This document shows, piece after piece, positions 1 through 64,000 of a stretch of 64,000 nucleotides of DNA (positions within the stretch are counted from its first letter, which is position 1; every line of letters begins with the position of its first letter). The translations under genes were made by a program, and so were the position numbers. The notes beneath the pieces were generated by a model. The model did not search any database. It worked only from the letters and a program-made list of their open reading frames with translations, and was not told the DNA's origin. The stretch comes from Fibrobacter sp. UWH6. GTDB taxonomy: Bacteria > Fibrobacterota > Fibrobacteria > Fibrobacterales > Fibrobacteraceae. The stretch spans positions 124,001-188,000 of the forward strand of contig NZ_FRAX01000001.1 in NCBI RefSeq assembly GCF_900142465.1. The letters run 5' to 3'.

Positions 1-336
1 GCCGCTACCCAGCAGGGGAGCCTTTTGAAGAACGCCGTGTTCTTTACGGGCCTCTTTACAGGACCGCTGCTGGGCATGTTCCTGCTGGCCTTTTTCGCCA
101 ATAAACTGTTCGGTGGCGATGATAGTCCCAAGAAACTTCGTGGCTGGTGCGTCATCATTGCCGTCCTCTGCGGTATGGGTAGCCTGATACTCGTTCAGGG
201 AATCCCCGCTTTCGGTGTGCCTGCAGTTCTCGGCGGAATCTTTAGCTGGCCCTGGATGCCCTTGATCAGCATGACCACTACCATTGTGGTAGCCGTAGGG
301 GTAAATTTCCTGGCTAATATGTTGAATCGCAGGTAA
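1..336 (+). CDS. Sodium:solute symporter (SSS) family, C-terminal fragment
   Basis: The frame is open from base 1, so the gene begins before the window; 111 residues remain. They contain three hydrophobic segments, roughly residues 8-30, 42-64 and 78-102, separated by short charged loops. The segment reading GLFTGPLLGMFLLAFF resembles the late transmembrane helices of sodium-coupled symporters of the SSS family, which import sugars, amino acids or other small solutes using the sodium gradient. The substrate cannot be told from this piece. The TTG at position 25 is not a credible start because coding continues upstream. The stop at 334-336 is followed after 45 nt by the promoter of tRNA-Gly. 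Confidence 0.6.
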   Translation, partial: AATQQGSLLKNAVFFTGLFTGPLLGMFLLAFFANKLFGGDDSPKKLRGWCVIIAVLCGMGSLILVQGIPAFGVPAVLGGIFSWPWMPLISMTTTIVVAVGVNFLANMLNRR

Positions 337-381
337 AAAAAGCAAACTTTAAAAAAAAGTTGAAAAAATGGCCCATATCCC

Positions 382-410
382 TTTACAAGTGAAAAATAAA
401 TAGCTATATA
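382..410 (+). promoter_or_regulatory. tRNA-Gly promoter, copy 1
   Basis: TTTACA (382-387), 17-nt spacer, TATATA (405-410), ending 12 nt before the tRNA. The same -35 hexamer, the same spacing and a TATATA or TAAATA -10 precede the other two tRNA-Gly genes. Confidence 0.75.
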
Positions 411-422
411 TGGGCCATCCTC

Positions 423-495
<73 letters not shown>

Positions 496-502
496 CTAAA
501 AC

Positions 503-532
503 AAAAGAACCACTCATTGAGTGGTTCTTTTT
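503..532 (+). terminator. Terminator of tRNA-Gly copy 1
   Basis: Twelve-bp stem (504-515 with 519-530), 3-nt loop, followed by a T tract. A nearly identical stem follows tRNA-Gly copy 2. Confidence 0.85.
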
Positions 533-554
533 GTTTTATCGTAAGAATGGAGTT

Positions 555-572
555 GGGCGCGAGACCCCTCGG
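555..572 (+). repeat. 18-bp tRNA-linked repeat, copy 1
   Basis: GGGCGCGAGACCCCTCGG, starting 60 nt after the 3' end of tRNA-Gly copy 1. The same 18 bases occur in the matching place and orientation after tRNA-Gly copy 3 (6164-6181, minus strand). Confidence 0.6.
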
Positions 573-589
573 AGACTGCGGACGAACAT

Positions 590-602
590 TCCCTTTTCCC
601 GC
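590..602 (+). repeat. Copy of the tRNA-Gly 3' end
   Basis: Thirteen bases (TCCCTTTTCCCGC) identical to positions 482-494, the 3' acceptor side of the tRNA. It looks like a duplicated tRNA 3' end, as left by integration or a partial duplication, but chance is possible. Confidence 0.35.
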
Positions 603-635
603 CTACGGTGTCCGCGGCTGCGTTTCGACATACGA

Positions 636-665
636 AAAGAGGATCCCGTTGCCGGAATCCTCTTT
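636..665 (-). terminator. Hairpin after the secreted CBM11-like protein
   Basis: Stem AAAGAGGAT.CC/GGAATCCTCTTT with a short loop, 22 nt past the stop of the leftward gene. The T tract on that strand is short, so termination may be partial. Confidence 0.5.
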
Positions 666-687
666 CTATTCTTTAAAGTATGACTTT

Positions 688-1680
688 TTACTTCAGAAGG
701 ATCTTCTTGTTCATATTTACGGATTTGCCCGAAATACGAACCATGTAGATTCCTGCCTTGAGGCCTGCCAAGTTGATGGATGCTTCGACCTTGCCGCTCT
801 TTACGACCTGGCCCTGGACGTTTGCAATTTCGTAAGAGGCGCTCTTGATTCCGCTAAAGGAAAGGATTCTGCCAGAAAGGCTTACGTTTGCTGCAGAGAC
901 TGCCTTCTGAGAAATGGCGTCTGGGTCTGCGTGATGGTCACAGGAGTTTGCAGACTTTTCTTTCTGGGAAACAGCCTTTTCTCCCTTACAAGTTCCCTTG
1001 GGACCGACCTCGAAAATGCGCAATGCGCCCTGGGCGTCGGAAGCCTGTCCGTCAATTTGGAATTTGACCGCGGTTGCCTTTGCAAAAGCTTCAGCACAAC
1101 TGGAAACCTTCTGTGCTGCAGGTGTCCACGTGGGTTGGCTGAATTTGCTGAAGTCCAGATCGACCAAAGTCGGGGTGGCTGTTTTGGTTAGCTTGGCTGA
1201 ACAGGAGGCGTTGCCTGTGCCGTCTGCGTCAATCGTCAATGTGACGTCATCATCTGATGTGTATGTGGCGCAGAGACCCTCGGCGGAGGTTATGTCGAGG
1301 GAGGCCTGTGCTGCACCTACAAGGTTGAAGCCCATTCCGACGAAATTGTATGGGTATTCTTCATTTTGACCTGTGGTAGTTGGGTCCACAAGTACATACT
1401 TTACAAAGATGTAACCCAAACTGTCGATCATTGGCTGGATGAAAGAGCCGTAATTGCCGGTAGAATCGTAGAGGTACTTAATGTAGGAACCGCCTTTATC
1501 GTTGGCACGGTCGTCGTAATCATACCAGTAAGAGGGATTCTCGTAATTGGGTTCCAGGCTTTCTTTTGTGGTGTTGGCGATTTGACTTGTTCCGTTGAAC
1601 CAGATATCGTTGTTGACGGTTTCTGCCATGGAAACGGCGGATAATGCTGCGACTGCAGCGACAATGATTTTTTTATTCAT
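688..1680 (-). CDS. Secreted protein with CBM11-like domain and C-terminal sorting module
   Basis: 330 residues. A signal peptide (about 1-19, basic start, Ala-rich core, ending SMA) is followed by a region up to about residue 215 that resembles the beta-sandwich found in Fibrobacter glycanases and annotated as CBM11-like (stretches such as GFNLVGAAQASLDIT, FSKFSQPTW and VKFQIDG). There is no catalytic domain. The last ~65 residues follow the type IX-like sorting pattern (YEIANVQGQVVKSG, then LKAGIYMVRISG, ending in Lys), which in Bacteroidetes directs export across the outer membrane. The start has AAGGAG eight nt upstream, and TTGCTT-N16-TATACT (1746-1719) forms a plausible promoter. It probably binds plant polysaccharide at the cell surface; ligand unknown. 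Confidence 0.6.
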   Translation of the reverse strand: MNKKIIVAAVAALSAVSMAETVNNDIWFNGTSQIANTTKESLEPNYENPSYWYDYDDRANDKGGSYIKYLYDSTGNYGSFIQPMIDSLGYIFVKYVLVDPTTTGQNEEYPYNFVGMGFNLVGAAQASLDITSAEGLCATYTSDDDVTLTIDADGTGNASCSAKLTKTATPTLVDLDFSKFSQPTWTPAAQKVSSCAEAFAKATAVKFQIDGQASDAQGALRIFEVGPKGTCKGEKAVSQKEKSANSCDHHADPDAISQKAVSAANVSLSGRILSFSGIKSASYEIANVQGQVVKSGKVEASINLAGLKAGIYMVRISGKSVNMNKKILLK

Positions 1681-1718
1681 TTTTGTATCTCCTTAACCAT
1701 CCCTAAGGTTATACCCTG

Positions 1719-1746
1719 AGTATACTTTATTTTTGAGAAAAAGCAA
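1719..1746 (-). promoter_or_regulatory. Promoter of the secreted CBM11-like gene
   Basis: On the minus strand TTGCTT (1746-1741), 16-nt spacer, TATACT (1724-1719), followed by AAGGAG and the ATG at 1680. Confidence 0.5.
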
Positions 1747-1968
1747 AACTTTTGTAAAGAAAAAGTTTAATTTTAATTTGTAGAAAACTTACGAAAATGC
1801 TACTTTAGTCTAACTACTTATGATATAAAGAGTTAGCGATTGATGCGTTAAAAATATGCTGTGTTTACAGATTGTTGATAGGCTTGCCGTTGAGGAAAAC
1901 TCAGAAAATTTTTTGAAAATTTTAAGAAATAACATCCACAAGGGAGTTATGTTTTATTATCTTGTAGG

Positions 1969-2014
1969 CCACATCTTGTGGTTGGGTGTGGTGCTTGAAC
2001 ACAAGATGTAGTGA
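1969..2014 (+). promoter_or_regulatory. Paired NrdR-box-like palindromes upstream of nrdD
   Basis: The site at 1999-2014 fits the NrdR pattern ACACWAnATnTWGTG over 15 positions. A second palindrome at 1969-1981 (CCACA-TCT-TGTGG) lies about 30 bp away centre to centre, near the usual tandem spacing of NrdR boxes. The weak points are that the first site is an odd-length palindrome and that the best nrdD promoter is about 100 bp downstream. The rest of the 1681-2188 spacer is AT-rich with no gene visible. Confidence 0.35.
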
Positions 2015-2104
2015 AATCGCGAAATAAAAAGTTTATTGTAAGAAATTGGCGTTTTGCTTGAGTATTCAGGAAAAAAGGCGGTTTTGGTAGACTGATTTCG
2101 GTGA

Positions 2105-2134
2105 TTGACACGATAGGATTGAAGAGAATATTAC
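2105..2134 (+). promoter_or_regulatory. nrdD promoter
   Basis: TTGACA (2105-2110), 18-nt spacer, TATTAC (2129-2134). The leader to the chosen ATG would be about 48 nt. Confidence 0.5.
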
Positions 2135-2188
2135 GATTTTTGCGGGGCTAGATTCGATATTTTGTGTCGGCTGGCCGAAGGGATGACG

Positions 2189-4519
2189 ATGATTGTTTCT
2201 GTTAAGAAGCGCGACGGCAGAGAAATGCCGTTTAATATCGAAAAGATTGCTGACGCCATTGTTAAGGCATTCCGTGCCTCCGGCGAACTTGATGATCAGA
2301 TCAAGGCCGCGCAGAGCCAGATGAGCCTCCTCGGCAACGATGATATTCTTAACAGCACCGCTCTCAAGGTTTCCGCCGAAGCTGTTTCCCTTTTGGAAGC
2401 CAGCGGCAAGAGTTCCCCCGATATTGAAGAAATCCAGGATGCTGTAGAAAAGGCCCTTACAGAAGGCGGCTATGCCGATACCGTTAAGAGCTACATCCTA
2501 TACCGTGCAGAACGTACCCGTGTTCGTGAAGTGAACACTCGCCTTATGCACACCCTCCGCGACATTACTTTCAGTTCTGCAAAGGAATCCGATCTCAAGC
2601 GCGAAAACGCAAATATCGATGGCGATACCGCCATGGGCACCATGCTCAAGTACGGTTCCGAATCTGCTAAGCATTTCTACACCATGATGATGCTGAAGCC
2701 GGAACACAGCCGTGCTCACTCCGAAGGCGATATCCATATCCACGATCTGGACTTCTACGCCCTCACCATGACTTGCTGCCAGATCGACCTGCTGAAGCTT
2801 TTCAAGAATGGCTTTAATACCGGTCATGGCCACCTCCGTGAACCCAAGGATATCCGTAGCTATGCCGCATTGGCTGCTATTGCCATTCAGTCTAACCAGA
2901 ACGACCAGCATGGCGGTCAGGCTGTTCCTAACTTTGATTACGCCATGGCCGATGGCGTCCGCATTACTTATCGCAAGGCCTACCTGAACAACATGGTCAA
3001 GGCCCTTATGCTTCTGGCTGGCAAGAGCGAAGAAGAAGTTCGCCCCGTAGTCAAGAAGCTTCACGAAGAAATGGCTGAAATGGGAATGGTTGCAACTTTG
3101 GTTCCCAACGAACGCTTCGTTGAAACCGAAACACACGAACTTTCCAAGACCTACGGCGTTGAAACTACCATGCATGCCCAGAAGTTTGCCGAAAAGCAGG
3201 CTTACGAAGAAACGGACAAGGCTACCTTCCAGGCTATGGAAGCTTTCGTGCATAATTTGAACTCTATGCACAGCCGTGCCGGAGCCCAGACTCCGTTCTC
3301 CAGCATCAACTACGGTATGTGTACCGCTCCCGAAGCCCAGATGGTCATGCGCAACCTGCTCCTTACCACTGAAGAAGGTCTGGGTGGTGGCGAAACCGCA
3401 ATCTTCCCCATCCAGATTTTCCGTGTCAAGGAAGGCGTCAGCATGAATCCAGGTGATCCCAACTATGACCTGTTCAAGTTGGCCTGCCGTGTTTCCGCAA
3501 AGAGACTTTTCCCCAACTTCAGCTTCCAGGATGCTCCGTACAATCTGCAGTACTACAAGCCGGGCCATCCCGAAACTGAAATTGCTTACATGGGGTGCCG
3601 TACCCGCGTTATCGGTAACTCTGCACGCCCCGATCACGAAATTACCTTCGGTCGTGGCAACCTGAGCTTTACTTCCATCAACCTTCCTCGCATCGCAATC
3701 AAGATGAAGAGCCTGGATCTGTTCTACAAGGAACTGGACCGTATGCTGGCTCTGGTCCGCGATCAGCTCCTGGAACGTATGGAAGTCCAGTGCCGCAAGC
3801 GCGTCAAGAACTTCCCCTTCCTCATGGGTCAGGGCATCTGGATTGGTTCCGATAAGCTTGGCTGGAACGACGAAGTTCGCGAAGTTCTTAAGGATGGCAC
3901 GCTTTCTATCGGTTTTATCGGCCTTGCCGAAACTCTGGTGGCTCTCACCGGAAAGCACCACGGCGAATCTGAGGCTTCTCAGCGCCTGGGTCTCGAAATT
4001 GTACAGCACATGCGTGAATTCTGCGATAGCGAATCCAAGCGTCTGGGCGTGAACATCACCCTGTTCGCTACTCCCGCAGAAGGCCTCTCTGGCCGCTTCC
4101 TCCGTATGGACAAGAAGAAGTTTGGCGTTATTCCGGGCGTTACCGACCGCGATTACTATACCAACTCCTTCCATGTGCCGGTATACTACAAGATTAGCGC
4201 ATTCAAGAAGATTGAACTTGAAGCTCCGTACCACGCCCTCACCAATGCGGGCCATATCAGCTACATCGAAATGGATGGCGATCCGACCCAGAATCTGGAT
4301 GCTTTCGAAAAGATCGTTCGCTTTATGGCAAAGTCCGGCATTGGCTACGGCTCTATTAACCACCCGGTTGACCGTGACCCCGTTTGCGGTTACGTCGGCG
4401 TCATCAATGACTGCTGCCCCCGTTGCGGTCGCGCAGATGGTCACGCCATCGATCCTCAGAAGATCGAGGAACTTCGCAAGAAGTTCCCGGGCATGCCCGC
4501 ATTCCTGGGAATTCGCTAG
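2189..4519 (+). CDS. nrdD: Anaerobic ribonucleoside-triphosphate reductase, catalytic subunit without glycyl-radical tail
   Basis: Class III ribonucleotide reductase, which makes dNTPs without oxygen. At 776 residues, an ATP cone (about 2-100, starting VSVKKRDGREMPF) is followed by the glycyl-radical-enzyme barrel with the characteristic IHIHDLDFY and SNQNDQHGGQ segments. The C-terminus holds a Cys-rich zinc-type motif (DPVCGYVGVINDCCPRCG) and then ends after a 28-residue tail. The RxTGYL glycyl-radical segment normally found downstream of that motif is absent; it is encoded by the next gene at 4621. I chose the ATG at 2189 because GAAGGG lies 6 nt upstream and the ATP cone begins at once; an ATG at 2183 is the alternative. 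It forms a locus with the radical peptide and nrdG. Confidence 0.93.
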   Translation: MIVSVKKRDGREMPFNIEKIADAIVKAFRASGELDDQIKAAQSQMSLLGNDDILNSTALKVSAEAVSLLEASGKSSPDIEEIQDAVEKALTEGGYADTVKSYILYRAERTRVREVNTRLMHTLRDITFSSAKESDLKRENANIDGDTAMGTMLKYGSESAKHFYTMMMLKPEHSRAHSEGDIHIHDLDFYALTMTCCQIDLLKLFKNGFNTGHGHLREPKDIRSYAALAAIAIQSNQNDQHGGQAVPNFDYAMADGVRITYRKAYLNNMVKALMLLAGKSEEEVRPVVKKLHEEMAEMGMVATLVPNERFVETETHELSKTYGVETTMHAQKFAEKQAYEETDKATFQAMEAFVHNLNSMHSRAGAQTPFSSINYGMCTAPEAQMVMRNLLLTTEEGLGGGETAIFPIQIFRVKEGVSMNPGDPNYDLFKLACRVSAKRLFPNFSFQDAPYNLQYYKPGHPETEIAYMGCRTRVIGNSARPDHEITFGRGNLSFTSINLPRIAIKMKSLDLFYKELDRMLALVRDQLLERMEVQCRKRVKNFPFLMGQGIWIGSDKLGWNDEVREVLKDGTLSIGFIGLAETLVALTGKHHGESEASQRLGLEIVQHMREFCDSESKRLGVNITLFATPAEGLSGRFLRMDKKKFGVIPGVTDRDYYTNSFHVPVYYKISAFKKIELEAPYHALTNAGHISYIEMDGDPTQNLDAFEKIVRFMAKSGIGYGSINHPVDRDPVCGYVGVINDCCPRCGRADGHAIDPQKIEELRKKFPGMPAFLGIR

Positions 4520-4543
4520 GGCGGTTTTTGGCACGGAATTGGC

Positions 4544-4549
4544 TATAAT
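4544..4549 (+). promoter_or_regulatory. Possible separate -10 box for the glycyl-radical gene
   Basis: TATAAT lies in the 101-nt gap after nrdD, 77 nt before the start of the small gene. No convincing -35 is visible, so this is only a candidate for independent transcription. Confidence 0.3.
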
Positions 4550-4620
4550 GGCCAAAGAGGTTTGAAGGGAACAAGATAAGAGGAAAACGAACTAGGCTTG
4601 AATTAGTCAAGGAGAAAAAA

Positions 4621-4779
4621 ATGAGCGAAAAAGAAAAATCCATGTATGGCGAAGGCGTAAGCTTCGAACGTATCCGTCGCATTACCGGTTACCTGGTGGG
4701 TACCGTAGATCGTTTTAACAACGCAAAGCGCGCTGAAGTCGCTGACCGTGTCAAGCACGGCTGCTGCGGCGACGCCTAA
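4621..4779 (+). CDS. Free-standing glycyl-radical domain of the anaerobic ribonucleotide reductase
   Basis: A 52-residue product whose residues 15-47 match the extreme C-terminus of ordinary NrdD proteins: FERIRRITGYLVG, then FNNAKRAE and DRVKHG. The radical glycine should be Gly23 in RITGY. It starts with ATG after a good AAGGAG Shine-Dalgarno six nt upstream, in a different frame from nrdD (101-nt gap, stop codon at 4517-4519). It ends in HGCCGDA. Because the large subunit lacks this segment, I infer a two-polypeptide enzyme in which NrdG installs the radical on this peptide. GrcA/YfiD, a spare radical subunit for pyruvate formate-lyase, is an analogous known arrangement. A simple frameshift is less likely given the spacer and the ribosome-binding site. 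Confidence 0.85.
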   Translation: MSEKEKSMYGEGVSFERIRRITGYLVGTVDRFNNAKRAEVADRVKHGCCGDA

Positions 4780-4847
4780 TTGAATAGCCTGCGGCATTTC
4801 TTGCGTTTTGTAAGGGTACCCGTGGGCTTTTTTTGTATCTTTGAGAT

Positions 4848-4875
4848 AGGGAGCCGTAAATTGTAAAGGCTCCCT
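4848..4875 (+). other. Hairpin in the nrdG leader
   Basis: Perfect 8-bp stem AGGGAGCC/GGCTCCCT with a 12-nt loop, ending 32 nt before the nrdG start. There is no T tract, so it is not a typical terminator; it could affect mRNA stability or translation. Confidence 0.4.
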
Positions 4876-4907
4876 GTTGAATATTCGTCGGATGTAAAGG
4901 TGCAAAG

Positions 4908-5513
4908 ATGGACTATCAGGAAGAAGATCGTGAAGATTTGGGCTTGCCCGTGCCCGAAGGTTTTGAGGGCAAGAATCTCCGAATTGCTGGCATCGAGGCG
5001 GAATCCTTTGTAGACGGTCCCGGCATTCGTTTTTCCATCTTTACCCAGGGCTGTAAGCACCATTGTCTGGAATGCCACAATCCCCAGACCCATGATTTCA
5101 ATGGCGGCCATTTGATTTCCCTGGCGGAAATCCTTTCCATGATCGAAGAGAACCCTCTGCTGGATGGTGTTACCTTTAGCGGTGGCGATCCTATGGAACA
5201 GGCGGCCACTCTGGTTCCCCTGGCCCGCGAAATCAAGGAACGTGGGCTGAATCTGGTCGTCTTCACCGGCTATACTTATGAGTACATCGTCGCGCACCGG
5301 GAACAGCGTCCGGATTGCATGGAACTGCTGACCTTTGCGGATATCCTGGTGGATGGGCCCTTCGTTTTGGCCCAACGCAGCCTTAGTCTCAAGTTCCGTG
5401 GTTCCAGGAATCAGCGCCTTATCGATGTCCAGAGCAGCTTGACTCAGGGCCGTGCCGTCCTTCATCAGATTCAGCTGGACGAAATGCAGGAACACCCGGA
5501 TTTATTTGAATAG
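4908..5513 (+). CDS. nrdG: Anaerobic ribonucleotide reductase activating protein (radical SAM)
   Basis: 201 residues. It holds the radical-SAM [4Fe-4S] motif CxxxCxxC at Cys49, Cys53 and Cys56 (GCKHHCLECHN), preceded by DGPGIRFSIFTQG and followed by the SAM-binding VTFSGGDPMEQA near residue 86. This matches NrdG, which uses S-adenosylmethionine to place a glycyl radical on NrdD. Here the target glycine would be on the separate 52-residue peptide. It has an acidic N-terminal extension of about 25 residues before the conserved core. It lies 128 nt after the radical-peptide gene and ends at a strong terminator. Confidence 0.93.
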   Translation: MDYQEEDREDLGLPVPEGFEGKNLRIAGIEAESFVDGPGIRFSIFTQGCKHHCLECHNPQTHDFNGGHLISLAEILSMIEENPLLDGVTFSGGDPMEQAATLVPLAREIKERGLNLVVFTGYTYEYIVAHREQRPDCMELLTFADILVDGPFVLAQRSLSLKFRGSRNQRLIDVQSSLTQGRAVLHQIQLDEMQEHPDLFE

Positions 5514-5545
5514 AAAACCCAGGATTAAATCCTGGGCTTTTTTAT
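5514..5545 (+). terminator. Terminator of nrdG (works for both strands)
   Basis: Stem CCCAGGA/TCCTGGG (5518-5524 with 5530-5536) followed by a run of six T. A short T run also follows on the other strand, serving the convergent gene at 5559. Confidence 0.85.
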
Positions 5546-5558
5546 TAAGGCTGTGAGT

Positions 5559-5972
5559 TTAGTTTTCTTTAGTTGAGCTAATCTTGTATGCAGCGGACGG
5601 GGCTTCTGCACAGGCGTCAATTTGCTGGGTGCGCTGTTCCAAATTGTTCGACATGGTCATGGATCCTAGACGGATTTCTCCTGTCACTTCCATGTAATTC
5701 GCTTCGGATTCCGGGAGTTCCACTGCATAGAACTTGCCGCAACTATCATCGAGAATGTCGTTGATAGAAAGCATTGGGCATCGGTCGTTCATGATGCCGA
5801 TACGGTTAGCCTGCTCAATTAACTTGTTGAGTGCTTCGTTTTCTTCTCCAAGGCATTCCTTTAGTTCAGAAAGGTCGGCTCTTAAGTTTTCAATTTCGGA
5901 AGCGTCTTTCACGAATATGGAAACTGTAGGATCGGCAAAAATCGAAATTGCAAAAAAGGCAAAAAGAACCAC
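5559..5972 (-). CDS. Uncharacterised small exported protein, possibly 5'-truncated
   Basis: 137 residues, not recognised. The N-terminus (MVLFAFFAISIFAD) is hydrophobic like a signal peptide but lacks basic residues, and the only upstream start, a GTG at 5972, lies inside the terminator stem of tRNA-Gly copy 2 with no Shine-Dalgarno. Residues 23-58 are rich in Glu, Leu and Lys and could form a coiled coil; three cysteines follow (about 38, 64 and 78) plus one near 123. The position suggests that the 5' end was replaced when the tRNA block arrived, making this a remnant, or that the true start is internal. Confidence 0.4.
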   Translation of the reverse strand: MVLFAFFAISIFADPTVSIFVKDASEIENLRADLSELKECLGEENEALNKLIEQANRIGIMNDRCPMLSINDILDDSCGKFYAVELPESEANYMEVTGEIRLGSMTMSNNLEQRTQQIDACAEAPSAAYKISSTKEN

Positions 5973-5990
5973 TCAACGAGTGGTTCTTTT
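5961..5990 (-). terminator. Terminator of tRNA-Gly copy 2
   Basis: The stem of AAAGAACCACTC and its complement around a 4-nt loop, with a T run on the minus strand. Near copy of the stem at 503-532. Confidence 0.85.
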
Positions 5991-5997
5991 GTTTTCG

Positions 5998-6070
<73 letters not shown>

Positions 6071-6081
6071 GGGGTGACCCA

Positions 6082-6110
6082 TATATAGATATTTTTTTGA
6101 GGTTTGTAAA
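6082..6110 (-). promoter_or_regulatory. tRNA-Gly promoter, copy 2
   Basis: TTTACA (6110-6105), 17-nt spacer, TATATA (6087-6082), 11 nt before the tRNA. Confidence 0.75.
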
Positions 6111-6163
6111 GGGATGTGGCGTTTTCTTTAATTTTTTTTTGAGTATTGTCTGCACCTCCGACC

Positions 6164-6181
6164 CCGAGGGGTCTCGCGCCC
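6164..6181 (-). repeat. 18-bp tRNA-linked repeat, copy 2
   Basis: Identical 18 bases to 555-572, on the minus strand, 65 nt downstream of tRNA-Gly copy 3. Confidence 0.6.
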
Positions 6182-6202
6182 GATTCCACCTCATCACGAC
6201 AT

Positions 6203-6237
6203 AAAAAAGAAAAGACATCCATTCGGATGTCTTTTCA
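6203..6237 (-). terminator. Terminator of tRNA-Gly copy 3
   Basis: Stem AAAAGACATCC/GGATGTCTTTT around a 4-nt loop, then a T run on the minus strand. Confidence 0.85.
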
Positions 6238-6245
6238 CATTTTCG

Positions 6246-6318
<73 letters not shown>

Positions 6319-6329
6319 GGGGTGTGCCA

Positions 6330-6358
6330 TATTTAACTATTTTTTTTTAGCTTGTAAA
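6330..6358 (-). promoter_or_regulatory. tRNA-Gly promoter, copy 3
   Basis: TTTACA (6358-6353), 17-nt spacer, TAAATA (6335-6330). Confidence 0.7.
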
Positions 6359-6394
6359 GGGTCTTTTCTGATTTTATTTAATTTTTTTGAAAAA

Positions 6395-7489
6395 TTATTC
6401 TTCCGTGATTTTAAAAGAGTCCGGCAGCTGCAAGGAGAATATCAAAGTACCGTTTCTCTTTCCGCGAAGTTCAAAAAGACCTGCCTTGGAACACATGAAA
6501 TTGTGAGGTAAGGGGAGGGGGAGCTTGGCGAACAGGTCTTCCGAAATCAGGAAATCCTGGCCTAACTTTGAACAGAGCGTCTGGATTCGGGCGGTCGTAT
6601 TCAGAACGTCTCCATGGTATGCCATTTCACTTCCGAAGTTTCCCACCTCAGTGGCGATCACTTGTCCGCAATGGGCCGCAGCCTTAAAGTCTGGGGCAAT
6701 TCCGTAGCGTCTCAAAAAGCGTCTTTTGGTGTTGTGTAGGCATTCCTTGAAGTCATAGAAGCAGTTCAATGGTCTTGCCCTGCTGCGACAAGCACTTGTT
6801 TTCCAGGTAATAAAGGCTCCATCGCCTGCAATCTGATAGATTTCTCCATGATTTTCTTCGCAACAGTTCGATAAAAGCTTGTAGTAGTCTCGAATAAAGT
6901 TGCTGTATTTGATGTTGCCCAGTTCTTCACAGATGGTGGTGGAATTCTTCAAGTCGATGAACATGAATACCAGGTCCTCTTCCACTGGATCCTGGTATTT
7001 GCCTAGGACCGTGTTGATGAAGACTCTAGATCCGAATTTTTTGTGGACAGAACGGACGAATGTAATCAAGTGGCCCAGGAGGAACAAGCCGACAATCAGA
7101 ACCTGGTTACCGTGTTCCTTAAATGCGGCCTGTACCTGGCGCAGTGCATTCTCGTTAACAAGACCTTCGCGGCTGTCGATGTACCAGATTAGAATGCAGA
7201 GCATCAAGTTGACGCAAATGCTAGACAAGAAAAACCAGGAACGGATTAACAAGGACGTGGCCACGGGGCGGCTGTCCATTTCGTCCTGAAGAATCACCAC
7301 GTCGTAGATGCCGTGGGACAGACCTGTGAACAGGGACAACTGCAACATGAATAGCAATCTGGTGGGGTCCATGCCGTCGATGTTTCCGTAGGTAGACAAG
7401 GCCGTCGCACCCATAGAAACTACAATCCACGACAGGATGTAGAAACAGATCGCCTTGAATTTACGCTGTGTCATGCGTGTCATTGCCAT
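6395..7489 (-). CDS. Membrane-bound class III adenylate/guanylate cyclase
   Basis: 364 residues. The N-terminal ~150 hold four hydrophobic segments (about 11-31, 45-62, 78-101, 130-150) and no recognisable sensor domain. The C-terminal ~190 residues are a class III nucleotidyl cyclase domain: metal-binding Asp in FMFIDLKNST, second Asp in IYQIAGDGAF, and a transition-state segment VLNTTARIQ. It should make cAMP or cGMP on the cytoplasmic face; substrate choice cannot be settled by eye. It is preceded by a 59-residue membrane protein 13 nt upstream, so the two are probably cotranscribed. A long Arg/Cys-containing insertion (about residues 232-255) sits between the two metal-binding motifs. Confidence 0.82.
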   Translation of the reverse strand: MAMTRMTQRKFKAICFYILSWIVVSMGATALSTYGNIDGMDPTRLLFMLQLSLFTGLSHGIYDVVILQDEMDSRPVATSLLIRSWFFLSSICVNLMLCILIWYIDSREGLVNENALRQVQAAFKEHGNQVLIVGLFLLGHLITFVRSVHKKFGSRVFINTVLGKYQDPVEEDLVFMFIDLKNSTTICEELGNIKYSNFIRDYYKLLSNCCEENHGEIYQIAGDGAFITWKTSACRSRARPLNCFYDFKECLHNTKRRFLRRYGIAPDFKAAAHCGQVIATEVGNFGSEMAYHGDVLNTTARIQTLCSKLGQDFLISEDLFAKLPLPLPHNFMCSKAGLFELRGKRNGTLIFSLQLPDSFKITEE

Positions 7490-7502
7490 AGGAGTATCCC
7501 GG

Positions 7503-7682
7503 TCAATGAATGAATAACGGCAGGGCCCAGATCATGGCAATGATGACGATGTCTTTGTAGGAGTCGTCCAGCAGAAGGGTTGATGCCAAGAAGAAAATGA
7601 CGGTAGAAAGCGTCAAAAAGAGAATGAGGGGAAGGCGCTTCCTCATTTTCTTTTTCCAATTCTTCTTTTCGTTATTCTCCAT
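7503..7682 (-). CDS. Small membrane protein upstream of the cyclase
   Basis: 59 residues, not recognised. A very basic N-terminus (MENNEKKNWKKKMRKR) is followed by two hydrophobic segments (about 18-37 and 43-58) separated by a short acidic turn (DDSYKD), so both ends should be cytoplasmic. The start is preceded by AAGG at good spacing. The stop is 13 nt before the cyclase start, which suggests translation and function together with it, for example as a membrane partner, but there is no direct evidence. Confidence 0.6.
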   Translation of the reverse strand: MENNEKKNWKKKMRKRLPLILFLTLSTVIFFLASTLLLDDSYKDIVIIAMIWALPLFIH

Positions 7683-7690
7683 ATACCTTA

Positions 7691-7696
7691 TATAAT
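7691..7696 (+). promoter_or_regulatory. hemW -10 box
   Basis: TATAAT, 53 nt before the hemW ATG chosen here. A transcript starting near 7703 would leave almost no leader for the alternative ATG at 7707. Confidence 0.4.
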
Positions 7697-7748
7697 CTAA
7701 ATTTCAGTGAATGTTTCTCTAAAAGTAGTAGATTCTGTTGTAAAAAAA

Positions 7749-8894
7749 ATGTTTGGACTGTATATTCACATCCCTTTTTGTGCGAAAATTTGCGATTATT
7801 GCGATTTTCACGTGATGCCTGCGTTTCCGAAGCTCTATCAGGAGTATACGGATCTACTTTGCCGTGAGGTTGAATTTTTTGATGCCGCCCATCCGGGATT
7901 GCTAAAGACGGCGCAAACCTTATACCTTGGTGGGGGAACCCCGTCGATTCTTCCGTTGGACTGCCTGAGCCAGATCTTTGGCTGTTTGAGGTCTTTGGGG
8001 GTGGATGTTGACTCCCTAAAAGAAGTTTCCATGGAATTTAACCCGGAATCTACCCGAAAGCATACGGTAGAGAAGGCTTTGGAACTTGGAGTTCGACGTT
8101 TTAGCCTGGGGTTACAGACATTTGACGGGAATTTGTTGACTACCATAGGCCGTTCCCACTCTGTGGAAGCGGGTATCCAGGCTCTTGACTTGTTGACTTC
8201 TTCCGGCGCTCAGGTTTCTGGGGATTTGATGTTCAATCTTCCCGGTCAGACTGTTAGAAGTTTCCTGAATGATGTGGATCGGCTGTCCGATTTTAACTTG
8301 AATCACATCAGTTTTTACGGTCTAACGGTTTCGCCTAGGTCTATGTTAGGGCAAAAGGTGTCAAAGGGGCTGCTGAATATCGATGAAGATTTGTATGAAG
8401 AAATGTACTTGAACGGCGTTGAACTTCTTGGTCGAAAAGGATTTGAACGTTACGAAGTCTCAAATTTTGCCCGCCCTGGTTACGAAAGCATCCATAACCG
8501 GAACTATTGGTCCCGGGGAGAATATGCCGGTTTTGGCCCGGGAGCCCATAGTTTTTTGGGAAACACCCGTTTCTATGCACCGGAGATGTACCCTCGATGG
8601 AGGGATTTTGTCCGTGAGGGGGCACCGGAATCCCGACTTACTACTGATAAATTAAATGATGAGGATGTGCTCATGGAACTCCTCTGGCTGTCATTAAGAC
8701 AGTCGTCAGGCCTTGATCTTCAAGGACTTAGCTCATTTGGAGTGCGTCTGCCGCCCTCTTCATACGAAAAATGGCTTAAGAAGGGGTTCGTTTCGATGGA
8801 AAATCATGACCGCCTAAAGCTTTGCGGCCGAGGTTGGATTTTTATGGATGAAATCGTTACGGACTTGGCTAATTCCTATTCTGAATTGGAATAA
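7749..8894 (+). CDS. hemW: HemW-like radical SAM protein (heme chaperone)
   Basis: 381 residues. The radical-SAM cluster motif is at the very start (Cys11, Cys15, Cys18 in IPFCAKICDYCDF), followed by YLGGGTPS and, near residue 108, FSLGLQTFDG, typical of the coproporphyrinogen dehydrogenase-like HemW subgroup. HemW binds heme and delivers it to target enzymes; the family is often misnamed oxygen-independent coproporphyrinogen oxidase. The C-terminal ~80 residues form the small HemN-type domain. I chose ATG 7749 because family members start at this point; an upstream ATG at 7707 adds 14 residues. It is divergent from the cyclase pair. Confidence 0.85.
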   Translation: MFGLYIHIPFCAKICDYCDFHVMPAFPKLYQEYTDLLCREVEFFDAAHPGLLKTAQTLYLGGGTPSILPLDCLSQIFGCLRSLGVDVDSLKEVSMEFNPESTRKHTVEKALELGVRRFSLGLQTFDGNLLTTIGRSHSVEAGIQALDLLTSSGAQVSGDLMFNLPGQTVRSFLNDVDRLSDFNLNHISFYGLTVSPRSMLGQKVSKGLLNIDEDLYEEMYLNGVELLGRKGFERYEVSNFARPGYESIHNRNYWSRGEYAGFGPGAHSFLGNTRFYAPEMYPRWRDFVREGAPESRLTTDKLNDEDVLMELLWLSLRQSSGLDLQGLSSFGVRLPPSSYEKWLKKGFVSMENHDRLKLCGRGWIFMDEIVTDLANSYSELE

Positions 8895-8944
8895 ATGAAA
8901 CTGTAAAATAGCGTGAGATTCAAGTCACAAAGGCGTAAACCCCT

Positions 8945-8975
8945 TTTGCTTTTTCTTAAAAAAAACATATCTTTG
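8945..8975 (+). promoter_or_regulatory. Promoter before the first giant secreted protein
   Basis: TTTG (8945-8948), 19-nt spacer, TATCTTTG (8968-8975). This fits the Bacteroidetes TTTG-N19-TAnnTTTG form but can equally be read as TTGCTT-N16-TATCTT of the sigma-70 kind. Confidence 0.4.
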
Positions 8976-9049
8976 TAAAAGAGAATTTGCATAAAGAAGG
9001 ATGCATTTTTCTCCTGTTATTGAATTTTGAATTGGATTAGAGGTTTAAG

Positions 9050-11773
9050 ATGCAGTTGTTTAAGTCACATATCTCCGCTATGTGGGCGTTATTGCTCCTG
9101 TTGATTTGCTCGACAGCGGCCTTTGCCGAAAATGTAGACTGCGTCAACTACAACAAGAATGACCCCAAGGCAACACCGGACGTCCGCTGCAAGTACGCCC
9201 GAATCTGGTCTACCCGAACAGCAGTGCTTTATGTGGTGGATCCGGATTCTGCCATCATGAGAAAGAATGCTATCCCTTACAAGGACTTCCTGGTTTACAT
9301 CCCTAAGGAAGTTAGCACTGACACTCTGACCGTTACCAAGGCTTCTGACTCCACTCAGATAAAAAATCTCACTCCTGTGAATTCCGGTGCGGATTCTGTT
9401 GTCGAAGTCAATATTTATGGCCACTACGCTTATGAGAACTTCCAGCTGGGTACTGCAGTCTCCGAATCGGATATCGATCCCATTGTAAGTCTTGTCTATA
9501 ACTTCTATGCCCCGGAACTGGAATACAGCATTGATGGTAAGGTCATAACCGATGTGTCTAAACTGGACTACAAGGTTGGCGATACTGTAAAAGTTGACGT
9601 GCGTGCTGTTATTCCCTATGGCCCCCAGGCTGACAGAACGGACTCCACTCTTGAAAGGACTTTCTTCTTCTCTGCTTTTGGCGATAGCAAATCCCTCAAG
9701 TTCCTGAGCCCCAGTGGTTCCGACCTGACCTTGAGTGATGGATCAGTCCGTCTGAAAATCGAAAACGGTAAGTCCAGCTTCCTGGTTGTGGCAACAAAGG
9801 CCGTTACCGATGGTTCCACCTTCACTCTTGGTGGCTTTGATGATGGTAAGGACTCCTCTGGCAAGACCAAGTTCCTTGTGGATGAGAAGTTCCCCGGCGA
9901 ATTGCAGTTCAAGAATCCGGATATGCCTTCTCTGGACGGTGCTGCCATTTATGATACCGATGGTGATGGTATTGGCGATAGCATTGCTACCTGGTTCAGC
10001 GGCAATATGGATTCTGTGTCTGTGGACAGCTTCTACTACAGCTGGCCTGATGATGAATCTTTCAAGAAGTATTCCGGCGATGTCAAGGAAAATAAGAATG
10101 GAGATATCTTTGGCCTGCCCGATGTGAGCGTGAAACTTCAGAAGGATTCCGCTACCGGTGCTGTTAAGGCCTATGTATGTTCCACCTTGGGCAACCGCTG
10201 CGATACCCTGAAGACCGATCTGAAGGATAGCATCGGCGCCGCCATCCAGTCTGCATCCCTGATCAAGGGCAATGGCAAGACTGACACCCTGGTTGTCCGT
10301 TTCAACAAGGACATGGATGAGTCCTGGACTTCTGGTCGTGGCCTGGTCCTGAATGGAGAAGCCATTGATGTCAATGCCGTCAAGAAGGATGGCAATGTCT
10401 GGACCTTCGTTGTGAAGACTGGCGTGGTTGAAGTTGGTGACATGATCAAGATTGAAACCGTTTGCGGCAAGGATAAGTGCCCCGACGGCATCCTGACTTC
10501 AGCTGACGGTGTGCCTACGTCCAAGAACAATAAGGAAGTTCCTGTTGACAACGCTGGCCGTGTTTATGCAGACAACGAAAATAACGGCTTCTATGATCGA
10601 GATGGTGACGGCCGTATGGATAGTGTTTCTCTGGGCTTCAGCACTCCTATTACAGAAGATGACTTGAAGAATCTGGAATTGAAGTTCTACTGGTTGGATA
10701 AGGATGGTGATGTTGTTGAAATTGTTCCGACTAGCATCTATGACCTGGTCATTTCTGACGATGGACTGGTGGTTGGTTATGCCCTGGATCCAGATAAGTA
10801 CAACATCAAGCCGATGCTGACTTCTATTGATTCCGTTTCTTCTAAGGGTAAGGAATATGGCTATGCCAAGCTGATCAATAAGGTTACTATTGACGGCGAA
10901 AAGACCGAAGAAGAAACACTCTGTGGAATGCACGACTATATGCCGCCTGTTATTTCCACGACCTTCCTGAATCCTGAGTCTTTCCAGGAAATGGAACCGG
11001 ATCGCTTTACCGTTACCTTCTCTGAACCCATCGATTATAAGAACTTTAACTTGACCGATGACTGCCTCGCCTTCTATGTGGATGGGGAATGGGTCCATTA
11101 CGACTTGAGTGACGCTCAGTGGAGTAACGGTGGACGTACCGTTACCTTTATGATGGAAGCAGGAGCTGATCTGACTAGCCGTATGAATCCTGCAGATTCT
11201 GTTCGCTTTGACAACTTCACTTCTGGCTTGAAGGATCTCGAGGGCAATAACGTTGCCGAAGTCACTCCTCCTGTGATGGTGAAGGGCGATCCTCGTGTGG
11301 TTATGAAGACAACCTCTATGGCTGACTTGAACCGCATGGAAGAACTGAGCGAAAGAGCAAAGCCCTTTACTCTTGACCATGTGGAATCTGAACTGAGCGA
11401 AGAACAGAAGGCTTCTCTGGGTGTCCTGATGGATGTCAGCTTTGCAACCATTATGAAGAATGGTTCTGATGGTGTATCCAAGGTGGATATCGATAAAATC
11501 GGATTGAAGTGGGAATTGTATGTGTATACAAACCTTGGCGCATATGTTGGACACGCCTCGGGCAAGATTGATTGCGACGATCCGTTCTTTGACGGCAATT
11601 GCCTTGAAAATCCGGATAAGTTGTATGTTCGCTGGAATATGCGTTCCGACAATGGCCGTAAGGTTGGCGTCGGTATCTATTTGGCAAAGTTTAATATTCG
11701 CGTGTACGGCGCAGAGGAAGATTTTAAAGTTGAAAGAGTCTTTAGATGGGGCGTTTCCGCAACTAAGCACTAG
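9050..11773 (+). CDS. Large secreted Ca-binding-repeat surface protein
   Basis: 907 residues; no specific function recognised. Signal peptide at about 1-26 (cleavage after AFA). The body is rich in Asp, Ser and Val with beta-strand periodicity. Calcium-type acidic repeats appear near residues 301-311 (DTDGDGIGDS) and 520-530 (DRDGDGRMDS), each opening an Ig-like stretch. Around residue 650 a stretch reading FTVTFSEPIDYKNF resembles bacterial Ig-like surface domains. The C-terminus (VRWNMRSDNGRKVGVGIY) resembles the FlgD-type beta-sandwich seen in outer-surface proteins. Its neighbour 23 nt downstream has the same body plan, so the pair are paralogous and probably cotranscribed. Likely an adhesin or cell-surface structural protein. 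Confidence 0.6.
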   Translation: MQLFKSHISAMWALLLLLICSTAAFAENVDCVNYNKNDPKATPDVRCKYARIWSTRTAVLYVVDPDSAIMRKNAIPYKDFLVYIPKEVSTDTLTVTKASDSTQIKNLTPVNSGADSVVEVNIYGHYAYENFQLGTAVSESDIDPIVSLVYNFYAPELEYSIDGKVITDVSKLDYKVGDTVKVDVRAVIPYGPQADRTDSTLERTFFFSAFGDSKSLKFLSPSGSDLTLSDGSVRLKIENGKSSFLVVATKAVTDGSTFTLGGFDDGKDSSGKTKFLVDEKFPGELQFKNPDMPSLDGAAIYDTDGDGIGDSIATWFSGNMDSVSVDSFYYSWPDDESFKKYSGDVKENKNGDIFGLPDVSVKLQKDSATGAVKAYVCSTLGNRCDTLKTDLKDSIGAAIQSASLIKGNGKTDTLVVRFNKDMDESWTSGRGLVLNGEAIDVNAVKKDGNVWTFVVKTGVVEVGDMIKIETVCGKDKCPDGILTSADGVPTSKNNKEVPVDNAGRVYADNENNGFYDRDGDGRMDSVSLGFSTPITEDDLKNLELKFYWLDKDGDVVEIVPTSIYDLVISDDGLVVGYALDPDKYNIKPMLTSIDSVSSKGKEYGYAKLINKVTIDGEKTEEETLCGMHDYMPPVISTTFLNPESFQEMEPDRFTVTFSEPIDYKNFNLTDDCLAFYVDGEWVHYDLSDAQWSNGGRTVTFMMEAGADLTSRMNPADSVRFDNFTSGLKDLEGNNVAEVTPPVMVKGDPRVVMKTTSMADLNRMEELSERAKPFTLDHVESELSEEQKASLGVLMDVSFATIMKNGSDGVSKVDIDKIGLKWELYVYTNLGAYVGHASGKIDCDDPFFDGNCLENPDKLYVRWNMRSDNGRKVGVGIYLAKFNIRVYGAEEDFKVERVFRWGVSATKH

Positions 11774-11796
11774 GGACGATTTCAGAGGGTAGTGAT

Positions 11797-14700
11797 ATGA
11801 AGAAGATTACAAGATACATAACAGCTATGCTCATGGCGGCTGGTTCCGCTGTGGCCGCAAATATGCCCGCCCCGGAAAATCCGGCGACCGGTATTTGGAT
11901 TCAGCAGGTGGGTGACATTGTCCCTCATCCCTCTTCCAAGGCTACTCTGTACTACACAAAGTACCAGAATGATGGGGTCGGTGACCGTGTCAAGGGTATC
12001 AGCTATCAGTACAACGGTGCTGGCTACCTGCTAATGAAACCTTCTGATAAGAAGGTGGTTTGTTCTTACAATGATGGTGTTCATGGTGCCGACGGTATTG
12101 TTCAGCATCCTGATGGTGATTTGCTTGTTGCAGGTCAGGAACAGAAGACCATCTATAAGGTGAGCAAAACTGCTGGTAATGGAAACAACTGTGTTGTGAA
12201 ATCAGGTACTCCTGCTCAGGAGACTTCTGGTATTTGGCACTTGATGATGGATCCTACCCAGAAGATTTTGTGGGGTTCGGGTATTCCTGGGCCTCTGTTT
12301 AGGTTCTCTACCGAAACGGATGTGACCGAGAAGAACTTCTCTTCTAAGGGTTATCACGTTGAACTTAGACCGAATGCTTCGAATCGCCGAAAGGATAAGA
12401 ATCTTGCTACGATAGTTTGGGATGGTGATGGAACTGCGTTCTTTACCTATTCTGACTATATGGGTGGTGGTTGCGAACCGAATCACGAAAATTGTACTGC
12501 CGATAAAATTAAAGAGAGAAGGGGTGGCGCCTATTTCGGGTATTTCACTGATACAACCTATGTAACGGTAACTGAAGGAAATATCGGTACCTATGGTGGA
12601 AAGGTGGGCGAAAAGGTCATCAAATCCTTTGGCACGAAGATCTTGATTGACTCTTTGGAAGGTGCTCATGGTGCCACTTATGATGAATACTCCAAGACCA
12701 TCTTCGTATTCGGTGGTTCCAAGATTGTTCAGATTCAGCCCTACCGTGAAAACGGTGCCTTGAAGGCCAAGGTGGTCGCCACCATCGATATGCGTGAATA
12801 TTTCTTTGAGGAAACTCTTGAAAATTTGACTCTCCCGAGAACGAAGGATGGTGCTTATACCGGTTGGCGCCTTGACCAGGGTACTGTCGATGGCTATGGT
12901 CATTTGTTTGTTGCCAGTAACACAGGCCACATGGTCTTTGTGGACTATGTTGGCAATTCCCAAAAGCTGATCAAGGATAATATTCTTATCCATGTGCAGT
13001 GGATTGACAACTTTTTGGACGATTTGGCCCCTCTTAAAGGTGTTATTGTCGACCGCGCTGGTGGTACGTCTGGCGCAGACGAAGATCTTTCCGAAGAAAC
13101 CTATCAGAGTAGTTCTGCTTTGATTACCTATAATGGATCTAGCAGTAGCCTGGGTGGAAGCAGCTCTTCTAAGGGTGGCTCCAGTACTTCTGGCAAGTCT
13201 AGCAATTCCAACGGAAGTTCTAACTCTAATAGTAGTTCCGGCTCTAACGGTGGCAATGGTTCCAGCGGTTCCAATGGTAATGGCAGCTCTGGTTCCAATG
13301 GTGGCAATGGCTCCAGCGGTTCCAATGGTAATGGCAGCTCTGGTTCCAATGGTGGCAATGGCTCCAGCGGTTCCAATGGTAATGGCAGCTCTGGCTCCAA
13401 TGGTGGCAATGGCTCCAGCGGTTCCAACGGCGACAATGGCTCTAGCGGCTCTAACGGTGGCAATGGTTCCAGCGGTTCCAATGGTGGCAATGGCAGCTCC
13501 GGCTCCAATGGCGGCAATGGCTCCAGCGGTTCCAATGGTGGCAATGGCAGCTCCGGCTCCAATGGCGGCAATGGCTCCAGCGGTTCCAATGGTGGCAATG
13601 GCAGCTCTGGTTCCAATGGCGGTAATGGCGACAATGGTTCCAGCGGTTCCAACGGCGGTAATTCCGGTAGCAATTCCTCTTCTAGCAGAAGTATCGGAGC
13701 CGGTGAAGATGTTGACGGAAAGTCCAGCTCCTCCAGAGTCTACTATGGTGCTGATGATTACATCCAGAATGAAGGTTCTGATTACGAAAGCTATCCCTCT
13801 GCAGATGACTTTGACAAGGGTGACTCTGCCGTGGCTAGCGTAATCGTCTTGAATCCCACGACTCCGGGTACTAAGAATTCCGTGGTAATTAATGGTAACA
13901 GTTACCTGCTGAATGATAAGCCCAAGGGTGATTCTCTGAATCTGGAATACAACTCTGGAAAGAATACCGCAAAGGTTGGACAGGTTCTGGCAATTACTCT
14001 GGACTCTTCTAAGGTGAAGGAATACTTCGGTGATGTGGATTCCCTGGAAATTATTTCTGAATCTGTAATCGCCTTGATCGATAAGGAAAATGGCGGTACC
14101 AAGACTCAGACCATCAAGGTTAACTCTGATGGTTCCGTGACCTTCTACGTAACTTCTGATAAGGTGGTTTCTGGTGGTGCCATTAAGGTTAGAGGTGGCG
14201 GTGAAATGATTATCATCGACAACATCACCTTCTACGATCCTATTCCTGATGCTCGTGTCGGTTACATCAAGGATACTGATGGCAACAATACCTTGGACTA
14301 CATGGAAATTCTCCTGAACGATTCCCTCTCCGGCAACTATGATCTGGATAGCGTGAAGATCGTTCTGGGTAAGGATACTATCAAGTGCGCTAATCCGAAG
14401 CTTAATGATTCCAAGGATCGAATCCTGGTTGACGTAAGCAAGGTCAAGGGCTTGCCGGCCGTGGGCGAATTCCCGAAGGATGCAAAGGCTCTGATTTACT
14501 ACGGTGATGGTAAGGGTGCTACTTATGGTAGAGAATCTTCCATTGTTGAAGTGGGTAGCTTTGTGATTAAGGATGCATATGCAATCCGCAATGCTAACGG
14601 TATGGACTCCCTGTTCCTGCAGTTCAGTATTGATCTGATTCCGGCTGACGTTGGTTCTCCTGAAATGCTGATTATGCTCAAGCAGGAAGCTGAACGTTAT

Positions 14701-16149
14701 GGCTTCGACGTGGGTCAGATTAAGAAAGTGTACATGCCTACAAAGGATATCGTGATCCTGGTTGCAAAGACCTTTGATCTCAAGGGCGGCAAGAAGGATA
14801 GCGTGTCTCTGTATCCTAACGTGACCTTCAGCAGCTTGCCGTACATTACTTCTGATGAATACGATCGTGAAATCCCTGTGACGGTAACGGACCGCTTTGC
14901 CTCTGCAAAGAACTCGGAATACTGGGATACCGATGGAGACGGCGTTCTGGACCAGATTGTGACCGTGTTCGACAAGAAGCTGACGGCTGCAGATCTTGAG
15001 TCTGTGTACATGTCCTTCCCGTGGTATAGCAGCAGAGGCTTGCTGATTCAGCTGCAGGCTCAGCCTGGTGAATTGCGTATTGATCCTAAGGACTCTACCC
15101 GAGTCATCTGGGATGTTCATGCCGCAACTCCGCTGGCTTCTGGAGTCACCAGCATTCGCGAAGATCTGCCCGAGGCTACCATCTACACGTACTACAGCGT
15201 GTTTAATGAAACCTTCGTGAATGAAGAAACCGTGCCTCCGGTTGACAAGATGTCTCCTGTGGTTTCTCAGGCCTTCCTGAGCTATGGTTCCAAGGCTGAC
15301 ACCTTGATTGTGACCTTCTCTGAACCGATTCTTACCAAGAACCTCAAGGGCGAAGACTTCTTCTCCTATATTCATGGAGGAAAGACTATCGAACTGGATC
15401 CCATGCGTATGGAATGGTCCTCTGATGGCTACTCTGTCAAGTTGATTCTGGATGGTGGCGTATCTACCATTATGCCGGGCGACTCCCTGATTGTCCGTAA
15501 GGGTGCCAAGGATGCCATTAAGGATAACTATGGCAACGTTGCTGGCGACGATCCTCAGCCGGTTATTATTGGTGGCTTGCTGAACCATTTGGTTGAGGCT
15601 ACTAATATGGGTACCTTCGATGCCAATGATGATCGCGTCGTTGACGAAGATGGCGATAAGAGCTACACTCTCCAGACTGTAAGCTCCGTGAACCTCCGCT
15701 ATGTGCCTGGGTCGACGACTAAGGAAGACCTGCAAAAGGAAGGCGCCTTGGGTCAGCTGGTTCAGTTGGGTGAACGCTTCGTGCCGCAGCTCCTGGATCG
15801 CGCTCAGGTCGGTGTAGATGGTTCCTACGATCCTTCTGTGCTGGATTCCCTGAAGCCTGAAGATGTCTACATCTCGTTCATCGTGAACTTCTTCGACCAT
15901 TTGGGCCAGTATGTGAATGACACCATTATTACGGTTCCCTGTAACAGCCCCAAGTTTGGTGGCAACTGCCTGGAAACCGATAAGAAGGTCTTCGTGAACT
16001 GGAACTTCAAGGATCATAACGGCCGCTTTGTTGGAACTGGTGTGTACAACGTCCAGTTCAAGATGGTGGTCCGCTATGAAAACAAGAAGATCGAAGAAGA
16101 GATTAAGGATAAGTGGGGCGTTCGCCGCAAAAAGAGCAAGAAGAAATAA
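11797..16149 (+). CDS. Giant secreted protein with propeller-like head, Ser/Gly/Asn linker and Ca-binding repeats
   Basis: 1450 residues. After a signal peptide (about 1-21), residues 25-430 look like a repeated-blade structure (GADGIVQHPDGDLLVAG, SGIWHLMMDP, GTVDGYGHLFVAS), as in SMP-30/NHL-type propellers. Residues about 445-630 are almost only Ser, Gly and Asn and form a flexible spacer. The C-terminal ~800 residues are related to the preceding protein: acidic repeats (DTDGNNTLDY, DTDGDGVLDQ), Ig-like stretches with VTFSEPI, and an end reading VNWNFKDHNGRFVGTGVY followed by a very basic tail (WGVRRKKSKKK). No enzyme motif was found. A surface-anchored binding protein with a displayed head is my inference. 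Confidence 0.6.
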   Translation: MKKITRYITAMLMAAGSAVAANMPAPENPATGIWIQQVGDIVPHPSSKATLYYTKYQNDGVGDRVKGISYQYNGAGYLLMKPSDKKVVCSYNDGVHGADGIVQHPDGDLLVAGQEQKTIYKVSKTAGNGNNCVVKSGTPAQETSGIWHLMMDPTQKILWGSGIPGPLFRFSTETDVTEKNFSSKGYHVELRPNASNRRKDKNLATIVWDGDGTAFFTYSDYMGGGCEPNHENCTADKIKERRGGAYFGYFTDTTYVTVTEGNIGTYGGKVGEKVIKSFGTKILIDSLEGAHGATYDEYSKTIFVFGGSKIVQIQPYRENGALKAKVVATIDMREYFFEETLENLTLPRTKDGAYTGWRLDQGTVDGYGHLFVASNTGHMVFVDYVGNSQKLIKDNILIHVQWIDNFLDDLAPLKGVIVDRAGGTSGADEDLSEETYQSSSALITYNGSSSSLGGSSSSKGGSSTSGKSSNSNGSSNSNSSSGSNGGNGSSGSNGNGSSGSNGGNGSSGSNGNGSSGSNGGNGSSGSNGNGSSGSNGGNGSSGSNGDNGSSGSNGGNGSSGSNGGNGSSGSNGGNGSSGSNGGNGSSGSNGGNGSSGSNGGNGSSGSNGGNGDNGSSGSNGGNSGSNSSSSRSIGAGEDVDGKSSSSRVYYGADDYIQNEGSDYESYPSADDFDKGDSAVASVIVLNPTTPGTKNSVVINGNSYLLNDKPKGDSLNLEYNSGKNTAKVGQVLAITLDSSKVKEYFGDVDSLEIISESVIALIDKENGGTKTQTIKVNSDGSVTFYVTSDKVVSGGAIKVRGGGEMIIIDNITFYDPIPDARVGYIKDTDGNNTLDYMEILLNDSLSGNYDLDSVKIVLGKDTIKCANPKLNDSKDRILVDVSKVKGLPAVGEFPKDAKALIYYGDGKGATYGRESSIVEVGSFVIKDAYAIRNANGMDSLFLQFSIDLIPADVGSPEMLIMLKQEAERYGFDVGQIKKVYMPTKDIVILVAKTFDLKGGKKDSVSLYPNVTFSSLPYITSDEYDREIPVTVTDRFASAKNSEYWDTDGDGVLDQIVTVFDKKLTAADLESVYMSFPWYSSRGLLIQLQAQPGELRIDPKDSTRVIWDVHAATPLASGVTSIREDLPEATIYTYYSVFNETFVNEETVPPVDKMSPVVSQAFLSYGSKADTLIVTFSEPILTKNLKGEDFFSYIHGGKTIELDPMRMEWSSDGYSVKLILDGGVSTIMPGDSLIVRKGAKDAIKDNYGNVAGDDPQPVIIGGLLNHLVEATNMGTFDANDDRVVDEDGDKSYTLQTVSSVNLRYVPGSTTKEDLQKEGALGQLVQLGERFVPQLLDRAQVGVDGSYDPSVLDSLKPEDVYISFIVNFFDHLGQYVNDTIITVPCNSPKFGGNCLETDKKVFVNWNFKDHNGRFVGTGVYNVQFKMVVRYENKKIEEEIKDKWGVRRKKSKKK
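13201..13680 (+). repeat. Tandem 24/27-nt coding repeats (Ser/Gly/Asn linker)
   Basis: About fifteen units coding for GGNGSSGSN (27 nt) or GNGSSGSN (24 nt), with third-base variation between copies. Blocks such as GGTGGCAATGGCTCCAGC recur exactly, so unit number could change by slippage or recombination. Confidence 0.9.
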
Positions 16150-16169
16150 TCCGCTGTCCTAGAAAATTG

Positions 16170-16203
16170 AAAAGGCTTCCGCAAAAATCGCGGGAGCCTT
16201 TTC
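16170..16203 (+). terminator. Terminator of the giant surface protein pair
   Basis: Stem AAAAGGCTTCCGC with CGCGGGAGCCTTTT around an AT-rich loop, 20 nt past the stop. Confidence 0.75.
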
Positions 16204-16386
16204 TGTTCAATGAGGTGGGCGGAGCCCCCTGCGTCAAAGCGATCGCCGGCAGTACCTACAAAAAACGCAGACGATAAAAATCGTCTGCCAAGGGGTCTAG
16301 GGCTAATGAACACTTGGCAACTTAGTTGCCTTAGTGAGAATTGTCCTCATAGGGGATGTGCAGGGGCCCCTGCATCTAAGCGGCCA

Positions 16387-17199
16387 TTACTTGTTAATGG
16401 CTGCCAAAAATGCGTCTTTCTTTTCCTGGAGGAATTCCTTGCTGTTGTACTTGCGGATACGGCGGAGTGCCTGGTCACGCAACTGACGCACGCGTTCGTG
16501 GGAGATGTTCATGGATTCGCCCACTTCACGGAGGGTCTGAGGAGCTTCCTGGTTGATACCGAAGATGCCGGTAATAACCTTTGCTTCGCGTTCCGGCAGC
16601 TGTTCCATAAGGTCGCGAGCCAATGCTTCGACGCTCTGGATTTCGGATTCTGCTTCGGGATTGGAAGCGCCGCCATCGGGGAGCACTTCGGCGTAAGTTG
16701 CCTTGGAGTCTGCCTTCAGGGGGCTGTCGAAAGAAACGCCGCGCTGACCGATCTGGATAAGTTCGCGGATTTCTTCGTTGATTTCCTTACCGCGGGACTG
16801 TTCGTGCAATGCCTTACGCACACGTAGGTGCTGGTTTGCAGGGAGACGAATCAGGTTGCCCTGTTCGTTGATAGCGCGGGTAATATAAGCCTTGATCCAC
16901 CACACGCCATAAGAAATGAACTTAAGGCCACGGGTGTGTTCGAAAGATTCGATTGCGCGGACGAGGCCCATAGCACCTTCGCTAACCAGGTCCGGCAGGG
17001 GGATGGGGCAACCGCGGTACTGGATTGCCACCTTCAAAACGAAACGCATATTTGCAGAGATCAGCTTTTTACGGGCGATTTTATCGCCTTCTTTTGCTTT
17101 CTGGAAAAGAATCTGTTCTTCATCTCTGGAGAGGGGAGCGGTGCGACGAATATCTTCTAGGTAACGCTTTAGAGTAGTATCAGTAGAATCAATATGCAT
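16387..17199 (-). CDS. RNA polymerase sigma-70 family factor (short primary type)
   Basis: 270 residues. It starts in region 1.2 (LKRYLEDIRRTAPLSRDEE), continues with region 2 (NMRFVLKVAIQYRG; LPDLVSEGAMGLVRAIESFEHTRGLKFISYGVWWIKAYITRAI), region 3 and a complete region 4 with helix-turn-helix (TLREVGESMNISHERVRQLRDQALRRIRK). Region 1.1 and the long non-conserved insert of E. coli RpoD are absent, giving a length like primary sigma factors of the Bacteroidetes. The RPAP..HLRV and region 4.2 conservation place it in the RpoD/RpoS group rather than among ECF factors. Whether it is the housekeeping sigma or a group 2 paralogue cannot be told here. It is divergent from the methyltransferase gene. 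Confidence 0.9.
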   Translation of the reverse strand: MHIDSTDTTLKRYLEDIRRTAPLSRDEEQILFQKAKEGDKIARKKLISANMRFVLKVAIQYRGCPIPLPDLVSEGAMGLVRAIESFEHTRGLKFISYGVWWIKAYITRAINEQGNLIRLPANQHLRVRKALHEQSRGKEINEEIRELIQIGQRGVSFDSPLKADSKATYAEVLPDGGASNPEAESEIQSVEALARDLMEQLPEREAKVITGIFGINQEAPQTLREVGESMNISHERVRQLRDQALRRIRKYNSKEFLQEKKDAFLAAINK

Positions 17200-17456
17200 G
17201 TTTAAACCTTACTCCTTTAATATCGCATTTTTTAAAGCAAGTTGCGTGCCAATAGTGTAAATTTTTGCGAAATAAAGGGCGAAAAGGGCATTTTATTTCA
17301 CGACGTGTAACGAAATTTAGAAAAATTAGATGTTTTGTCTTGAAATTTAAACAAAATTTGTCATTATTTTATGACTTATGGCAGGATGTTCGTATTTGTT
17401 GCATTCGTAAATCGGGGGCCCACTTCTTTTTGACAAATTCGTATATTTAGCTCGTT

Positions 17457-18233
17457 ATGTCAATTAAAGAACCCGATCAATCTGTCTGGAACAGGTTTTG
17501 GAAAAGAAAGAACGATATGGACAAGGTTTACCCTTCGTCCCCGTCGGTCATTGAAACGATTAAGAAGAATTTTAAGCTGGAAGGGCTGAAGGTTCTGGAA
17601 GTGGGGGCCGGTACTGGTCGCGATAGCGCGGAACTGGCCCGCCTGGGAGCCGAAGTCTATGTCCTGGATTTTGCCGAAAATAGCCTGAAGATTGTGAATT
17701 CCCTTCGTGAAAGGGAAAACCTGACCAATCTTCATCTGGTTCGCGGCGATGCGTTCAAGGCTCCCTTCCCGGATAATACCTTTGACCTGGTTTTCCATCA
17801 GGGTCTGGCTGAACATTTCAAGGATTCGCTGCCCCTGCTTAAGGAAAACTACCGCATTGTGAAGCATGGTGGGCATTGCCTTTGTGACGTGCCCCAGACG
17901 GTTCATCCTTACACTGTTATCAAGCATATCCTGATTGCTATGGATAAGTGGTTTGCCGGTTGGGAAAAACAGTTTACCATGCCCCAGCTGAAGAAGCTGA
18001 TGAATGACGCCGGCTTTGAAAATGTCTACCAGTATGGCGACTGGATGCGTCCCAATCTGTATTATCGCATGGTTCGTGAACTGGGCTTTAAGGTGGGCAT
18101 TGAACTGCCTAAGTATCCCTTGCAGGGTACGGCCTACCAGAAGATCAAGGATTCCTTGCTGGATTCCCTGGAAACCAATCCGCTTATGCATTACACTCAG
18201 CTTTGCATTGGAGTCTTGGGTCGTAAGCCCTAG
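17457..18233 (+). CDS. Class I SAM-dependent methyltransferase
   Basis: 258 residues with a Rossmann-type methyltransferase core: motif I VLEVGAGTGRDSAELA near residue 45, acidic end of strand 2 in VYVLDFAENS, and the DxVFHQGLAEHF segment near 108. The substrate is unknown. The gene is 3 nt before a group 4 glycosyltransferase and belongs to a three-gene run with a flippase-like membrane protein, suggesting a role in surface glycolipid or polysaccharide synthesis. The 257-nt spacer to the divergent sigma gene is very AT-rich; I see no certain promoter in it. Confidence 0.8.
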   Translation: MSIKEPDQSVWNRFWKRKNDMDKVYPSSPSVIETIKKNFKLEGLKVLEVGAGTGRDSAELARLGAEVYVLDFAENSLKIVNSLRERENLTNLHLVRGDAFKAPFPDNTFDLVFHQGLAEHFKDSLPLLKENYRIVKHGGHCLCDVPQTVHPYTVIKHILIAMDKWFAGWEKQFTMPQLKKLMNDAGFENVYQYGDWMRPNLYYRMVRELGFKVGIELPKYPLQGTAYQKIKDSLLDSLETNPLMHYTQLCIGVLGRKP

Positions 18234-18236
18234 CTG

Positions 18237-19388
18237 ATGAACATACTTGTCGTTAACTATCGCGATCGACTGCACCCCGCTGCCGGGGGCGCCGAAAAGC
18301 ACCTACACCGAATTTTTTCGTTAATTGCCCAGATGGGCCACAAGGTGGTCCTGTTTACGACCGCGTTCCCTGGATGTAAGTCCCGGGAAGAAGTGGACGG
18401 AATTACCGTAATCCGCAAGGGTGGCGATTTGCTGTTCCAGGTGAATACGGCGCTGAACTTAAAGAAGTTGGATCGGGAATTTGATTTTGATGTGGTGGTG
18501 GAAGACCTGAACAAGCTTCCCCTGTTTACACCTTATCTGACGAAGAAGCCTGTGCTGGTGCAGATGCATCACTTGTGGCGTGGTTCCATTTTCCATGAGG
18601 CGTCCTTCCCGGTTGCCTTGGGCGTGTGGCTCTTTGAGACCATCATTCCGTGGTTCTACCGAAAGGAACCCTTTGTGGTGGTGAGTCCCAGTACCAAGCG
18701 CGAACTGAACGAGATCGGCGTGGATGAGTCCCGTATTTCTGTAATTTATAACGGTTCCGATGATTGCCGCGTTGAGGATAGTTCTTCCGTTGGCAGCGTT
18801 GCCTCTGCGGGTATGGGCGTGCCTTATTTCTTGTGGCTGTCCCGCGTTCATCGCTATAAGGGAATCTGGACGGCTCTTGAGGCTTTTGAAAAGTTTGCCA
18901 AGAATCATCCGGATGTGAAACTTGTGGTGGCGGGTGATGGCCCGTTGTTGAAGAAACTTCCTGCTTGGTTGCAACAGCATAATCTTGAAAGTCAGGTGGA
19001 CCTTCTTGGCTTTGTCAGTTCTAAAAGAAAACGTGAACTGCTTGCCGGAGCCACGGCCTTGCTGCAGACTAGCTATAAGGAAGGCTGGGGTCTTACGGTT
19101 GTGGAAGCGGCGAAGCTTGGTACGACGACCATTGCCTGCGATGTGCCTGGTCTTCGTGACAGTGTGCGTAATGGCGAGACGGGCCTGCTCTTTCAGGCGG
19201 GTGATACGGATGCCTGCGCTTCTGAGATGGATCGCCTGTATAGTAACGATGACTTGAGGACTCGCCTGGAGGCCGGTGCCGCTGCTTATGCCGATGAATT
19301 CCGCTGGGATATTGCGGCTGACATGACTTTGAACTTGATGCAGAATCTTGTGATCCAACATCAGGTTGGGGGTGACGATGAAGAATAA
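18237..19388 (+). CDS. Glycosyltransferase, GT4 family
   Basis: 383 residues with two Rossmann domains. The N-terminal domain opens with NILVVNYRDRLHPAAGGAEKH, the GGAE donor/acceptor loop of GT4 enzymes. The C-terminal domain carries FLWLSRVHRYKGI and VVAGDGPLL, and the retaining-enzyme E-x7-E motif in YKEGWGLTVVEAAKLG. It should move a sugar from a nucleotide donor to a lipid-linked or surface acceptor. Start is 3 nt after the methyltransferase stop; the 3' end overlaps the next gene by 11 nt, implying translational coupling. Confidence 0.87.
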   Translation: MNILVVNYRDRLHPAAGGAEKHLHRIFSLIAQMGHKVVLFTTAFPGCKSREEVDGITVIRKGGDLLFQVNTALNLKKLDREFDFDVVVEDLNKLPLFTPYLTKKPVLVQMHHLWRGSIFHEASFPVALGVWLFETIIPWFYRKEPFVVVSPSTKRELNEIGVDESRISVIYNGSDDCRVEDSSSVGSVASAGMGVPYFLWLSRVHRYKGIWTALEAFEKFAKNHPDVKLVVAGDGPLLKKLPAWLQQHNLESQVDLLGFVSSKRKRELLAGATALLQTSYKEGWGLTVVEAAKLGTTTIACDVPGLRDSVRNGETGLLFQAGDTDACASEMDRLYSNDDLRTRLEAGAAAYADEFRWDIAADMTLNLMQNLVIQHQVGGDDEE

Positions 19389-20385
19389 TCGTATGAAGCC
19401 CTTTATGGTGTTCTGCCTGAAGCTGGTGGTGACGCTGGTTCCTGCTTACTTTGTGTATAGGAACATAGTGTTGGCGCCCGATTGGAACGTCGGGGACTTG
19501 TACGAATTGTTCACTGTCAAGAGCGTGCTCCCGTTTGTGCTGGCGCTTCTTTGTCTGGGTTTGTCCAACTTTACGGCTTGCTTGCAGTGGAAACTTTTGC
19601 TTGAGCGTCAGAATGTCCATCTTTCTTATGGACGTCTGTTGAAGTTGTATTATGTCGGCTTGTTCTTTAACAACTTCATGCCCGGTAATGTTGGTGGCGA
19701 CGCCAAGAAGGTTTATGATATCCGCATGCAGGGCGGGCAGGATACTGTCGGGGCTGGACTTACGGCGACGTTCTTTGATCGTCTGTTTGGATTGTTCTTT
19801 ATTACGTTGTTTGCACTTGCTGTCGGTTTTCTGTTCTTTATGCATGATGCGGAACAGCGTGCCTTTATGTGGCCTTCAGTCTGGATATGCCTTGGATTCT
19901 GCGCTTTGTTCGCCTCCCTTTTTAGTCGTAGGCTCGGCCGACTGCTTTGTAAGATCATGGCGAAAGTTTTCCCGGAGAAGGTGAATGCTCGCATGCTCCG
20001 TATGTTTGAACGTTTTCAGCATTTCCGTTCTGTGAAACTCTGGGCTTCTATTAGCAGTTTGTCGGCGGTGACGCAGGCTTTGCGAATCCTTGTGCATTTC
20101 TTTTGCGGAATTGCAGTCGGTGTAGATCTTTCGATTTCCTGGTATTTCTACTACATCCCGCTGGTGGCGATTATTAGCGCCTTGCCTATTTCCATTGGCG
20201 GATTTGGCCCTCGTGAATTGCTGGCTCAATCTTTGTTTGCGAAAGCCGGTGTCCCTAACCTGGAATCGGTGGTAATCCAGCTCCTGGCTTACTTCGTAAG
20301 TTTGATTCTCAGCTTGTTTGGGGCTTTCGTTTTCTTGCTTGGTGGATCTGCGAAAAATGCGGATCCTGCCGAGAAGGCCGACTAG
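19378..20385 (+). CDS. Lysylphosphatidylglycerol synthase TM-region/UPF0104 family membrane protein
   Basis: 335 residues with about eight hydrophobic segments. The signature NFMPGNVGGDAKKVY (about residue 100) and PISIGGFGPRELLAQSLFAKAGV (about 268) match the YbhN/AglD-type UPF0104 family, the membrane half of MprF. Members are linked to flipping or modifying glycolipids. It lacks the soluble aminoacyl-transfer domain of MprF. I place the start at ATG 19378, inside the end of the glycosyltransferase gene, with GGGGGTGA just upstream; this is the third gene of the run. Confidence 0.8.
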   Translation: MKNNRMKPFMVFCLKLVVTLVPAYFVYRNIVLAPDWNVGDLYELFTVKSVLPFVLALLCLGLSNFTACLQWKLLLERQNVHLSYGRLLKLYYVGLFFNNFMPGNVGGDAKKVYDIRMQGGQDTVGAGLTATFFDRLFGLFFITLFALAVGFLFFMHDAEQRAFMWPSVWICLGFCALFASLFSRRLGRLLCKIMAKVFPEKVNARMLRMFERFQHFRSVKLWASISSLSAVTQALRILVHFFCGIAVGVDLSISWYFYYIPLVAIISALPISIGGFGPRELLAQSLFAKAGVPNLESVVIQLLAYFVSLILSLFGAFVFLLGGSAKNADPAEKAD

Positions 20386-20409
20386 GGCTGTCTTAACTTG
20401 TCCGTTTAT

Positions 20410-20427
20410 AGAACGGTTAGACGTTCT
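20410..20427 (+). promoter_or_regulatory. Inverted repeat upstream of the helicase-acyltransferase gene
   Basis: AGAACG and CGTTCT separated by 6 nt, 68 nt before the start codon. It does not match the Fibrobacter LexA motif I recall (TGCNC-N4-GTGCA). Confidence 0.3.
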
Positions 20428-20455
20428 GTTATGCGGTCTTTTTATATACCGGTGG

Positions 20456-20473
20456 TGATTTACATGTAAATCA
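20456..20473 (+). promoter_or_regulatory. 18-bp perfect palindrome, operator-like
   Basis: TGATTTACATGTAAATCA, perfectly symmetric, lying 22 nt before the start of the helicase-acyltransferase gene and just after an AT-rich TTATATA stretch. Its placement over the expected transcription start suggests a repressor site. Confidence 0.45.
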
Positions 20474-20494
20474 TCCCATTCCATACGGGTTTGT

Positions 20495-22717
20495 ATGGAC
20501 ATGAAATCTGCCGAAAGTCCGGCTGAAAAAATTCTCTCTGGCTTGAATTCTGACCAGAGGGCCGCTGTTTTGCATAATCACGAATCTGGGGCTCAGCTTT
20601 TGATTTTGGCTGGTGCGGGGTCGGGAAAGACATCCGTGTTGACCAAGCGCATCCAGTACCGCATACTTTGCGGTGTGGCTCCCGAAAAAATTCTAGCGCT
20701 GACTTTTACGGCTAAGGCGGCTGCTGAAATGCGGGAGCGTGTACAGGCCTTGTTCCCTAATGCGGGGGTGCGCCTTTGCACGTTTCATTCTCTTGCGCTT
20801 TATATGTTGAAGTGTAAGGTTCCTGCAAATGGGGATGGTTCTTCGGGGGAAGTGTGTGCGTACGAGTTGCTGGGGTTTAAGAAGATTCCCTCTCCGACAG
20901 AATCTGCAGAGAGAAACTTTGCCCATCGGCTTATGGAACTTAAAATAAAAAGTGGAACAGTCCTTCGTGAAAATCTCTTTTCTTATGGGTTGTCGGCAAA
21001 ACTGCAAAAGAAGTTGGCACCCCTCCGGGAGGAAGTCCATCAGACTGGTCGTGTGGTTTTTGAAGATTTGATATTTGAGGCGATTCGCCTGATCGAAGAG
21101 TTTCCCTTTGTTCGGGACTATTTTCAGAGTCTTTGGTCTGAAATTCTTGTTGATGAATATCAAGATATCAATCCGACTCAATACCGTATGGTTAAGGGTC
21201 TGCTTGGAAATCGGAAATCCCTTTTTGTTGTGGGGGACGATGACCAGGCTATTTATGGTTTCCGCGGGGCTGATATCGGCAATATTAACCGCTTCCGAGA
21301 CGATTTTAGGGAGAGTACGCTGATTCGCCTGGAATGGAATTACCGGTCTGTTCCCAATGTACTTCATTTGGCGAATCAGATTTTTACGAATAAGCCCATT
21401 CATTTGCGGAAGGTCCTGCGTGCTGGAAATCCTTCGGGCTCCAAGGGGAATCCCATCTTCAAGGAAAATCGGAAACCTGAAGTGTGGGTGTCCGATAATC
21501 CGGTGGAGGAAATGCAGAAGGTTGTTCAGTCCATTAAGGAACTTCGGATGGGCTATGACTTGGAATGGAAAAACTTTGCCATTCTTGTAAGGTATAACCG
21601 CCAGCGGCTTTATTATGAAGAGGCCCTGCGGGATTATAACATTCCCATTGCGGGAGGGCCTGCAGAAAATGGTGAGGAAGGGGCCGTCCTGGAAAACGGG
21701 GTGCATGTGGAAACTGTGCATGCGTCAAAGGGGTTGCAGTACGCGGTGGTCTATTATGCGGGGCTTGCCGAGGGGTTGACTCCTGGGGCGTGTACGGGAT
21801 CTAGGTCTCAGCGGAAAAGGCAGTTGGAAGAGGAGCGTCGTCTGTACTATGTGGGGGTGACTCGTGCGGAGGCCTGTCTGATTTTGTTATATTGCAAACG
21901 TAGATTTTGGAAGGGGCAGTTGTGTAAGTTCAAACGTTCCAGTTTTTTACCGAAGGAAAGCTCCTGTAAGTCTAAAGGTTTGATGATGCCTCTCGTTTTT
22001 TTTAGAATTTATGTCGTCCTGATTGTTCTTGGCTACTTGTGTGTGCAGATGATTCGTGTGCCCTATGCCAAGTGGCGGCATGGCGGAGATATGACTCCTT
22101 GGGTCGATGGCCGTATCCAGTTCTTTTCTGCTTTCTGTTTGAAGATGCTCCGTGTGGAATTGAATATTGAAAATCAGGCTGCGCTCGGCAAAGTGGATTG
22201 GACTCGCCCCGTATTTGCGGTTGGAAACCATGGCTCATTTTCGGATATCCCTATGGTTTTTCTTGCCCTTCAGCGGACATTTGGTTTTGTGGCCAAGGAG
22301 TCTCTGGGCAAGGTGCCGTTCCTTCATTTTTGGATGAAGCAGATTGGCTGTGCCCTGGTGAACCGTTCCAAGGGTGGTGCCGCAGCCGCCGTACGACGTG
22401 TTATCGCGGAACGAGGAGCTGCTCCCCGCTTGTTTATCTTCCCTGAAGGAACCCGCAGTAAAGACGGAGCTTTGGGTCCTTTTAAGAGTGGCACTTTCTA
22501 TTTTGCCCACGAAAATGACGGCTTCATTCTTCCCTTGGTCATCAAGGGCTCTGCCGCTGTCTGGGAGAAACGAAAGAATGCCGGACCGTGCAAGGTGACG
22601 GTGAAAATTCTTGATCCTATTGACGTGAAGGCGTTGAAGGAATCCAATCCCGATATTGATCCGAAGCAGGATTTGTGTCCTATGGTTCATGATCGTATGG
22701 AAAGTGCATTGAGGTAG
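20495..22717 (+). CDS. Fusion ORF: UvrD-like helicase plus PlsC-type acyltransferase
   Basis: 740 residues in one uninterrupted frame. Residues 1-490 are a compact superfamily 1 helicase: motif I LAGAGSGKTS, Ia LTFTAKAAAEM, II ILVDEYQDIN, III GDDDQAIYGFRGA, IV RLEWNYRS, V VHASKGLQ, VI EERRLYYVGVTRA. It is shorter than UvrD/PcrA (about 700), mainly between motifs IV and V. After a basic stretch (KRSSFLPKE), residues 497-740 are a lysophosphatidate acyltransferase with an N-terminal hydrophobic helix, NHGSFSD (the HX4D motif) and FPEGTRS. An internal ATGATG at 21982-21987 preceded by AAAGG could start the acyltransferase separately, so both a fusion protein and a free PlsC may be made. It is followed 8 nt later by murI. 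Confidence 0.85.
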   Translation: MDMKSAESPAEKILSGLNSDQRAAVLHNHESGAQLLILAGAGSGKTSVLTKRIQYRILCGVAPEKILALTFTAKAAAEMRERVQALFPNAGVRLCTFHSLALYMLKCKVPANGDGSSGEVCAYELLGFKKIPSPTESAERNFAHRLMELKIKSGTVLRENLFSYGLSAKLQKKLAPLREEVHQTGRVVFEDLIFEAIRLIEEFPFVRDYFQSLWSEILVDEYQDINPTQYRMVKGLLGNRKSLFVVGDDDQAIYGFRGADIGNINRFRDDFRESTLIRLEWNYRSVPNVLHLANQIFTNKPIHLRKVLRAGNPSGSKGNPIFKENRKPEVWVSDNPVEEMQKVVQSIKELRMGYDLEWKNFAILVRYNRQRLYYEEALRDYNIPIAGGPAENGEEGAVLENGVHVETVHASKGLQYAVVYYAGLAEGLTPGACTGSRSQRKRQLEEERRLYYVGVTRAEACLILLYCKRRFWKGQLCKFKRSSFLPKESSCKSKGLMMPLVFFRIYVVLIVLGYLCVQMIRVPYAKWRHGGDMTPWVDGRIQFFSAFCLKMLRVELNIENQAALGKVDWTRPVFAVGNHGSFSDIPMVFLALQRTFGFVAKESLGKVPFLHFWMKQIGCALVNRSKGGAAAAVRRVIAERGAAPRLFIFPEGTRSKDGALGPFKSGTFYFAHENDGFILPLVIKGSAAVWEKRKNAGPCKVTVKILDPIDVKALKESNPDIDPKQDLCPMVHDRMESALR

Positions 22718-22725
22718 GGACTGCT

Positions 22726-23535
22726 ATGATTGGTGTTTTTGATTCCGGTTTTGGCGGTCTAACTATTTTGCGGGATTTGCAAAAGGTGTTGCCGCAGTAC
22801 GACTACCTGTATCTGGGGGATAATGCCCGCGCTCCCTATGGTTCCCGTAGCTTTGAAACCATTTACCGCTATACGTTGCAGGCGGTTCGTGAACTGTTTA
22901 GTCGTGGATGCCCCCTGGTGATCCTGGCTTGCAATACAGCTTCTGCACGAGCCCTTCGCAGTATCCAGCAGCAGGTGCTTCCTATTGAATTTCCTGATCG
23001 CAGGGTGCTGGGGATTATCCGTCCCACTGCAGAAGAAATTGGACGTGTCAGTAAGACGGGACATATCGGGATTTTTGCGACGGCAGGAACGGTTTCTTCG
23101 GGAAGCTATCCCATCGAGATCAACCATTTTTATCCGGAGCTGAAGGTGACTCAGCATGCGTGCCCCATGTGGGTGCCCTTGGTTGAGTATGGCGAACGGG
23201 AATCCGATGGTGCTCGTTACTTTGTTAAAAAGGAAGTGGAGGCCGTTTTACGTGAGGATCCTGAAATCGACACCATCCTTTTAGCTTGTACCCACTATCC
23301 GCTGCTGGAAAAGGCTATCCGCGAATCTACTCCGCCGGGGGTGAACTTGGTGTTTCAGGGGAGTATCGTGGCGGACAAGACTGTCGACTATCTGAAACGT
23401 CACCCGGAAATAGAAAAACGACTTGCGAAAAACGGTAAAACCAGTTTTTTGACTACAGATACGGCCGAATTCTTTGAAAAAGGCGCCTTTTTCTTTGGAA
23501 TGCAGGACATTTCTGCTGAATCGCTGACCTTTTAA
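22726..23535 (+). CDS. murI: Glutamate racemase
   Basis: 269 residues. Converts L- to D-glutamate for peptidoglycan. Both catalytic cysteines are present in their motifs: ACNTASARAL near residue 67 and LLACTHYPLL near residue 187. The protein opens with IGVFDSGFGGLTILRD. Length is normal. It starts 8 nt after the helicase-acyltransferase stop, so the two are probably cotranscribed. Confidence 0.93.
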   Translation: MIGVFDSGFGGLTILRDLQKVLPQYDYLYLGDNARAPYGSRSFETIYRYTLQAVRELFSRGCPLVILACNTASARALRSIQQQVLPIEFPDRRVLGIIRPTAEEIGRVSKTGHIGIFATAGTVSSGSYPIEINHFYPELKVTQHACPMWVPLVEYGERESDGARYFVKKEVEAVLREDPEIDTILLACTHYPLLEKAIRESTPPGVNLVFQGSIVADKTVDYLKRHPEIEKRLAKNGKTSFLTTDTAEFFEKGAFFFGMQDISAESLTF

Positions 23536-23554
23536 CTTACAAAATTAGTATCTT

Positions 23555-23640
23555 ATACAAAAAACGACGAACCATCTAGGATGGTCCGCCCGTGAGAGTT
23601 TTAATTAAAGGGGGGACCTCGGGCCGTAGTCCGGGGTTCT
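23555..23640. ncRNA. Candidate structured RNA or attenuator
   Basis: A GC-rich island in an AT-rich spacer. Three hairpins can form and compete for shared bases: 23569-23585 (GAACCATC stem), 23583-23618 (GGTCC.CCC with GGG.GGACC) and 23617-23636 (CCTCGG with CCGGGG). On the minus strand the first hairpin is followed by six T, as a terminator. I do not recognise a named family. It could be a small RNA on the minus strand or a switch between murI and the next gene. Confidence 0.3.
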
Positions 23641-23671
23641 CGAAGTCTAACCAAGTCGAATCTATTTCGAG

Positions 23672-23677
23672 TATAAT
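23672..23677 (+). promoter_or_regulatory. -10 box of the gene at 23695
   Basis: TATAAT, 17 nt before the start codon; the leader would be under 15 nt and has no Shine-Dalgarno. Confidence 0.4.
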
Positions 23678-23694
23678 TAACGGATTGTATAAAA

Positions 23695-24333
23695 ATGCCG
23701 AAGACACAGATTAATCTCGATGGTTGGCAGGACTACCGCGGTAACGCCGCAGGCAGCTTGCTTTATGTAGAAACTAGCCACCAGTCTGAAATGCCGGTGC
23801 GCGACCAGCTCAACGAAAATGGCAAGGGCTTCCTTTCTGAACCGAACTACGAAACCAGCACCTATGGCCTCGTGAGCTGCTACAATGTGAAGGCAGTGAA
23901 TGCTATCCTCAAGGCCAAGAGTCGCTACATTCTTTTCGGTACCCGCTACGAAGGTCTCAGCGATTCCGAAATGCGCAACAAGTACCTGATCATGGGTTAT
24001 ATGCGCATCGATAAGATCAAGGACGTTCGTACCCGCCACATCCAGCGCTACATGGCTAATCCGGAACTTCAGGAACCGGAATGCATGCAGATGGAACACA
24101 ACTGGGCTGTTTATGGTCCCATGCGCTTTGTCTCCATGAACGATTCCTTTGTCGTTACCGACGAAATCCTCAAGGAATGGGGTTACCGCGGTCACGCTTC
24201 CCGTCAGCTGAAGGCTGTATTCCAGAAGGAACATCTTGAACAGATCCTTTCTTACCTGGATTCCAAGGAAGATATGATCGACGAATATATCGCTACCGTC
24301 GACGAATACAAGGAAGCTTTGGAAGAAGGTTAA
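23695..24333 (+). CDS. Uncharacterised 212-residue protein
   Basis: Not recognised. Soluble, no signal peptide or membrane segment. It opens MPKTQINLDGWQDYRGNAAG, has a central region with RYILFGTRYEGLSDSEMRNKY and YMRIDKIKDVRTRH, and ends in an acidic helix (SYLDSKEDMIDEY). Codon use is like the highly expressed genes here (many AAG, CTG, GGC), which argues for a real and well-expressed gene. A strong terminator follows. Confidence 0.7.
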   Translation: MPKTQINLDGWQDYRGNAAGSLLYVETSHQSEMPVRDQLNENGKGFLSEPNYETSTYGLVSCYNVKAVNAILKAKSRYILFGTRYEGLSDSEMRNKYLIMGYMRIDKIKDVRTRHIQRYMANPELQEPECMQMEHNWAVYGPMRFVSMNDSFVVTDEILKEWGYRGHASRQLKAVFQKEHLEQILSYLDSKEDMIDEYIATVDEYKEALEEG

Positions 24334-24352
24334 TCCTTTAAATTTTTATGCG

Positions 24353-24386
24353 AAAAAGGCCGTGGATGAAATCCACGGCCTTTTCT
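24353..24386 (+). terminator. Terminator between the 212-residue gene and GH30
   Basis: Perfect stem AAAAGGCCGTGGAT with its complement around a 3-nt loop, T run on the plus strand; also able to serve the convergent GH30 gene. Confidence 0.9.
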
Positions 24387-24405
24387 GTTTCTTTATTGTT
24401 AGACT

Positions 24406-26523
24406 TTATTTTTTGACGGCCCTAATAGAACTGGAGCTTGTCTTCAGGATGTATGTTCCCTGGCGGACGTCGAGGCGGAGAGTGCCGTTGTCGTTCAGTG
24501 CCTGGTTCTTTGTGCCTGTCCAGAGGAGGTTGCCGTTCAGGTCGAAGAGCTTGGCCTGCATGTGGTTGTCGTTGAAGGCGTACTTATAGTTGGAATGGAT
24601 GGATGTGGTGCCGCAGCCGACGGCTTCGATCTTGGCAATGTAAATGCCGGATCCGTTGCTGTTGAAGGTGAGGCTGTTGGAACCGAAGGGTGCGCCGGAT
24701 TCATCTTTTTCGTTTGTTAGAGGAATGGTGACTTCGCTCCATTCGGAACCGCTTGCGTCGTTGCCGTACTGGTAGCTAGTCCATTCGGATCCGCCTGCGC
24801 CGCCGATGTTCACGGAGTTGGTGGAATCCACGCCGCGCATGGTGATGACGAGGTCGCTGCAGACCTGGAGAGGATCGTAGACGAGGGCCATGTCGCTCAG
24901 GGCGTAAACGCCGTGCTGGTAACCGCAGTCATCCTGATTGCAACCTGCCAAGGGAAGCTTGACGTACTGGGACACGCCGTCCAGCGGGGTGGTGACCAGG
25001 GTGCCTTCGAATTCGCCACTCCACTTACCGGCGGAGGTTTCCTTGCTGAAGTCTACGATGGTAATGCTGGAGGGAATGTTGCTGCCGCCATTGCCGCCTT
25101 CTTCAATGGGGGCGTCTTCGCAGTTGCCGATATTGGCGCCAGCACTCATGGTGTAGACCAAGGTGGTGATGGAACGGGCCGGAAGATTGTAGCTGACGCT
25201 AGTTGTGATTTCCTTGCTCTTGGCTCCGCTCTCTACAGACTGAACTGCGTAGATGGCGTTGTAGCCATTGATGCTGGGAGCGTTCAGGCTTACGGGGGAG
25301 TTGGCGGTGTTGATGGCGATGACGGAGATGGAATCGCAACCTACACTACGGAAGGCTACCACCTTGAGTTCATCCTGGTCGGAAGTACTGGTGATGACGC
25401 GTGCGTTGGGATTTACGAACTTGGAGTAGTGTCGCATGGCGTGGTACTCCGGTGCGATAACGATTTCGTCCTTGGTGCAGTTGCCCCAGTTGGCGGCGCA
25501 AACGCCGATGAACTGACCCTTTTCGCCCCAGTACAGTTCCCAGGCGATGTAGGCGTTGAGCTTGCCGCTGGTGAAACCGACTTGCATGATGTGGGCGAGG
25601 CCGACCATGTCTGCTTCGCGGATGTCATTTTCCATGGTGCAGAATTCGGTCATGATCAAGGGCTTGGTATCGCTACCCCAGCGGGAGGCGATGGAACTCA
25701 TGGGCTTGCGGAAATTTTCCGGGTTCAGGTAGTTCTGTCCGGAGTTGTCGTTACCGTCGCCGGCGTGGTACAGATGGTAGGCGTAGCCTCCCAGCTTACT
25801 GTCGTCCAGCTTGGCCATGTAGTTCTGGAAATTGTTGAAGCCGATGCCCAGCGGTTCGGGGCCGATAATCTTGGGCGGGTTAGCCAGGCTGTTCAGGGAG
25901 TCGCTCACTGCCTGAAGTGCTTTGTCGTAACCGGCGATGCCATCCTTTTCGGACGGTTCGAAAAGCGTTTCTTCGTACTCGGCGTTCATGTCCGGTTCGT
26001 TCTGCAGGGAGATGTAATCCGGTGCGATGCCCATGGCTTCGTAGGCCTGGTAGGAAGTTTTCCACCAGTGTGCGAAGTCGGCGTATACGAAGGCACCGTA
26101 GGGGTCGGTGGATGAAGTCTTGAGGGTGTTGTTCTTCTTGTCGCCGTTGCCTGCGCTACCATTGATGCTGTTGCTGGGCTTGAGGCTCGGAGGGGCGCTC
26201 CAGGAAGACATTTCGATTTTCAGCTTGTTGCCGAGGCGCTGTCTTGCGGCCTTGATGATCGCGGCGTCGTTGGCCAGGCTCTTTTCGCTGTCCTGCTTCC
26301 AGTTGCCGATACGCAGGATGGAAAGATTTAGACCGGTAAAGGCTGTATCGTAAAATGCTTGCTGGGTAGCATTACCCATGGCGGTAACCCAGTCCTGGTA
26401 GTAAACGCTACCGGCTCCGAATCCAAGAATTTTTTGCTTGGTGTCGGCAGGGTCTACGGTAATCGTTGCGGCAGATGCAACTACAGCGGAAGCCAAAGCT
26501 GCGGGTACTAATTTCCTGATCAT
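24406..26523 (-). CDS. GH30 endo-xylanase-like glycosidase with CBM11-like domain
   Basis: 705 residues. Signal peptide at about 1-18. Residues 20-450 form a GH30 barrel plus its side beta-domain: acid/base Glu in YISLQNEPDMN, nucleophile Glu in PLIMTEFCTMEND, and EMSSWSAPPSLK. The lack of a glucosylceramidase-like insertion and the general pattern favour the glucuronoxylanase side of the family, but specificity is inferred. Residues 500-640 carry a CBM11-like sandwich (VIDFSKE; LAGCNQDDCGYQHGVYA; LTFNSNGSGIYIAKIEAVGCG). The last ~60 residues are a degenerate sorting module (AKLFDLNGNLLWTGT, then VRQGTYILKTSSSS). Secreted, acting on hemicellulose. Confidence 0.85.
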   Translation of the reverse strand: MIRKLVPAALASAVVASAATITVDPADTKQKILGFGAGSVYYQDWVTAMGNATQQAFYDTAFTGLNLSILRIGNWKQDSEKSLANDAAIIKAARQRLGNKLKIEMSSWSAPPSLKPSNSINGSAGNGDKKNNTLKTSSTDPYGAFVYADFAHWWKTSYQAYEAMGIAPDYISLQNEPDMNAEYEETLFEPSEKDGIAGYDKALQAVSDSLNSLANPPKIIGPEPLGIGFNNFQNYMAKLDDSKLGGYAYHLYHAGDGNDNSGQNYLNPENFRKPMSSIASRWGSDTKPLIMTEFCTMENDIREADMVGLAHIMQVGFTSGKLNAYIAWELYWGEKGQFIGVCAANWGNCTKDEIVIAPEYHAMRHYSKFVNPNARVITSTSDQDELKVVAFRSVGCDSISVIAINTANSPVSLNAPSINGYNAIYAVQSVESGAKSKEITTSVSYNLPARSITTLVYTMSAGANIGNCEDAPIEEGGNGGSNIPSSITIVDFSKETSAGKWSGEFEGTLVTTPLDGVSQYVKLPLAGCNQDDCGYQHGVYALSDMALVYDPLQVCSDLVITMRGVDSTNSVNIGGAGGSEWTSYQYGNDASGSEWSEVTIPLTNEKDESGAPFGSNSLTFNSNGSGIYIAKIEAVGCGTTSIHSNYKYAFNDNHMQAKLFDLNGNLLWTGTKNQALNDNGTLRLDVRQGTYILKTSSSSIRAVKK

Positions 26524-26686
26524 GTTGTTTCCTTTCTATACACCAAGACAAAAATAATTTTTTTGTATTTGCAATGGAAAAACGTTAAACTAAAAGTAAG
26601 AACGTAAAAAACGGCCCGTTATAAACGGACCGTCCTTTCGAAATTCTTGGTCCCAAATTTTTTTATAGGGCCCGTTTTTTCCTAAA

Positions 26687-26762
26687 TAGGCTCCAGGAGC
26701 CAATTATTTAGGCCTACTTTTTAATAGGCTCCAGGAGCCAATCATTTAGGCCTACTTTTTAA
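26687..26762 (-). repeat. 38-bp tandem duplication at the 3' end of the sugar transferase gene
   Basis: Two 38-bp units (26687-26724 and 26725-26762) differ at one base. Each contains the inverted repeat GGCTCC-A-GGAGCC. The start of a third copy coincides with the last two codons and stop of the sugar transferase, showing that the 3' end of the gene and its trailer were copied. Confidence 0.85.
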
Positions 26763-27931
26763 TAGGCTCCGTCGCCCTTGAACACGACCTTGAATGTCTT
26801 GAGGATGAGCTTGATGTCGTCGCCCAGCTTGCCGTCGCGGCGGATGTAGTCGTTGTCCAGGCGCATCTGACCTTCGAAGCTAATGTTGCTTCGGCCGCTG
26901 ACCTGCCAGATGCAGGTAAGGCCCGGTGTGACGGACAGACGCATACGGTGCCACGGTTCGTACTCAGCCACTTCCGAGGGAATAGGCGGTCGCGGACCGA
27001 CGATACTCATGTCTCCCTTGATGATGTTGAAGAACTGAGGCAGTTCGTCGAGGCTGAACTTGCGGAGAACTCTGCCGAAGGGGTAGATTCTCGGGTCGTT
27101 CTTCATCTTGAAGGTCTTGCCGCCGGTTTCGTTCAGCTTCATCAGTTCCTTCTTGCGTTCTTCGGCGTCGGCGTACATGCTGCGGAACTTGTACATGGTA
27201 AACAGTTTGCCGTTCTTGCCTACGCGGACCTGCTTAAAGATGACAGGACCCTTGGGATCGCTGATCTTGACTGCGGCGGCGCAGAACAGAAGCAAGGGGG
27301 AACAGAGAACGATGGCTGCGCTGGTGCAGACCACATCCACGATGCGCTTGATAATGTGGCGGAAACGGATGCGGTGGGGGTGCTGCCAGATATGGTCCAG
27401 GTTCAGGCGCTGCAACGAGAAGAAACTTCCGTTGGTGCTGTTGAACTCGTCAAGCTTGGCCTGCATTTCCAGGTTGTTCTTTTCCTGGGAACCCATATAG
27501 AGGTGGGCTTCGAAAATGGGTTTTCTGGGCTTGATTCGCAGGGACTGGATGAGGCCGGCGTCGTTCAGCTTATGGAGGATTTCCTTACGGATGGACTCCA
27601 GGGTTGACATGTCGGAGTTCAACAGGATGATACCAAGGCCGTTTCCGTCGGGGAGGTAGCCGAGGACATCAATGAACCTCAAATGGGAGAACATGGTGAG
27701 TATGCTGATTCGCCATGTGTTTTCTACGGTCTGGTTGGGGCTGCCCCAGCCAAAAAAATCGTACTGATGAGCGTAAATCTTGATGTAAAGGAATGGCTTG
27801 CAGGTTCGGTTTGCACGAAGGAATTCCTCGTTGAGACGGGCTCTGAACAATCGTGCTGGATACACGATGTTCTTCAATTTCTGCTCGTCGAGAATAGAAC
27901 CGATTGCCGGATTTACAGATTGCTGATCCAT
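26759..27931 (-). CDS. Polyprenyl-phosphate sugar-1-phosphate transferase with extra N-terminal domain
   Basis: 390 residues. Residues ~195-390 are a Bac_transf (WcaJ/PglC-like) domain: one hydrophobic re-entrant segment after KRIVDVV, then VIFKQVRVGKNGKLFTMYKFRSM, SLDELPQFFNIIKGDMSIVGPRP and LTCIWQVSGRSN. It begins assembly of a surface glycan by placing a sugar phosphate on undecaprenyl phosphate. The first ~190 residues are soluble and resemble the fold pattern of a degenerate GGDEF-type domain (RFIDVLGYLPDGNGLGIIL), without an active GGDEF motif. Its 3' end is the source of a tandem duplication. Confidence 0.8.
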   Translation of the reverse strand: MDQQSVNPAIGSILDEQKLKNIVYPARLFRARLNEEFLRANRTCKPFLYIKIYAHQYDFFGWGSPNQTVENTWRISILTMFSHLRFIDVLGYLPDGNGLGIILLNSDMSTLESIRKEILHKLNDAGLIQSLRIKPRKPIFEAHLYMGSQEKNNLEMQAKLDEFNSTNGSFFSLQRLNLDHIWQHPHRIRFRHIIKRIVDVVCTSAAIVLCSPLLLFCAAAVKISDPKGPVIFKQVRVGKNGKLFTMYKFRSMYADAEERKKELMKLNETGGKTFKMKNDPRIYPFGRVLRKFSLDELPQFFNIIKGDMSIVGPRPPIPSEVAEYEPWHRMRLSVTPGLTCIWQVSGRSNISFEGQMRLDNDYIRRDGKLGDDIKLILKTFKVVFKGDGAY

Positions 27932-28148
27932 GGACGCAAATATAAAAAAAGAAGAATTTACTTCGGTGTAGCCAAAAGGGGTAAGGGTTTGTAATTGGCT
28001 GTTTTAAGGAAAAAACTCCAAAAAACATTTTATTAATTTGTATGAACATAAAGGTTTGCTGCAGAATAGGGACGTTATACCGGTAAAATAGGACGTTCGA
28101 AGGGCCTGCTTTCGTGAAGAAAAGCGGAACTTTTCTAATTTTGGGCTG

Positions 28149-28154
28149 TATAAT
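28149..28154 (+). promoter_or_regulatory. hom -10 box
   Basis: TATAAT 20 nt before the chosen ATG. It lies inside the upstream extension of the frame, which supports the later start. Confidence 0.45.
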
Positions 28155-28173
28155 TTTAAAATGGAGACGCTCT

Positions 28174-29463
28174 ATGTTGCGTATTGGTCTTATTGGTACA
28201 GGTACCGTCGGTGGCGGTGTTATTCAGATTTTGGAACAGAAGATTGCCGAATACAAGGAAAAGCTCGGTGTCGAAATGGAACTGGCTTGCATTTGCGCCA
28301 AGTCCGACGAAGAAGTGGCTCCCTTCAAGGCTAAGGGCTACAAGACCTCTACCAATGCCGACGAAATGATCGCTTCCAACGACATTGACGTGTTGGTGGA
28401 ACTGGCTGGTGGCTACAATATGCCCCGCAGGTGGATCCTGGCTGCCCTGGAAAGTGGCAAGCATGTGGTTACCGCTAACAAGGCTTTGCTGGCTAAGTAC
28501 GGTCACGAAATTTTCCCGCTGGCTGCAAAGAAGGGTTTGCATGTTCTGTTTGAAGCTGCTGTCGGTGGTGGCATTCCTATTATCCGTAGCCTCCAGGAAG
28601 GCCTGCTGGGCTCTACCGTCGAAAACCTGAGCTGCATCATTAACGGTACTTGTAACTATATCCTGTCCCGTATGGCTGAAGAAGGCCTGGACTTCGATGT
28701 GGTTCTTAAGGATGCTCAGCGTCTCGGTTTTGCTGAAGCCGATCCTACCTTTGATATTGAAGGTATCGACTCCGCTCACAAGACTGCTCTCCTGGCTTCT
28801 CTCTGCAGCGGCCACCGCGTAGACTTTGAAAAGATTCACGTGACCGGTATTTCCAAGATTACCGCCCAGGATATCGCCATCGCCAAGGAACTTGGCTGCT
28901 GCGTGAAGCTTCTGGGTATCTACCGCCGTGAAGGCGATCGCGTGGACGCCCGTGTCCATCCGTGCCTGGTTCCCATGGAACATCAGCTGTCTAGTGTGAA
29001 CCGCGTTCTGAACGCTGTCTACCTGCAGTGCGATAATCTGGGTGAAACTTTGCAGACTGGTGCCGGTGCTGGCCGCCTGCCTACTGCCTCCGCCGTTGTA
29101 GCCGACCTGGTTTCCCTGGCCCGCTCCACCGACTGCGGTTCCCGCAAGGCTCTGCCCATGGGCTGGTTCAACGTTGAAAATTCTGCGACCCTGGTTCCCA
29201 TTTCCGAAACCAGCGCCCGCTACTACCTGCGCTTCACTTCCCGTGATGCTTGCGGCGTTCTGGCTAAGATCACCAAGATCCTGGCCGATAATAACATTTC
29301 CATCGAAACCATCATCCAGAAGAACGTCAAGGATCCGGGTAAGGTTTCTGTGGTTGTCATTACCGAATGCACCCAGGACAGCAAGGCCCAGAAGGCAGTG
29401 GATGCCATCGACGCTCTCGCTGAAATCGTGGAAAAGAGCCAGGTTATCCGCTTCTTGGCTTAA
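28174..29463 (+). CDS. hom: Homoserine dehydrogenase
   Basis: 429 residues. Reduces aspartate semialdehyde to homoserine for threonine and methionine synthesis. The N-terminus has the NAD(P)-binding GLIGTGTVGGGVIQ; the middle holds VTANKALLAKYG, INGTCNYILSRM and GFAEADPTFDIEGIDSAHK typical of the family; the C-terminal ~80 residues are an ACT domain (LRFTSRDACGVLAKITKILADNNISIE) for amino acid feedback. ATG 28174 follows GGAGA and lies just after a TATAAT, so upstream in-frame ATG 28114 is unlikely. Confidence 0.93.
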   Translation: MLRIGLIGTGTVGGGVIQILEQKIAEYKEKLGVEMELACICAKSDEEVAPFKAKGYKTSTNADEMIASNDIDVLVELAGGYNMPRRWILAALESGKHVVTANKALLAKYGHEIFPLAAKKGLHVLFEAAVGGGIPIIRSLQEGLLGSTVENLSCIINGTCNYILSRMAEEGLDFDVVLKDAQRLGFAEADPTFDIEGIDSAHKTALLASLCSGHRVDFEKIHVTGISKITAQDIAIAKELGCCVKLLGIYRREGDRVDARVHPCLVPMEHQLSSVNRVLNAVYLQCDNLGETLQTGAGAGRLPTASAVVADLVSLARSTDCGSRKALPMGWFNVENSATLVPISETSARYYLRFTSRDACGVLAKITKILADNNISIETIIQKNVKDPGKVSVVVITECTQDSKAQKAVDAIDALAEIVEKSQVIRFLA

Positions 29464-29536
29464 ACGCTTTAGGATGGTTCCCGTCACGGGTTGATGGGAA
29501 CCTTTCCTCTTGTTTACTTCTTCCGTTGGATTGTGT

Positions 29537-30988
29537 ATGATTCGAGCGACCACATTGGAACGTATGCTTGTTGTCCTGTCGGACTTTGTTGCGTTGTCCA
29601 TTTGCTTTGGCTTGGCCTTCTGGGTGCAGTTCCACAGTGGGTGGATTGCTGACAAGTTTGATCCTAGCCGAGCTTTTGCTGATTACTACCACATGGGCAT
29701 TGTGCTTAATGTGGGGTGGCTCTTTCTGTTTGTTTGCGCGGGACTTTATCGTTCCTGGCTTCTGCAGTCTAGGACTCATCAGATTTTGCGGGTGCTGCGT
29801 GCGGTGGTCCTTGGAATTATCCTGGTGATTCTTTGCCTGTTCGGTGCGGAATTCCTGGGCAAGGTTATGTCTAACGAACCCTTGAACAGCGGTTATCTGT
29901 ATGGATCTCGCTTCCCCTGGATTTTTATATACGGTGGTTTTGCACTTTGCCTGGTGGTCAGTTTTAGAATGATCATCTACCAGTGCCTTCGCGGTCTGTT
30001 GCGTCTCGGTTATGGTGCCAATAACATTCTGGTACTTGGTGCAACCGAGGCTGGTCGCAAGATTGCCGAAGAACTCGCCAAGACGCCTCAGCGTGGTCAG
30101 CGTGTTATTGGTTTTGTCGATGAACGTTATCAGGTCATGGACAAGGAATTTGCCGGTGTCCCCGTTCTTGGTAAGTATTCTGACTTGCCCGCGTTGATTA
30201 AGAGTAAGAAGGTTTCTGGCATCATTATCGCCCATGATAGTACCTCTCCGCAGGAAATTATGCGAGTGCTTGTGTGGGTTTGCGAATGCGCTGTACACAT
30301 CTACCTCGTTCCGGAACTTTATCAGGTGATTCATGGTCAGTTCAAGGCAAATCTGGTATATGGCTTTGAACTCCAGGAACTGCTGCCTTTTACCATGCCG
30401 CCCTGGCAGGTCCGCGTCAAACGTATGGTGGACATTTGCTTCGGTACCTTCCTTGGAATTTGTTCGTTGCCCATTTGCCTGCTTGCGGCTATCGCTATCA
30501 AGCTGGACGATCGTGGCCCGGTTTTCTATTCCCAGGAACGAATCGGTTTGTATGGAAAGCCTTTCTTTGTGTACAAGTTCCGTACCATGCGTACCGATGC
30601 CGAAAAGTTTGGCGCTCAGTGGGCTACCAAGAACGATCCGCGAATTACCCGCATTGGACGATTCCTGCGTAAGACCCGTATCGATGAACTTCCCCAGATT
30701 CTGTGCGTGCTGAAAGGTGATATGAGTATGGTGGGCCCCCGCCCCGAACGAGCTGTGTTTATCGGTAAGCTCCGTGAACAGATTCCCTTCTACATCAGCC
30801 GTCTGAAGATGAAGCCGGGGTTGACTGGTTGGGCTCAGGTCTGCCATCATTACGATACCAGCACCGAAGACGTGAAGATTAAATTGCAGTACGATATGTA
30901 TTACTACGAGAATATGAGCCTCTTGCTGGATTTCCAGATTCTTGTACGTACTGTTTATGTTGTTTTAACAGGAAAAGGCGCTCAGTAG
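29537..30988 (+). CDS. Undecaprenyl-phosphate hexose-1-phosphate transferase, WbaP/CpsE type
   Basis: 483 residues. Four hydrophobic segments in the first ~160 residues, a Rossmann-like CoA_binding_3 domain ([18 protein letters not shown]; about 165-290), a fifth membrane segment near residue 310, and a catalytic Bac_transf domain ([48 protein letters not shown]). It is the full-length polytopic form, unlike the shorter transferase at 26759. It starts lipid-linked polysaccharide synthesis. The ATG at 29537 precedes the first membrane helix; a TTG at 29510 is less likely. Only a 73-nt gap separates it from hom. Confidence 0.87.
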
Positions 30989-30989
30989 G

Positions 30990-31115
30990 TTTGAGGGCGT
31001 TCGCTCCGCTCACTTTGAGGGGTGAGGTCGGGCTACGCCCTAGAGGTTGTAAGTATCCTCATACCTCAGAGCGAATGAAATGAGCGACCCCATACCTCAT
31101 ACCAAAACGTTTATA
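30990..31115. repeat. Intergenic repeat-word block 1
   Basis: A non-coding block built from words also found at 31996-32118: TGAGGTCGGGCTWCGCCCT, CTCATACCTCA, CGAANGAARTGAGYGACC and CTCATACC, in the same order. Several are self-complementary (GGGC-TW-GCCC). Confidence 0.6.
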
Positions 31116-31129
31116 TAAGGACCTTGATT

Positions 31130-31993
31130 ATGTACGGTGATAATTCTACTCCGGTGTTTCCCACAGAAGATGCTTTGACTATGATCCGTCTGGCTTTGGC
31201 TGAAGACGTTCGCACTGGTGACGTGACCAGCATGTGGACCATTCCTGCCGACCAGAAGCAGCATGCTCGTTTGATCGCTAAGGAAGATGGCGTTGTGGCT
31301 GGTCTTCCCATTATCGAACTGGTGTTCCAGGAAATGAAGGCAAATGCTACCGTGACCCTCCACAAGAAGGATGGTGACGTGGTAAAGAAGGGCGATCTGA
31401 TTGCCGAACTTGATGGTACCACTCACGAACTTTTGACCGGTGAACGTACCTTGCTGAACTTCATCCAGCAGCTTTCCGGTGTGGCCACTGTGGCTCACAC
31501 TTTCCAGGAAGCATTGAAGGGTGGTAAGACCAAGGTCCTGGATACCCGTAAGACTATTCCCGGTTTCCGTACCTTGCAGAAGTATGCAGTTCGCGTTGGC
31601 GGCGGATCCAACCACCGTATGGGTCTCTTTGACATGGTGCTGGTGAAGGACAACCACATTGCTGCCGCCGGTGGCGTGTTGGAAGCTCTGGCAGTTGTCA
31701 AGAAGAATAACACCCAGAACCTTATGGTGGAAATGGAAGTGGAAAATTTCGACCAGCTGCGCGCCTTGCTCAATAAGGGTGTTGACGTGATTATGCTGGA
31801 CAACATGAGCAACGAAACCATGGCTGAAGCCTTGAAGATCATCAAGGAAAGCGGCGACAAGTGCCTGGTGGAAGGTTCCGGCAACATGACCCTGGAACGC
31901 GCCAAGGAAATCGCTACCCTCGGCCTGGACTTCATCTCCGTGGGTGCCCTTACTCATAGCGTGAAGGCTTTGGACATTTCCATGAGAATTTAA
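31130..31993 (+). CDS. nadC: Nicotinate-nucleotide pyrophosphorylase (carboxylating)
   Basis: 287 residues. Quinolinate phosphoribosyltransferase of NAD synthesis. Conserved: LAEDVRTGDVTS near residue 21, HELLTGERTLLNFIQQLSGVAT, the PRPP/quinolinate-binding TRKTIPGFRTLQKYAVRVGGGSNHR written here in part, DMVLVKDNHI, and VEGSGNM. Full length. ATG 31130 is preceded at a distance by AAGG. nadA and nadB are not in the window. It stands alone between two blocks of intergenic repeat words. Confidence 0.93.
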   Translation: MYGDNSTPVFPTEDALTMIRLALAEDVRTGDVTSMWTIPADQKQHARLIAKEDGVVAGLPIIELVFQEMKANATVTLHKKDGDVVKKGDLIAELDGTTHELLTGERTLLNFIQQLSGVATVAHTFQEALKGGKTKVLDTRKTIPGFRTLQKYAVRVGGGSNHRMGLFDMVLVKDNHIAAAGGVLEALAVVKKNNTQNLMVEMEVENFDQLRALLNKGVDVIMLDNMSNETMAEALKIIKESGDKCLVEGSGNMTLERAKEIATLGLDFISVGALTHSVKALDISMRI

Positions 31994-31995
31994 GC

Positions 31996-32118
31996 TTTGA
32001 GGTCGGGCTTCGCCCTTTTAGGTGTGAGGTCGCAGCAGAGCTGCTTAGAGGTATCGAATTGATTTCGTACCTCATACCTCAAAACGAACGAAGTGAGTGA
32101 CCTCACTCCTCATACCCG
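31996..32118. repeat. Intergenic repeat-word block 2
   Basis: Same words and order as 30990-31115, with substitutions; includes an extra GCAGCAGAGCTGC hairpin. It overlaps the in-frame extension upstream of coaX, which is one reason to prefer the coaX start at 32132. Confidence 0.6.
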
Positions 32119-32131
32119 GATAAAAGAGACT

Positions 32132-32944
32132 ATGGCAGATTCTGTAACATTAGTTGTTGACGTAGGAAACACCCACACGGTTCTTGGCATTTTCAAGGGA
32201 ACCAAGGTGGTGGATTACTGGCGTCTGACAACCCGTAAGGAAACCACTTCCGACGAGGTGATGAACCGTATCGGAGGTCTTCTCCGCTTTTCTAAGATTA
32301 ATCCGGAAGAGATTACCCATGTGGGTCTTTCGACGGTGGTGCCCGCTCTTGAGCGCCCCTGGATCAAGGCTCTGGATTCTCTGCTGAAAAAGCACGTTCA
32401 GGTTGTCAATTCCAAGAACTGCCTCGGTTTGAAAATTGATTACCAGAATCCTTCCATGGCTGGTGCCGACCGCCTCTGCAATGTGATTGCGCTCCGTGAA
32501 GAAGGCCTGAAAAACGGTGTGGTGGTGGATATGGGAACTGCAACCACCTTTGATGTCATGAAGGATGGCGCTTTTGTCGGGGGCGTGATTATCCCCGGTA
32601 TTAACGCTAGCCTGGATGCCCTTACCGAAAAGGCTGCCCGCTTGCTTCCGGTAACTATCGAATGGCCCGAAAACGTGGTGGCTGACAATACGGATGATGC
32701 TATTCGAGCTGGTCTTCTTTATGGCTTCCTGGCTCAGCTGGAAGTGCTGATCGGTAAGATCAAGAAGGAAGTGGGCTGCGAAGACCTGCCTGTCTATGCG
32801 ACGGGCGGTTGGGGCAAGACCATTGCCCGCCGGACAACCCTTATTGACAAGTATGACCCTTTCCTAACTTTGCGAGGAATCCGTCTGGTGGCTGTCAAGG
32901 GAAATTCCGTTGCAGAAGTGGAACGGGATACCGAAGAAGAATAG
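32132..32944 (+). CDS. coaX: Type III pantothenate kinase
   Basis: 270 residues. First step of coenzyme A synthesis. The ASKHA-fold motifs are clear: VVDVGNTHTVLG at the N-terminus, SMAGADRLCN near residue 107, VVDMGTATTFDVM near 128 and GGVIIPGI near 148. ATG 32132 (MADSVTLVV) has AAGAG upstream; an earlier in-frame GTG lies inside repeat block 2. Type III kinases are insensitive to CoA feedback. Confidence 0.93.
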   Translation: MADSVTLVVDVGNTHTVLGIFKGTKVVDYWRLTTRKETTSDEVMNRIGGLLRFSKINPEEITHVGLSTVVPALERPWIKALDSLLKKHVQVVNSKNCLGLKIDYQNPSMAGADRLCNVIALREEGLKNGVVVDMGTATTFDVMKDGAFVGGVIIPGINASLDALTEKAARLLPVTIEWPENVVADNTDDAIRAGLLYGFLAQLEVLIGKIKKEVGCEDLPVYATGGWGKTIARRTTLIDKYDPFLTLRGIRLVAVKGNSVAEVERDTEEE

Positions 32945-32960
32945 CCAGAACATCTGTTTT

Positions 32961-32994
32961 TGAAAGCCTTATCCTGAGGAATAGGGCTTTTTTT
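32961..32994 (+). terminator. Terminator of coaX
   Basis: Ten-bp stem AAAGCCTTAT with ATAGGGCTTT (one G-T pair), 8-nt loop, seven T. Confidence 0.85.
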
Positions 32995-33070
32995 ATGGGA
33001 AAAAAGCAGAAATGTGCTTATCGTAAATTAAACTTATTATATTATTACATAAGTTAAGAAGGTGAAAATC

Positions 33071-34096
33071 GTGCTGGCAAAATTCCTTAAGACGTTATCG
33101 CAGAACAGAACGTTGATCTTTTTGGTCATGTGTCTGTTTGTCCATATATTCAACGCAATCTATTTTTATTCCATTGGCTTAACTCCGCTGGTGGTGCTGA
33201 ATATTGGTAGTTCTTGTCTGTATGTCTTGTTCCTGACCTTGTTCAAGAAGAATAGCGACCTGCAGATTGTATTTGCCTATTTCGAAATAATCATATTCTC
33301 GTTCTTGAGTGAAGTTGTGGCCGGCGGTCACTTTAGCTATGTGAACTTTATTATCGGCATGGTGGCTGTGGTGTTCTTTCTGCTGCCCTTTAGGAACAAG
33401 AAGAAACATATTTACCAGTTCATTGGTGCGGTGTCGGCCATTGGCGTAAGCCAAATTACGGTGTTCGAATATTCCATGTTCCCGGAATACTTACCTATTG
33501 TTCTTGAACATAAAGTATTCATTTCCTGTCTGAATCTTATCATTACCTTGTTTACCCTTTTCTATGTTTCCAACCTTTATTTGGTAGAGCTGAACGAGGC
33601 CAGGGCCAAACTGGATTATTCAAGTAATCATGACGTGCTGACCGGTCTTTATAACCGCCGCTTTTTTGAAGGCATCATGAAACGCAGCAAGGAAGAAAAC
33701 GAGAATGCCTTTTCTGTGGCCATGGTGGATGTGGACGACTTTAAGCATATTAACGATACTTACGGTCACGAGGCCGGCGACAAGGTTCTGGAACGGGTGA
33801 GCCACCTGCTGGCCGATGTGCTTCCCAAGAATGCCATTGCCGTCCGTTGGGGTGGCGAGGAATTCGTGCTTTACCTGCCCATGATGAGTGTGGACAGTGC
33901 CCGTGGAGTCCTGGAAAATTTCATTACGAGACTTCGCGAAAGTTCCGTTATTTACCGGAATCAGGAAATCAGGATTTCTGCGACAATCGGCGTGTGTACC
34001 GGTGACAGTATTTCGGAATATGAGAATTACATCCGCCAGGCAGACGAAAAACTCTACTGGGGAAAGAAACACGGCAAAAACCAGATTGTGAGTTAG
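33071..34096 (+). CDS. Membrane diguanylate cyclase (GGDEF)
   Basis: 341 residues. Six hydrophobic segments occupy residues ~15-180 without a recognisable sensor domain; a short linker leads to a GGDEF domain with NHDVLTGLYNRRFF, VDVDDFKHINDTYGHEAGDK and the active-site variant RWGGEEF. It should make cyclic di-GMP. The RxxD inhibitory site normally found five residues before GGEEF is not present (LPKNAIAV). The GTG at 33071 has AGAAGG about 9 nt upstream; GTG 33062 is the alternative. It stands alone. Confidence 0.87.
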   Translation: MLAKFLKTLSQNRTLIFLVMCLFVHIFNAIYFYSIGLTPLVVLNIGSSCLYVLFLTLFKKNSDLQIVFAYFEIIIFSFLSEVVAGGHFSYVNFIIGMVAVVFFLLPFRNKKKHIYQFIGAVSAIGVSQITVFEYSMFPEYLPIVLEHKVFISCLNLIITLFTLFYVSNLYLVELNEARAKLDYSSNHDVLTGLYNRRFFEGIMKRSKEENENAFSVAMVDVDDFKHINDTYGHEAGDKVLERVSHLLADVLPKNAIAVRWGGEEFVLYLPMMSVDSARGVLENFITRLRESSVIYRNQEIRISATIGVCTGDSISEYENYIRQADEKLYWGKKHGKNQIVS

Positions 34097-34116
34097 AAGT
34101 GTTCTACTCGTAAGTT

Positions 34117-34144
34117 TTGAAAACTTCAAAAAAAGTTATATTAT
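34117..34144 (+). promoter_or_regulatory. Promoter of the UDP-xylose synthase gene
   Basis: TTGAAA (34117-34122), 16-nt spacer, TATTAT (34139-34144), then GGAG and ATG at 34169. Confidence 0.5.
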
Positions 34145-34168
34145 CGGTGATTAAATATTGGAGCGTGT

Positions 34169-35101
34169 ATGCGTTGTTTAGTTACCGGTGGTGCTGGATT
34201 TTTGGGTAGCCATCTCTGTGAACGTCTTCTGAATGATGGTCACGAGGTTATTTGTCTTGATAATTATTTCACTGGCCGAATGGCTAATGTGGCCCACCTC
34301 CGCGACAACAGGTGCTTCGAGCTGATCCGTCACGATGTAACGGAACCGATTCTTCTTGAAGTGGATCGTATTTTTAACTTGGCATGCCCTGCCAGCCCTG
34401 TGCATTACCAGTATAATCCGGTAAAGACCATCAAGACCAGCGTCATGGGTGCGATCAATATGCTGGGACTAGCCAAGCGTGTGAAAGCCCGCATTCTTCA
34501 GGCCAGCACCAGCGAAGTTTATGGCGACCCTGCTGTGCATCCGCAAACAGAAGACTATTGGGGAAACGTGAACCCCATCGGTATCCGTAGCTGTTACGAC
34601 GAAGGCAAGCGTGTTGCCGAAACCCTCTTTATGGATTATCACCGTCAGAACAATGTGGATATCCGCATCGTTCGAATTTTCAATACTTACGGCCCTCGCA
34701 TGCTTCCTAATGATGGTCGCGTCGTTAGCAACTTTATTGTGCAGGCCTTGAAGGGCGATGATATTACCATTTATGGTGATGGGTCCCAGACCCGTAGCTT
34801 CTGCTATGTAGACGACCTTATTGAAGGCTTTGTCCGCATGATGAGCCAGGACAAGATTATCGGACCGGTAAATATCGGCAATCCCGGTGAATTTACCATG
34901 CTGGAACTTGCAAGGGAAGTTCTGGACTTGACCGGTTCCAAGAGCAAGATTGTCTTCCAGCCGCTGCCGGGTGACGATCCCAAGATGCGCAGACCTAACA
35001 TTGACCTGGCCAAGAGTGCCCTGGGTTGGGAACCGACGATTCCCTTGCGTCAGGGGCTTGAAAAGACTATCGTCTATTTTGATGAACTGCTGAAAGAATA
35101 A
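34169..35101 (+). CDS. UDP-glucuronate decarboxylase (UDP-xylose synthase)
   Basis: 310 residues. Short-chain dehydrogenase of the extended type: NAD-binding [18 protein letters not shown], then [20 protein letters not shown], the serine region [12 protein letters not shown], the catalytic Y-x3-K in [12 protein letters not shown], and [10 protein letters not shown] with [15 protein letters not shown]. The ACPASP...YQ.NPVKT and EVYGDP segments are typical of UXS rather than of glucose epimerases. It makes UDP-xylose from UDP-glucuronate, a precursor for surface glycans. Confidence 0.88.
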
Positions 35102-35115
35102 AGCAAACTTTTAAA

Positions 35116-35143
35116 GGCGAGCGGAAACGCTCGCTTATTTTGT
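35116..35143. terminator. Bidirectional terminator between UXS and nth
   Basis: Stem GCGAGCG/CGCTCGC (35117-35123 with 35128-35134), GAAA loop, T-rich on the plus strand and a short T run on the other. Confidence 0.8.
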
Positions 35144-35764
35144 TTTGCAACCGATGGTGCTGCAAATGGGACATTGATCCACTTTGTGTCCCATGGCCTT
35201 GCAGTAGGTTCGTCCGAAGAGAATTATTTGCAGATGCTTTCGTTCCCAGGATTCGGGAGGAAAGATTTTCTTTAAGTCTGCTTCAGTACGTTCTACGGAA
35301 CTTCCGTCGCTTAAGCCCCAGCGGGCGGCCAGTCGATGGATGTGGGTGTCTACAGGAAAGGCCGGTATCTTGAAGGCGTGAATCATCATGACGCTGGCGG
35401 TCTTGTGGCCGACGCCAGGGAGGGCTTCTAGTTCTTCAAAGGTCTGCGGGACTTTGCCGTTGTATTTTTCAACGAGAATCTGGGACAGCTTGAAAATGTT
35501 CCTGCTTTTATTCTGGTAGAGTCCGCAGGGTTTGATGTATTCCGCAATTTTATCCACGCCGAGGGCTACCATTTTTGCGGGAGTGTCGGCAACTTTGAAG
35601 AGCTCTGCGGTCACCAGGTTTACTCGGGCGTCGGTACATTGGGCACTCAAGGCTACCGCGACTAACAAGGTGAAAGGATCGCGGTAGTTTAAGGGAATCG
35701 GCGGGTTTGGAAACAACTCGTCCAACTTCTGGTTGATGAATGTGATGCGATCTTTTTTGGTCAT
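35135..35764 (-). CDS. nth: Endonuclease III
   Basis: 209 residues. DNA glycosylase/AP lyase for oxidised pyrimidines. Helix-hairpin-helix with catalytic lysine in LEALPGVGHKTASVM and the catalytic aspartate in VDTHIHRLAARWG. A C-terminal [4Fe-4S] cysteine set is present but with unusual spacing: Cys188-x9-Cys198-x2-Cys201-x4-Cys206, against C-x6-C-x2-C-x5-C in E. coli. Last gene of a five-gene leftward operon; its ATG overlaps the cysE stop (ATGA). Confidence 0.92.
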   Translation of the reverse strand: MTKKDRITFINQKLDELFPNPPIPLNYRDPFTLLVAVALSAQCTDARVNLVTAELFKVADTPAKMVALGVDKIAEYIKPCGLYQNKSRNIFKLSQILVEKYNGKVPQTFEELEALPGVGHKTASVMMIHAFKIPAFPVDTHIHRLAARWGLSDGSSVERTEADLKKIFPPESWERKHLQIILFGRTYCKAMGHKVDQCPICSTIGCKTK

Positions 35765-36546
35765 GCGTCGCGGGTGAAGTCCTGCTCCATGTTGAAGCTG
35801 GGCATTTCATCGTGGGGACGACCAACTTGAACGGCAGGCACTCCAGCGTACGTTGTGTGTGCAGGAACGTCGCTGACCACAACGGCACCCGCACCAATCT
35901 TGGCACCGTCGCCAATATGGATGTTTCCCAGAAGCTGTGCATGGGCGCCCAACATGACACCGTTACCAACCTTCGGATGACGGTCGCCGATTTCGTTACC
36001 AGTACCGCCTAAGGTGACTCCATGAAGGAAGGAAACGTTGTTGCCGACGACAGCGGTTTCGCCAATGACAATGTTTGTAGCGTGGTCAACAAGAATTCCG
36101 TATCCAATGTTTGCTGCAGGATGAATGTCCATGCCGAACTTGCGGCTGATGATGCTCTGCAACATTTTTGCGGGGAAGGTGCGTCCTTCGCTCCACAAAA
36201 TGTGGGCGGCACGGAATGCCTGTAATCCTTGGAAACCCTTGAAGAACAGCAACGGCTCCAGATAGCTGGTGCAGGCGGGGTCACGGAGCACGGTGGCGTG
36301 CAAGTCCTTGGCGGCGCTCATCAGAAGTTCGGGGTACTTGCTGTAAAGCCCGCTGAACATCTTTTCCAGTTCAACTCTGTCGATGACTTCGCCTGCCAGC
36401 TGACAGGAAAGGGTGACACCCAACATTTCGCAGAAACTGTTACGACATAGAATTTGTTCGTTCAGCATCAATACAGAGAGGGGCTCCTTCTGTACCAGAA
36501 TTTCGGCTTCGTCACGAATTGATTTTTCTATGTCTGCAATATTCAT
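35761..36546 (-). CDS. cysE: Serine O-acetyltransferase
   Basis: 261 residues. Makes O-acetylserine for cysteine synthesis. An N-terminal helical domain (to ~130) is followed by a left-handed beta-helix of hexapeptide repeats: GMDIHPAANIGYGILVDHATN, NVSFLHGVTLGGTG, RHPKVGNGVMLGAHAQLLGNI and VPAHTTYAGVPA. The catalytic His/Asp regions are present. Its start overlaps the stop of the upstream membrane protein and its stop overlaps nth, 4 nt each, so translation is coupled. Confidence 0.92.
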   Translation of the reverse strand: MNIADIEKSIRDEAEILVQKEPLSVLMLNEQILCRNSFCEMLGVTLSCQLAGEVIDRVELEKMFSGLYSKYPELLMSAAKDLHATVLRDPACTSYLEPLLFFKGFQGLQAFRAAHILWSEGRTFPAKMLQSIISRKFGMDIHPAANIGYGILVDHATNIVIGETAVVGNNVSFLHGVTLGGTGNEIGDRHPKVGNGVMLGAHAQLLGNIHIGDGAKIGAGAVVVSDVPAHTTYAGVPAVQVGRPHDEMPSFNMEQDFTRDA

Positions 36547-37043
36547 TTTTTATCCTTAGAGGGCTCGTCGTCGTCGAGGGTGGGAATAACCTTGTTTTCC
36601 TGGCAAAGGTTTTCTTCGCGGATTTTAAAGGTAAAGTCAACCAGATTGTTTTCGAACATTTTCTGGTAAGGCTTCTTCTTCTGCACGCTCTGCAGGGCGC
36701 AGGTACAGTAATTTATGCGCTGGATGAGGATGTTGTCGTTACGGGGAGCGCCCTGGGCGAACACGCATTCGTGCATGATGGCGTATTCCATGGCGCGGTC
36801 GTAACGGTACTTGCACTTGTTTGGCAGATCAGGTTGGGCAGCAACTCTTTCGATTGTTCCCTTGGCAGGAACGTTGTGCATAATGCTGCTAGTGATGAAT
36901 CCAGCGACAAATACCAGGAAGCATCCTACTAGGAGCAACAGGAACTTCTTGCCGCGGCTAATGTTGTTGTAGCTTCTGCCTACCGCCTCAAAGGCTTGGG
37001 TGGCGTGTAACTTGACGTCATCTAAATCTTTGTTTTTTGCCAT
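36543..37043 (-). CDS. Uncharacterised single-pass membrane protein
   Basis: 166 residues, not recognised. An N-terminal cytoplasmic part (about 1-33, ending in basic RGKK) is followed by one membrane helix (about 34-55) and a periplasmic part with five cysteines: CKYRYDRAMEYAIMHEC, then YCTC and ENLC. The end is charged (DDDEPSKDKK). The paired cysteines suggest disulfides. It lies between hpt and cysE in the operon; no link to either is evident. Confidence 0.65.
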   Translation of the reverse strand: MAKNKDLDDVKLHATQAFEAVGRSYNNISRGKKFLLLLVGCFLVFVAGFITSSIMHNVPAKGTIERVAAQPDLPNKCKYRYDRAMEYAIMHECVFAQGAPRNDNILIQRINYCTCALQSVQKKKPYQKMFENNLVDFTFKIREENLCQENKVIPTLDDDEPSKDKK

Positions 37044-37070
37044 ATTACTCTCTCTTCACCTAATCCAAAA

Positions 37071-37595
37071 CTAAACTTCTATCAGTGTCCAGACCTCGGG
37101 CAATGTTCTGTAGTCTTCGTTAAAGTCTAGTCCGTATCCCACGACGAATTCGTTGGCTATCTCGAATCCGACATAATCGGCGTGGAAATCAACAGTTCGA
37201 CGTTCTTCCTTATTCATAAGAACGCAAGTACGTAACTCTGTAATTCCTGCTTCCTTTAACATGCCTACCAAGGTGAACATGGTGTTGCCTGTATCCAGGA
37301 TGTCGTCCACAACCAGTACTCGCTTGCCCTTTAGTTCCTGCAAGTCCAGACCACTCACCTTCAGCTTGCCGCTGGATTCCATTCCGGAACCATAGCTAGA
37401 AGCCTTGATGAACTTAATCTGATGCTTGGGGTTGGCCATGGCGCGAACCAGGTCCGTGGTGAACATGAACGCTCCGGTGAGAGCCGAAAGGACAATGTCG
37501 AATTCAAAGGATCCGCCGATTTCTGTAGCCAGCTCCTTGACGCGGGTCTGGAGCTGCTGTGCAGAAATCATGGGCTTTGCGGACATCTTGTACAT
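37071..37595 (-). CDS. hpt: Hypoxanthine phosphoribosyltransferase
   Basis: 174 residues. Salvages hypoxanthine and guanine with PRPP. The PRPP loop is VLVVDDILDTGNTM near residue 95; the N-terminal loop has VLSALTGAFMF; the C-terminal DYVGFEIANEFVVGYGLDFNE matches the purine-binding segment. ATG 37595 follows the stop of the GH57 gene with no spacer. Second gene of the operon. Confidence 0.92.
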   Translation of the reverse strand: MYKMSAKPMISAQQLQTRVKELATEIGGSFEFDIVLSALTGAFMFTTDLVRAMANPKHQIKFIKASSYGSGMESSGKLKVSGLDLQELKGKRVLVVDDILDTGNTMFTLVGMLKEAGITELRTCVLMNKEERRTVDFHADYVGFEIANEFVVGYGLDFNEDYRTLPEVWTLIEV

Positions 37596-40010
37596 TTACA
37601 CCTCAAAGTTCAGCCAGCTGAACATGGGCTTCAGGGCGGCAAGCTTGCCTTCGGGATTCTTGTTGTATTCCTGGAAGAAGGGGAATACCTTGTTCTCGAG
37701 GCTTGTCTTGTCGATGCCCAGACGGAGCCAGTCGGCCACGGTAATGAGGCCGGTGATGTGGCTGACGGACTTCTTATCCAGTTTGACGGAGACTGCATCA
37801 ATCAGTTCCACCAACTTGGCGTGGAACATACGTCCGGTACCGCCGAAGGAGAAGTGGGTGTTCAATGCAGTAGCTTCTTCAACCAGGTCGTGGATTTCGT
37901 CAAAGACCTTCTTGTCGTCGGTTTCCATATAGGAAAGGGCGAGGTGGTGGATCTTGGAGTTGATTTCCAGAGACAGGATCTTGCGCATGGTGTCGGGCAG
38001 GGTATGGTCGGGGTCGGCCATGCTGTCGATGGAAAGACCATGGGACAAGGCGAAACTGCTGAAGGATTCCGTAAGACCGGAAAGGTACTTGCGGGTAGAA
38101 ATCTGGTTGATACGCTTCAGGGAGTCGCTCATGAGGTTGCGCATGCGGACCACATAGGCGGTGGGGTACATTTCCTGGAGCTGTTCGGTTCCCATATTGG
38201 GATCTTCTACGAACTTAAGACCGTTCTGTTCGTTTTCGCCATCGGCAACCACCAGGTTGATTCGGCCCAACTGGTCGGTAATGGCAAGAACGGAGGATAC
38301 TCGGGATTCGCCGACGAACTTGTCGTTGAATTCTGCACGGACCAGAGTCTGACGACGGCGGGAAGCAATCTTTGTCGCAGTGATGCGGGCATCCTTGTTG
38401 TCGTAACCGTCTTCCAGGTCCAGGTGGAAGATGGCGGCACGTTCTGCCATTTCCTTGACAACCACGGGAACCTGTTCTTCGGCATAGCGGGTAAAGACTT
38501 CGGCACCGTTCCACTTGTGTTCGTTACTGGTGGCGCGGGCGAGGATGCTAATGAACTCGTTACGGATATGGTGGCCGTAGGGCAGGAACGGTTCCAGCAG
38601 TTCCATGGCGCGGAGGGCGTAACGCATGTTCTGCACCGGTTCCAGACCTTCGATATCGTTGAAGAACCAACCGCAGCTGGTGAAGCTGAACAGGCAGAAC
38701 TTCTGGATTTCGAGAAGGCGGATGGCGCGGGCGCACTGTGCTTCGTTGGAGGGGTTCTTTACTGTAGCTTTCAGGAAGGCTTCCACGCGGGATTTGTCTT
38801 CGGGAGCGACCAAGGTCTGTACGTAGTTGTTACGTGCGTCCCAGGGGTTTACGTCGGAAATCTTTTCGAATTCGCGGACAAAAACGTCGTCTGCCAGTTT
38901 CTTCAGGTGGTTGAAGGCGTCGCGGAGAGGACCGCGCCACTTCTGGTTCCAATCGGGGCCACCGCCAGTGCAGCAACCGCAATCGCGGTACCAGCGGCCA
39001 ACGCCGTGGGCGCAACTCCAGGCGCAACCTTCGCTATGGAAATTCTTCAGAAGGACTTCGTGCTGGGGTGGGAACTTTTCCAGGAACCAACCGTAGTTCA
39101 CGGGAACCATGTTGTTCTCGGGTGCAAAGTGGTTATAGAGCCAGGCAGCGCACATGTCGCCGAACGGTTCGTGGTGTCCGTAGGATTCGCCATCGGTACC
39201 GATGCTTACCAACTGTGCGTCTTTGCGATTTTCATCCCAGGCGCTCTTGATCTTGTTGCCGAAGGTGCCTGCGTCACGGAGCAGGTGTTCGAAACCCACT
39301 GCAGAAGAAAGCCAGGGGTTGTAGAAAAATACATCCAGGTAGCCGTCGCACACCAGGTTGCCTTCCTTGTCGCGGGGGTAGATGCGGTAGGGGCGGGTGG
39401 TGTCGATATCGGTGTTGGAGCAACCTTGCCATTCTTCGCTGCCCAACTTGCGGAAGCTATCTGCCTGGGTGGGGGAGAGAATGGTGAACTTGATGCCGGC
39501 CTTGATGAGGGCCACAACCGTTTTGAAGTTGATGGCTGTTTCTGCCAGCCACATGGCTTCGGGCATACGTCCGAAATGGAACTTAAAGTCTTCGATACCC
39601 CATTCAATCTGGGTCTTCTTGTCTTGTTCGGAAGCAAGAGGCATGATGATGTGGTTGTACACCTGGGCGATGGCGTTACCGTGGCCCAAACGTTCAATGC
39701 TTCTCTTGTCAGCTTCCTGAATGCGCTTGTAGGTATCGGGAGTGTTGGTGCGGATCCAGCCCATCAGGGTGGGACCCATGTTGAAGCTCATGAAATCGTA
39801 GTTGTTGACGATATCTACGATGCGGCCGTTGGGGGAAAGAATACGGCTTGCGGAGTTGGGGCTATAGCACTGACTTGCAATGCGGTCATTCCAGTCGTGG
39901 AACGGACGGGCGCTGGGCTGGTTTTCGATGACTCCGGTCCAGGGGTTTTCACGGGGCGGCTGATAAAAGTGGCCGTGGATTGTAAAATACAGAGGATGTT
40001 TTTCAGACAT
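37596..40010 (-). CDS. GH57 family glycosidase with DUF3536
   Basis: 804 residues, cytoplasmic (no signal peptide). Residues 1-~300 form the GH57 barrel: YFTIHGHFYQPPREN, the nucleophile-type Glu in AMWLAETAIN, and the acid-type Asp in SIGTDGESYGHHE. The rest, with HSEGCAWSCAHGVGRWYRDCGC, matches the DUF3536 extension. GH57 enzymes cut or transfer alpha-glucans such as glycogen; the exact activity is unknown. ATG 40010 is chosen because family members start MSEKHPLYFTIHGH-like; ATG 40055 adds 15 residues without a ribosome-binding site. First gene of the operon with hpt, cysE and nth. Confidence 0.85.
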   Translation of the reverse strand: MSEKHPLYFTIHGHFYQPPRENPWTGVIENQPSARPFHDWNDRIASQCYSPNSASRILSPNGRIVDIVNNYDFMSFNMGPTLMGWIRTNTPDTYKRIQEADKRSIERLGHGNAIAQVYNHIIMPLASEQDKKTQIEWGIEDFKFHFGRMPEAMWLAETAINFKTVVALIKAGIKFTILSPTQADSFRKLGSEEWQGCSNTDIDTTRPYRIYPRDKEGNLVCDGYLDVFFYNPWLSSAVGFEHLLRDAGTFGNKIKSAWDENRKDAQLVSIGTDGESYGHHEPFGDMCAAWLYNHFAPENNMVPVNYGWFLEKFPPQHEVLLKNFHSEGCAWSCAHGVGRWYRDCGCCTGGGPDWNQKWRGPLRDAFNHLKKLADDVFVREFEKISDVNPWDARNNYVQTLVAPEDKSRVEAFLKATVKNPSNEAQCARAIRLLEIQKFCLFSFTSCGWFFNDIEGLEPVQNMRYALRAMELLEPFLPYGHHIRNEFISILARATSNEHKWNGAEVFTRYAEEQVPVVVKEMAERAAIFHLDLEDGYDNKDARITATKIASRRRQTLVRAEFNDKFVGESRVSSVLAITDQLGRINLVVADGENEQNGLKFVEDPNMGTEQLQEMYPTAYVVRMRNLMSDSLKRINQISTRKYLSGLTESFSSFALSHGLSIDSMADPDHTLPDTMRKILSLEINSKIHHLALSYMETDDKKVFDEIHDLVEEATALNTHFSFGGTGRMFHAKLVELIDAVSVKLDKKSVSHITGLITVADWLRLGIDKTSLENKVFPFFQEYNKNPEGKLAALKPMFSWLNFEV

Positions 40011-40099
40011 AATTACACACCAAAAACGTTTTGGCGAAAGATAGAAATTTGCCATATGCAGCGTGGCTGCGTGGGCGTGTTGTAGGGGCTTTCAGATAC

Positions 40100-40127
40100 G
40101 AAAAAACGCAGCGGTTAGGCTGCGTTG
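40100..40127 (-). terminator. Terminator of the first GH26 gene
   Basis: Stem ACGCAGC/GCTGCGT (40106-40112 with 40119-40125) followed by six T on the minus strand. Confidence 0.8.
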
Positions 40128-40163
40128 ATTTGGGGTTCGCTTAAAAGGAATCGCTAATTGTTT

Positions 40164-42140
40164 TTATTTCAGCTTGATGACTCTGGAAACACTGTATTTT
40201 CCGGCAGATGCGCGGAGTACATAGCTTCCATGGGCCAGTGCACTCAGGTCAAAACGATGGCTTCCGGCAACGAGATTGCCTTGGGCAAGAGTTGCAATGC
40301 GATGGCCCATCATGTCGAACAGCGCCACCGTTCCTCGGCCTGCCTGGGGAATGTACAAAGACAAAGTTTTTTCTTGAACGGATGCCGTTATGTTGTTTGC
40401 GAAAGGTACGGTGTTGCGAATGGAACTGGGGGCGACGATGGCGCCTGCGCTATTGGTGTCTGCAACCACATTGTCCCAGCCCGGCATATTGTCCAAGGCG
40501 ATTACTCGTTCGTCATCCAGGTTGCGCTTCCACATATCGGCGGGAGTCTTTTCCAGGAAGTTTCCGCTCCATGTCTGACTCCAGGTCATCCAATAGCTCC
40601 AATATGACTTGTCTTCGGCGATGCTGTCGATGTCGGGAATGGCGCCGTTTTCGCTGAGGGCGATCATCTTATTGGTGCCCACTTCATCGATAATCTTGTT
40701 CCAGTAATCGGCTGCAGAATAATGGTTGTTCAGCGGGTCGTAAATGTCGACGGCAACGATATCCACGTATTCGTCTCCCGGATACCATTCTCCATTGAGG
40801 GCAGAATAGTCGTAACCAAACTTAGGATCGGTATTGATGTTCCAGACCCAGATCAGGTTCCTGTTCTTGTTTACGTTAACCATGCGGTTGAATACAAGAT
40901 GCCACAGCTGAACATAACATTCCGGAGAACCGACGCCCCACCAGAACCAGCCGCCACTTGCTTCGTGGAGAGGACGCCAAAGAACGGCAATACCCTTTTC
41001 TTCTAGCTGCTTGAAGTAACCGGAAACAATATCTACATCGGCAATGATGTCCTTGTATACCTCGGAAGTGGGGTCGGCGTCAAGGCATACTGTCTTGGTT
41101 GCTTTGCATTCGTTTTTGGTGGAGTCCATATCCGTACATACGGATTCCGTCTTGAATGCCTTGGTGTAGTTGAAACAGGTGTTGTTTTCTGCGGTTCCAG
41201 CAACGTCTTCGGTACAGCCTGCATTCTTGAAACCCTGCATCTGGGTGTAGAAAACGGTGTCTTCGCCCACCTTCCAATGCCAGGTGTATGTGGGGATGCC
41301 GCCCATGCTCCACAGGTCTTCGGTCATGACCAGATTGTTTTCTGTATAGCCCCGGAACCATCCTTCTTCGTGATGCCCGCCTGCAGCGAAGAGCATGTCA
41401 AAACCACCGATAGCAGGATAGTGGCCGGAACGCTTGTAAAATTCGTCGATGTCGGTCTGGCCTTTCCAGGTATCTTCACCATTCAAGAACTTACAGGAGT
41501 CTGCAGGAGTGCATTCTGCGGCGGAAAGCAACTTCATGTTGCCGTAATCATAGTTGAAATTCTGGTCGCTGATCATCATGCCGCTGATAGTCTTCTTCAT
41601 GAAGTTGTCGCGGAGGAAGGTCTTGACCTTCATGGCGCTTTCGGTGGCGCCGGGAGTTACGGGCAATGCACTAATCTTGAATTCCGGATCAGGAACCCGT
41701 TCCACGATAATGTAGTCTACGCCGATGGAGGCATTGCCGACGGTAACCGTATTCTCGCCAGCCTTCATCTTAGAAGTGGCGGATACGACGTAGGCGGAAT
41801 CGCAGTTGCGGGGTGTGGTCAATTCAGAACCAGCCTGCTCCCCATTGACCATGATTTTGGAGGTGGTCCAGTCGTACTGTTTAATCAGAACCTGGGTGGT
41901 CACCTTATAGATGGCAGTTTCGTCAACCTTGATGGAGAACGTCATTCCGTCAGAACCGGGAACCGCATACTTGCCACCAGAAAAACTGGCGTCTTCCTTG
42001 ATGTCGGCGGCTGTTACGCCGGGCTGATCTTCGGCTTCATACTTGGTGGCGGTGGTTGCTGCAAAGCTTGCTGTGGCGAGCCCCATGAAGGCAACGAAAG
42101 AGAATGCGCTCTTGATAGCGCTGTTAAAATGTAATCCCAT
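40164..42140 (-). CDS. Secreted GH26 beta-mannanase with N-terminal CBM35
   Basis: 658 residues. Signal peptide about 1-27 (ATASFA). Residues ~33-150 are a CBM35-type sandwich opening with TKYEAEDQPG. The catalytic domain (about 160-570) has the GH26 acid/base Glu in VLWRPLHEASGGWFWWG and nucleophile Glu in MIALSENGAIPD. A cysteine-containing insertion of about 50 residues (TEDVAGTAENNTC; TKNECKATKTVC) sits before the acid/base strand. The C-terminal ~70 residues are a complete sorting module (VALFDMMGHRIATL; LAHGSYVLRASAG; ending KLK). ATG 42140 has AAGGAG 5 nt upstream. It hydrolyses mannan; leftmost gene of the mannan cluster. Confidence 0.9.
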   Translation of the reverse strand: MGLHFNSAIKSAFSFVAFMGLATASFAATTATKYEAEDQPGVTAADIKEDASFSGGKYAVPGSDGMTFSIKVDETAIYKVTTQVLIKQYDWTTSKIMVNGEQAGSELTTPRNCDSAYVVSATSKMKAGENTVTVGNASIGVDYIIVERVPDPEFKISALPVTPGATESAMKVKTFLRDNFMKKTISGMMISDQNFNYDYGNMKLLSAAECTPADSCKFLNGEDTWKGQTDIDEFYKRSGHYPAIGGFDMLFAAGGHHEEGWFRGYTENNLVMTEDLWSMGGIPTYTWHWKVGEDTVFYTQMQGFKNAGCTEDVAGTAENNTCFNYTKAFKTESVCTDMDSTKNECKATKTVCLDADPTSEVYKDIIADVDIVSGYFKQLEEKGIAVLWRPLHEASGGWFWWGVGSPECYVQLWHLVFNRMVNVNKNRNLIWVWNINTDPKFGYDYSALNGEWYPGDEYVDIVAVDIYDPLNNHYSAADYWNKIIDEVGTNKMIALSENGAIPDIDSIAEDKSYWSYWMTWSQTWSGNFLEKTPADMWKRNLDDERVIALDNMPGWDNVVADTNSAGAIVAPSSIRNTVPFANNITASVQEKTLSLYIPQAGRGTVALFDMMGHRIATLAQGNLVAGSHRFDLSALAHGSYVLRASAGKYSVSRVIKLK

Positions 42141-42234
42141 AAACACTCCTTAATTAAACCGCCTTAAATCTATATTTGAAAACCGAATTTTTAAATGGAA
42201 GATCGCCTCGAAAAGCTTAAATCGTTGAAAAGTT

Positions 42235-42258
42235 CGCATCAATTGATGCTTTTTTTTA
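42235..42258 (+). other. Perfect palindrome followed by T run, upstream of GH26 gene 1
   Basis: GCATCAATTGATGC (42236-42249) then eight T on the plus strand, where no plus-strand gene is seen. It could terminate antisense transcripts or act as an operator about 95 bp before the GH26 start. Confidence 0.4.
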
Positions 42259-42270
42259 ATAAAGATTGCA

Positions 42271-42297
42271 GAAAAGGCCGCGTTTTTCGCGGCCTTC
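42271..42297 (-). terminator. Terminator of the second GH26 gene
   Basis: Nine-bp stem AAGGCCGCG/CGCGGCCTT with a 5-nt loop; T run on the minus strand. Confidence 0.85.
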
Positions 42298-42319
42298 GAT
42301 CGTCTAATTTTACAAGGAA

Positions 42320-43999
42320 TTAGTTATTGGGAAATTTCTTTCCTGTAAGGTCAAAAATTTGGGGTTGATCCTTGTTTTGATCGACCTTGTGGACCTGAAC
42401 TTTATTTCCCTTGATTATGAGTCTTGTTCCTGCAGATTTAAAGTTCGTTTTGGTCTCTTGCTTACCCTTAAGGCTTGCAATTTCAGACACGTCTGCCAAT
42501 TCGTACTTGTCCCAACCCGGCATATCTTCCAGGGTGATTACGAAGTCGTTGTTCATGACGGTCTTCCAGGTTTCTGCCGTATTGTCGTTTGCCCAGCCTT
42601 CCATGGCGTAGTCACCGTACCAGGGCATGAACCAGCTCCAGTTGGCTCCATCGGCCTTCATTTCGTCGGGGAAGGGAACAGAACCATTTTCACTTAAGGC
42701 GATAATCTTCTTGCCGCCGTAAATATCCTTCACGGTTTCAAAACTGCCCACCAGGCTGGAGTGGTTTGCTTCGCGAGGATAGTAATAGTAATCGCGGCCC
42801 ACAACGTCTACGTATTCGTCGCCAGGGTACCAATCGATGGCGTCCTTGGCTTCGTCGGTGGTCCAGACCCAAATGAGATTATGCAGGTCTTTCTTGTTGA
42901 CGAAAATATCGAACATCAAACGATAAAGGGCGACGCAGGCTTCGGCACCATCGGTACCCCACCAGAACCACTTACCGGCGGCTTCGTGAAGGGGGCGCCA
43001 CAATACGGCAACACCGGCTTCCTGTAAAGTGTGAAGGCTGTCGGCAATCATTTCCAGATCGCGGACAATGGCCTTGTATTCGTCGGATTCTGTTTTCCAC
43101 TTTTTGGTAGTCAGGTCGTAAGCCTTGGTGACGCTGAATGTGGTGAATGGATCGTTTCCGCTGGACTCGGTGTAGAAGGCTTCCACATCCCACATGGGGT
43201 CTTTCCAGTGCCAGTTAAATTGAGGGATGCCTCCCTGCTTCCAGACGTACTTTGCCATTTCCAGGGTGGCGTGGGTGTAGCCCTGATGCCACATGCCGTC
43301 GGAGCCGCTGCCGCTGGCGTGCAAGAAGTCAAAACCTACCAGCACCACGTTCTTGCCGGAGGCATCTGCGATGTACTTCAATTCAGTCTGAGTTTCGTAA
43401 GTCTGAGGCGTGTACCTACCGTCATTTTCGAAGGGACGTTCCGTCATGACGCCGCTAATGACTCGCTTTCCAAAATTTGTCAGCAGGAAGTTATAGAGCT
43501 TCTGTGCGCTTTCGGTAGGTTCCGGTGTCACGGGACTTGCGCTCAGACTGAATGGGGCCGCTTCGTATTCGGTAAGCTCGATGTAGTCCAGATTCACCCA
43601 GCCCCAGGAATGTACAATACCGATGGTGTTGTCGCCCTTGTTCAGCTTGATTTTTCCTGCACCCTTGATGGTGGAAAACTCGTCGTTCATGCCGAAGGAA
43701 ATTTGACCTGCGGAGATTCCGTTGATAGTCAAGTTCTGAATTTTGTCAGTCCCGTCGGTAGGGAGCATGTAATTGGCCCACAGGGTGTAATAACCTGTTT
43801 CAGGAACGTTCACCTTGAATTCCAAATTGCCCTCTTTCATAGCCACATAAGAGCCTCCAGAAACGCCTGCCTTGGAAACAACTTCAACTTTATGGTCGTC
43901 GGCGAGAACGGCGTCTTCGGCTTCTAGGCGAATTGCTGCGGCGTTGGCCGAAACCAGGGCGGCCAATCCAAAAAACGGGGCTTGTTTAAACATGTTCAT
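42320..43999 (-). CDS. Secreted GH26 beta-mannanase with CBM35 and shortened C-terminus
   Basis: 559 residues. Signal peptide about 1-22, then a CBM35 domain opening IRLEAEDAVLADDHK. The GH26 domain carries VLWRPLHEAAGKWFWWG (acid/base) and IIALSENGSVPFPD (nucleophile). The end enters a sorting module at about residue 520 but stops after FDLTGKKFPNN, lacking the final ~30 residues (the GxY strand and Lys end) present in the neighbouring enzymes; no downstream frame restores it. It may therefore be released or retained differently. ATG 43999 has GGAG 7 nt upstream. It is a paralogue of the gene to its left. Confidence 0.88.
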   Translation of the reverse strand: MNMFKQAPFFGLAALVSANAAAIRLEAEDAVLADDHKVEVVSKAGVSGGSYVAMKEGNLEFKVNVPETGYYTLWANYMLPTDGTDKIQNLTINGISAGQISFGMNDEFSTIKGAGKIKLNKGDNTIGIVHSWGWVNLDYIELTEYEAAPFSLSASPVTPEPTESAQKLYNFLLTNFGKRVISGVMTERPFENDGRYTPQTYETQTELKYIADASGKNVVLVGFDFLHASGSGSDGMWHQGYTHATLEMAKYVWKQGGIPQFNWHWKDPMWDVEAFYTESSGNDPFTTFSVTKAYDLTTKKWKTESDEYKAIVRDLEMIADSLHTLQEAGVAVLWRPLHEAAGKWFWWGTDGAEACVALYRLMFDIFVNKKDLHNLIWVWTTDEAKDAIDWYPGDEYVDVVGRDYYYYPREANHSSLVGSFETVKDIYGGKKIIALSENGSVPFPDEMKADGANWSWFMPWYGDYAMEGWANDNTAETWKTVMNNDFVITLEDMPGWDKYELADVSEIASLKGKQETKTNFKSAGTRLIIKGNKVQVHKVDQNKDQPQIFDLTGKKFPNN

Positions 44000-44030
44000 T
44001 CCAAAACTCCATGTATACATATTCTTTTAG

Positions 44031-44063
44031 AAAAAAACGCCGCGGTGTCCCGCGACGTTTTCC
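44031..44063 (-). terminator. Terminator of the GH5 gene
   Basis: Stem AAAACG.CGCGG with CCGCG.CGTTTT, T run on the minus strand. Confidence 0.8.
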
Positions 44064-44083
44064 CACACATCAAACTTGATGAA

Positions 44084-46102
44084 TTACTTGATGATGATCG
44101 GCTGGGTTGCGGTGATGCCTGCGCCCTTGACGCGTACGATGTACTGACCCTTGGACATGTCGGTCATATCGAATGCGTGGGTGCCTGCAGACAGGGTTCC
44201 GCGATAGAGGGTGGCGACGCGCTTGCCGTTCATACCGAACACATCTACGTTAACCAGGCCCGCGGAAGCGGCAGTGAACATGATGCTGTTTCCGTTTACA
44301 GACATCTTTGTAGCAGGTGCTGCTGCGGTAGCCTTGATTGCTGTCGTTGCCGGAGTTCCGTCAAAGTAAGTTTCCACCTTGGTAATGGTAGCCTGTTCCG
44401 GGGAGAATGTGTCGAATTCTGTATCGAAGTTGTTGATGACGATTGCGCCGTCGTCAACAACGACATTGTCGATTAGAACTTCGCCGCTGAAGGCATCCGT
44501 AGTCATCTTGATAATGACTTGGCTGAGGTTGCCTAGATTGCTGGTGATGGGGAAGTCGTCTTCCCAGTAGGCGAACTTGTCGATGGGGAAGGTGCAAGTT
44601 GCGGTTTCGCCTGCTGCTACGTCGCAGTAACTGTTGGCATTGTACCAGCCCCATGCGGTATGAGTGTCGCTGGCGTTAGTCTTCAATGCCATGGTATACT
44701 GAAGATCGCTGGTAGAGCTGTTCTTTACGGTGAAGGTAATAGCCTTTGCTGTTCCCAGGTTGGTTGCAAAGTTATAAGTCAGGTTTGCACCTTCGGAAGC
44801 ATCAACGCCTGCGTAGGTGACTTTCATCCAGCCGTTTTGTCCGCTAGCGGATGCTGCAAAGTCAGAGAGCTTGACCTTGCTGGAATCTAACTTGTAGATG
44901 GTGGTTAGTGCTTCTGCGGAATTGGCGAGGCTCCAGATGGCGTTCAGGTAGAAACTGTTGCCGGCTTCTTCATGGAGTGTCCAGCCCATGGCGCCGGAAT
45001 AGCCGTTCTTGAATGCGTAGGTGTAAGCATCTGCAATGGTCATCTGGCGAGATCCAGCAGGGTCGCTGCTGAGGTTGCCACCACTGGTGTTCACGTTCAC
45101 CCAGTCAGCACCCGGGAGCTCGCCTACCACCATGGGCTTGTCCAGCATGTAGTAGCTGTATGGGTTGTGGAAGGGACTTGCGCTGTTGGGATTCCATTCG
45201 GGATAGTAGTGAACTTGGTAGAAGTCCAGGGTTCCCTTGGGGTACTTGTTTTCGCCGGCGGCCAACAGCATGGCGTCGGTGTAGTAGTTCTTGCCGCATT
45301 TGTCGCTAGTCATGGTGAAGCGGGCGCTACCGTTAGAAACCAGGTTGTTGGGGGCTTCTTTATGGATGGCGTCTGCGGTCATGTTGATGACGCGCTGGAT
45401 ATACTTGATATCCACCAGTTCGGTGCCCCAGCCGTTACCGAAGTTTTCGGTACTAGTCATACCTTCCGGTTCGTTAAACACTTCCCAGGCGAGGAGTGCG
45501 GGATGATTCTTGTATGCCTTTACCAGCGGAAGCACAGCCTTGTCAATGAAAGCCTGTGTTGCGGCTTCTTCCTTAAGAATCAATTCGTTGGCGGTAAAGT
45601 CAAAACGACCGCCCCAACTTGTTGTGCTTTCGTAGTCCTTCTTCATCATGTCGAAGGAAAGAAGGCAGAGGTCTACCACGATGCCGTATTCTTCGGCGAT
45701 ATCCAGAACCATACCGACGTTCTTGATGGTCTGTTCTTCGATGCCTGTGGCGTAATGGGTGGTGGGATCAAAGCTTGGGTCCATGGTGTTGTTGGTGAAA
45801 AGCCACCAACGAATGGAGTTACCGCCTGCAGCGCGAAGATCCTTCAAATCCTTACGGACTGCATTTTCGTCGATGGTCATCAGCTTGCCGTTGGCGTCCT
45901 TACCAACGTCCTGGCTGAAGTTCCACCAGGCGATATTCATACCGTTGAGAAATACTTCATTGCCGTTGTAGCAGAGCTTGCTCTTGTCGTTTGCGCAAAT
46001 GCTCATTTTATAACCATCGCCGTTTGCGGCCATGGCTGAAGTTGCGAAAAAGGCGCCGCCCACCAGGGAAAGCGCTAAAGCTTTTTTTAAAATTTTGTTC
46101 AT
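44084..46102 (-). CDS. Secreted GH5 endo-beta-mannanase
   Basis: 672 residues. Signal peptide about 1-25 (SAMAA). The GH5 barrel (about 30-410) has FLNGMNIAWWNF, GGNSIRWWLF, the acid/base Glu in LLAWEVFNEPEGM and the nucleophile Glu in PMVVGELPGADW; this set fits the mannanase subfamilies of GH5. Residues ~420-590 form a beta-sandwich like mannan-binding CBMs (exact family uncertain). The C-terminal ~75 residues are a complete sorting module (VDVFGMNGKRVATL; MSKGQYIVRVKG; ending IIIK). ATG 46102 follows GGAGTATACTT. Middle gene of the mannan cluster. Confidence 0.87.
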   Translation of the reverse strand: MNKILKKALALSLVGGAFFATSAMAANGDGYKMSICANDKSKLCYNGNEVFLNGMNIAWWNFSQDVGKDANGKLMTIDENAVRKDLKDLRAAGGNSIRWWLFTNNTMDPSFDPTTHYATGIEEQTIKNVGMVLDIAEEYGIVVDLCLLSFDMMKKDYESTTSWGGRFDFTANELILKEEAATQAFIDKAVLPLVKAYKNHPALLAWEVFNEPEGMTSTENFGNGWGTELVDIKYIQRVINMTADAIHKEAPNNLVSNGSARFTMTSDKCGKNYYTDAMLLAAGENKYPKGTLDFYQVHYYPEWNPNSASPFHNPYSYYMLDKPMVVGELPGADWVNVNTSGGNLSSDPAGSRQMTIADAYTYAFKNGYSGAMGWTLHEEAGNSFYLNAIWSLANSAEALTTIYKLDSSKVKLSDFAASASGQNGWMKVTYAGVDASEGANLTYNFATNLGTAKAITFTVKNSSTSDLQYTMALKTNASDTHTAWGWYNANSYCDVAAGETATCTFPIDKFAYWEDDFPITSNLGNLSQVIIKMTTDAFSGEVLIDNVVVDDGAIVINNFDTEFDTFSPEQATITKVETYFDGTPATTAIKATAAAPATKMSVNGNSIMFTAASAGLVNVDVFGMNGKRVATLYRGTLSAGTHAFDMTDMSKGQYIVRVKGAGITATQPIIIK

Positions 46103-46211
46103 AAGTATACTCCAAACAAGCGTCTTCAGAGACGCAAAAATACCAAACAACAGAGTTAATATAATTTATTTTGGTAGTTTAAATCAAAGTGTTCTTTTTT
46201 TTTTATCAAAA

Positions 46212-46246
46212 CAAAAAATGCTTCGGAATTTTATCCCGAAGCATAA
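46212..46246 (-). terminator. Terminator of the GH26 lipoprotein gene
   Basis: Nine-bp stem ATGCTTCGG/CCGAAGCAT (46218-46226 with 46236-46244), T run on the minus strand. Confidence 0.85.
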
Positions 46247-46271
46247 ACTTTTACCTTTGTAGAAAAAGGGA

Positions 46272-48152
46272 TTACTGTGCGCCACCGATAATGGTTGCGT
46301 CCATGAACTGTCCTTCCTGGACTTCAACTGTGGCGGGTTTGTTGAAATCGCTCAAAGCTGTTCCGTCGTCTGCGACAACATCGTCGTAGAAAATCGTTCC
46401 GTTTACACCCGGGGTGGAAATTTCCAGGAGGATTGTGGAAACGTCTGCGAGATAGGCTGTCAGTTCTTCACCTTCAAGAACGGTCTGGTTTGCGGCTGTT
46501 GTTGCAAGATCAATTTCACAGGCTTCCTTGGCGCCGCCGTTAATCCAGCAGCCGTCGGGCTGAGCCCATTTCCACTTGGAGTCCATGAAGGCGATGGTGA
46601 ACCACAGACCGTCTCCGTTATTGGAATTGTCAACATTGAATGTGAGCTTGGTTGCCTTGGACAGGTCGACGACGGAACCTCCGTGGAGGACTACGTTGCC
46701 GCGAACGGTGTCTTCTGGAGAACTTGCTGTCATGACAACCTGCAAGTATCCATTGGTGGCGATGTCTTCAGGAAGCACGAGGGGTGCCTTTTCAACGGCG
46801 GTATCCAGGTCTGCAAGGGCGTATCCGACGACGCATGCTGCTGCAGGAGCGTTGCTGATGGTGTAATTGTCCCAACCGGGCATGTCTTCCAGGGCGAATA
46901 CGCAAGGATCTGCCAGGTTTGCTGCCCAGACGGTGTTCTTGGTCTTGCTGACGTACTTGCCGTCCCAGCTTTCATACCAAGGCATGTTCCAGCTCCAGAC
47001 GGCGTTGTCGGCGTGCATCAGGGATGCGTCAGGGATAGGACCATTTTCAGAGAGTGCGATGATCTTGTCGCCATGAATAGTCTTCATGTTGCTGAATACA
47101 GCTGCGTTGCTCTGATAGTCATAGGACTTGTTGTAGATGTCTACGGAGAACACGTCGTAATAGGCACTACCCGGATCCCACGTTGCATCGCTGAAGATTG
47201 TCTTTTCTGCATTCCACACCCATACCAGGTTCTTTACGCCGTTGACCTTGACCATGCGGTCATAAACGAGACGATAGAGGGCTGCGTATTCTGCGCCCTG
47301 GTGCATCTTGTCGGTGGCGCTCCACCAGAACCAGGCTCCACCGGATTCATGAAGGGGACGGAAGATTGCAGCTACGCCCTGTTCCTGAAGCTGGAGGAAG
47401 TATTCAGAAATTTCATCAATGTCGGCGACAATCTGCTGGTAGGCTTCGGATGTTTCGTCCCATTCGGTGGTTCCTGCCTTAAAACCTGCAGCGTAGTCAA
47501 AAGTGGTAAATTCGCTGGCGTTACCCTTCTTGGTGTAGAAGGCGTCGATAGCGTGGCTGGGGTCCTTCCAGTGCCAGGAGAAGGCCGGAATACCGCCCTG
47601 CTTCCAAAGGTCCGCTGCTGCTTCCACAGCCATCTTTGTATAACTCTTGTACCATGCATCTCCGGCATTGACACCGTTTGCGAACAGGAAGTCAAAACCC
47701 ACCAGCGCGGGATATTTGCCTGCGGCTTCGTATACGGCCTTGACGTCGATCATTTCCTTGACGGTGGCTGTGTTGACGTCACCGGTCTGAACACCGGAAA
47801 CTGTACGAGAACCGAAGTTGGTGGCGAGGAAGTTGTAAAGCTTCTGGGCGCTAGCAGTAGCTCCTTCTGTAACCGGAGCGTAGCTGAAGGTTCCGGGCAC
47901 GTTGGTAATCGGAGTGTTGTTTCCTTCGTTTCCGTTGTCAGATACTGCAGTGGTATCGATGGTCGTGTTAGATGTGTCGGTAGGAGTGCCAGAAGGTGTG
48001 CCGGTGCTGTCGCTAGGTGTGGCGGCGGGATCATCTCCCACAACGGTAGTCTGTTCTTCAGGACCGCTGCTAGAATCGTCTGAGCATGCTGTTGTCAGAA
48101 TAGCTGCAGTTGCAGCCAAGCCAAATGCCAAGAGGGATTTCTTGATATTCAT
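46272..48152 (-). CDS. GH26 beta-mannanase lipoprotein with C-terminal CBM
   Basis: 626 residues. The N-terminus is a lipoprotein signal (basic MNIKK, hydrophobic core, lipobox LTTAC with Cys at about 28), followed by a Ser/Thr/Pro-rich linker to about residue 95. The GH26 domain has AIFRPLHESGGAWFWW and IIALSENGPIPD. The C-terminal ~190 residues form a beta-sandwich that looks like the mannan-binding module also seen in the GH5 neighbour (LTFNVDNSNNGDGLWFTIAFMD; WINGGAKEACEIDL). There is no sorting module, so it should be membrane-anchored rather than released. ATG 48152 has GGAG upstream and TATAAT at 48196-48191. Confidence 0.88.
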   Translation of the reverse strand: MNIKKSLLAFGLAATAAILTTACSDDSSSGPEEQTTVVGDDPAATPSDSTGTPSGTPTDTSNTTIDTTAVSDNGNEGNNTPITNVPGTFSYAPVTEGATASAQKLYNFLATNFGSRTVSGVQTGDVNTATVKEMIDVKAVYEAAGKYPALVGFDFLFANGVNAGDAWYKSYTKMAVEAAADLWKQGGIPAFSWHWKDPSHAIDAFYTKKGNASEFTTFDYAAGFKAGTTEWDETSEAYQQIVADIDEISEYFLQLQEQGVAAIFRPLHESGGAWFWWSATDKMHQGAEYAALYRLVYDRMVKVNGVKNLVWVWNAEKTIFSDATWDPGSAYYDVFSVDIYNKSYDYQSNAAVFSNMKTIHGDKIIALSENGPIPDASLMHADNAVWSWNMPWYESWDGKYVSKTKNTVWAANLADPCVFALEDMPGWDNYTISNAPAAACVVGYALADLDTAVEKAPLVLPEDIATNGYLQVVMTASSPEDTVRGNVVLHGGSVVDLSKATKLTFNVDNSNNGDGLWFTIAFMDSKWKWAQPDGCWINGGAKEACEIDLATTAANQTVLEGEELTAYLADVSTILLEISTPGVNGTIFYDDVVADDGTALSDFNKPATVEVQEGQFMDATIIGGAQ

Positions 48153-48190
48153 AAACACTCCATACAAAAAGATTTACTTGACTAAAATTA

Positions 48191-48196
48191 TATTCC
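48191..48196 (-). promoter_or_regulatory. -10 box of the GH26 lipoprotein gene
   Basis: TATAAT on the minus strand, about 40 nt upstream of the ATG; no clear -35. Confidence 0.35.
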
Positions 48197-48270
48197 TGAG
48201 AGGAGAAAATTCTTTTTTTGATGTTCTATGTTGTAATAACGTTGAATGGAACACAACAAACTTTTTAATG

Positions 48271-48308
48271 AAAAAAATGGCGTTTTCTTTCGAAAAAAGC
48301 CATTTTCT
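48271..48308 (-). terminator. Terminator of the aldose epimerase gene
   Basis: Stem AAAATGGC with GCCATTTT and an inner TTTTC/GAAAA pairing; T run on the minus strand. Confidence 0.8.
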
Positions 48309-48333
48309 TTAAGTGTGTTGCGAAATAGAAAAG

Positions 48334-49329
48334 CTATTTCTCAATAAAGTTGAAGCCGAACTCAAAAGTGCGGGATTCGCCCGGAGGAATCACGATGAGA
48401 CCGCGGTGATGGTTCAGGGCATCCGGTTCCGTGGTCATGGGCTCGATGGCGATGCTCATGCGGTCGGGGGGAGTGTACATCTGGATGGCGTTATACTGTT
48501 CGATACCGGCGCGCTGCCAGATGTCCAGCAGGTACTTCTCGCTTTCCAGCAAAACGTGTGCGTTGTTGATGAAATCTGCATCGGCGGGAGTCTGGGCGAA
48601 TTCCTTGCCCAGGCAGAAACAGTCATTGATGAATTCATCGGAAATCTTGCGAGACGGGACGAAACGGGTGTCTTCCTTGAAGTTGCCGGTGGGGAGGTCT
48701 GCGGAATCCAGCACGGCCAGATTTGTCACAGGCATGGAGAGGGTTAGTTCGTCAATCTTTTCGCCCAGGCTGAAGTAGGGGTGCCAACCTTCGGAATAGG
48801 GCATGTCCTTCTGGCCCAGGTTTTCGACCTTGGAGTAGATGGTCACCTTTTCACCTGTGTAGATGATGGTGTTGGTGGCGCGGAAGGGGAAGGGGAAGCC
48901 GGCGTAGGCGCCAGACCAGTCGCAAGTGAATACTGCTGTGCAGCAGTCGTTATCGCTTTCAAAACTCTGGAAAGTCCATTCCCTGTTCTGCAAGAAACCA
49001 TGAAGGGCGTGGGGAGCCCAGCTAACGTTGTTTTCCAGCTGGTATTCGTTGCCGTTCCAGTTGAATTTGGCAAAACCGGTTCTTCCCGGGAAGGGGGTCA
49101 GTCGGCAGCCGGCGTTGGTATCAGGGCCCACCTGGTGGATGGTGGAACCGTCGCGGTAACCGAACAATAGATCAAGCAGTTCGCCGTGTTTTTCGTTTAC
49201 GGGTACGCGCCAGGCGTTAAGGCCTCCACCGTAGCCGCTAAGGATTTCGAATTCTGCACCGTCATCGCGCTGCAATACATAACACTGGACAGTACCCAGG
49301 GGGCGAGAAATAATCTTGAACTGACTCAT
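48334..49329 (-). CDS. galM: Aldose 1-epimerase
   Basis: 331 residues, cytoplasmic. Galactose mutarotase-like beta-sandwich: the substrate-binding region NAGCRLTPFPGRTGF, WAPHALHGFL with the catalytic-type histidine, SEGWHPYFSLG with the second histidine, and the C-terminal Glu region FGFNFIEK preceded by IVIPPGES. It interconverts alpha and beta anomers of free sugars released by the glycanases upstream. It is the right-hand end of the mannan cluster; that link is by position. Confidence 0.82.
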   Translation of the reverse strand: MSQFKIISRPLGTVQCYVLQRDDGAEFEILSGYGGGLNAWRVPVNEKHGELLDLLFGYRDGSTIHQVGPDTNAGCRLTPFPGRTGFAKFNWNGNEYQLENNVSWAPHALHGFLQNREWTFQSFESDNDCCTAVFTCDWSGAYAGFPFPFRATNTIIYTGEKVTIYSKVENLGQKDMPYSEGWHPYFSLGEKIDELTLSMPVTNLAVLDSADLPTGNFKEDTRFVPSRKISDEFINDCFCLGKEFAQTPADADFINNAHVLLESEKYLLDIWQRAGIEQYNAIQMYTPPDRMSIAIEPMTTEPDALNHHRGLIVIPPGESRTFEFGFNFIEK

Positions 49330-49522
49330 ATGTAGGGAATCTAGATAATAAAATCAGCATTCCAATAGTGAATATAGCCGAGTAATAAAAATGTATTAGT
49401 CTTGCCAATTTGTGGAAGTTTTTTGTAAGCATGATTTGCCGTAAATCACAGTTAACACAATTCCGTCAATGGTCCATTTTGTTGTATTGGACAGAGAAAA
49501 ATGAATTTCTATTTTTCACACC

Positions 49523-50905
49523 ATGGAAAAACAGACTATTGTAGCCCCGATGACCCCCAACGGCGTAAGTGCCGTGGCTGCCATTCGTGTCAGCGGCCCC
49601 CAGGTGAAATCCGTGGTGAAGACCCTCTTTGGTGAAAAGGCCGTGGCTGGGCTTAAATCCCACATGGCAAAACTGGGTACAGCCAAGTGGCCAGCTTCTG
49701 TTGAAGGTGGATGCCGTGCCGGGGCTGTGATTGATAGTCTGCTGTACTTGTATTTTGAAGGTCCCAATTCTTATACTGGCGAAGATGTCCTGGAACTTTA
49801 CCCCCATGGCAATCCCCTAATTGTCCGTGACCTGCTTCAGGCTTGCCGAATGGTAGAGGGGGTGCGCCTGGCTGAACCGGGTGAATATACCCGTCGAGCT
49901 TTTTTGAACGGGAAGATGGACTTGACCCAGGCGGAGTCTGTGGCTGACGTGATTCACAGCGCAAACCGTTCCGAATTGGAAAACGCCCACCGTTTGCTGG
50001 GAGGCGCCCTTTCTAAAAAGGTTTCTGCCCTCACCGAGCAGGTGAAGGATATTTCTGCCCGCATGGAACTGGATGTGGATTTCGCCGAAGAAGAGGCGGA
50101 TCCGGATTACGCTGGCTGGGAAACCCGCTTTGTGGCCATTCGCCAGTCGGTTCAGGGAATTCTGGATAGTTTCCGCGGCAAGGCTGAAGTGGGCCGCTTG
50201 CCTCTGGTGGTCTTGTATGGAGCCCCTAATGCAGGTAAGTCCAGCTTGGTAAATGCATTGCTAGGTGAAGACCGTATTCTTGTCAGTGACATTGCGGGAA
50301 CCACCCGCGACTTCGTGGAAGTCCGTCTGTTCCTGGATGGTGGCGAAATCCGTCTGGTGGATACCGCTGGCCTTGCCGAAAAGGCTGCCGACGCTCTGGA
50401 TGCCTTAAGCATGGAAAAGAGTAAGCAAATTTTGGCTGAAGCGGATATGAAAATCTTGTTAGTTGATGGAACAACTAGCGTCATCCTGAACCCCGAAGGG
50501 GTGAAGGATCCAGTAGGCATGAATGTTCATCCGGATCTTGTTCTGCAAACGAAGGCTGACCTTTCTAGGGATGTCGCTCTGAACTCGGTTCAGGGGCAAC
50601 TTGCCATATCTTCAAAAACAGGCGCAGGTCTCGCTGAACTTAAATCCGCTCTCAACGCCCGCCTTTTCAAGAATCGCGAAAATTCCGAAGACCTCTGGAT
50701 CACAAGCGAACGCGAAAAGGCCTGCCTCGAAGATGCTCTTGCCGGCATCGATCGCGTGCTTCTACAGTTGCGTTCCAATCCCGCAGTAGAACTGCTGGCC
50801 TTTGAAATGCAAATCGTTCGCCGCGCCCTCCAGAGCATTACCGGCGAAATCTCATCTGAAGACGTTTTACAATCCATCTTTGCGGGGTTCTGCATTGGGA
50901 AATAG
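49523..50905 (+). CDS. mnmE: tRNA uridine-5-carboxymethylaminomethyl(34) GTPase
   Basis: 460 residues, normal length. N-terminal folate-binding domain (QTIVAPMTPNGVSAVAAIRVSG; GEYTRRAFLNGKMDLTQAE), G domain with P-loop GAPNAGKSSLVNALL, switch DIAGTTRDFV and DTAGLAEKA, and the C-terminal CIGK motif with catalytic cysteine. With MnmG it modifies the wobble uridine of certain tRNAs. The NKxD motif is altered: the expected segment reads LVLQTKADLS. The 3' end overlaps the next gene. Confidence 0.93.
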   Translation: MEKQTIVAPMTPNGVSAVAAIRVSGPQVKSVVKTLFGEKAVAGLKSHMAKLGTAKWPASVEGGCRAGAVIDSLLYLYFEGPNSYTGEDVLELYPHGNPLIVRDLLQACRMVEGVRLAEPGEYTRRAFLNGKMDLTQAESVADVIHSANRSELENAHRLLGGALSKKVSALTEQVKDISARMELDVDFAEEEADPDYAGWETRFVAIRQSVQGILDSFRGKAEVGRLPLVVLYGAPNAGKSSLVNALLGEDRILVSDIAGTTRDFVEVRLFLDGGEIRLVDTAGLAEKAADALDALSMEKSKQILAEADMKILLVDGTTSVILNPEGVKDPVGMNVHPDLVLQTKADLSRDVALNSVQGQLAISSKTGAGLAELKSALNARLFKNRENSEDLWITSEREKACLEDALAGIDRVLLQLRSNPAVELLAFEMQIVRRALQSITGEISSEDVLQSIFAGFCIGK

Positions 50906-51776
50906 TTATATTGGCGCGCTGCTCGCCATTTTCATATTTGGCTCCTACATGGTGCCGCTGAAGAAATGGTCTTCCTATTCTTCCTGGTCCTTCCTTTCCA
51001 TGATGACCACGGGGGCGTTAATTTGTTCCCTGGTGATTGCCTTTGTGACAGGATCTTTCAACTTGAACCCCATGGGCCTGCTTTGCGGTCTTTTGTGGGT
51101 GGCAGGCGGGGCTTTCAGCTTCTGGGCGGTTCAAGCCGAGGCTGACCTTGCTGGAGCAGGTGTCCGTGCCATGGGAGTGAGCATCCTGGCTTCCTTCCTT
51201 TCCGGTGTTCTGCTGTTTGGTGAACCTTCCAACTTTGCGTTGTCCATCCCGGCGATTGTATGCTTTCTGGTGGGCCTGTCCCGCTTGACGCCTTCCTCAG
51301 GAGGCTCCGTTTTTAAGAACTGGCGTTCTTTTTTGGGCGGTTTTGTTTTCGGTACTTACCTCATACCTTTCAAAATAGCGACTGCCCATGGCCTTCAGCT
51401 TTCCGACCTGGAATTTATGTGCCCCCTTTCTATCGGCATCTTTGTGGGAAGCCAGATTCTGGTGGGCATCCTCATGCTCAAACGTAAGAAGGCTTTTGAT
51501 TTCCCGCTGGTGCCCAGCCTCATTTGCGTGGGTACAGGTGCCCTTTGGACTTTTGGCATGCACGGTTGCTTCTGGGCTATCGCTCCTATTGCTGCAGGCG
51601 GTTCCTTGGGATATGCCGTTGGCTATCCCTTGACTCAGCTTAATTTGCTGGTGAACCTTTGCTGGGGTGTGATTGTCTTTGGCGAATACAAGACTGCCAA
51701 GGAACGCATCAAACTTCTGCTGGCGACATTTGTAATTCTCGCCGGCGCAGTGCTCTTGACCCTTTCCAAGGGGTAA
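50895..51776 (+). CDS. Ten-helix sugar/metabolite transporter (GRP/DMT superfamily)
   Basis: 293 residues with ten hydrophobic segments. The opening GALLAIFIFGSYMVPLKKW resembles glucose/ribose porters and related members of the drug/metabolite superfamily (short five-helix repeat, twice). The start is uncertain: the TTG at 50895 lies 11 nt inside the mnmE 3' end and keeps the first helix intact; no in-frame ATG before that helix has a better site. Coupled translation with mnmE is likely. The substrate is unknown, though a sugar is plausible in this glycan-degrading organism. Confidence 0.7.
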   Translation: MGNSYIGALLAIFIFGSYMVPLKKWSSYSSWSFLSMMTTGALICSLVIAFVTGSFNLNPMGLLCGLLWVAGGAFSFWAVQAEADLAGAGVRAMGVSILASFLSGVLLFGEPSNFALSIPAIVCFLVGLSRLTPSSGGSVFKNWRSFLGGFVFGTYLIPFKIATAHGLQLSDLEFMCPLSIGIFVGSQILVGILMLKRKKAFDFPLVPSLICVGTGALWTFGMHGCFWAIAPIAAGGSLGYAVGYPLTQLNLLVNLCWGVIVFGEYKTAKERIKLLLATFVILAGAVLLTLSKG

Positions 51777-51796
51777 TTGAATCTTGGATGTACGCG

Positions 51797-51845
51797 AAAA
51801 AGGCGGTGGAAAACCATTGTTTGAAGCTCTTTCCACTGCCTTTTC
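51797..51845 (+). terminator. Terminator of the transporter gene
   Basis: Long stem AAAAAGGCGGTGGAAA with TTTCCACTGCCTTTT, 17-nt loop, T-rich tail. Confidence 0.85.
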
Positions 51846-51892
51846 TTTATTTTGTGTGTAAAAATCCTACGCGAATTTGGACCGTAGCGGTG

Positions 51893-51919
51893 AAAATTGC
51901 TCCTTTGGGAGCTTTTTTT
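51893..51919 (+). terminator. Second hairpin terminator after the transporter gene
   Basis: Stem GCTCC/GGAGC with a 4-nt loop and seven T. Confidence 0.75.
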
Positions 51920-51954
51920 GTATGTGTTTTACCTTATTTTGTGGATAACATAAT

Positions 51955-52003
51955 AAAAAGGCGGTGGATTTCTCCTGTCTAGGACTCTTTCCACTGCCTT
52001 TTT
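51955..52003 (-). terminator. Terminator of the GH9 gene
   Basis: Stem AAAAAGGCGGTGGA with TCCACTGCCTTTTT, 20-nt loop. The arms are the same as in the terminator at 51797-51845. Confidence 0.85.
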
Positions 52004-52025
52004 GAGTGAGTACTCTTGAGCGACC

Positions 52026-54113
52026 TTACTTGACGGCAATCTTCTTTACGGTATTACCTACCTTCACCATATAAACGCCGCTCTTCAGAGTCTGCAGGTT
52101 CAGAGTGGCATGGCCTGCAACTGCCGGCTGGTTCATGACTTTGCGGCCCTTCAAGTCTGTCAACTGGATACTAGAAGACTTTGCATTCTGCAGGTTTACA
52201 ATCAGGGTTCGGCCATTCAGGCTCATGTTGAAGCCTGTTGCGATTTGAGTAACGATTCCGTCCTTTGCGCCTGTTGCTTCTCGAGTCACTTCGTCATAGC
52301 GGGTGGCTAGTGCCATCAGGTACCAAGTGCTGTGGGGGAGCCACTGTTCAATCCAACGCCAGTTGTCCCAAGATTTTCCGTTAATGGCGTTGACGTCGTC
52401 CCACACGATTCCGCTACCGTCTGTGTTCAATCCGGAAATGCCGTTGGCGATACCGCCTTCGAGGGTGGCGTCGTAATTGGAAGATCCATCATAGATGGCG
52501 GGATTCTTCTTTCCCTTCTTGTACATCATGCACACGCCGTAAGGGTTCTTTCCCAAAATCCAGTCCAGCTGATCGGTAGCGTACTTGTTGATTTCTTTTT
52601 TGTTCGGGGTGTCTCCTAGAACTTTTGTTGCGTATACGGCTGCGGCAGAAAGGCTGGCCAATCGAGCGTCTTCGCCTTGCCACCAGTAATTACTTTCGTT
52701 ATCGTGGGGGATAAAGAAGGTGTTCTTGATGGTGTTTTGTGTCTTGGCGGTTTGACGTGCGTAACCGAAGGGATTGCCCACTTCGTTTGTAACGGAGATA
52801 AGCCAGTTTAGATGCTTGCTGATAGCGTCTTTAACCACGGGAAGTTCGCGGGAGGCGCAACCGCCACCGGGGCACAAGTCCATTTCGTGTGCTAACTCTG
52901 CAAAACGGCATAGCGCGACTAGAGGAAGCCCTGCGTCGCTGGCGTGCCAGAAGGGACGAGTCTTAGCGTCATCGCTCCAGAAGAATCCTTCATCACTGAG
53001 TCGGTCAATCAGGTGTTCTGCGCGTTTGAGGGCTTCGTTGTAGTAGTCATGTTTTTCCGATGAAGCACCTGCGCTATATAGTTCCATTGCTGCCAACAGC
53101 GCGGTGTAATCGTCGATGATATTTTCCTTGCCGTCGTCGCAATAGGCGCAGCTTCCACCAATAGACTGCTTGGACTGCAAATGTTCAAAGCCCTTCTTTG
53201 CTGCGGCCAGGTATTGTTCGCTGGTGTAGTCGCCGTTCTTCTTCAGCATAGAGGCTCGGGCAAGGCCTGCAATCGCCATGCCGCCACCTTCGCGGAATGC
53301 GGTCTGGTACTTGGAACTTCTTGTGCCTTCGCTTCCGCTAAAGGCGCAGACGCTACGGTCGGCTTGTCCCCAGCTATCGAATACGGTCATGTAGAAGTAG
53401 CCTTCCTCGCTCAGCATGCGGACTAGGAAGTCTGCGCCGTAGATGGCTTCATCCACTGCGGTAACGGTAGACGGATTGGCGCTCAATGCGGCGGGCATTT
53501 TTTCTGCGGCGAATGCCAAGGCCCACACCGTTAGCGGAATTTGCTGCGGGTTCAAATAGTTTGCATAAGACAGGTGGCTAAGGTACTTACTCACGTCGCC
53601 GCTGGCGTCATACCAACCGCCGTGAACGTCCACCTTGGTGCCGCTCCCTTCCAGAGGAACGCTCTTGTCCCAGCCCACGATAGGATCCTTGTCGGCGCGA
53701 TCCTTGTAGAAGTAATCCATCACGGACTTCAAGGTGTTGGCGGCCAGGGCGTTTTCTGCAACCACGAAATAATCTGATGTAGAAGGGGAGCCCTCGTTGA
53801 CGCTGACGTAGTATGTGCCTGCTTTAAGGGAATCGCCCAAGTCGATGACATAGTATTTGCCGTTCTTGCTCCAGTTATCCGGATTGACGCCTGCGCCAAA
53901 AGTTCCGCCCTTGATGCTGCCGCCCAGCGTTCCATCGGAACCGCCGCCGAACAAAGTCCAGTTGACCCCTTCCAGGTTCTTGTCGCTTTCCACGATAACG
54001 GAAACGGGCTGACCTACGTCATAACCCACCTGGTTGTAGTAAAAGGCGTTGTCTGCGTTGGCGATGGAGGCCAGCGCTGCTAAAGTCGATACGGTAAAAA
54101 TCTTTGTTCTCAT
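52026..54113 (-). CDS. Secreted GH9 cellulase
   Basis: 695 residues. Signal peptide about 1-19 (MRTKIFTVSTLAALASIANA). An N-terminal Ig-like domain (YYNQVGYDVGQPVSVIVES) precedes the (alpha/alpha)6 GH9 domain: HGGWYDASGDVSKYLSHL with the catalytic Asp, DQLDWILGKNPYGVCM, and a C-terminal Glu in WRWIEQWLPHSTW. A Cys-rich loop (GGSCAYCDDGKENI; LCPGGGCAS) is present. The last ~70 residues are a complete sorting module (SIQLTDLKGRKVMNQ; LKSGVYMVKVGN; ending KIAVK). The ATG at 54113 lacks a strong Shine-Dalgarno. It acts on cellulose at or outside the surface. Confidence 0.88.
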   Translation of the reverse strand: MRTKIFTVSTLAALASIANADNAFYYNQVGYDVGQPVSVIVESDKNLEGVNWTLFGGGSDGTLGGSIKGGTFGAGVNPDNWSKNGKYYVIDLGDSLKAGTYYVSVNEGSPSTSDYFVVAENALAANTLKSVMDYFYKDRADKDPIVGWDKSVPLEGSGTKVDVHGGWYDASGDVSKYLSHLSYANYLNPQQIPLTVWALAFAAEKMPAALSANPSTVTAVDEAIYGADFLVRMLSEEGYFYMTVFDSWGQADRSVCAFSGSEGTRSSKYQTAFREGGGMAIAGLARASMLKKNGDYTSEQYLAAAKKGFEHLQSKQSIGGSCAYCDDGKENIIDDYTALLAAMELYSAGASSEKHDYYNEALKRAEHLIDRLSDEGFFWSDDAKTRPFWHASDAGLPLVALCRFAELAHEMDLCPGGGCASRELPVVKDAISKHLNWLISVTNEVGNPFGYARQTAKTQNTIKNTFFIPHDNESNYWWQGEDARLASLSAAAVYATKVLGDTPNKKEINKYATDQLDWILGKNPYGVCMMYKKGKKNPAIYDGSSNYDATLEGGIANGISGLNTDGSGIVWDDVNAINGKSWDNWRWIEQWLPHSTWYLMALATRYDEVTREATGAKDGIVTQIATGFNMSLNGRTLIVNLQNAKSSSIQLTDLKGRKVMNQPAVAGHATLNLQTLKSGVYMVKVGNTVKKIAVK

Positions 54114-54504
54114 GAGATAAAATTTAATTCCGTAGTTCAAGAAGATTAAAAGGGCATGGATGGACATCGGGAGAACAAAGCTAACCTTTTAGATTAATAA
54201 TTACGCAAAAGTTGCGTTAAAATAAAGATGGGTTGGCCCGTCATAGGCTTGTCGACCTTGATGGATTCTATGGATTGTGTTGAAAATGAGGTGATTTTAT
54301 GCTTTTGTAATGTCCTGAATACCATCAAAAATAGGGTGTTAGGGTGTTATTAACGCAAAAAATGCGTTTAAAATGCATAAAGTTCTTCTCTAGGTTAGCT
54401 GTCCCCTTGTGCGAACCCACCTATTAATCTACCTTTACCCTCATAAGAAATCGGGCCGCAGGCCCTTTAACTTTTACACTTTAACCTTTAACCTATAAGC
54501 TACT
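54114..54504. other. Non-coding spacer between GH9 and the aldolase-like gene
   Basis: 391 nt, divergent promoters expected. It holds two copies of TTAACGCAAAAAATGCG/TTACGCAAAAGTTGCG-like words (near 54202 and 54350), a GGGCC-GCA-GGCCC hairpin (54453-54465) and repeated CTTTAACNTTTA words just before 54505. I see no gene and no certain promoter. Confidence 0.4.
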
Positions 54505-55446
54505 ATGTACTACGAAAGCATTAAGGTTCTCGACTGCACCATCCGCGACGGTGGTCTCGTCAACAAGCACGACTTCTCCCTGGAATTCGTCCGTCGTCTT
54601 TACACCCTCCTGTCCGCCGCTGGCGTCGACTACATGGAAATGGGTTACAAGAACTCTCCGGAACTGTTCGACCCCAAGGAATACGGTCCGTGGAAGTTCT
54701 GCGATGACGATCTGCTGTGGAAGGTGAAGGACGGCATCGATTCCAAGATGAAGATGGCCGTGATGGCTGACGTGGGCCGCGTGAACATGGACGCTGTGAA
54801 GCCCGCTGACCAAAGCCCCTACCAGATGTTCCGCGTTGCTTCTTACGTGAAGAACATCGACAAGGGTATCGAAATGGTGAACGCCTTCAACCAGATGGGT
54901 TACGAAACCACTCTGAACATCATGGCTGTTAGCCGTGACCGCGGTCCGGAACTGGATGAAGCTCTGCACCAGGTGAACGAAGAATGTAAGGCTGACGTTC
55001 TGTACCTCGTAGACAGCTTCGGCGCCTTCTACCAGGAAGACATCGATAAGGAAATGGCTCGCTACCGTGGCATCGTGAAGAACAAGCAGTTCGGCTTCCA
55101 TGGTCATAACAACCAGCAGCTGGCTTTCTCTAACACCATTCAGGCTATCATCAACCACGTTGACTTCCTGGACGGTTCCGTTTCCGGTATGGGCCGTGGC
55201 GCTGGCAACTGCACCACCGAACTTCTCCTTGGCTTCCTGAAGAACCCCAAGTACGATCTCCGTCCGGTTCTCGATGCTTACCAGGAACTGTTCCTCCCGC
55301 TCCAGGCCAAGTACGAATGGGGCTACATCATTCCGCAGATGATCACTGGTATGCTGAACCGTCACCCGCAGGATGCAATCGCCGTCCGCAAGACCGAAGA
55401 CAAGGACAACTACTCCAAGTTCTACAACCATATGATGAACGACTAA
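54505..55446 (+). CDS. DRE-TIM metallolyase, aldolase-like
   Basis: 313 residues. HMGL-type TIM barrel: opening LDCTIRDGGLVNKHDFS (the DRE-type metal motif), YMEMGYKNSPE, LYLVDSFGAFYQEDI, the metal-binding HGHNNQQLA near residue 200 and a glycine loop GRGAGNCTTELLL. The family contains 4-hydroxy-2-oxovalerate aldolase, HMG-CoA lyase and isopropylmalate synthase; the short length and the missing C-terminal regulatory domain favour an aldolase/lyase. The partner acetaldehyde dehydrogenase is not adjacent. Heavily biased codons (AAG, CTG, GAA, TAC) imply strong expression. Confidence 0.82.
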   Translation: MYYESIKVLDCTIRDGGLVNKHDFSLEFVRRLYTLLSAAGVDYMEMGYKNSPELFDPKEYGPWKFCDDDLLWKVKDGIDSKMKMAVMADVGRVNMDAVKPADQSPYQMFRVASYVKNIDKGIEMVNAFNQMGYETTLNIMAVSRDRGPELDEALHQVNEECKADVLYLVDSFGAFYQEDIDKEMARYRGIVKNKQFGFHGHNNQQLAFSNTIQAIINHVDFLDGSVSGMGRGAGNCTTELLLGFLKNPKYDLRPVLDAYQELFLPLQAKYEWGYIIPQMITGMLNRHPQDAIAVRKTEDKDNYSKFYNHMMND

Positions 55447-55557
55447 AGAGTTTTGGTGCGCAGGCAAGTAAACTTGCCTGGATAACAAAACCTTTGGCCG
55501 TAGACTCGCAGCCCGCGGGGCAAGAGTCCCACGATTAAGAGCCGAGAGTCGCTTCAT

Positions 55558-55599
55558 AAAAAATCCCGAGTTCCGTTTTCACGGACTCGGGATTTTTTG
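55558..55599. terminator. Bidirectional terminator after the aldolase-like gene
   Basis: Perfect 12-bp outer stem AAATCCCGAGT with its complement, continued by TCCG/CGGA, and six T; it also serves the convergent esterase gene. Confidence 0.9.
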
Positions 55600-55624
55600 T
55601 TAGAAGGAGTAGATGAATTCTTGA

Positions 55625-57109
55625 TTACTGCAGCTGCCACTGCTTCAGGAATGCCCAGGCAGATTTGCCGTCAGCATAGGAGTGGCCTGCGTTAGGATCG
55701 TTGCGGAATACAACCTTCACGCCGTCCATGCAGTTGGAGTATTCCTTCACGGTGACGTTGCCGTCTCGGGTTTCTGTGGGGTTGCCGGTACAGCCATTCT
55801 TCTGGCCCCAGAAGGTGAAGTTCTTTTCGGCGCCGAGGAAGTTCAGGCCGTCGCCGCGACCGCTGTCGCCACCCTGATAGACGCAGACGCCATCGCTAGT
55901 GCTGCGGTACATGATAATGGGAATGGGGCGAGCCGGGTTGCAGGATGCGCTGTTGACGGTATTCAGGTCCATTGCGGAAGGTGCCACGGCGGCCAGTTCA
56001 TCGGCCAAGTTGCAAGCCAGATGATTGGTCATGCCTCCGCCCATAGAGAAGCCGCTGGCGTACACGCGCTTCTTGTCGATGCAGGCGGATTCGCTGGCCG
56101 CCTTGATCATTTCGCGGGTGAACTTTACGTCGTCTGCGGTAGAGCAGCAGGGGCCTACGTTCCAGGCTGCGCTTGCTCCGTCGGGGTACAGGGAGATGAC
56201 GCCTTCAGGATCAGTCTGAGCCCTCAATTGGGTTCCGCCCATCTGTCCCCGACCATTACCGCCGATACCGTGGAAGTCAATGACCAGAGGGACTGCCTTG
56301 TCGCCCTTGTAGGCGCTGGGAACGTGCATGATGAAGGTTCGGGTCTGTCCATCTACGTTTACGCTCATGGTCTGATCGCCGGCCTTTGCAGTCTTGCTGG
56401 CGCAATTTACAATCAGTTCGACGCTGGAGCTGGATCTTGCTGTGGAGGCGGAACTCTGGGATGCGGAACTTGCCGGTCCCCAAGTCATAGAAGAAGAGCT
56501 AGGCTGCTCCCAAGTCATAGAAGAACTGGATGCTGTCAAGTCCTGCTTTTCCAAGGTAAAGACTTTTCCAGTTTCCTTCTCTTCGGCCATGGTATAGCTG
56601 AAAATCTTGTATCCGGTAAGAGAGAATGCCAAGTAGGGCAGAGGGTCGCCAGCCTTCATCAAGGCACCGCGACTTACGATGTAGTTGTCGTTTACGCTAT
56701 TGCTGGACACCTTCAGAATCATGAATTTCTGACCAGCGAATTTCTGAATGTCGATGGAGGTGTTCTGTGAATTGAACTCCTGCTGCATCATCATCTTGCC
56801 AAGAGCGTCCATCATAGAAACCTTGAAGGAATTACCGCTGGGGTTGGCAATGCTCAAGACGTTTCCATTTTTGGCTACGGCAATTTTGTTTTGAATAGAG
56901 GCGTCTGCAATTGCAGTCGTTATTTCATCGCCGATGGAAAATCTTCCTTGGGCGTCGCTTGTTGCGGTGTAGCCACCATAGTTGTAGCAGGTGATGTTAA
57001 CGCCTTCCAGAGGCTCGTTGTCTGTGTTGACCACGGTACCGTCAAGGTTCCACGCGGAAGCTGCAATTGCGGTGACAAGAACGCCACCCAGGGCATGCTT
57101 CAAAAACAT
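55625..57109 (-). CDS. Secreted CE1-like esterase with internal sorting-like module
   Basis: 494 residues. Signal peptide about 1-18 and a carboxypeptidase-regulatory-like fold (WNLDGTVVNTDNEPLEGVNITCYN). Residues ~90-160 look like a sorting module (FKVSMMDALGKMMMQQEF; FAGQKFMILKVSS) placed internally. A Ser/Thr linker follows with repeats SSSSMTWEQP and SSSSMTWGPA (about 195-230). The C-terminal ~260 residues are an alpha/beta-hydrolase of the PHB-depolymerase/feruloyl-esterase kind: VPLVIDFHGIGGNG, nucleophile Ser in ASGFSMGGGMTNHLAC, and a His in DPNAGHSYADGK. It likely removes acyl or feruloyl groups from xylan; the substrate is inferred. Confidence 0.82.
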   Translation of the reverse strand: MFLKHALGGVLVTAIAASAWNLDGTVVNTDNEPLEGVNITCYNYGGYTATSDAQGRFSIGDEITTAIADASIQNKIAVAKNGNVLSIANPSGNSFKVSMMDALGKMMMQQEFNSQNTSIDIQKFAGQKFMILKVSSNSVNDNYIVSRGALMKAGDPLPYLAFSLTGYKIFSYTMAEEKETGKVFTLEKQDLTASSSSMTWEQPSSSSMTWGPASSASQSSASTARSSSSVELIVNCASKTAKAGDQTMSVNVDGQTRTFIMHVPSAYKGDKAVPLVIDFHGIGGNGRGQMGGTQLRAQTDPEGVISLYPDGASAAWNVGPCCSTADDVKFTREMIKAASESACIDKKRVYASGFSMGGGMTNHLACNLADELAAVAPSAMDLNTVNSASCNPARPIPIIMYRSTSDGVCVYQGGDSGRGDGLNFLGAEKNFTFWGQKNGCTGNPTETRDGNVTVKEYSNCMDGVKVVFRNDPNAGHSYADGKSAWAFLKQWQLQ

Positions 57110-57260
57110 AAAATCTCCTTTAGAGTTTTATCCCGAACACACCTTGATTTACAAAACCAAACTCAAGTTAGAATAATTACGCAGAGAATCCCCTGGAAAA
57201 AGATGATAAATAAAACTGACATTAAGAAAAAACGGGGTGATTGTTCTCGTTTGCGTTTCC

Positions 57261-57281
57261 TTCGGGAATAATGTTCCCGAA
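57261..57281. other. Hairpin beside the adaptor gene terminator
   Basis: TTCGGGAA/TTCCCGAA, perfect 8-bp stem with a 5-nt loop, no T tract; 9 nt from the terminator at 57286. Confidence 0.45.
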
Positions 57282-57285
57282 TAAT

Positions 57286-57315
57286 AAAAAAGTCTCCGCC
57301 GTAGCGAAGACTTTC
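57286..57315 (-). terminator. Terminator of the periplasmic adaptor gene
   Basis: AAAGTCT/AGACTTT stem with a 10-nt loop and a T run on the minus strand. Confidence 0.7.
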
Positions 57316-57354
57316 TCTCTCTCTCTTGCCGCGCAGATCCTGGTCTGCGTGGGA

Positions 57355-58731
57355 TTATTTCTTCTTGCGTTTTCCCGGAGGGCCAGGCATAAAGGGGCTG
57401 CTTGCCTTTTCCTTTTCGGCCTTGACTTCGGTCTCGATTTTCTGGCCGGTAATCACGACGTCACCAACGCTTAGACCCTTCAGGATTTCCACGTTCACGC
57501 CGTCGCTAATGCCAATCTTGATGGGGCGGGGGGCAGCCTTCCCGTTGACGCTGACCCAGACCATGTTTCTGCCTTTCTGCTTGCCGGGCTTACGCTTTCC
57601 GCCAAAGCCACCCTTGCCGAATCCGCCAGGACCGCCGGGACCCATTCCCGGGGGAGGGCCGCCAGCACCAGGACCGCCAGGAGGAGGACCATCCATTCCC
57701 GGGGGCGGCGGGGGCATTTCGCCTTCCTTGAATCCTGGCGGCGGGCCGAAACCTTCGGGAGGCATAGGCGGGCGTGGCATATCCTTGAAGTCCGCCATGG
57801 GAGTGCTTTCGTTGGGTGTAAACTTCAATGCCTTTGCCGGAATGGAAATGGCGTCCTGAACTTCCTTCGTTACGATGGTACAGGTGGCGGTCATGCCCGG
57901 CAGCAATTTCTGATCCGGATTGTCGGCGGTAATGACCACGGTGTAAGTCACCACGTTGCTTGTGGTGGTGGGGTTCAGGCGTACTTCCTGAACCTTGCCG
58001 CTGAACTTGTCGTCCTGGAATGCGTCCACTGTAAATTCAACACGCTGGCCGGCTTTTACCTGTCCGATATCCGCTTCGTCTACGTCGGCCATAACCTTCA
58101 TTTGGCTCAAGTCCTTTGCGATAATGAACAGGGTGGGGGTGCTCATGGAGGCGGCCACGGTCTGGCCCACGTCTACGGCGCGCTTCAAAACTACGCCGCT
58201 AATGGGGCTCTTGATGGTGGCGTAACTGAGATTCAGGCGGGCCTGGGCCACTTCGTTCTTGCGCTGTTCCATGGTGAACTTGGCGGCATTTACGCTGTAC
58301 TCGGCAGATTCCAGTTCCACGGCGCTGGCGCTGTTGCTTTCGGCCAACTTCTTGGTACGTTCAAAAGTTTTTGTCTTGTAGTTAAAATCGTTTTCGGCTG
58401 ACTTGTAGGCGATTTCGGCCTGGTTCAAGGTGGCCTGTAACTTGGACTTGTCCAGCTCCGCAATGACCTGTCCCTTTTTGACCTTGGAATTGAAATCCAC
58501 GAAAAGCTTGCTGATATCGCCAGAAACCTGGGTGCCCACTTCCACCTGGTCTACGGGTTCCAGGGAACCTGTTGCAGAAATAGTGGTAGAAATGGTGGCC
58601 AGGGTAACTTCCGAAGTGACCAAGGTGGCAATCTTCGCTTCGGCCCCCTTGTCAAACACAAACGTCTTGACTCCATAGCCAACGCCCGCCAAAATGGCGA
58701 TTACAATTAAGAATTTCAATAGCTTCATCAT
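57355..58731 (-). CDS. HlyD/MacA-type periplasmic adaptor with Pro/Gly-rich insertion
   Basis: 458 residues. One N-terminal membrane helix (about 4-24), then the membrane-fusion-protein plan: beta-barrel/lipoyl halves (VEVGTQVSGDISKLFVDFNSKVKKGQVIAELD; SPISGVVLKRAVDVGQTVAAS) around an alpha-helical hairpin (residues ~95-170). Near residues 310-390, between the beta-barrel and the membrane-proximal domain, lies an ~80-residue stretch made mostly of Pro, Gly and Met (PPPPPGMDGPPPGGPG). It would connect an inner-membrane ABC or RND pump to an outer-membrane channel, but no pump or TolC gene is adjacent and a terminator follows directly. The first ATG is used; ATG 58728 is equivalent. Confidence 0.85.
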   Translation of the reverse strand: MMKLLKFLIVIAILAGVGYGVKTFVFDKGAEAKIATLVTSEVTLATISTTISATGSLEPVDQVEVGTQVSGDISKLFVDFNSKVKKGQVIAELDKSKLQATLNQAEIAYKSAENDFNYKTKTFERTKKLAESNSASAVELESAEYSVNAAKFTMEQRKNEVAQARLNLSYATIKSPISGVVLKRAVDVGQTVAASMSTPTLFIIAKDLSQMKVMADVDEADIGQVKAGQRVEFTVDAFQDDKFSGKVQEVRLNPTTTSNVVTYTVVITADNPDQKLLPGMTATCTIVTKEVQDAISIPAKALKFTPNESTPMADFKDMPRPPMPPEGFGPPPGFKEGEMPPPPPGMDGPPPGGPGAGGPPPGMGPGGPGGFGKGGFGGKRKPGKQKGRNMVWVSVNGKAAPRPIKIGISDGVNVEILKGLSVGDVVITGQKIETEVKAEKEKASSPFMPGPPGKRKKK

Positions 58732-59077
58732 ACTTTACGGAGAAAATTTAGAAAGTATTAGACTTTTTACAGCTATTTAGATGCGCTAGCAAGGGGATTC
58801 GTTGCAAAGAAAGACGCTGGCGGGAGACGCTTAATTGTCCTCTGAGGAACTAATTTGAAACATGCCCGGTGTTTCCTCCTTTTGATGCGCAATTGCACAG
58901 ATGCAAACCCGTGTAAAAGTTCTGCAAATTCACTATTGCACTTATGCATTGCCATGTATTCATGGGTTGAACCCGCTATTGCGTACACGTATACCCTGGT
59001 ATTTATGGCTAGAAAGCAGATACGAGATACAAGATATGAAGTGTCATCTAGAGCGAAGCGAAGGATCTAGATATCGG

Positions 59078-59173
59078 ATATGAGTTTTCATAATCGTGCC
59101 GGAGGCGCCCTTACCAGCGGTGAGTTTTCAGTTGTGAGCTATGAGTTTTTATAGTCGCGCCAAAGGCGCCTTA
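59078..59173. repeat. Direct repeat pair with GCGCC hairpins
   Basis: Two ~33-bp copies, 59078-59113 and 59142-59173, about 80% identical, each ending in a GNGCC-GGCGCC hairpin. Confidence 0.55.
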
Positions 59174-59253
59174 CTTTTAGCTCACTACTCACTACTCATC
59201 ACTCATAACTAAACTGCTCAAGGTCTCGCGCGTTTATGAGATTCTGAAACAAG

Positions 59254-59310
59254 TTCAGAATGACTGTTTGTGAATGTTCAGAATGACAGTTTGCGAATGT
59301 TCAGGACGAC
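59254..59310. repeat. Short tandem repeat, 23-bp unit
   Basis: Two full copies (59254-59276, 59277-59299) differing at two bases, then a partial third. Confidence 0.7.
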
Positions 59311-59410
59311 ACCCCACTATCCACTGTTCACTCATATCTACCCCGCAGTTTATGTCCTTCCTTTCCCCTTAGTCCTAGTCTTTTTTTGAACAGGTTGCTA
59401 AATTAGGGGT

Positions 59411-60322
59411 ATGACTCGCATCGTTAAGCAAGATGACAGCGCCGAAGTGCGCCATGTGACCTGGGTTGGCCTGGGTTGGAACGTGGCTCTGTCTGTGGGC
59501 AAGTTCTTCGCCGGTTTTATCGGTGGTTCTCAGGCCTTGATTGCCGATGCTATTCATAGTGCGTCTGACTTTTTGACGGATATTGCCGTTATTGCGGGTT
59601 CCAAGTTGTGGAACTGTCCGCCGGATGCTAACCACCCTTATGGCCACCGCCGTTTCGAGACCCTGATTTCTGTGGGGATCGGTGTGGCGGTTTGCGCTGT
59701 TGGCTTGGGGCTTGGGTACGATGCCATTCAGACCCTGCGGTTGGGAGAAGAGGGCGCGTCTCATCCGGAATGGATTGCTGCTGTTATGGCGGCACTCTCC
59801 ATTGCCATTAAAGAGGGCTTGTTCCGTTATACGCGCAAGGCGGGCAAGAACATCCGCAGTCAGGCTCTCGAAGCCAACGCCTGGCACCATCGCAGCGATG
59901 CCTACAGTTCTATTCCCGTGTTGATTGCGGTGGGGATCGGCATCCTGTTCCCGGAACTTTGGTTTGCGGATTCCGTGGGCGCTCTGATTGTGGCTTGCTT
60001 TATTCTGCATTCGGGCTACGAAATTGCCTGGCCTGGAATTCACCAGGTGGCAGATATTGGTGCCCCTGAGGAAACGGCGACGAAATTAAAAACGTTAGCC
60101 CTTGAAACTCCCGGCGTCATTAGTATCCATGGTTTCAGGACCCGCTTTGTGGGTAGTGACCTTCATGTGGACCTGCATATTGTGGTTCCTGCCGATATGA
60201 CCCTCCTGGCTGCCCATGATCTTTCCGAAGAAGTGGAGCGCCGAATCCTGGAAGCGGGCGAAAATGTGGTGGATGCCATGGTCCACGTAGACCCCTTCGA
60301 CCCCAAGAAGGCCTTCAAGTAA
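59411..60322 (+). CDS. Cation diffusion facilitator family metal transporter
   Basis: 303 residues. Six membrane helices in the first ~205 residues and a cytoplasmic C-terminal domain. The metal site is formed by H-x3-D in ADAIHSASDFLTD (helix 2) and H-x3-D in EANAWHHRSDAYSS (helix 5). The loop with PPDANHPYGHRRFE is the conserved cytoplasmic signature. It should export Zn, Fe, Mn or Co in exchange for protons; metal choice unknown. ATG 59411 follows AGGGG. It stands alone. Confidence 0.9.
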   Translation: MTRIVKQDDSAEVRHVTWVGLGWNVALSVGKFFAGFIGGSQALIADAIHSASDFLTDIAVIAGSKLWNCPPDANHPYGHRRFETLISVGIGVAVCAVGLGLGYDAIQTLRLGEEGASHPEWIAAVMAALSIAIKEGLFRYTRKAGKNIRSQALEANAWHHRSDAYSSIPVLIAVGIGILFPELWFADSVGALIVACFILHSGYEIAWPGIHQVADIGAPEETATKLKTLALETPGVISIHGFRTRFVGSDLHVDLHIVVPADMTLLAAHDLSEEVERRILEAGENVVDAMVHVDPFDPKKAFK

Positions 60323-60402
60323 AAAATTTTTCTGTGCAAATTGCATATTGCCCCGAAATGGTATAGATTTCTCTAGAAAACTTGCCTTCAAAGGAGTCGT
60401 GC

Positions 60403-61236
60403 ATGGTTTTAGATGAAGTTTTCAAACTGAGCAATGGTGCCCGTATTCCGAAAGTTGCCCTTGGCACTTGGCAAACCCCGAACGATGTTGCAGCCGACGC
60501 TGTTGTGGCCGCCATCGATGCAGGTTATAAGCATATCGATACCGCCGTTGTTTATGGTAACGAGGCTGGGGTTGGCGCCGGATTGAAGGCTGCCCTCGAA
60601 AAGACGGGAATCCACCGCGAAAGTATTTTCTTGACCACAAAGGTGCCCGCCGAAGTCAAGAGCTACAAGGGGGCGGAACAGTCTATTCAAGAAAGCTATG
60701 AACGTTTGGCTACGCCCCATATCGACATGATGCTGATCCATTGGCCCAAACCCTGGATCGAAATGAAGGACCCGAATGCGCCTTCTTACAATGCCGAGAA
60801 TCTGGAAGTGTGGCGCGCCATGGAAGCCGCCTACGACGTGGGCAAAATCCGCTGCCTCGGTGTTTCTAACTTCAGCATTGACGATATCAAGAACATCCAG
60901 GATAACTGCAAGGTCCAGCCGGTGGTGAACCAGATTCGCGTTCACATTGGCCATGTGCCTCTGGAACTGATCGAGTATTGCCGCTACAACGGAATCCGCG
61001 TGGAGGCTTATTCGCCCAATGCGACGGGCCGCCTGATGAACGTTCCTGCGGTGTGCGAGATGGCCAAGAAGTATGGCGTGTCTGTGCCCCAGCTGGCAAA
61101 CCGTTTCTGCCTGCAGTTGAACCTGGTGACGCTTCCCAAGTCTACCCACGCCGAACGCATCCGCGAAAACGGCGCCCTGGACTTTGAAATCAGTGCCGCC
61201 GATATGGAACAGCTGCTGGAAATGCCTGAAATTTAA
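60403..61236 (+). CDS. Aldo/keto reductase
   Basis: 277 residues. NAD(P)H-dependent carbonyl reductase with the catalytic tetrad visible: Asp and Tyr in HIDTAVVYGNEAGVG, Lys in FLTTKVPAE, and His in MLIHWPKP. The opening LSNGARIPKVALGTWQ is typical of the family. Substrate unknown; members reduce sugars and keto acids. ATG 60403 has AAAGGAG 7 nt upstream, making the earlier in-frame ATG 60382 unlikely. Confidence 0.9.
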   Translation: MVLDEVFKLSNGARIPKVALGTWQTPNDVAADAVVAAIDAGYKHIDTAVVYGNEAGVGAGLKAALEKTGIHRESIFLTTKVPAEVKSYKGAEQSIQESYERLATPHIDMMLIHWPKPWIEMKDPNAPSYNAENLEVWRAMEAAYDVGKIRCLGVSNFSIDDIKNIQDNCKVQPVVNQIRVHIGHVPLELIEYCRYNGIRVEAYSPNATGRLMNVPAVCEMAKKYGVSVPQLANRFCLQLNLVTLPKSTHAERIRENGALDFEISAADMEQLLEMPEI

Positions 61237-61329
61237 AGAAACATCTTAACTTTTTCGGGATTTCAGTAAGTCGATATAATCCTCGGAATTGATTTTTGCT
61301 TCAAAGAATGGCATGCTGAGTATGCTATC

Positions 61330-61497
61330 ATGGTCAAGGATTCTCAAGGGAATAAGCTTGGTTATGTTCCCCGGAAAAATAATGTTGTGGTGGCCAATTT
61401 GATGGATGCGGGAAAGATGGTTTATGCGTCTGTTCATGAAAATCGTTGGTACGCCATGACTCCGGATGTAACTATTGATTTGTATATGGAAGATTAG
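61330..61497 (+). pseudogene. HIRAN-domain remnant
   Basis: A 55-residue reading frame (MVKDSQGNKLGYVPRKNN, then VANLMDAGKMVYASV) matches the second half of HIRAN domains, which occur in DNA-processing proteins. The frame continues upstream to about 61270 (KEWHAEYAI before the ATG), where the first half of the domain should be but is not recognisable, and a stop lies near 61264. There is no ribosome-binding site. It is probably a decayed gene in the 307-nt spacer before the M16 peptidase. Confidence 0.5.
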
Positions 61498-61543
61498 GGG
61501 GTATCTCTTTGGCGTATTCAATCAAAAATGCTATCTTCGGGGT

Positions 61544-63115
61544 ATGAAGTTTTCGTTCAAGAATTTTGCCGTGTGCGCAGCCTTGGCTTGCTGCGTGTCC
61601 AGTGCTTTTGCCGAAGTGAATCTTGCCGTGCATAAGGAAGTTTTGCCTAACGGTCTGACGGTTCTTTTGCACCCCAATAAGCAGGCTCCTACGGTGAGCT
61701 GCCGCCTGTTCTATGTGACGGGTTCTGTCCACGAGGTTCCGGGAAAGTCTGGCCTGGCTCACCTGCTGGAACATGAACTGTTCAAGGGAACCAAAAAGGT
61801 AGGCATTACGGATAGCATCGCCGATGTCCGCTTTATGGAACTGCAGGATAGTCTGCAGGCCTTGATTCGTCCGGCAAAGAATGCAGGTGATACGGCCACG
61901 GTCCGCAAGTTGACTGCGGAGCACGATTCCATTGTGAACGAACACCGCAAGATTTTTGTGAAGGATGAATTGTGGGGCGCTTACCAGGCCGCCGGCGGTA
62001 CTGGGCTGAACGCCTTTACCACGGACTTGATGACGGCTTACATTGTGACCTTGCCCAAGAACAAGATCGAACTGTTCATGTGGCTGGAAGCCGACCGTAT
62101 GCAGAATGCGGTGCTCCGTGAATTCTATTCCGAACGTGATGTGGTCCGCGAAGAACGCCGCATGCGTTACGACGACAAGCCCACGGGCCGCTACTACGAA
62201 AGTCTGAATTCCCTGATTTACGAGGCCTTCCCCTATCGCGTGCCTACCATTGGCTGGCCCAGTGATATTGCCAACCTGACCCGCGAAATGGCCGACGAAC
62301 ATTACCGCAAGTATTACAAGCCCCGCAATGCCATCTTGGTGTTGGCTGGCGACCTGGATACCACCTCTACCATGGAAATGGTGAAGAAGTATTTTGCGGA
62401 TATTCCTGCCGGCGAAGCTTTTCCGCCTTTGACCATCCGCGATCCGGAACAGGCTGGCGAAAAGCGCCTGACGGTAAAGCGCCCCGATGCTCCCAACTTG
62501 TTTACTCTGGTGTTCAAGACTCCCGAAGTGGGCGACCCGATTCTTTACCCTCTGGATATTGCCGAGGGCGTGCTGAATGGTCGCAGCGGCAAACTTTACA
62601 AGCGTCTGGTGGAACAGGAAAAGCTGGCGGTGAATGCTGGCGCAAGCAACAGCCCCAACAAGTATGTGTCTGAATTCAGCGTCACCGTGAACATGCGCCC
62701 CGATGCCGACCCCGCCAAGGTGGAAGCTATCGTTTGGGAAGAACTGGAAAAACTGAAGACTGAAACGGTTAGCGAACGTGAATTCCAGAAGGTGAAGAAC
62801 CGTGCCTACGCTGGCCTGGTCCGTAGCCTTACCGACATGGAAAACGTGGCAACCAATCTGGCCTGGTATGAAATGTTCGGCGACTATCGCATGTACCTCA
62901 CCTGGGCCGACGAACTGAACAAGGTTAGCGCCGCCTCTGTGCAGGAAGCCGCCCAGAAGACCTTCGTCCGCGATCACAGCGTTGCAGGCCTGCTGCTGAA
63001 AGAAAAGCCTGTGGCTGCAAAGCCAGCAGAAACGGCTGTGAAAACTGCAGAACCCACTGCTGTAAAAACGGCGGAACCTGCAGCAAAGGCTGCAAAAAAA
63101 TCTGACAAAAAATAA
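61544..63115 (+). CDS. Secreted M16 family zinc peptidase
   Basis: 523 residues. Signal peptide about 1-23 (SSAFA). The zinc site is the inverted HxxEH motif at His73-Glu76-His77 (LAHLLEHELFKGT), with the distal Glu in SERDVVREERRMRYDD. About 50 charged residues are inserted between the zinc motif and the GLNAFTTDLMTAY strand. A second M16-type domain follows. The tail is a low-complexity Ala/Lys/Glu/Pro repeat (about 490-523, with AVKTAEPTAVKTAEPA). A periplasmic processing protease or peptidase is likely. ATG 61544 has only GGGG before it; earlier in-frame starts would destroy the signal peptide. Confidence 0.88.
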   Translation: MKFSFKNFAVCAALACCVSSAFAEVNLAVHKEVLPNGLTVLLHPNKQAPTVSCRLFYVTGSVHEVPGKSGLAHLLEHELFKGTKKVGITDSIADVRFMELQDSLQALIRPAKNAGDTATVRKLTAEHDSIVNEHRKIFVKDELWGAYQAAGGTGLNAFTTDLMTAYIVTLPKNKIELFMWLEADRMQNAVLREFYSERDVVREERRMRYDDKPTGRYYESLNSLIYEAFPYRVPTIGWPSDIANLTREMADEHYRKYYKPRNAILVLAGDLDTTSTMEMVKKYFADIPAGEAFPPLTIRDPEQAGEKRLTVKRPDAPNLFTLVFKTPEVGDPILYPLDIAEGVLNGRSGKLYKRLVEQEKLAVNAGASNSPNKYVSEFSVTVNMRPDADPAKVEAIVWEELEKLKTETVSEREFQKVKNRAYAGLVRSLTDMENVATNLAWYEMFGDYRMYLTWADELNKVSAASVQEAAQKTFVRDHSVAGLLLKEKPVAAKPAETAVKTAEPTAVKTAEPAAKAAKKSDKK

Positions 63116-63153
63116 AATGGGTTAAGTCGGAAATTAAAACCGCAAACCTGAAA

Positions 63154-63190
63154 TAAAAAAGAGGAAGTTCCTTGGGAACTTCCTCTTTTT
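63154..63190. terminator. Bidirectional terminator between the M16 peptidase and valS
   Basis: Perfect 15-bp stem AAAGAGGAAGTTCC with its complement, 3-nt loop, T runs on both strands. Confidence 0.9.
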
Positions 63191-63211
63191 CGCATTAAAG
63201 ACCGCGTTGAA

Positions 63212-63913
63212 TTACTTCAGCTCTTCAAGAGCTTTCTGGTTCTTAGCGATGATATCTTGCTGGGTTGCGAGCTTCACGCGTTCGGCGTTGACCACGGCTT
63301 CCGGGGCACCGCTAACAAACTTCTCATTGGAAAGTTTGCGTTCGATAGATGCGGCAAAGCTCTTGGCCTTTTCGATTTCCTTTTCGAGGCGTGCGATTTC
63401 TGCAGCCGGGTCAAGGATGCCTTCCAGCGGGATGAAGAGTTCGCCACCGGGCACAACGGCGCTGGCGCTGAACTTGGGCTTTGCGGCCTTCACTCCAACG
63501 GTAATGCTTTCGATGCCACCAAGTTCGGTGATGATGGCGAGGCATGCATTCACGGAAGCTTCGGTTGCTGCGTCGTCCACAGAAACAACGGCCTTCAGCT
63601 TGGTTGCCGGAGAAACGCTGTAACGGCCACGGACACCGCGAACGGCTTCCACCACGGCGAATGCCTGGTCGAAGGCAACTTCGATGTCCTTGTTGATGAG
63701 AGATTCATCAGCGGTGGGCCAGGGGCGGCTGATCACCATTTCGGAACCCTGGAACAGGATGCTGTTCAGTTCTTCAGTGATGAAGGGCATTACCGGGTGG
63801 AGAAGGTCAAGAACATTCTTCAGCACGTAGCTGAGGATTGCCATAGCGTTCTTCTTTTCGGCGTCCAAAGTTTCACGGTTGATCACAGCCTTCTTGATTT
63901 GCGCAAGCGCCAA
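63212..63913 (-). CDS. valS: Valine--tRNA ligase, C-terminal segment
   Basis: 233 residues matching the end of ValRS: the anticodon-binding helical domain (MAILSYVLKNVLDLLHPVMPFITEELN; ISRPWPTADE) and the C-terminal coiled-coil arm (EIARLEKEIEKAKSF; KLSNEKFVSGAPEAVVNAE). The TTG at 63913 is not a natural start: upstream in the same frame, after a TAG at 63919-63917, the frame again reads WDDVCSQYLD (64000-63971), the preceding conserved part of ValRS. Between the two parts lies a 59-bp palindrome. So valS is broken here, unless this is a sequencing or assembly fault; the gene continues beyond the window. An intact copy would be needed for viability. Confidence 0.85.
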   Translation of the reverse strand: MALAQIKKAVINRETLDAEKKNAMAILSYVLKNVLDLLHPVMPFITEELNSILFQGSEMVISRPWPTADESLINKDIEVAFDQAFAVVEAVRGVRGRYSVSPATKLKAVVSVDDAATEASVNACLAIITELGGIESITVGVKAAKPKFSASAVVPGGELFIPLEGILDPAAEIARLEKEIEKAKSFAASIERKLSNEKFVSGAPEAVVNAERVKLATQQDIIAKNQKALEELK

Positions 63914-63970
63914 ATGCTAGCCTCGGTCATGGACAAATATATTTGTCCGCGACACTCGGCTTGTGCATTT
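63912..63970. repeat. 59-bp imperfect palindrome inserted in valS
   Basis: Outer arms AAATGC/GCATTT, inner arms GCC.../...GGC, and a perfect 18-bp centre GGACAAATATATTTGTCC. On the minus strand it introduces a TAG in the valS frame. Without it the two valS parts join in a normal ValRS order. Confidence 0.7.
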
Positions 63971-64000
63971 GTCAAGGTACTGGCTGCAAACGTCATCCCA

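Follow-up and report, generated by a model that had tools for sequence, protein, structure and literature searches.

The window analysed here is a 64,000-nt stretch of the genome of Fibrobacter sp. UWH6 (contig NZ_FRAX01000001.1, positions 124,001 to 188,000), and all coordinates given below are positions within it. At 20495-22717 on the forward strand there is a single open frame of 740 codons with no internal stops, a fused gene coding for a compact UvrD-like helicase and a PlsC-type acyltransferase. The 740-aa product contains the Pfam domains UvrD-helicase (residues 17-271, 8e-59), UvrD_C (residues 399-468, 1e-27) and Acyltransferase PF01553 (residues 570-684, 1e-19), and the motifs of both halves were all found, namely Walker A (GAGSGKT), DEYQD, GVTRA, HX4D (as NHGSFSD) and PEGTRS. 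The open frame, the domains and the motifs thus confirm the first-pass annotation, which had described a compact UvrD-like helicase with all motifs running into PlsC without a stop.

The neighbours of the fusion in the window are genes coding for a methyltransferase, a glycosyltransferase, a membrane protein of the LPG_synthase_TM family and a glutamate racemase (murI), the last of which is separated from the stop of the fusion by an 8-base gap (22717 to 22726). In many Fibrobacter relatives (L009-L029) the match to murI starts immediately at the stop of the fusion gene, which suggests that the two are translationally coupled in those relatives. Downstream of murI there is a CDS (23695-24333, forward strand) coding for a 212-aa protein with no Pfam, NCBIfam or PDB match, which shows about 86-99% identity across Fibrobacter species and 67-75% in other genera and in most cases surpasses murI (about 80%) in conservation.

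The helicase module (residues 1-485, 20495-21949, forward strand; PF00580/PF13361) ends in a conserved SxFL tail. It carries Walker A at residues 40-46 (20612-20632), the Walker B/motif II sequence DEYQD, of the DExQD type, at residues 220-224 (21152-21166) and motif VI, GVTRA, at residues 454-458 (21854-21868), with its arginine R457, and with these features it is a UvrD-like SF1A helicase, which would be expected to unwind in the 3'-5' direction with ATP. Its best solved relative, both by sequence (8e-61) and by fold, is PcrA (1PJR), which is matched at its residues 5-378 and 548-637 only; as the part in between, approximately 379-547, has no counterpart in the module, subdomain 2B is missing. 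The module shares all the signature motifs with PcrA, UvrD and Rep and differs from them in lacking 2B, in scoring far under the equivalog cut-offs and in being fused to an acyltransferase; with 293.7 bits against the pcrA equivalog cut-off of 911.2, it falls outside the PcrA/UvrD/Rep orthologue group. The source genome encodes other, longer UvrD-like genes as well.

A natural SF1 helicase of similar size (1590 bp) that likewise has no 2B is PcrA-s (MPN340) of Mycoplasma pneumoniae, which, unlike the Fibrobacteraceae fusion, is free-standing, belongs to an unrelated lineage and has no acyltransferase. PcrA-s was reported to be highly active without any 2B and was presented in the same 2013 paper as the first SF1 member from nature to be without this subdomain (PMC3720892), and the Rep monomer without 2B is described as an active helicase in a passage that refers to Brendza 2005 (PMC13238157). 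Natural SF1 helicases without 2B can be active. Despite the claim that PcrA-s was the first natural example, compact UvrD-like helicases with a length of about 500 aa occur widely in Fibrobacterota outside Fibrobacteraceae and were also detected in other phyla (e.g. L034-L036, L039 and L067).

The helicase module also scores against the PADLOC models of GajB and RTasHel, so a phage-defence helicase of the GajB or DRT type that has acquired a membrane anchor was considered. These scores are accounted for by generic UvrD similarity, the PcrA/UvrD/Rep models scoring higher, and there is no GajA-like gene among the neighbours, such as would lie next to gajB in a Gabija system. Moreover, the gene occurs throughout the family and mostly in synteny, without a patchy distribution. 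A role in defence is therefore highly improbable and was rejected.

The acyltransferase module starts with a hydrophobic helix (residues 500-529, 21992-22081, forward strand) which is predicted to be a membrane anchor. Its Kyte-Doolittle peak is 2.33, the family median being 2.16, and a hydrophobic peak of at least 1.6 is found within the first 45 PlsC residues in 94% of the members. AlphaFold2 places helices at residues 500-529 and 534-551, which agrees with an N-terminal membrane-anchoring helix, and PlsC is a monotopic membrane protein whose anchor is a two-helix motif at the N-terminus (PMC10146087). The HX4D motif, including H579 and D584, lies at 22229-22246 and the PEGTRS motif at 22442-22459. 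HX4D, PEGTR and the N-terminal hydrophobic helices are shared with the PlsC of T. maritima (5KYM), which aligns in sequence too and matches the module in fold with a TM-score of 0.74 on the target, so that the PF01553 hit, the motifs and the fold together place the module among PlsC/LPAAT acyltransferases. The fused enzyme differs from the T. maritima type in that it sits behind a helicase and misses the curated AGP_acyltrn cut-off (75 vs 103 bits), which makes lysophosphatidic acid uncertain as the acceptor. The source genome encodes other PlsC-type genes and, as noted, other UvrD-like helicases, and there is thus no obvious reason to take the fusion for the only source of either activity.

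To follow the junction through the family, 108 distinct Fibrobacteraceae fused proteins were aligned across it, duplicates and contained fragments having been removed. The two domains share a single frame in all 108. Residues R457, H579 and D584 are kept in 108 of 108 proteins, and K45, D220, E221, E651, G652 and R654 wherever a sequence extends to them. A family search gave a match in all 111 Fibrobacteraceae genomes, and in nearly all of them the match spans the query from end to end with the frame open, in some cases as two pieces on either side of a helicase insert. The genomes without a full-length match have contig-edge fragments, apart from G101, which is without the locus; loss of the gene there was considered, and a missing contig is likelier, since this assembly also lacks the upstream LPG_synthase_TM gene that is syntenic elsewhere. 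The fusion was found in all 11 Fibrobacteraceae genera searched and is absent from the other Fibrobacterota genomes searched. Genomes G035, G055, G059, G062, G071, G075 and G086 (e.g. loci L158, L159 and L163) have a lineage-specific in-frame insert at helicase residues of about 111-120, which splits the match before motif II and leaves the frame open.

An error in assembly or sequencing, or the recent loss of a stop codon in this genome only, is practically out of the question as an explanation of the single frame. No point in its favour was found, and against it stands the same architecture in 108 distinct proteins from many independent assemblies, including the single-contig genome G102. 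A hidden stop near 21970, set beforehand as the result that would overturn the fusion, does not exist, and a search of other Fibrobacter genomes, proposed along with it, revealed both modules in one ORF in all 23 Fibrobacter-type loci reaching the acyltransferase on the contigs of relatives, so the gene is not the oddity of a single assembly. The helicase-PlsC fusion is real, ancient and family-defining in Fibrobacteraceae.

The two modules are joined by a linker (residues 486-497, 21950-21985, forward strand) which is hypervariable, being 10-29 aa long in relatives and represented by 85 distinct peptides among the 108 proteins, and which has pLDDT values below 50 at residues 489-496. On the helicase tree at least 695 nucleotide changes fall within the linker, with no stop arising, while the neutral expectation of 5.5% stops per change gives P of about 6e-18 for such an outcome; Fitch counts in this poorly alignable region may be inflated, and even a fraction of them would stay significant. 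Its length changed about 15 times, and each change kept the reading frame, adding or removing whole codons. The linkers were also read in the other two frames as a control, and there stops are present in 43 and 50 of the 108 sequences as against none in the real frame. Due to the absence of stops, the in-frame length changes and the stops in the other frames, read-through of the linker must be regarded as selected, and the join of the helicase and PlsC is held by purifying selection. The fusion also persists where the surrounding synteny is lost (e.g. in L151-L155, L157, L160 and L161).

A short, variable linker which is rich in Lys, Pro, Glu and Ser and predicted to be disordered would also suit a single polypeptide that is later cut at this exposed place into a soluble helicase and a membrane-bound PlsC in equal amounts. 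Yet no conserved cleavage motif is visible among the many different linker peptides, and none of the residues that lie between the SxFLP tail and the PlsC start is conserved, so cleavage is very unlikely.

As to the origin of the gene, compact helicase matches elsewhere in the Fibrobacterota stop at the helicase end and carry no acyltransferase, and the sister family f2 has a free helicase, with PlsC encoded elsewhere. In the outgroup genus g14, which belongs to the same class, a plsC gene directly follows the helicase gene in the same order and on the same strand. In five of the six g14 genomes (L132, L133, L135, L137 and L142) the two genes share a 4-nt ATGA/GTGA stop-start overlap and lie in different frames, and in the sixth (L134) they overlap too, with a start that could not be placed. 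The g14 pair thus has the compact helicase and an orthologous PlsC in common with the fusion and differs from it in consisting of two genes in different frames instead of one frame. Among the loci checked in other phyla, plsC beside a compact helicase was seen just once, in a weak and distant case (L065). A RimO-like gene lies near the compact helicase in outgroups (L130, 3961-8459; L132, L133, L135 and L137; L165, 3150-4484), which suggests an old shared locus; in the window, no such linkage was seen beside the fusion.

The maximum-likelihood tree unites the fused PlsC with that of g14 and with the non-adjacent ones of genus g15 and genome G153 in a single clade (98/94), separate from the remaining PlsC genes that these genomes carry. 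Strict monophyly of the fused and adjacent PlsC did not withstand the AU test (p 0.0004), as the non-adjacent g15 and G153 orthologues nest inside, which fits a loss of adjacency. With separate orthologous neighbours in g14 and the fusion family-wide, the proposal that two former genes have become one is borne out. The proposed route, loss of the stop codon, had to be modified. The fusion occurs in every Fibrobacteraceae genus searched and is old, not the product of a recent stop loss, and the g14 pair lies in another frame; for the latter reason a frame change was needed and not just a lost stop, and plain stop loss was discarded. The fusion most likely arose by a merging of frames. The simplest history that we infer from the observed tip states is one in which the frames of an overlapping neighbour pair merged in the ancestor of Fibrobacteraceae, while adjacency would have been lost in other lines.

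The old boundary of PlsC is marked by a conserved start codon at residue 498 (21986-21988, forward strand), just upstream of which there is a further ATG at 21983, so that the sequence at 21983-21988 reads ATGATG. At the ancestral PlsC start, the 108 sequences have ATG in 100 cases, GTG in three and TTG in two, and the remaining three have ATG or GTG one codon later; a start-type codon is thus found within one codon of this position in 108 of 108. All five replacements of the internal ATG at the exact position are GTG or TTG, as compared with 15 of 144 replacements in other mostly-Met columns (Fisher p 2.7e-5, a guide only, the sequences being related and not independent), and in the linker columns just before the internal start start-type codons occur in 0-15% of sequences. 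Pro follows the junction Met almost always, and for this reason the Met could be partly structural. The conservation of the codon favours a working internal start, and the locus probably makes two products, the fusion and a free PlsC.

The ATGATG and the AAAGG upstream of it (21974-21978, forward strand), a candidate ribosome-binding site, had both been noticed in the first-pass annotation as signs of internal initiation. The start signal is indeed kept throughout the family, the conserved ATG being the second (21986) and not the first, whereas the Shine-Dalgarno part of the argument is weak. The mean Shine-Dalgarno energy at the junction is -4.07 kcal/mol, compared to -2.42 in an average column and -4.58 at the start of the whole gene, and the junction is equalled or surpassed by 129 of 718 columns; being only modestly above background, its signal was not accepted as proof of internal initiation.

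If PlsC may be made alone, as the conserved internal start suggests, the two enzymes could also be coupled by history only, working independently in a frame kept to secure PlsC expression by ribosomes arriving from the helicase. The distribution of the genes agrees with this: in many Fibrobacterota no plsC adjoins the compact helicase, and g15 has the PlsC orthologue with no compact helicase among the matches listed, so neither gene needs the other everywhere. On the other hand, the ATGA/GTGA overlap of g14 evidently suffices, yet none of the 108 fusions shows a stop near the start, for all the turnover in the linker, and the fusion outlives the breakdown of the surrounding gene order. Coupling by history alone is a possible reading, and a rather unlikely one.

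The reading that we prefer, a selected ancient fusion which arose by merged frames, gives two products and anchors a helicase at the membrane, is given a probability of about 0.7 as a whole. According to it, the locus would yield the 740-residue full-length protein and a free PlsC of 243-244 residues. In the AlphaFold2 model, which is of moderate quality (pLDDT 76, pTM 0.45, domain 2A being modelled poorly in parts), the long helix at residues 500-529 follows the disordered linker, and it is plausible that this helix tethers the helicase to the inner membrane. The hydrophobic helix would anchor the full-length protein on the cytoplasmic face, where the ATP-driven helicase would work beside the membrane on a short flexible tether and the acyltransferase would act on a lysophospholipid in the bilayer. 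The further step, a membrane-tethered SF1 helicase whose activity is physically coupled to phospholipid acylation, is speculative and quite unlikely; the locus would, for example, make the tethered and the free form at a fixed ratio, and through this lipid synthesis and the processing of nucleic acids at the membrane would inform each other.

In the open-licence papers searched, there is no description of a Fibrobacter helicase-acyltransferase fusion, a UvrD-PlsC fusion or a membrane-anchored UvrD, nor was a UvrD-type helicase found there to be connected with the acylation of phospholipids. Each half belongs to a known family, and the novelty is the combination of domains, not the kind of enzyme. 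Conserved fusions usually mark functions that gain from being together. The series from free genes through overlapping genes to a fusion in which the former start codon survives is a clean one, and with the fusion being ancient, selected and present in the whole of Fibrobacteraceae, a family that includes cellulose-degrading gut bacteria, a link between DNA and the membrane becomes directly testable.
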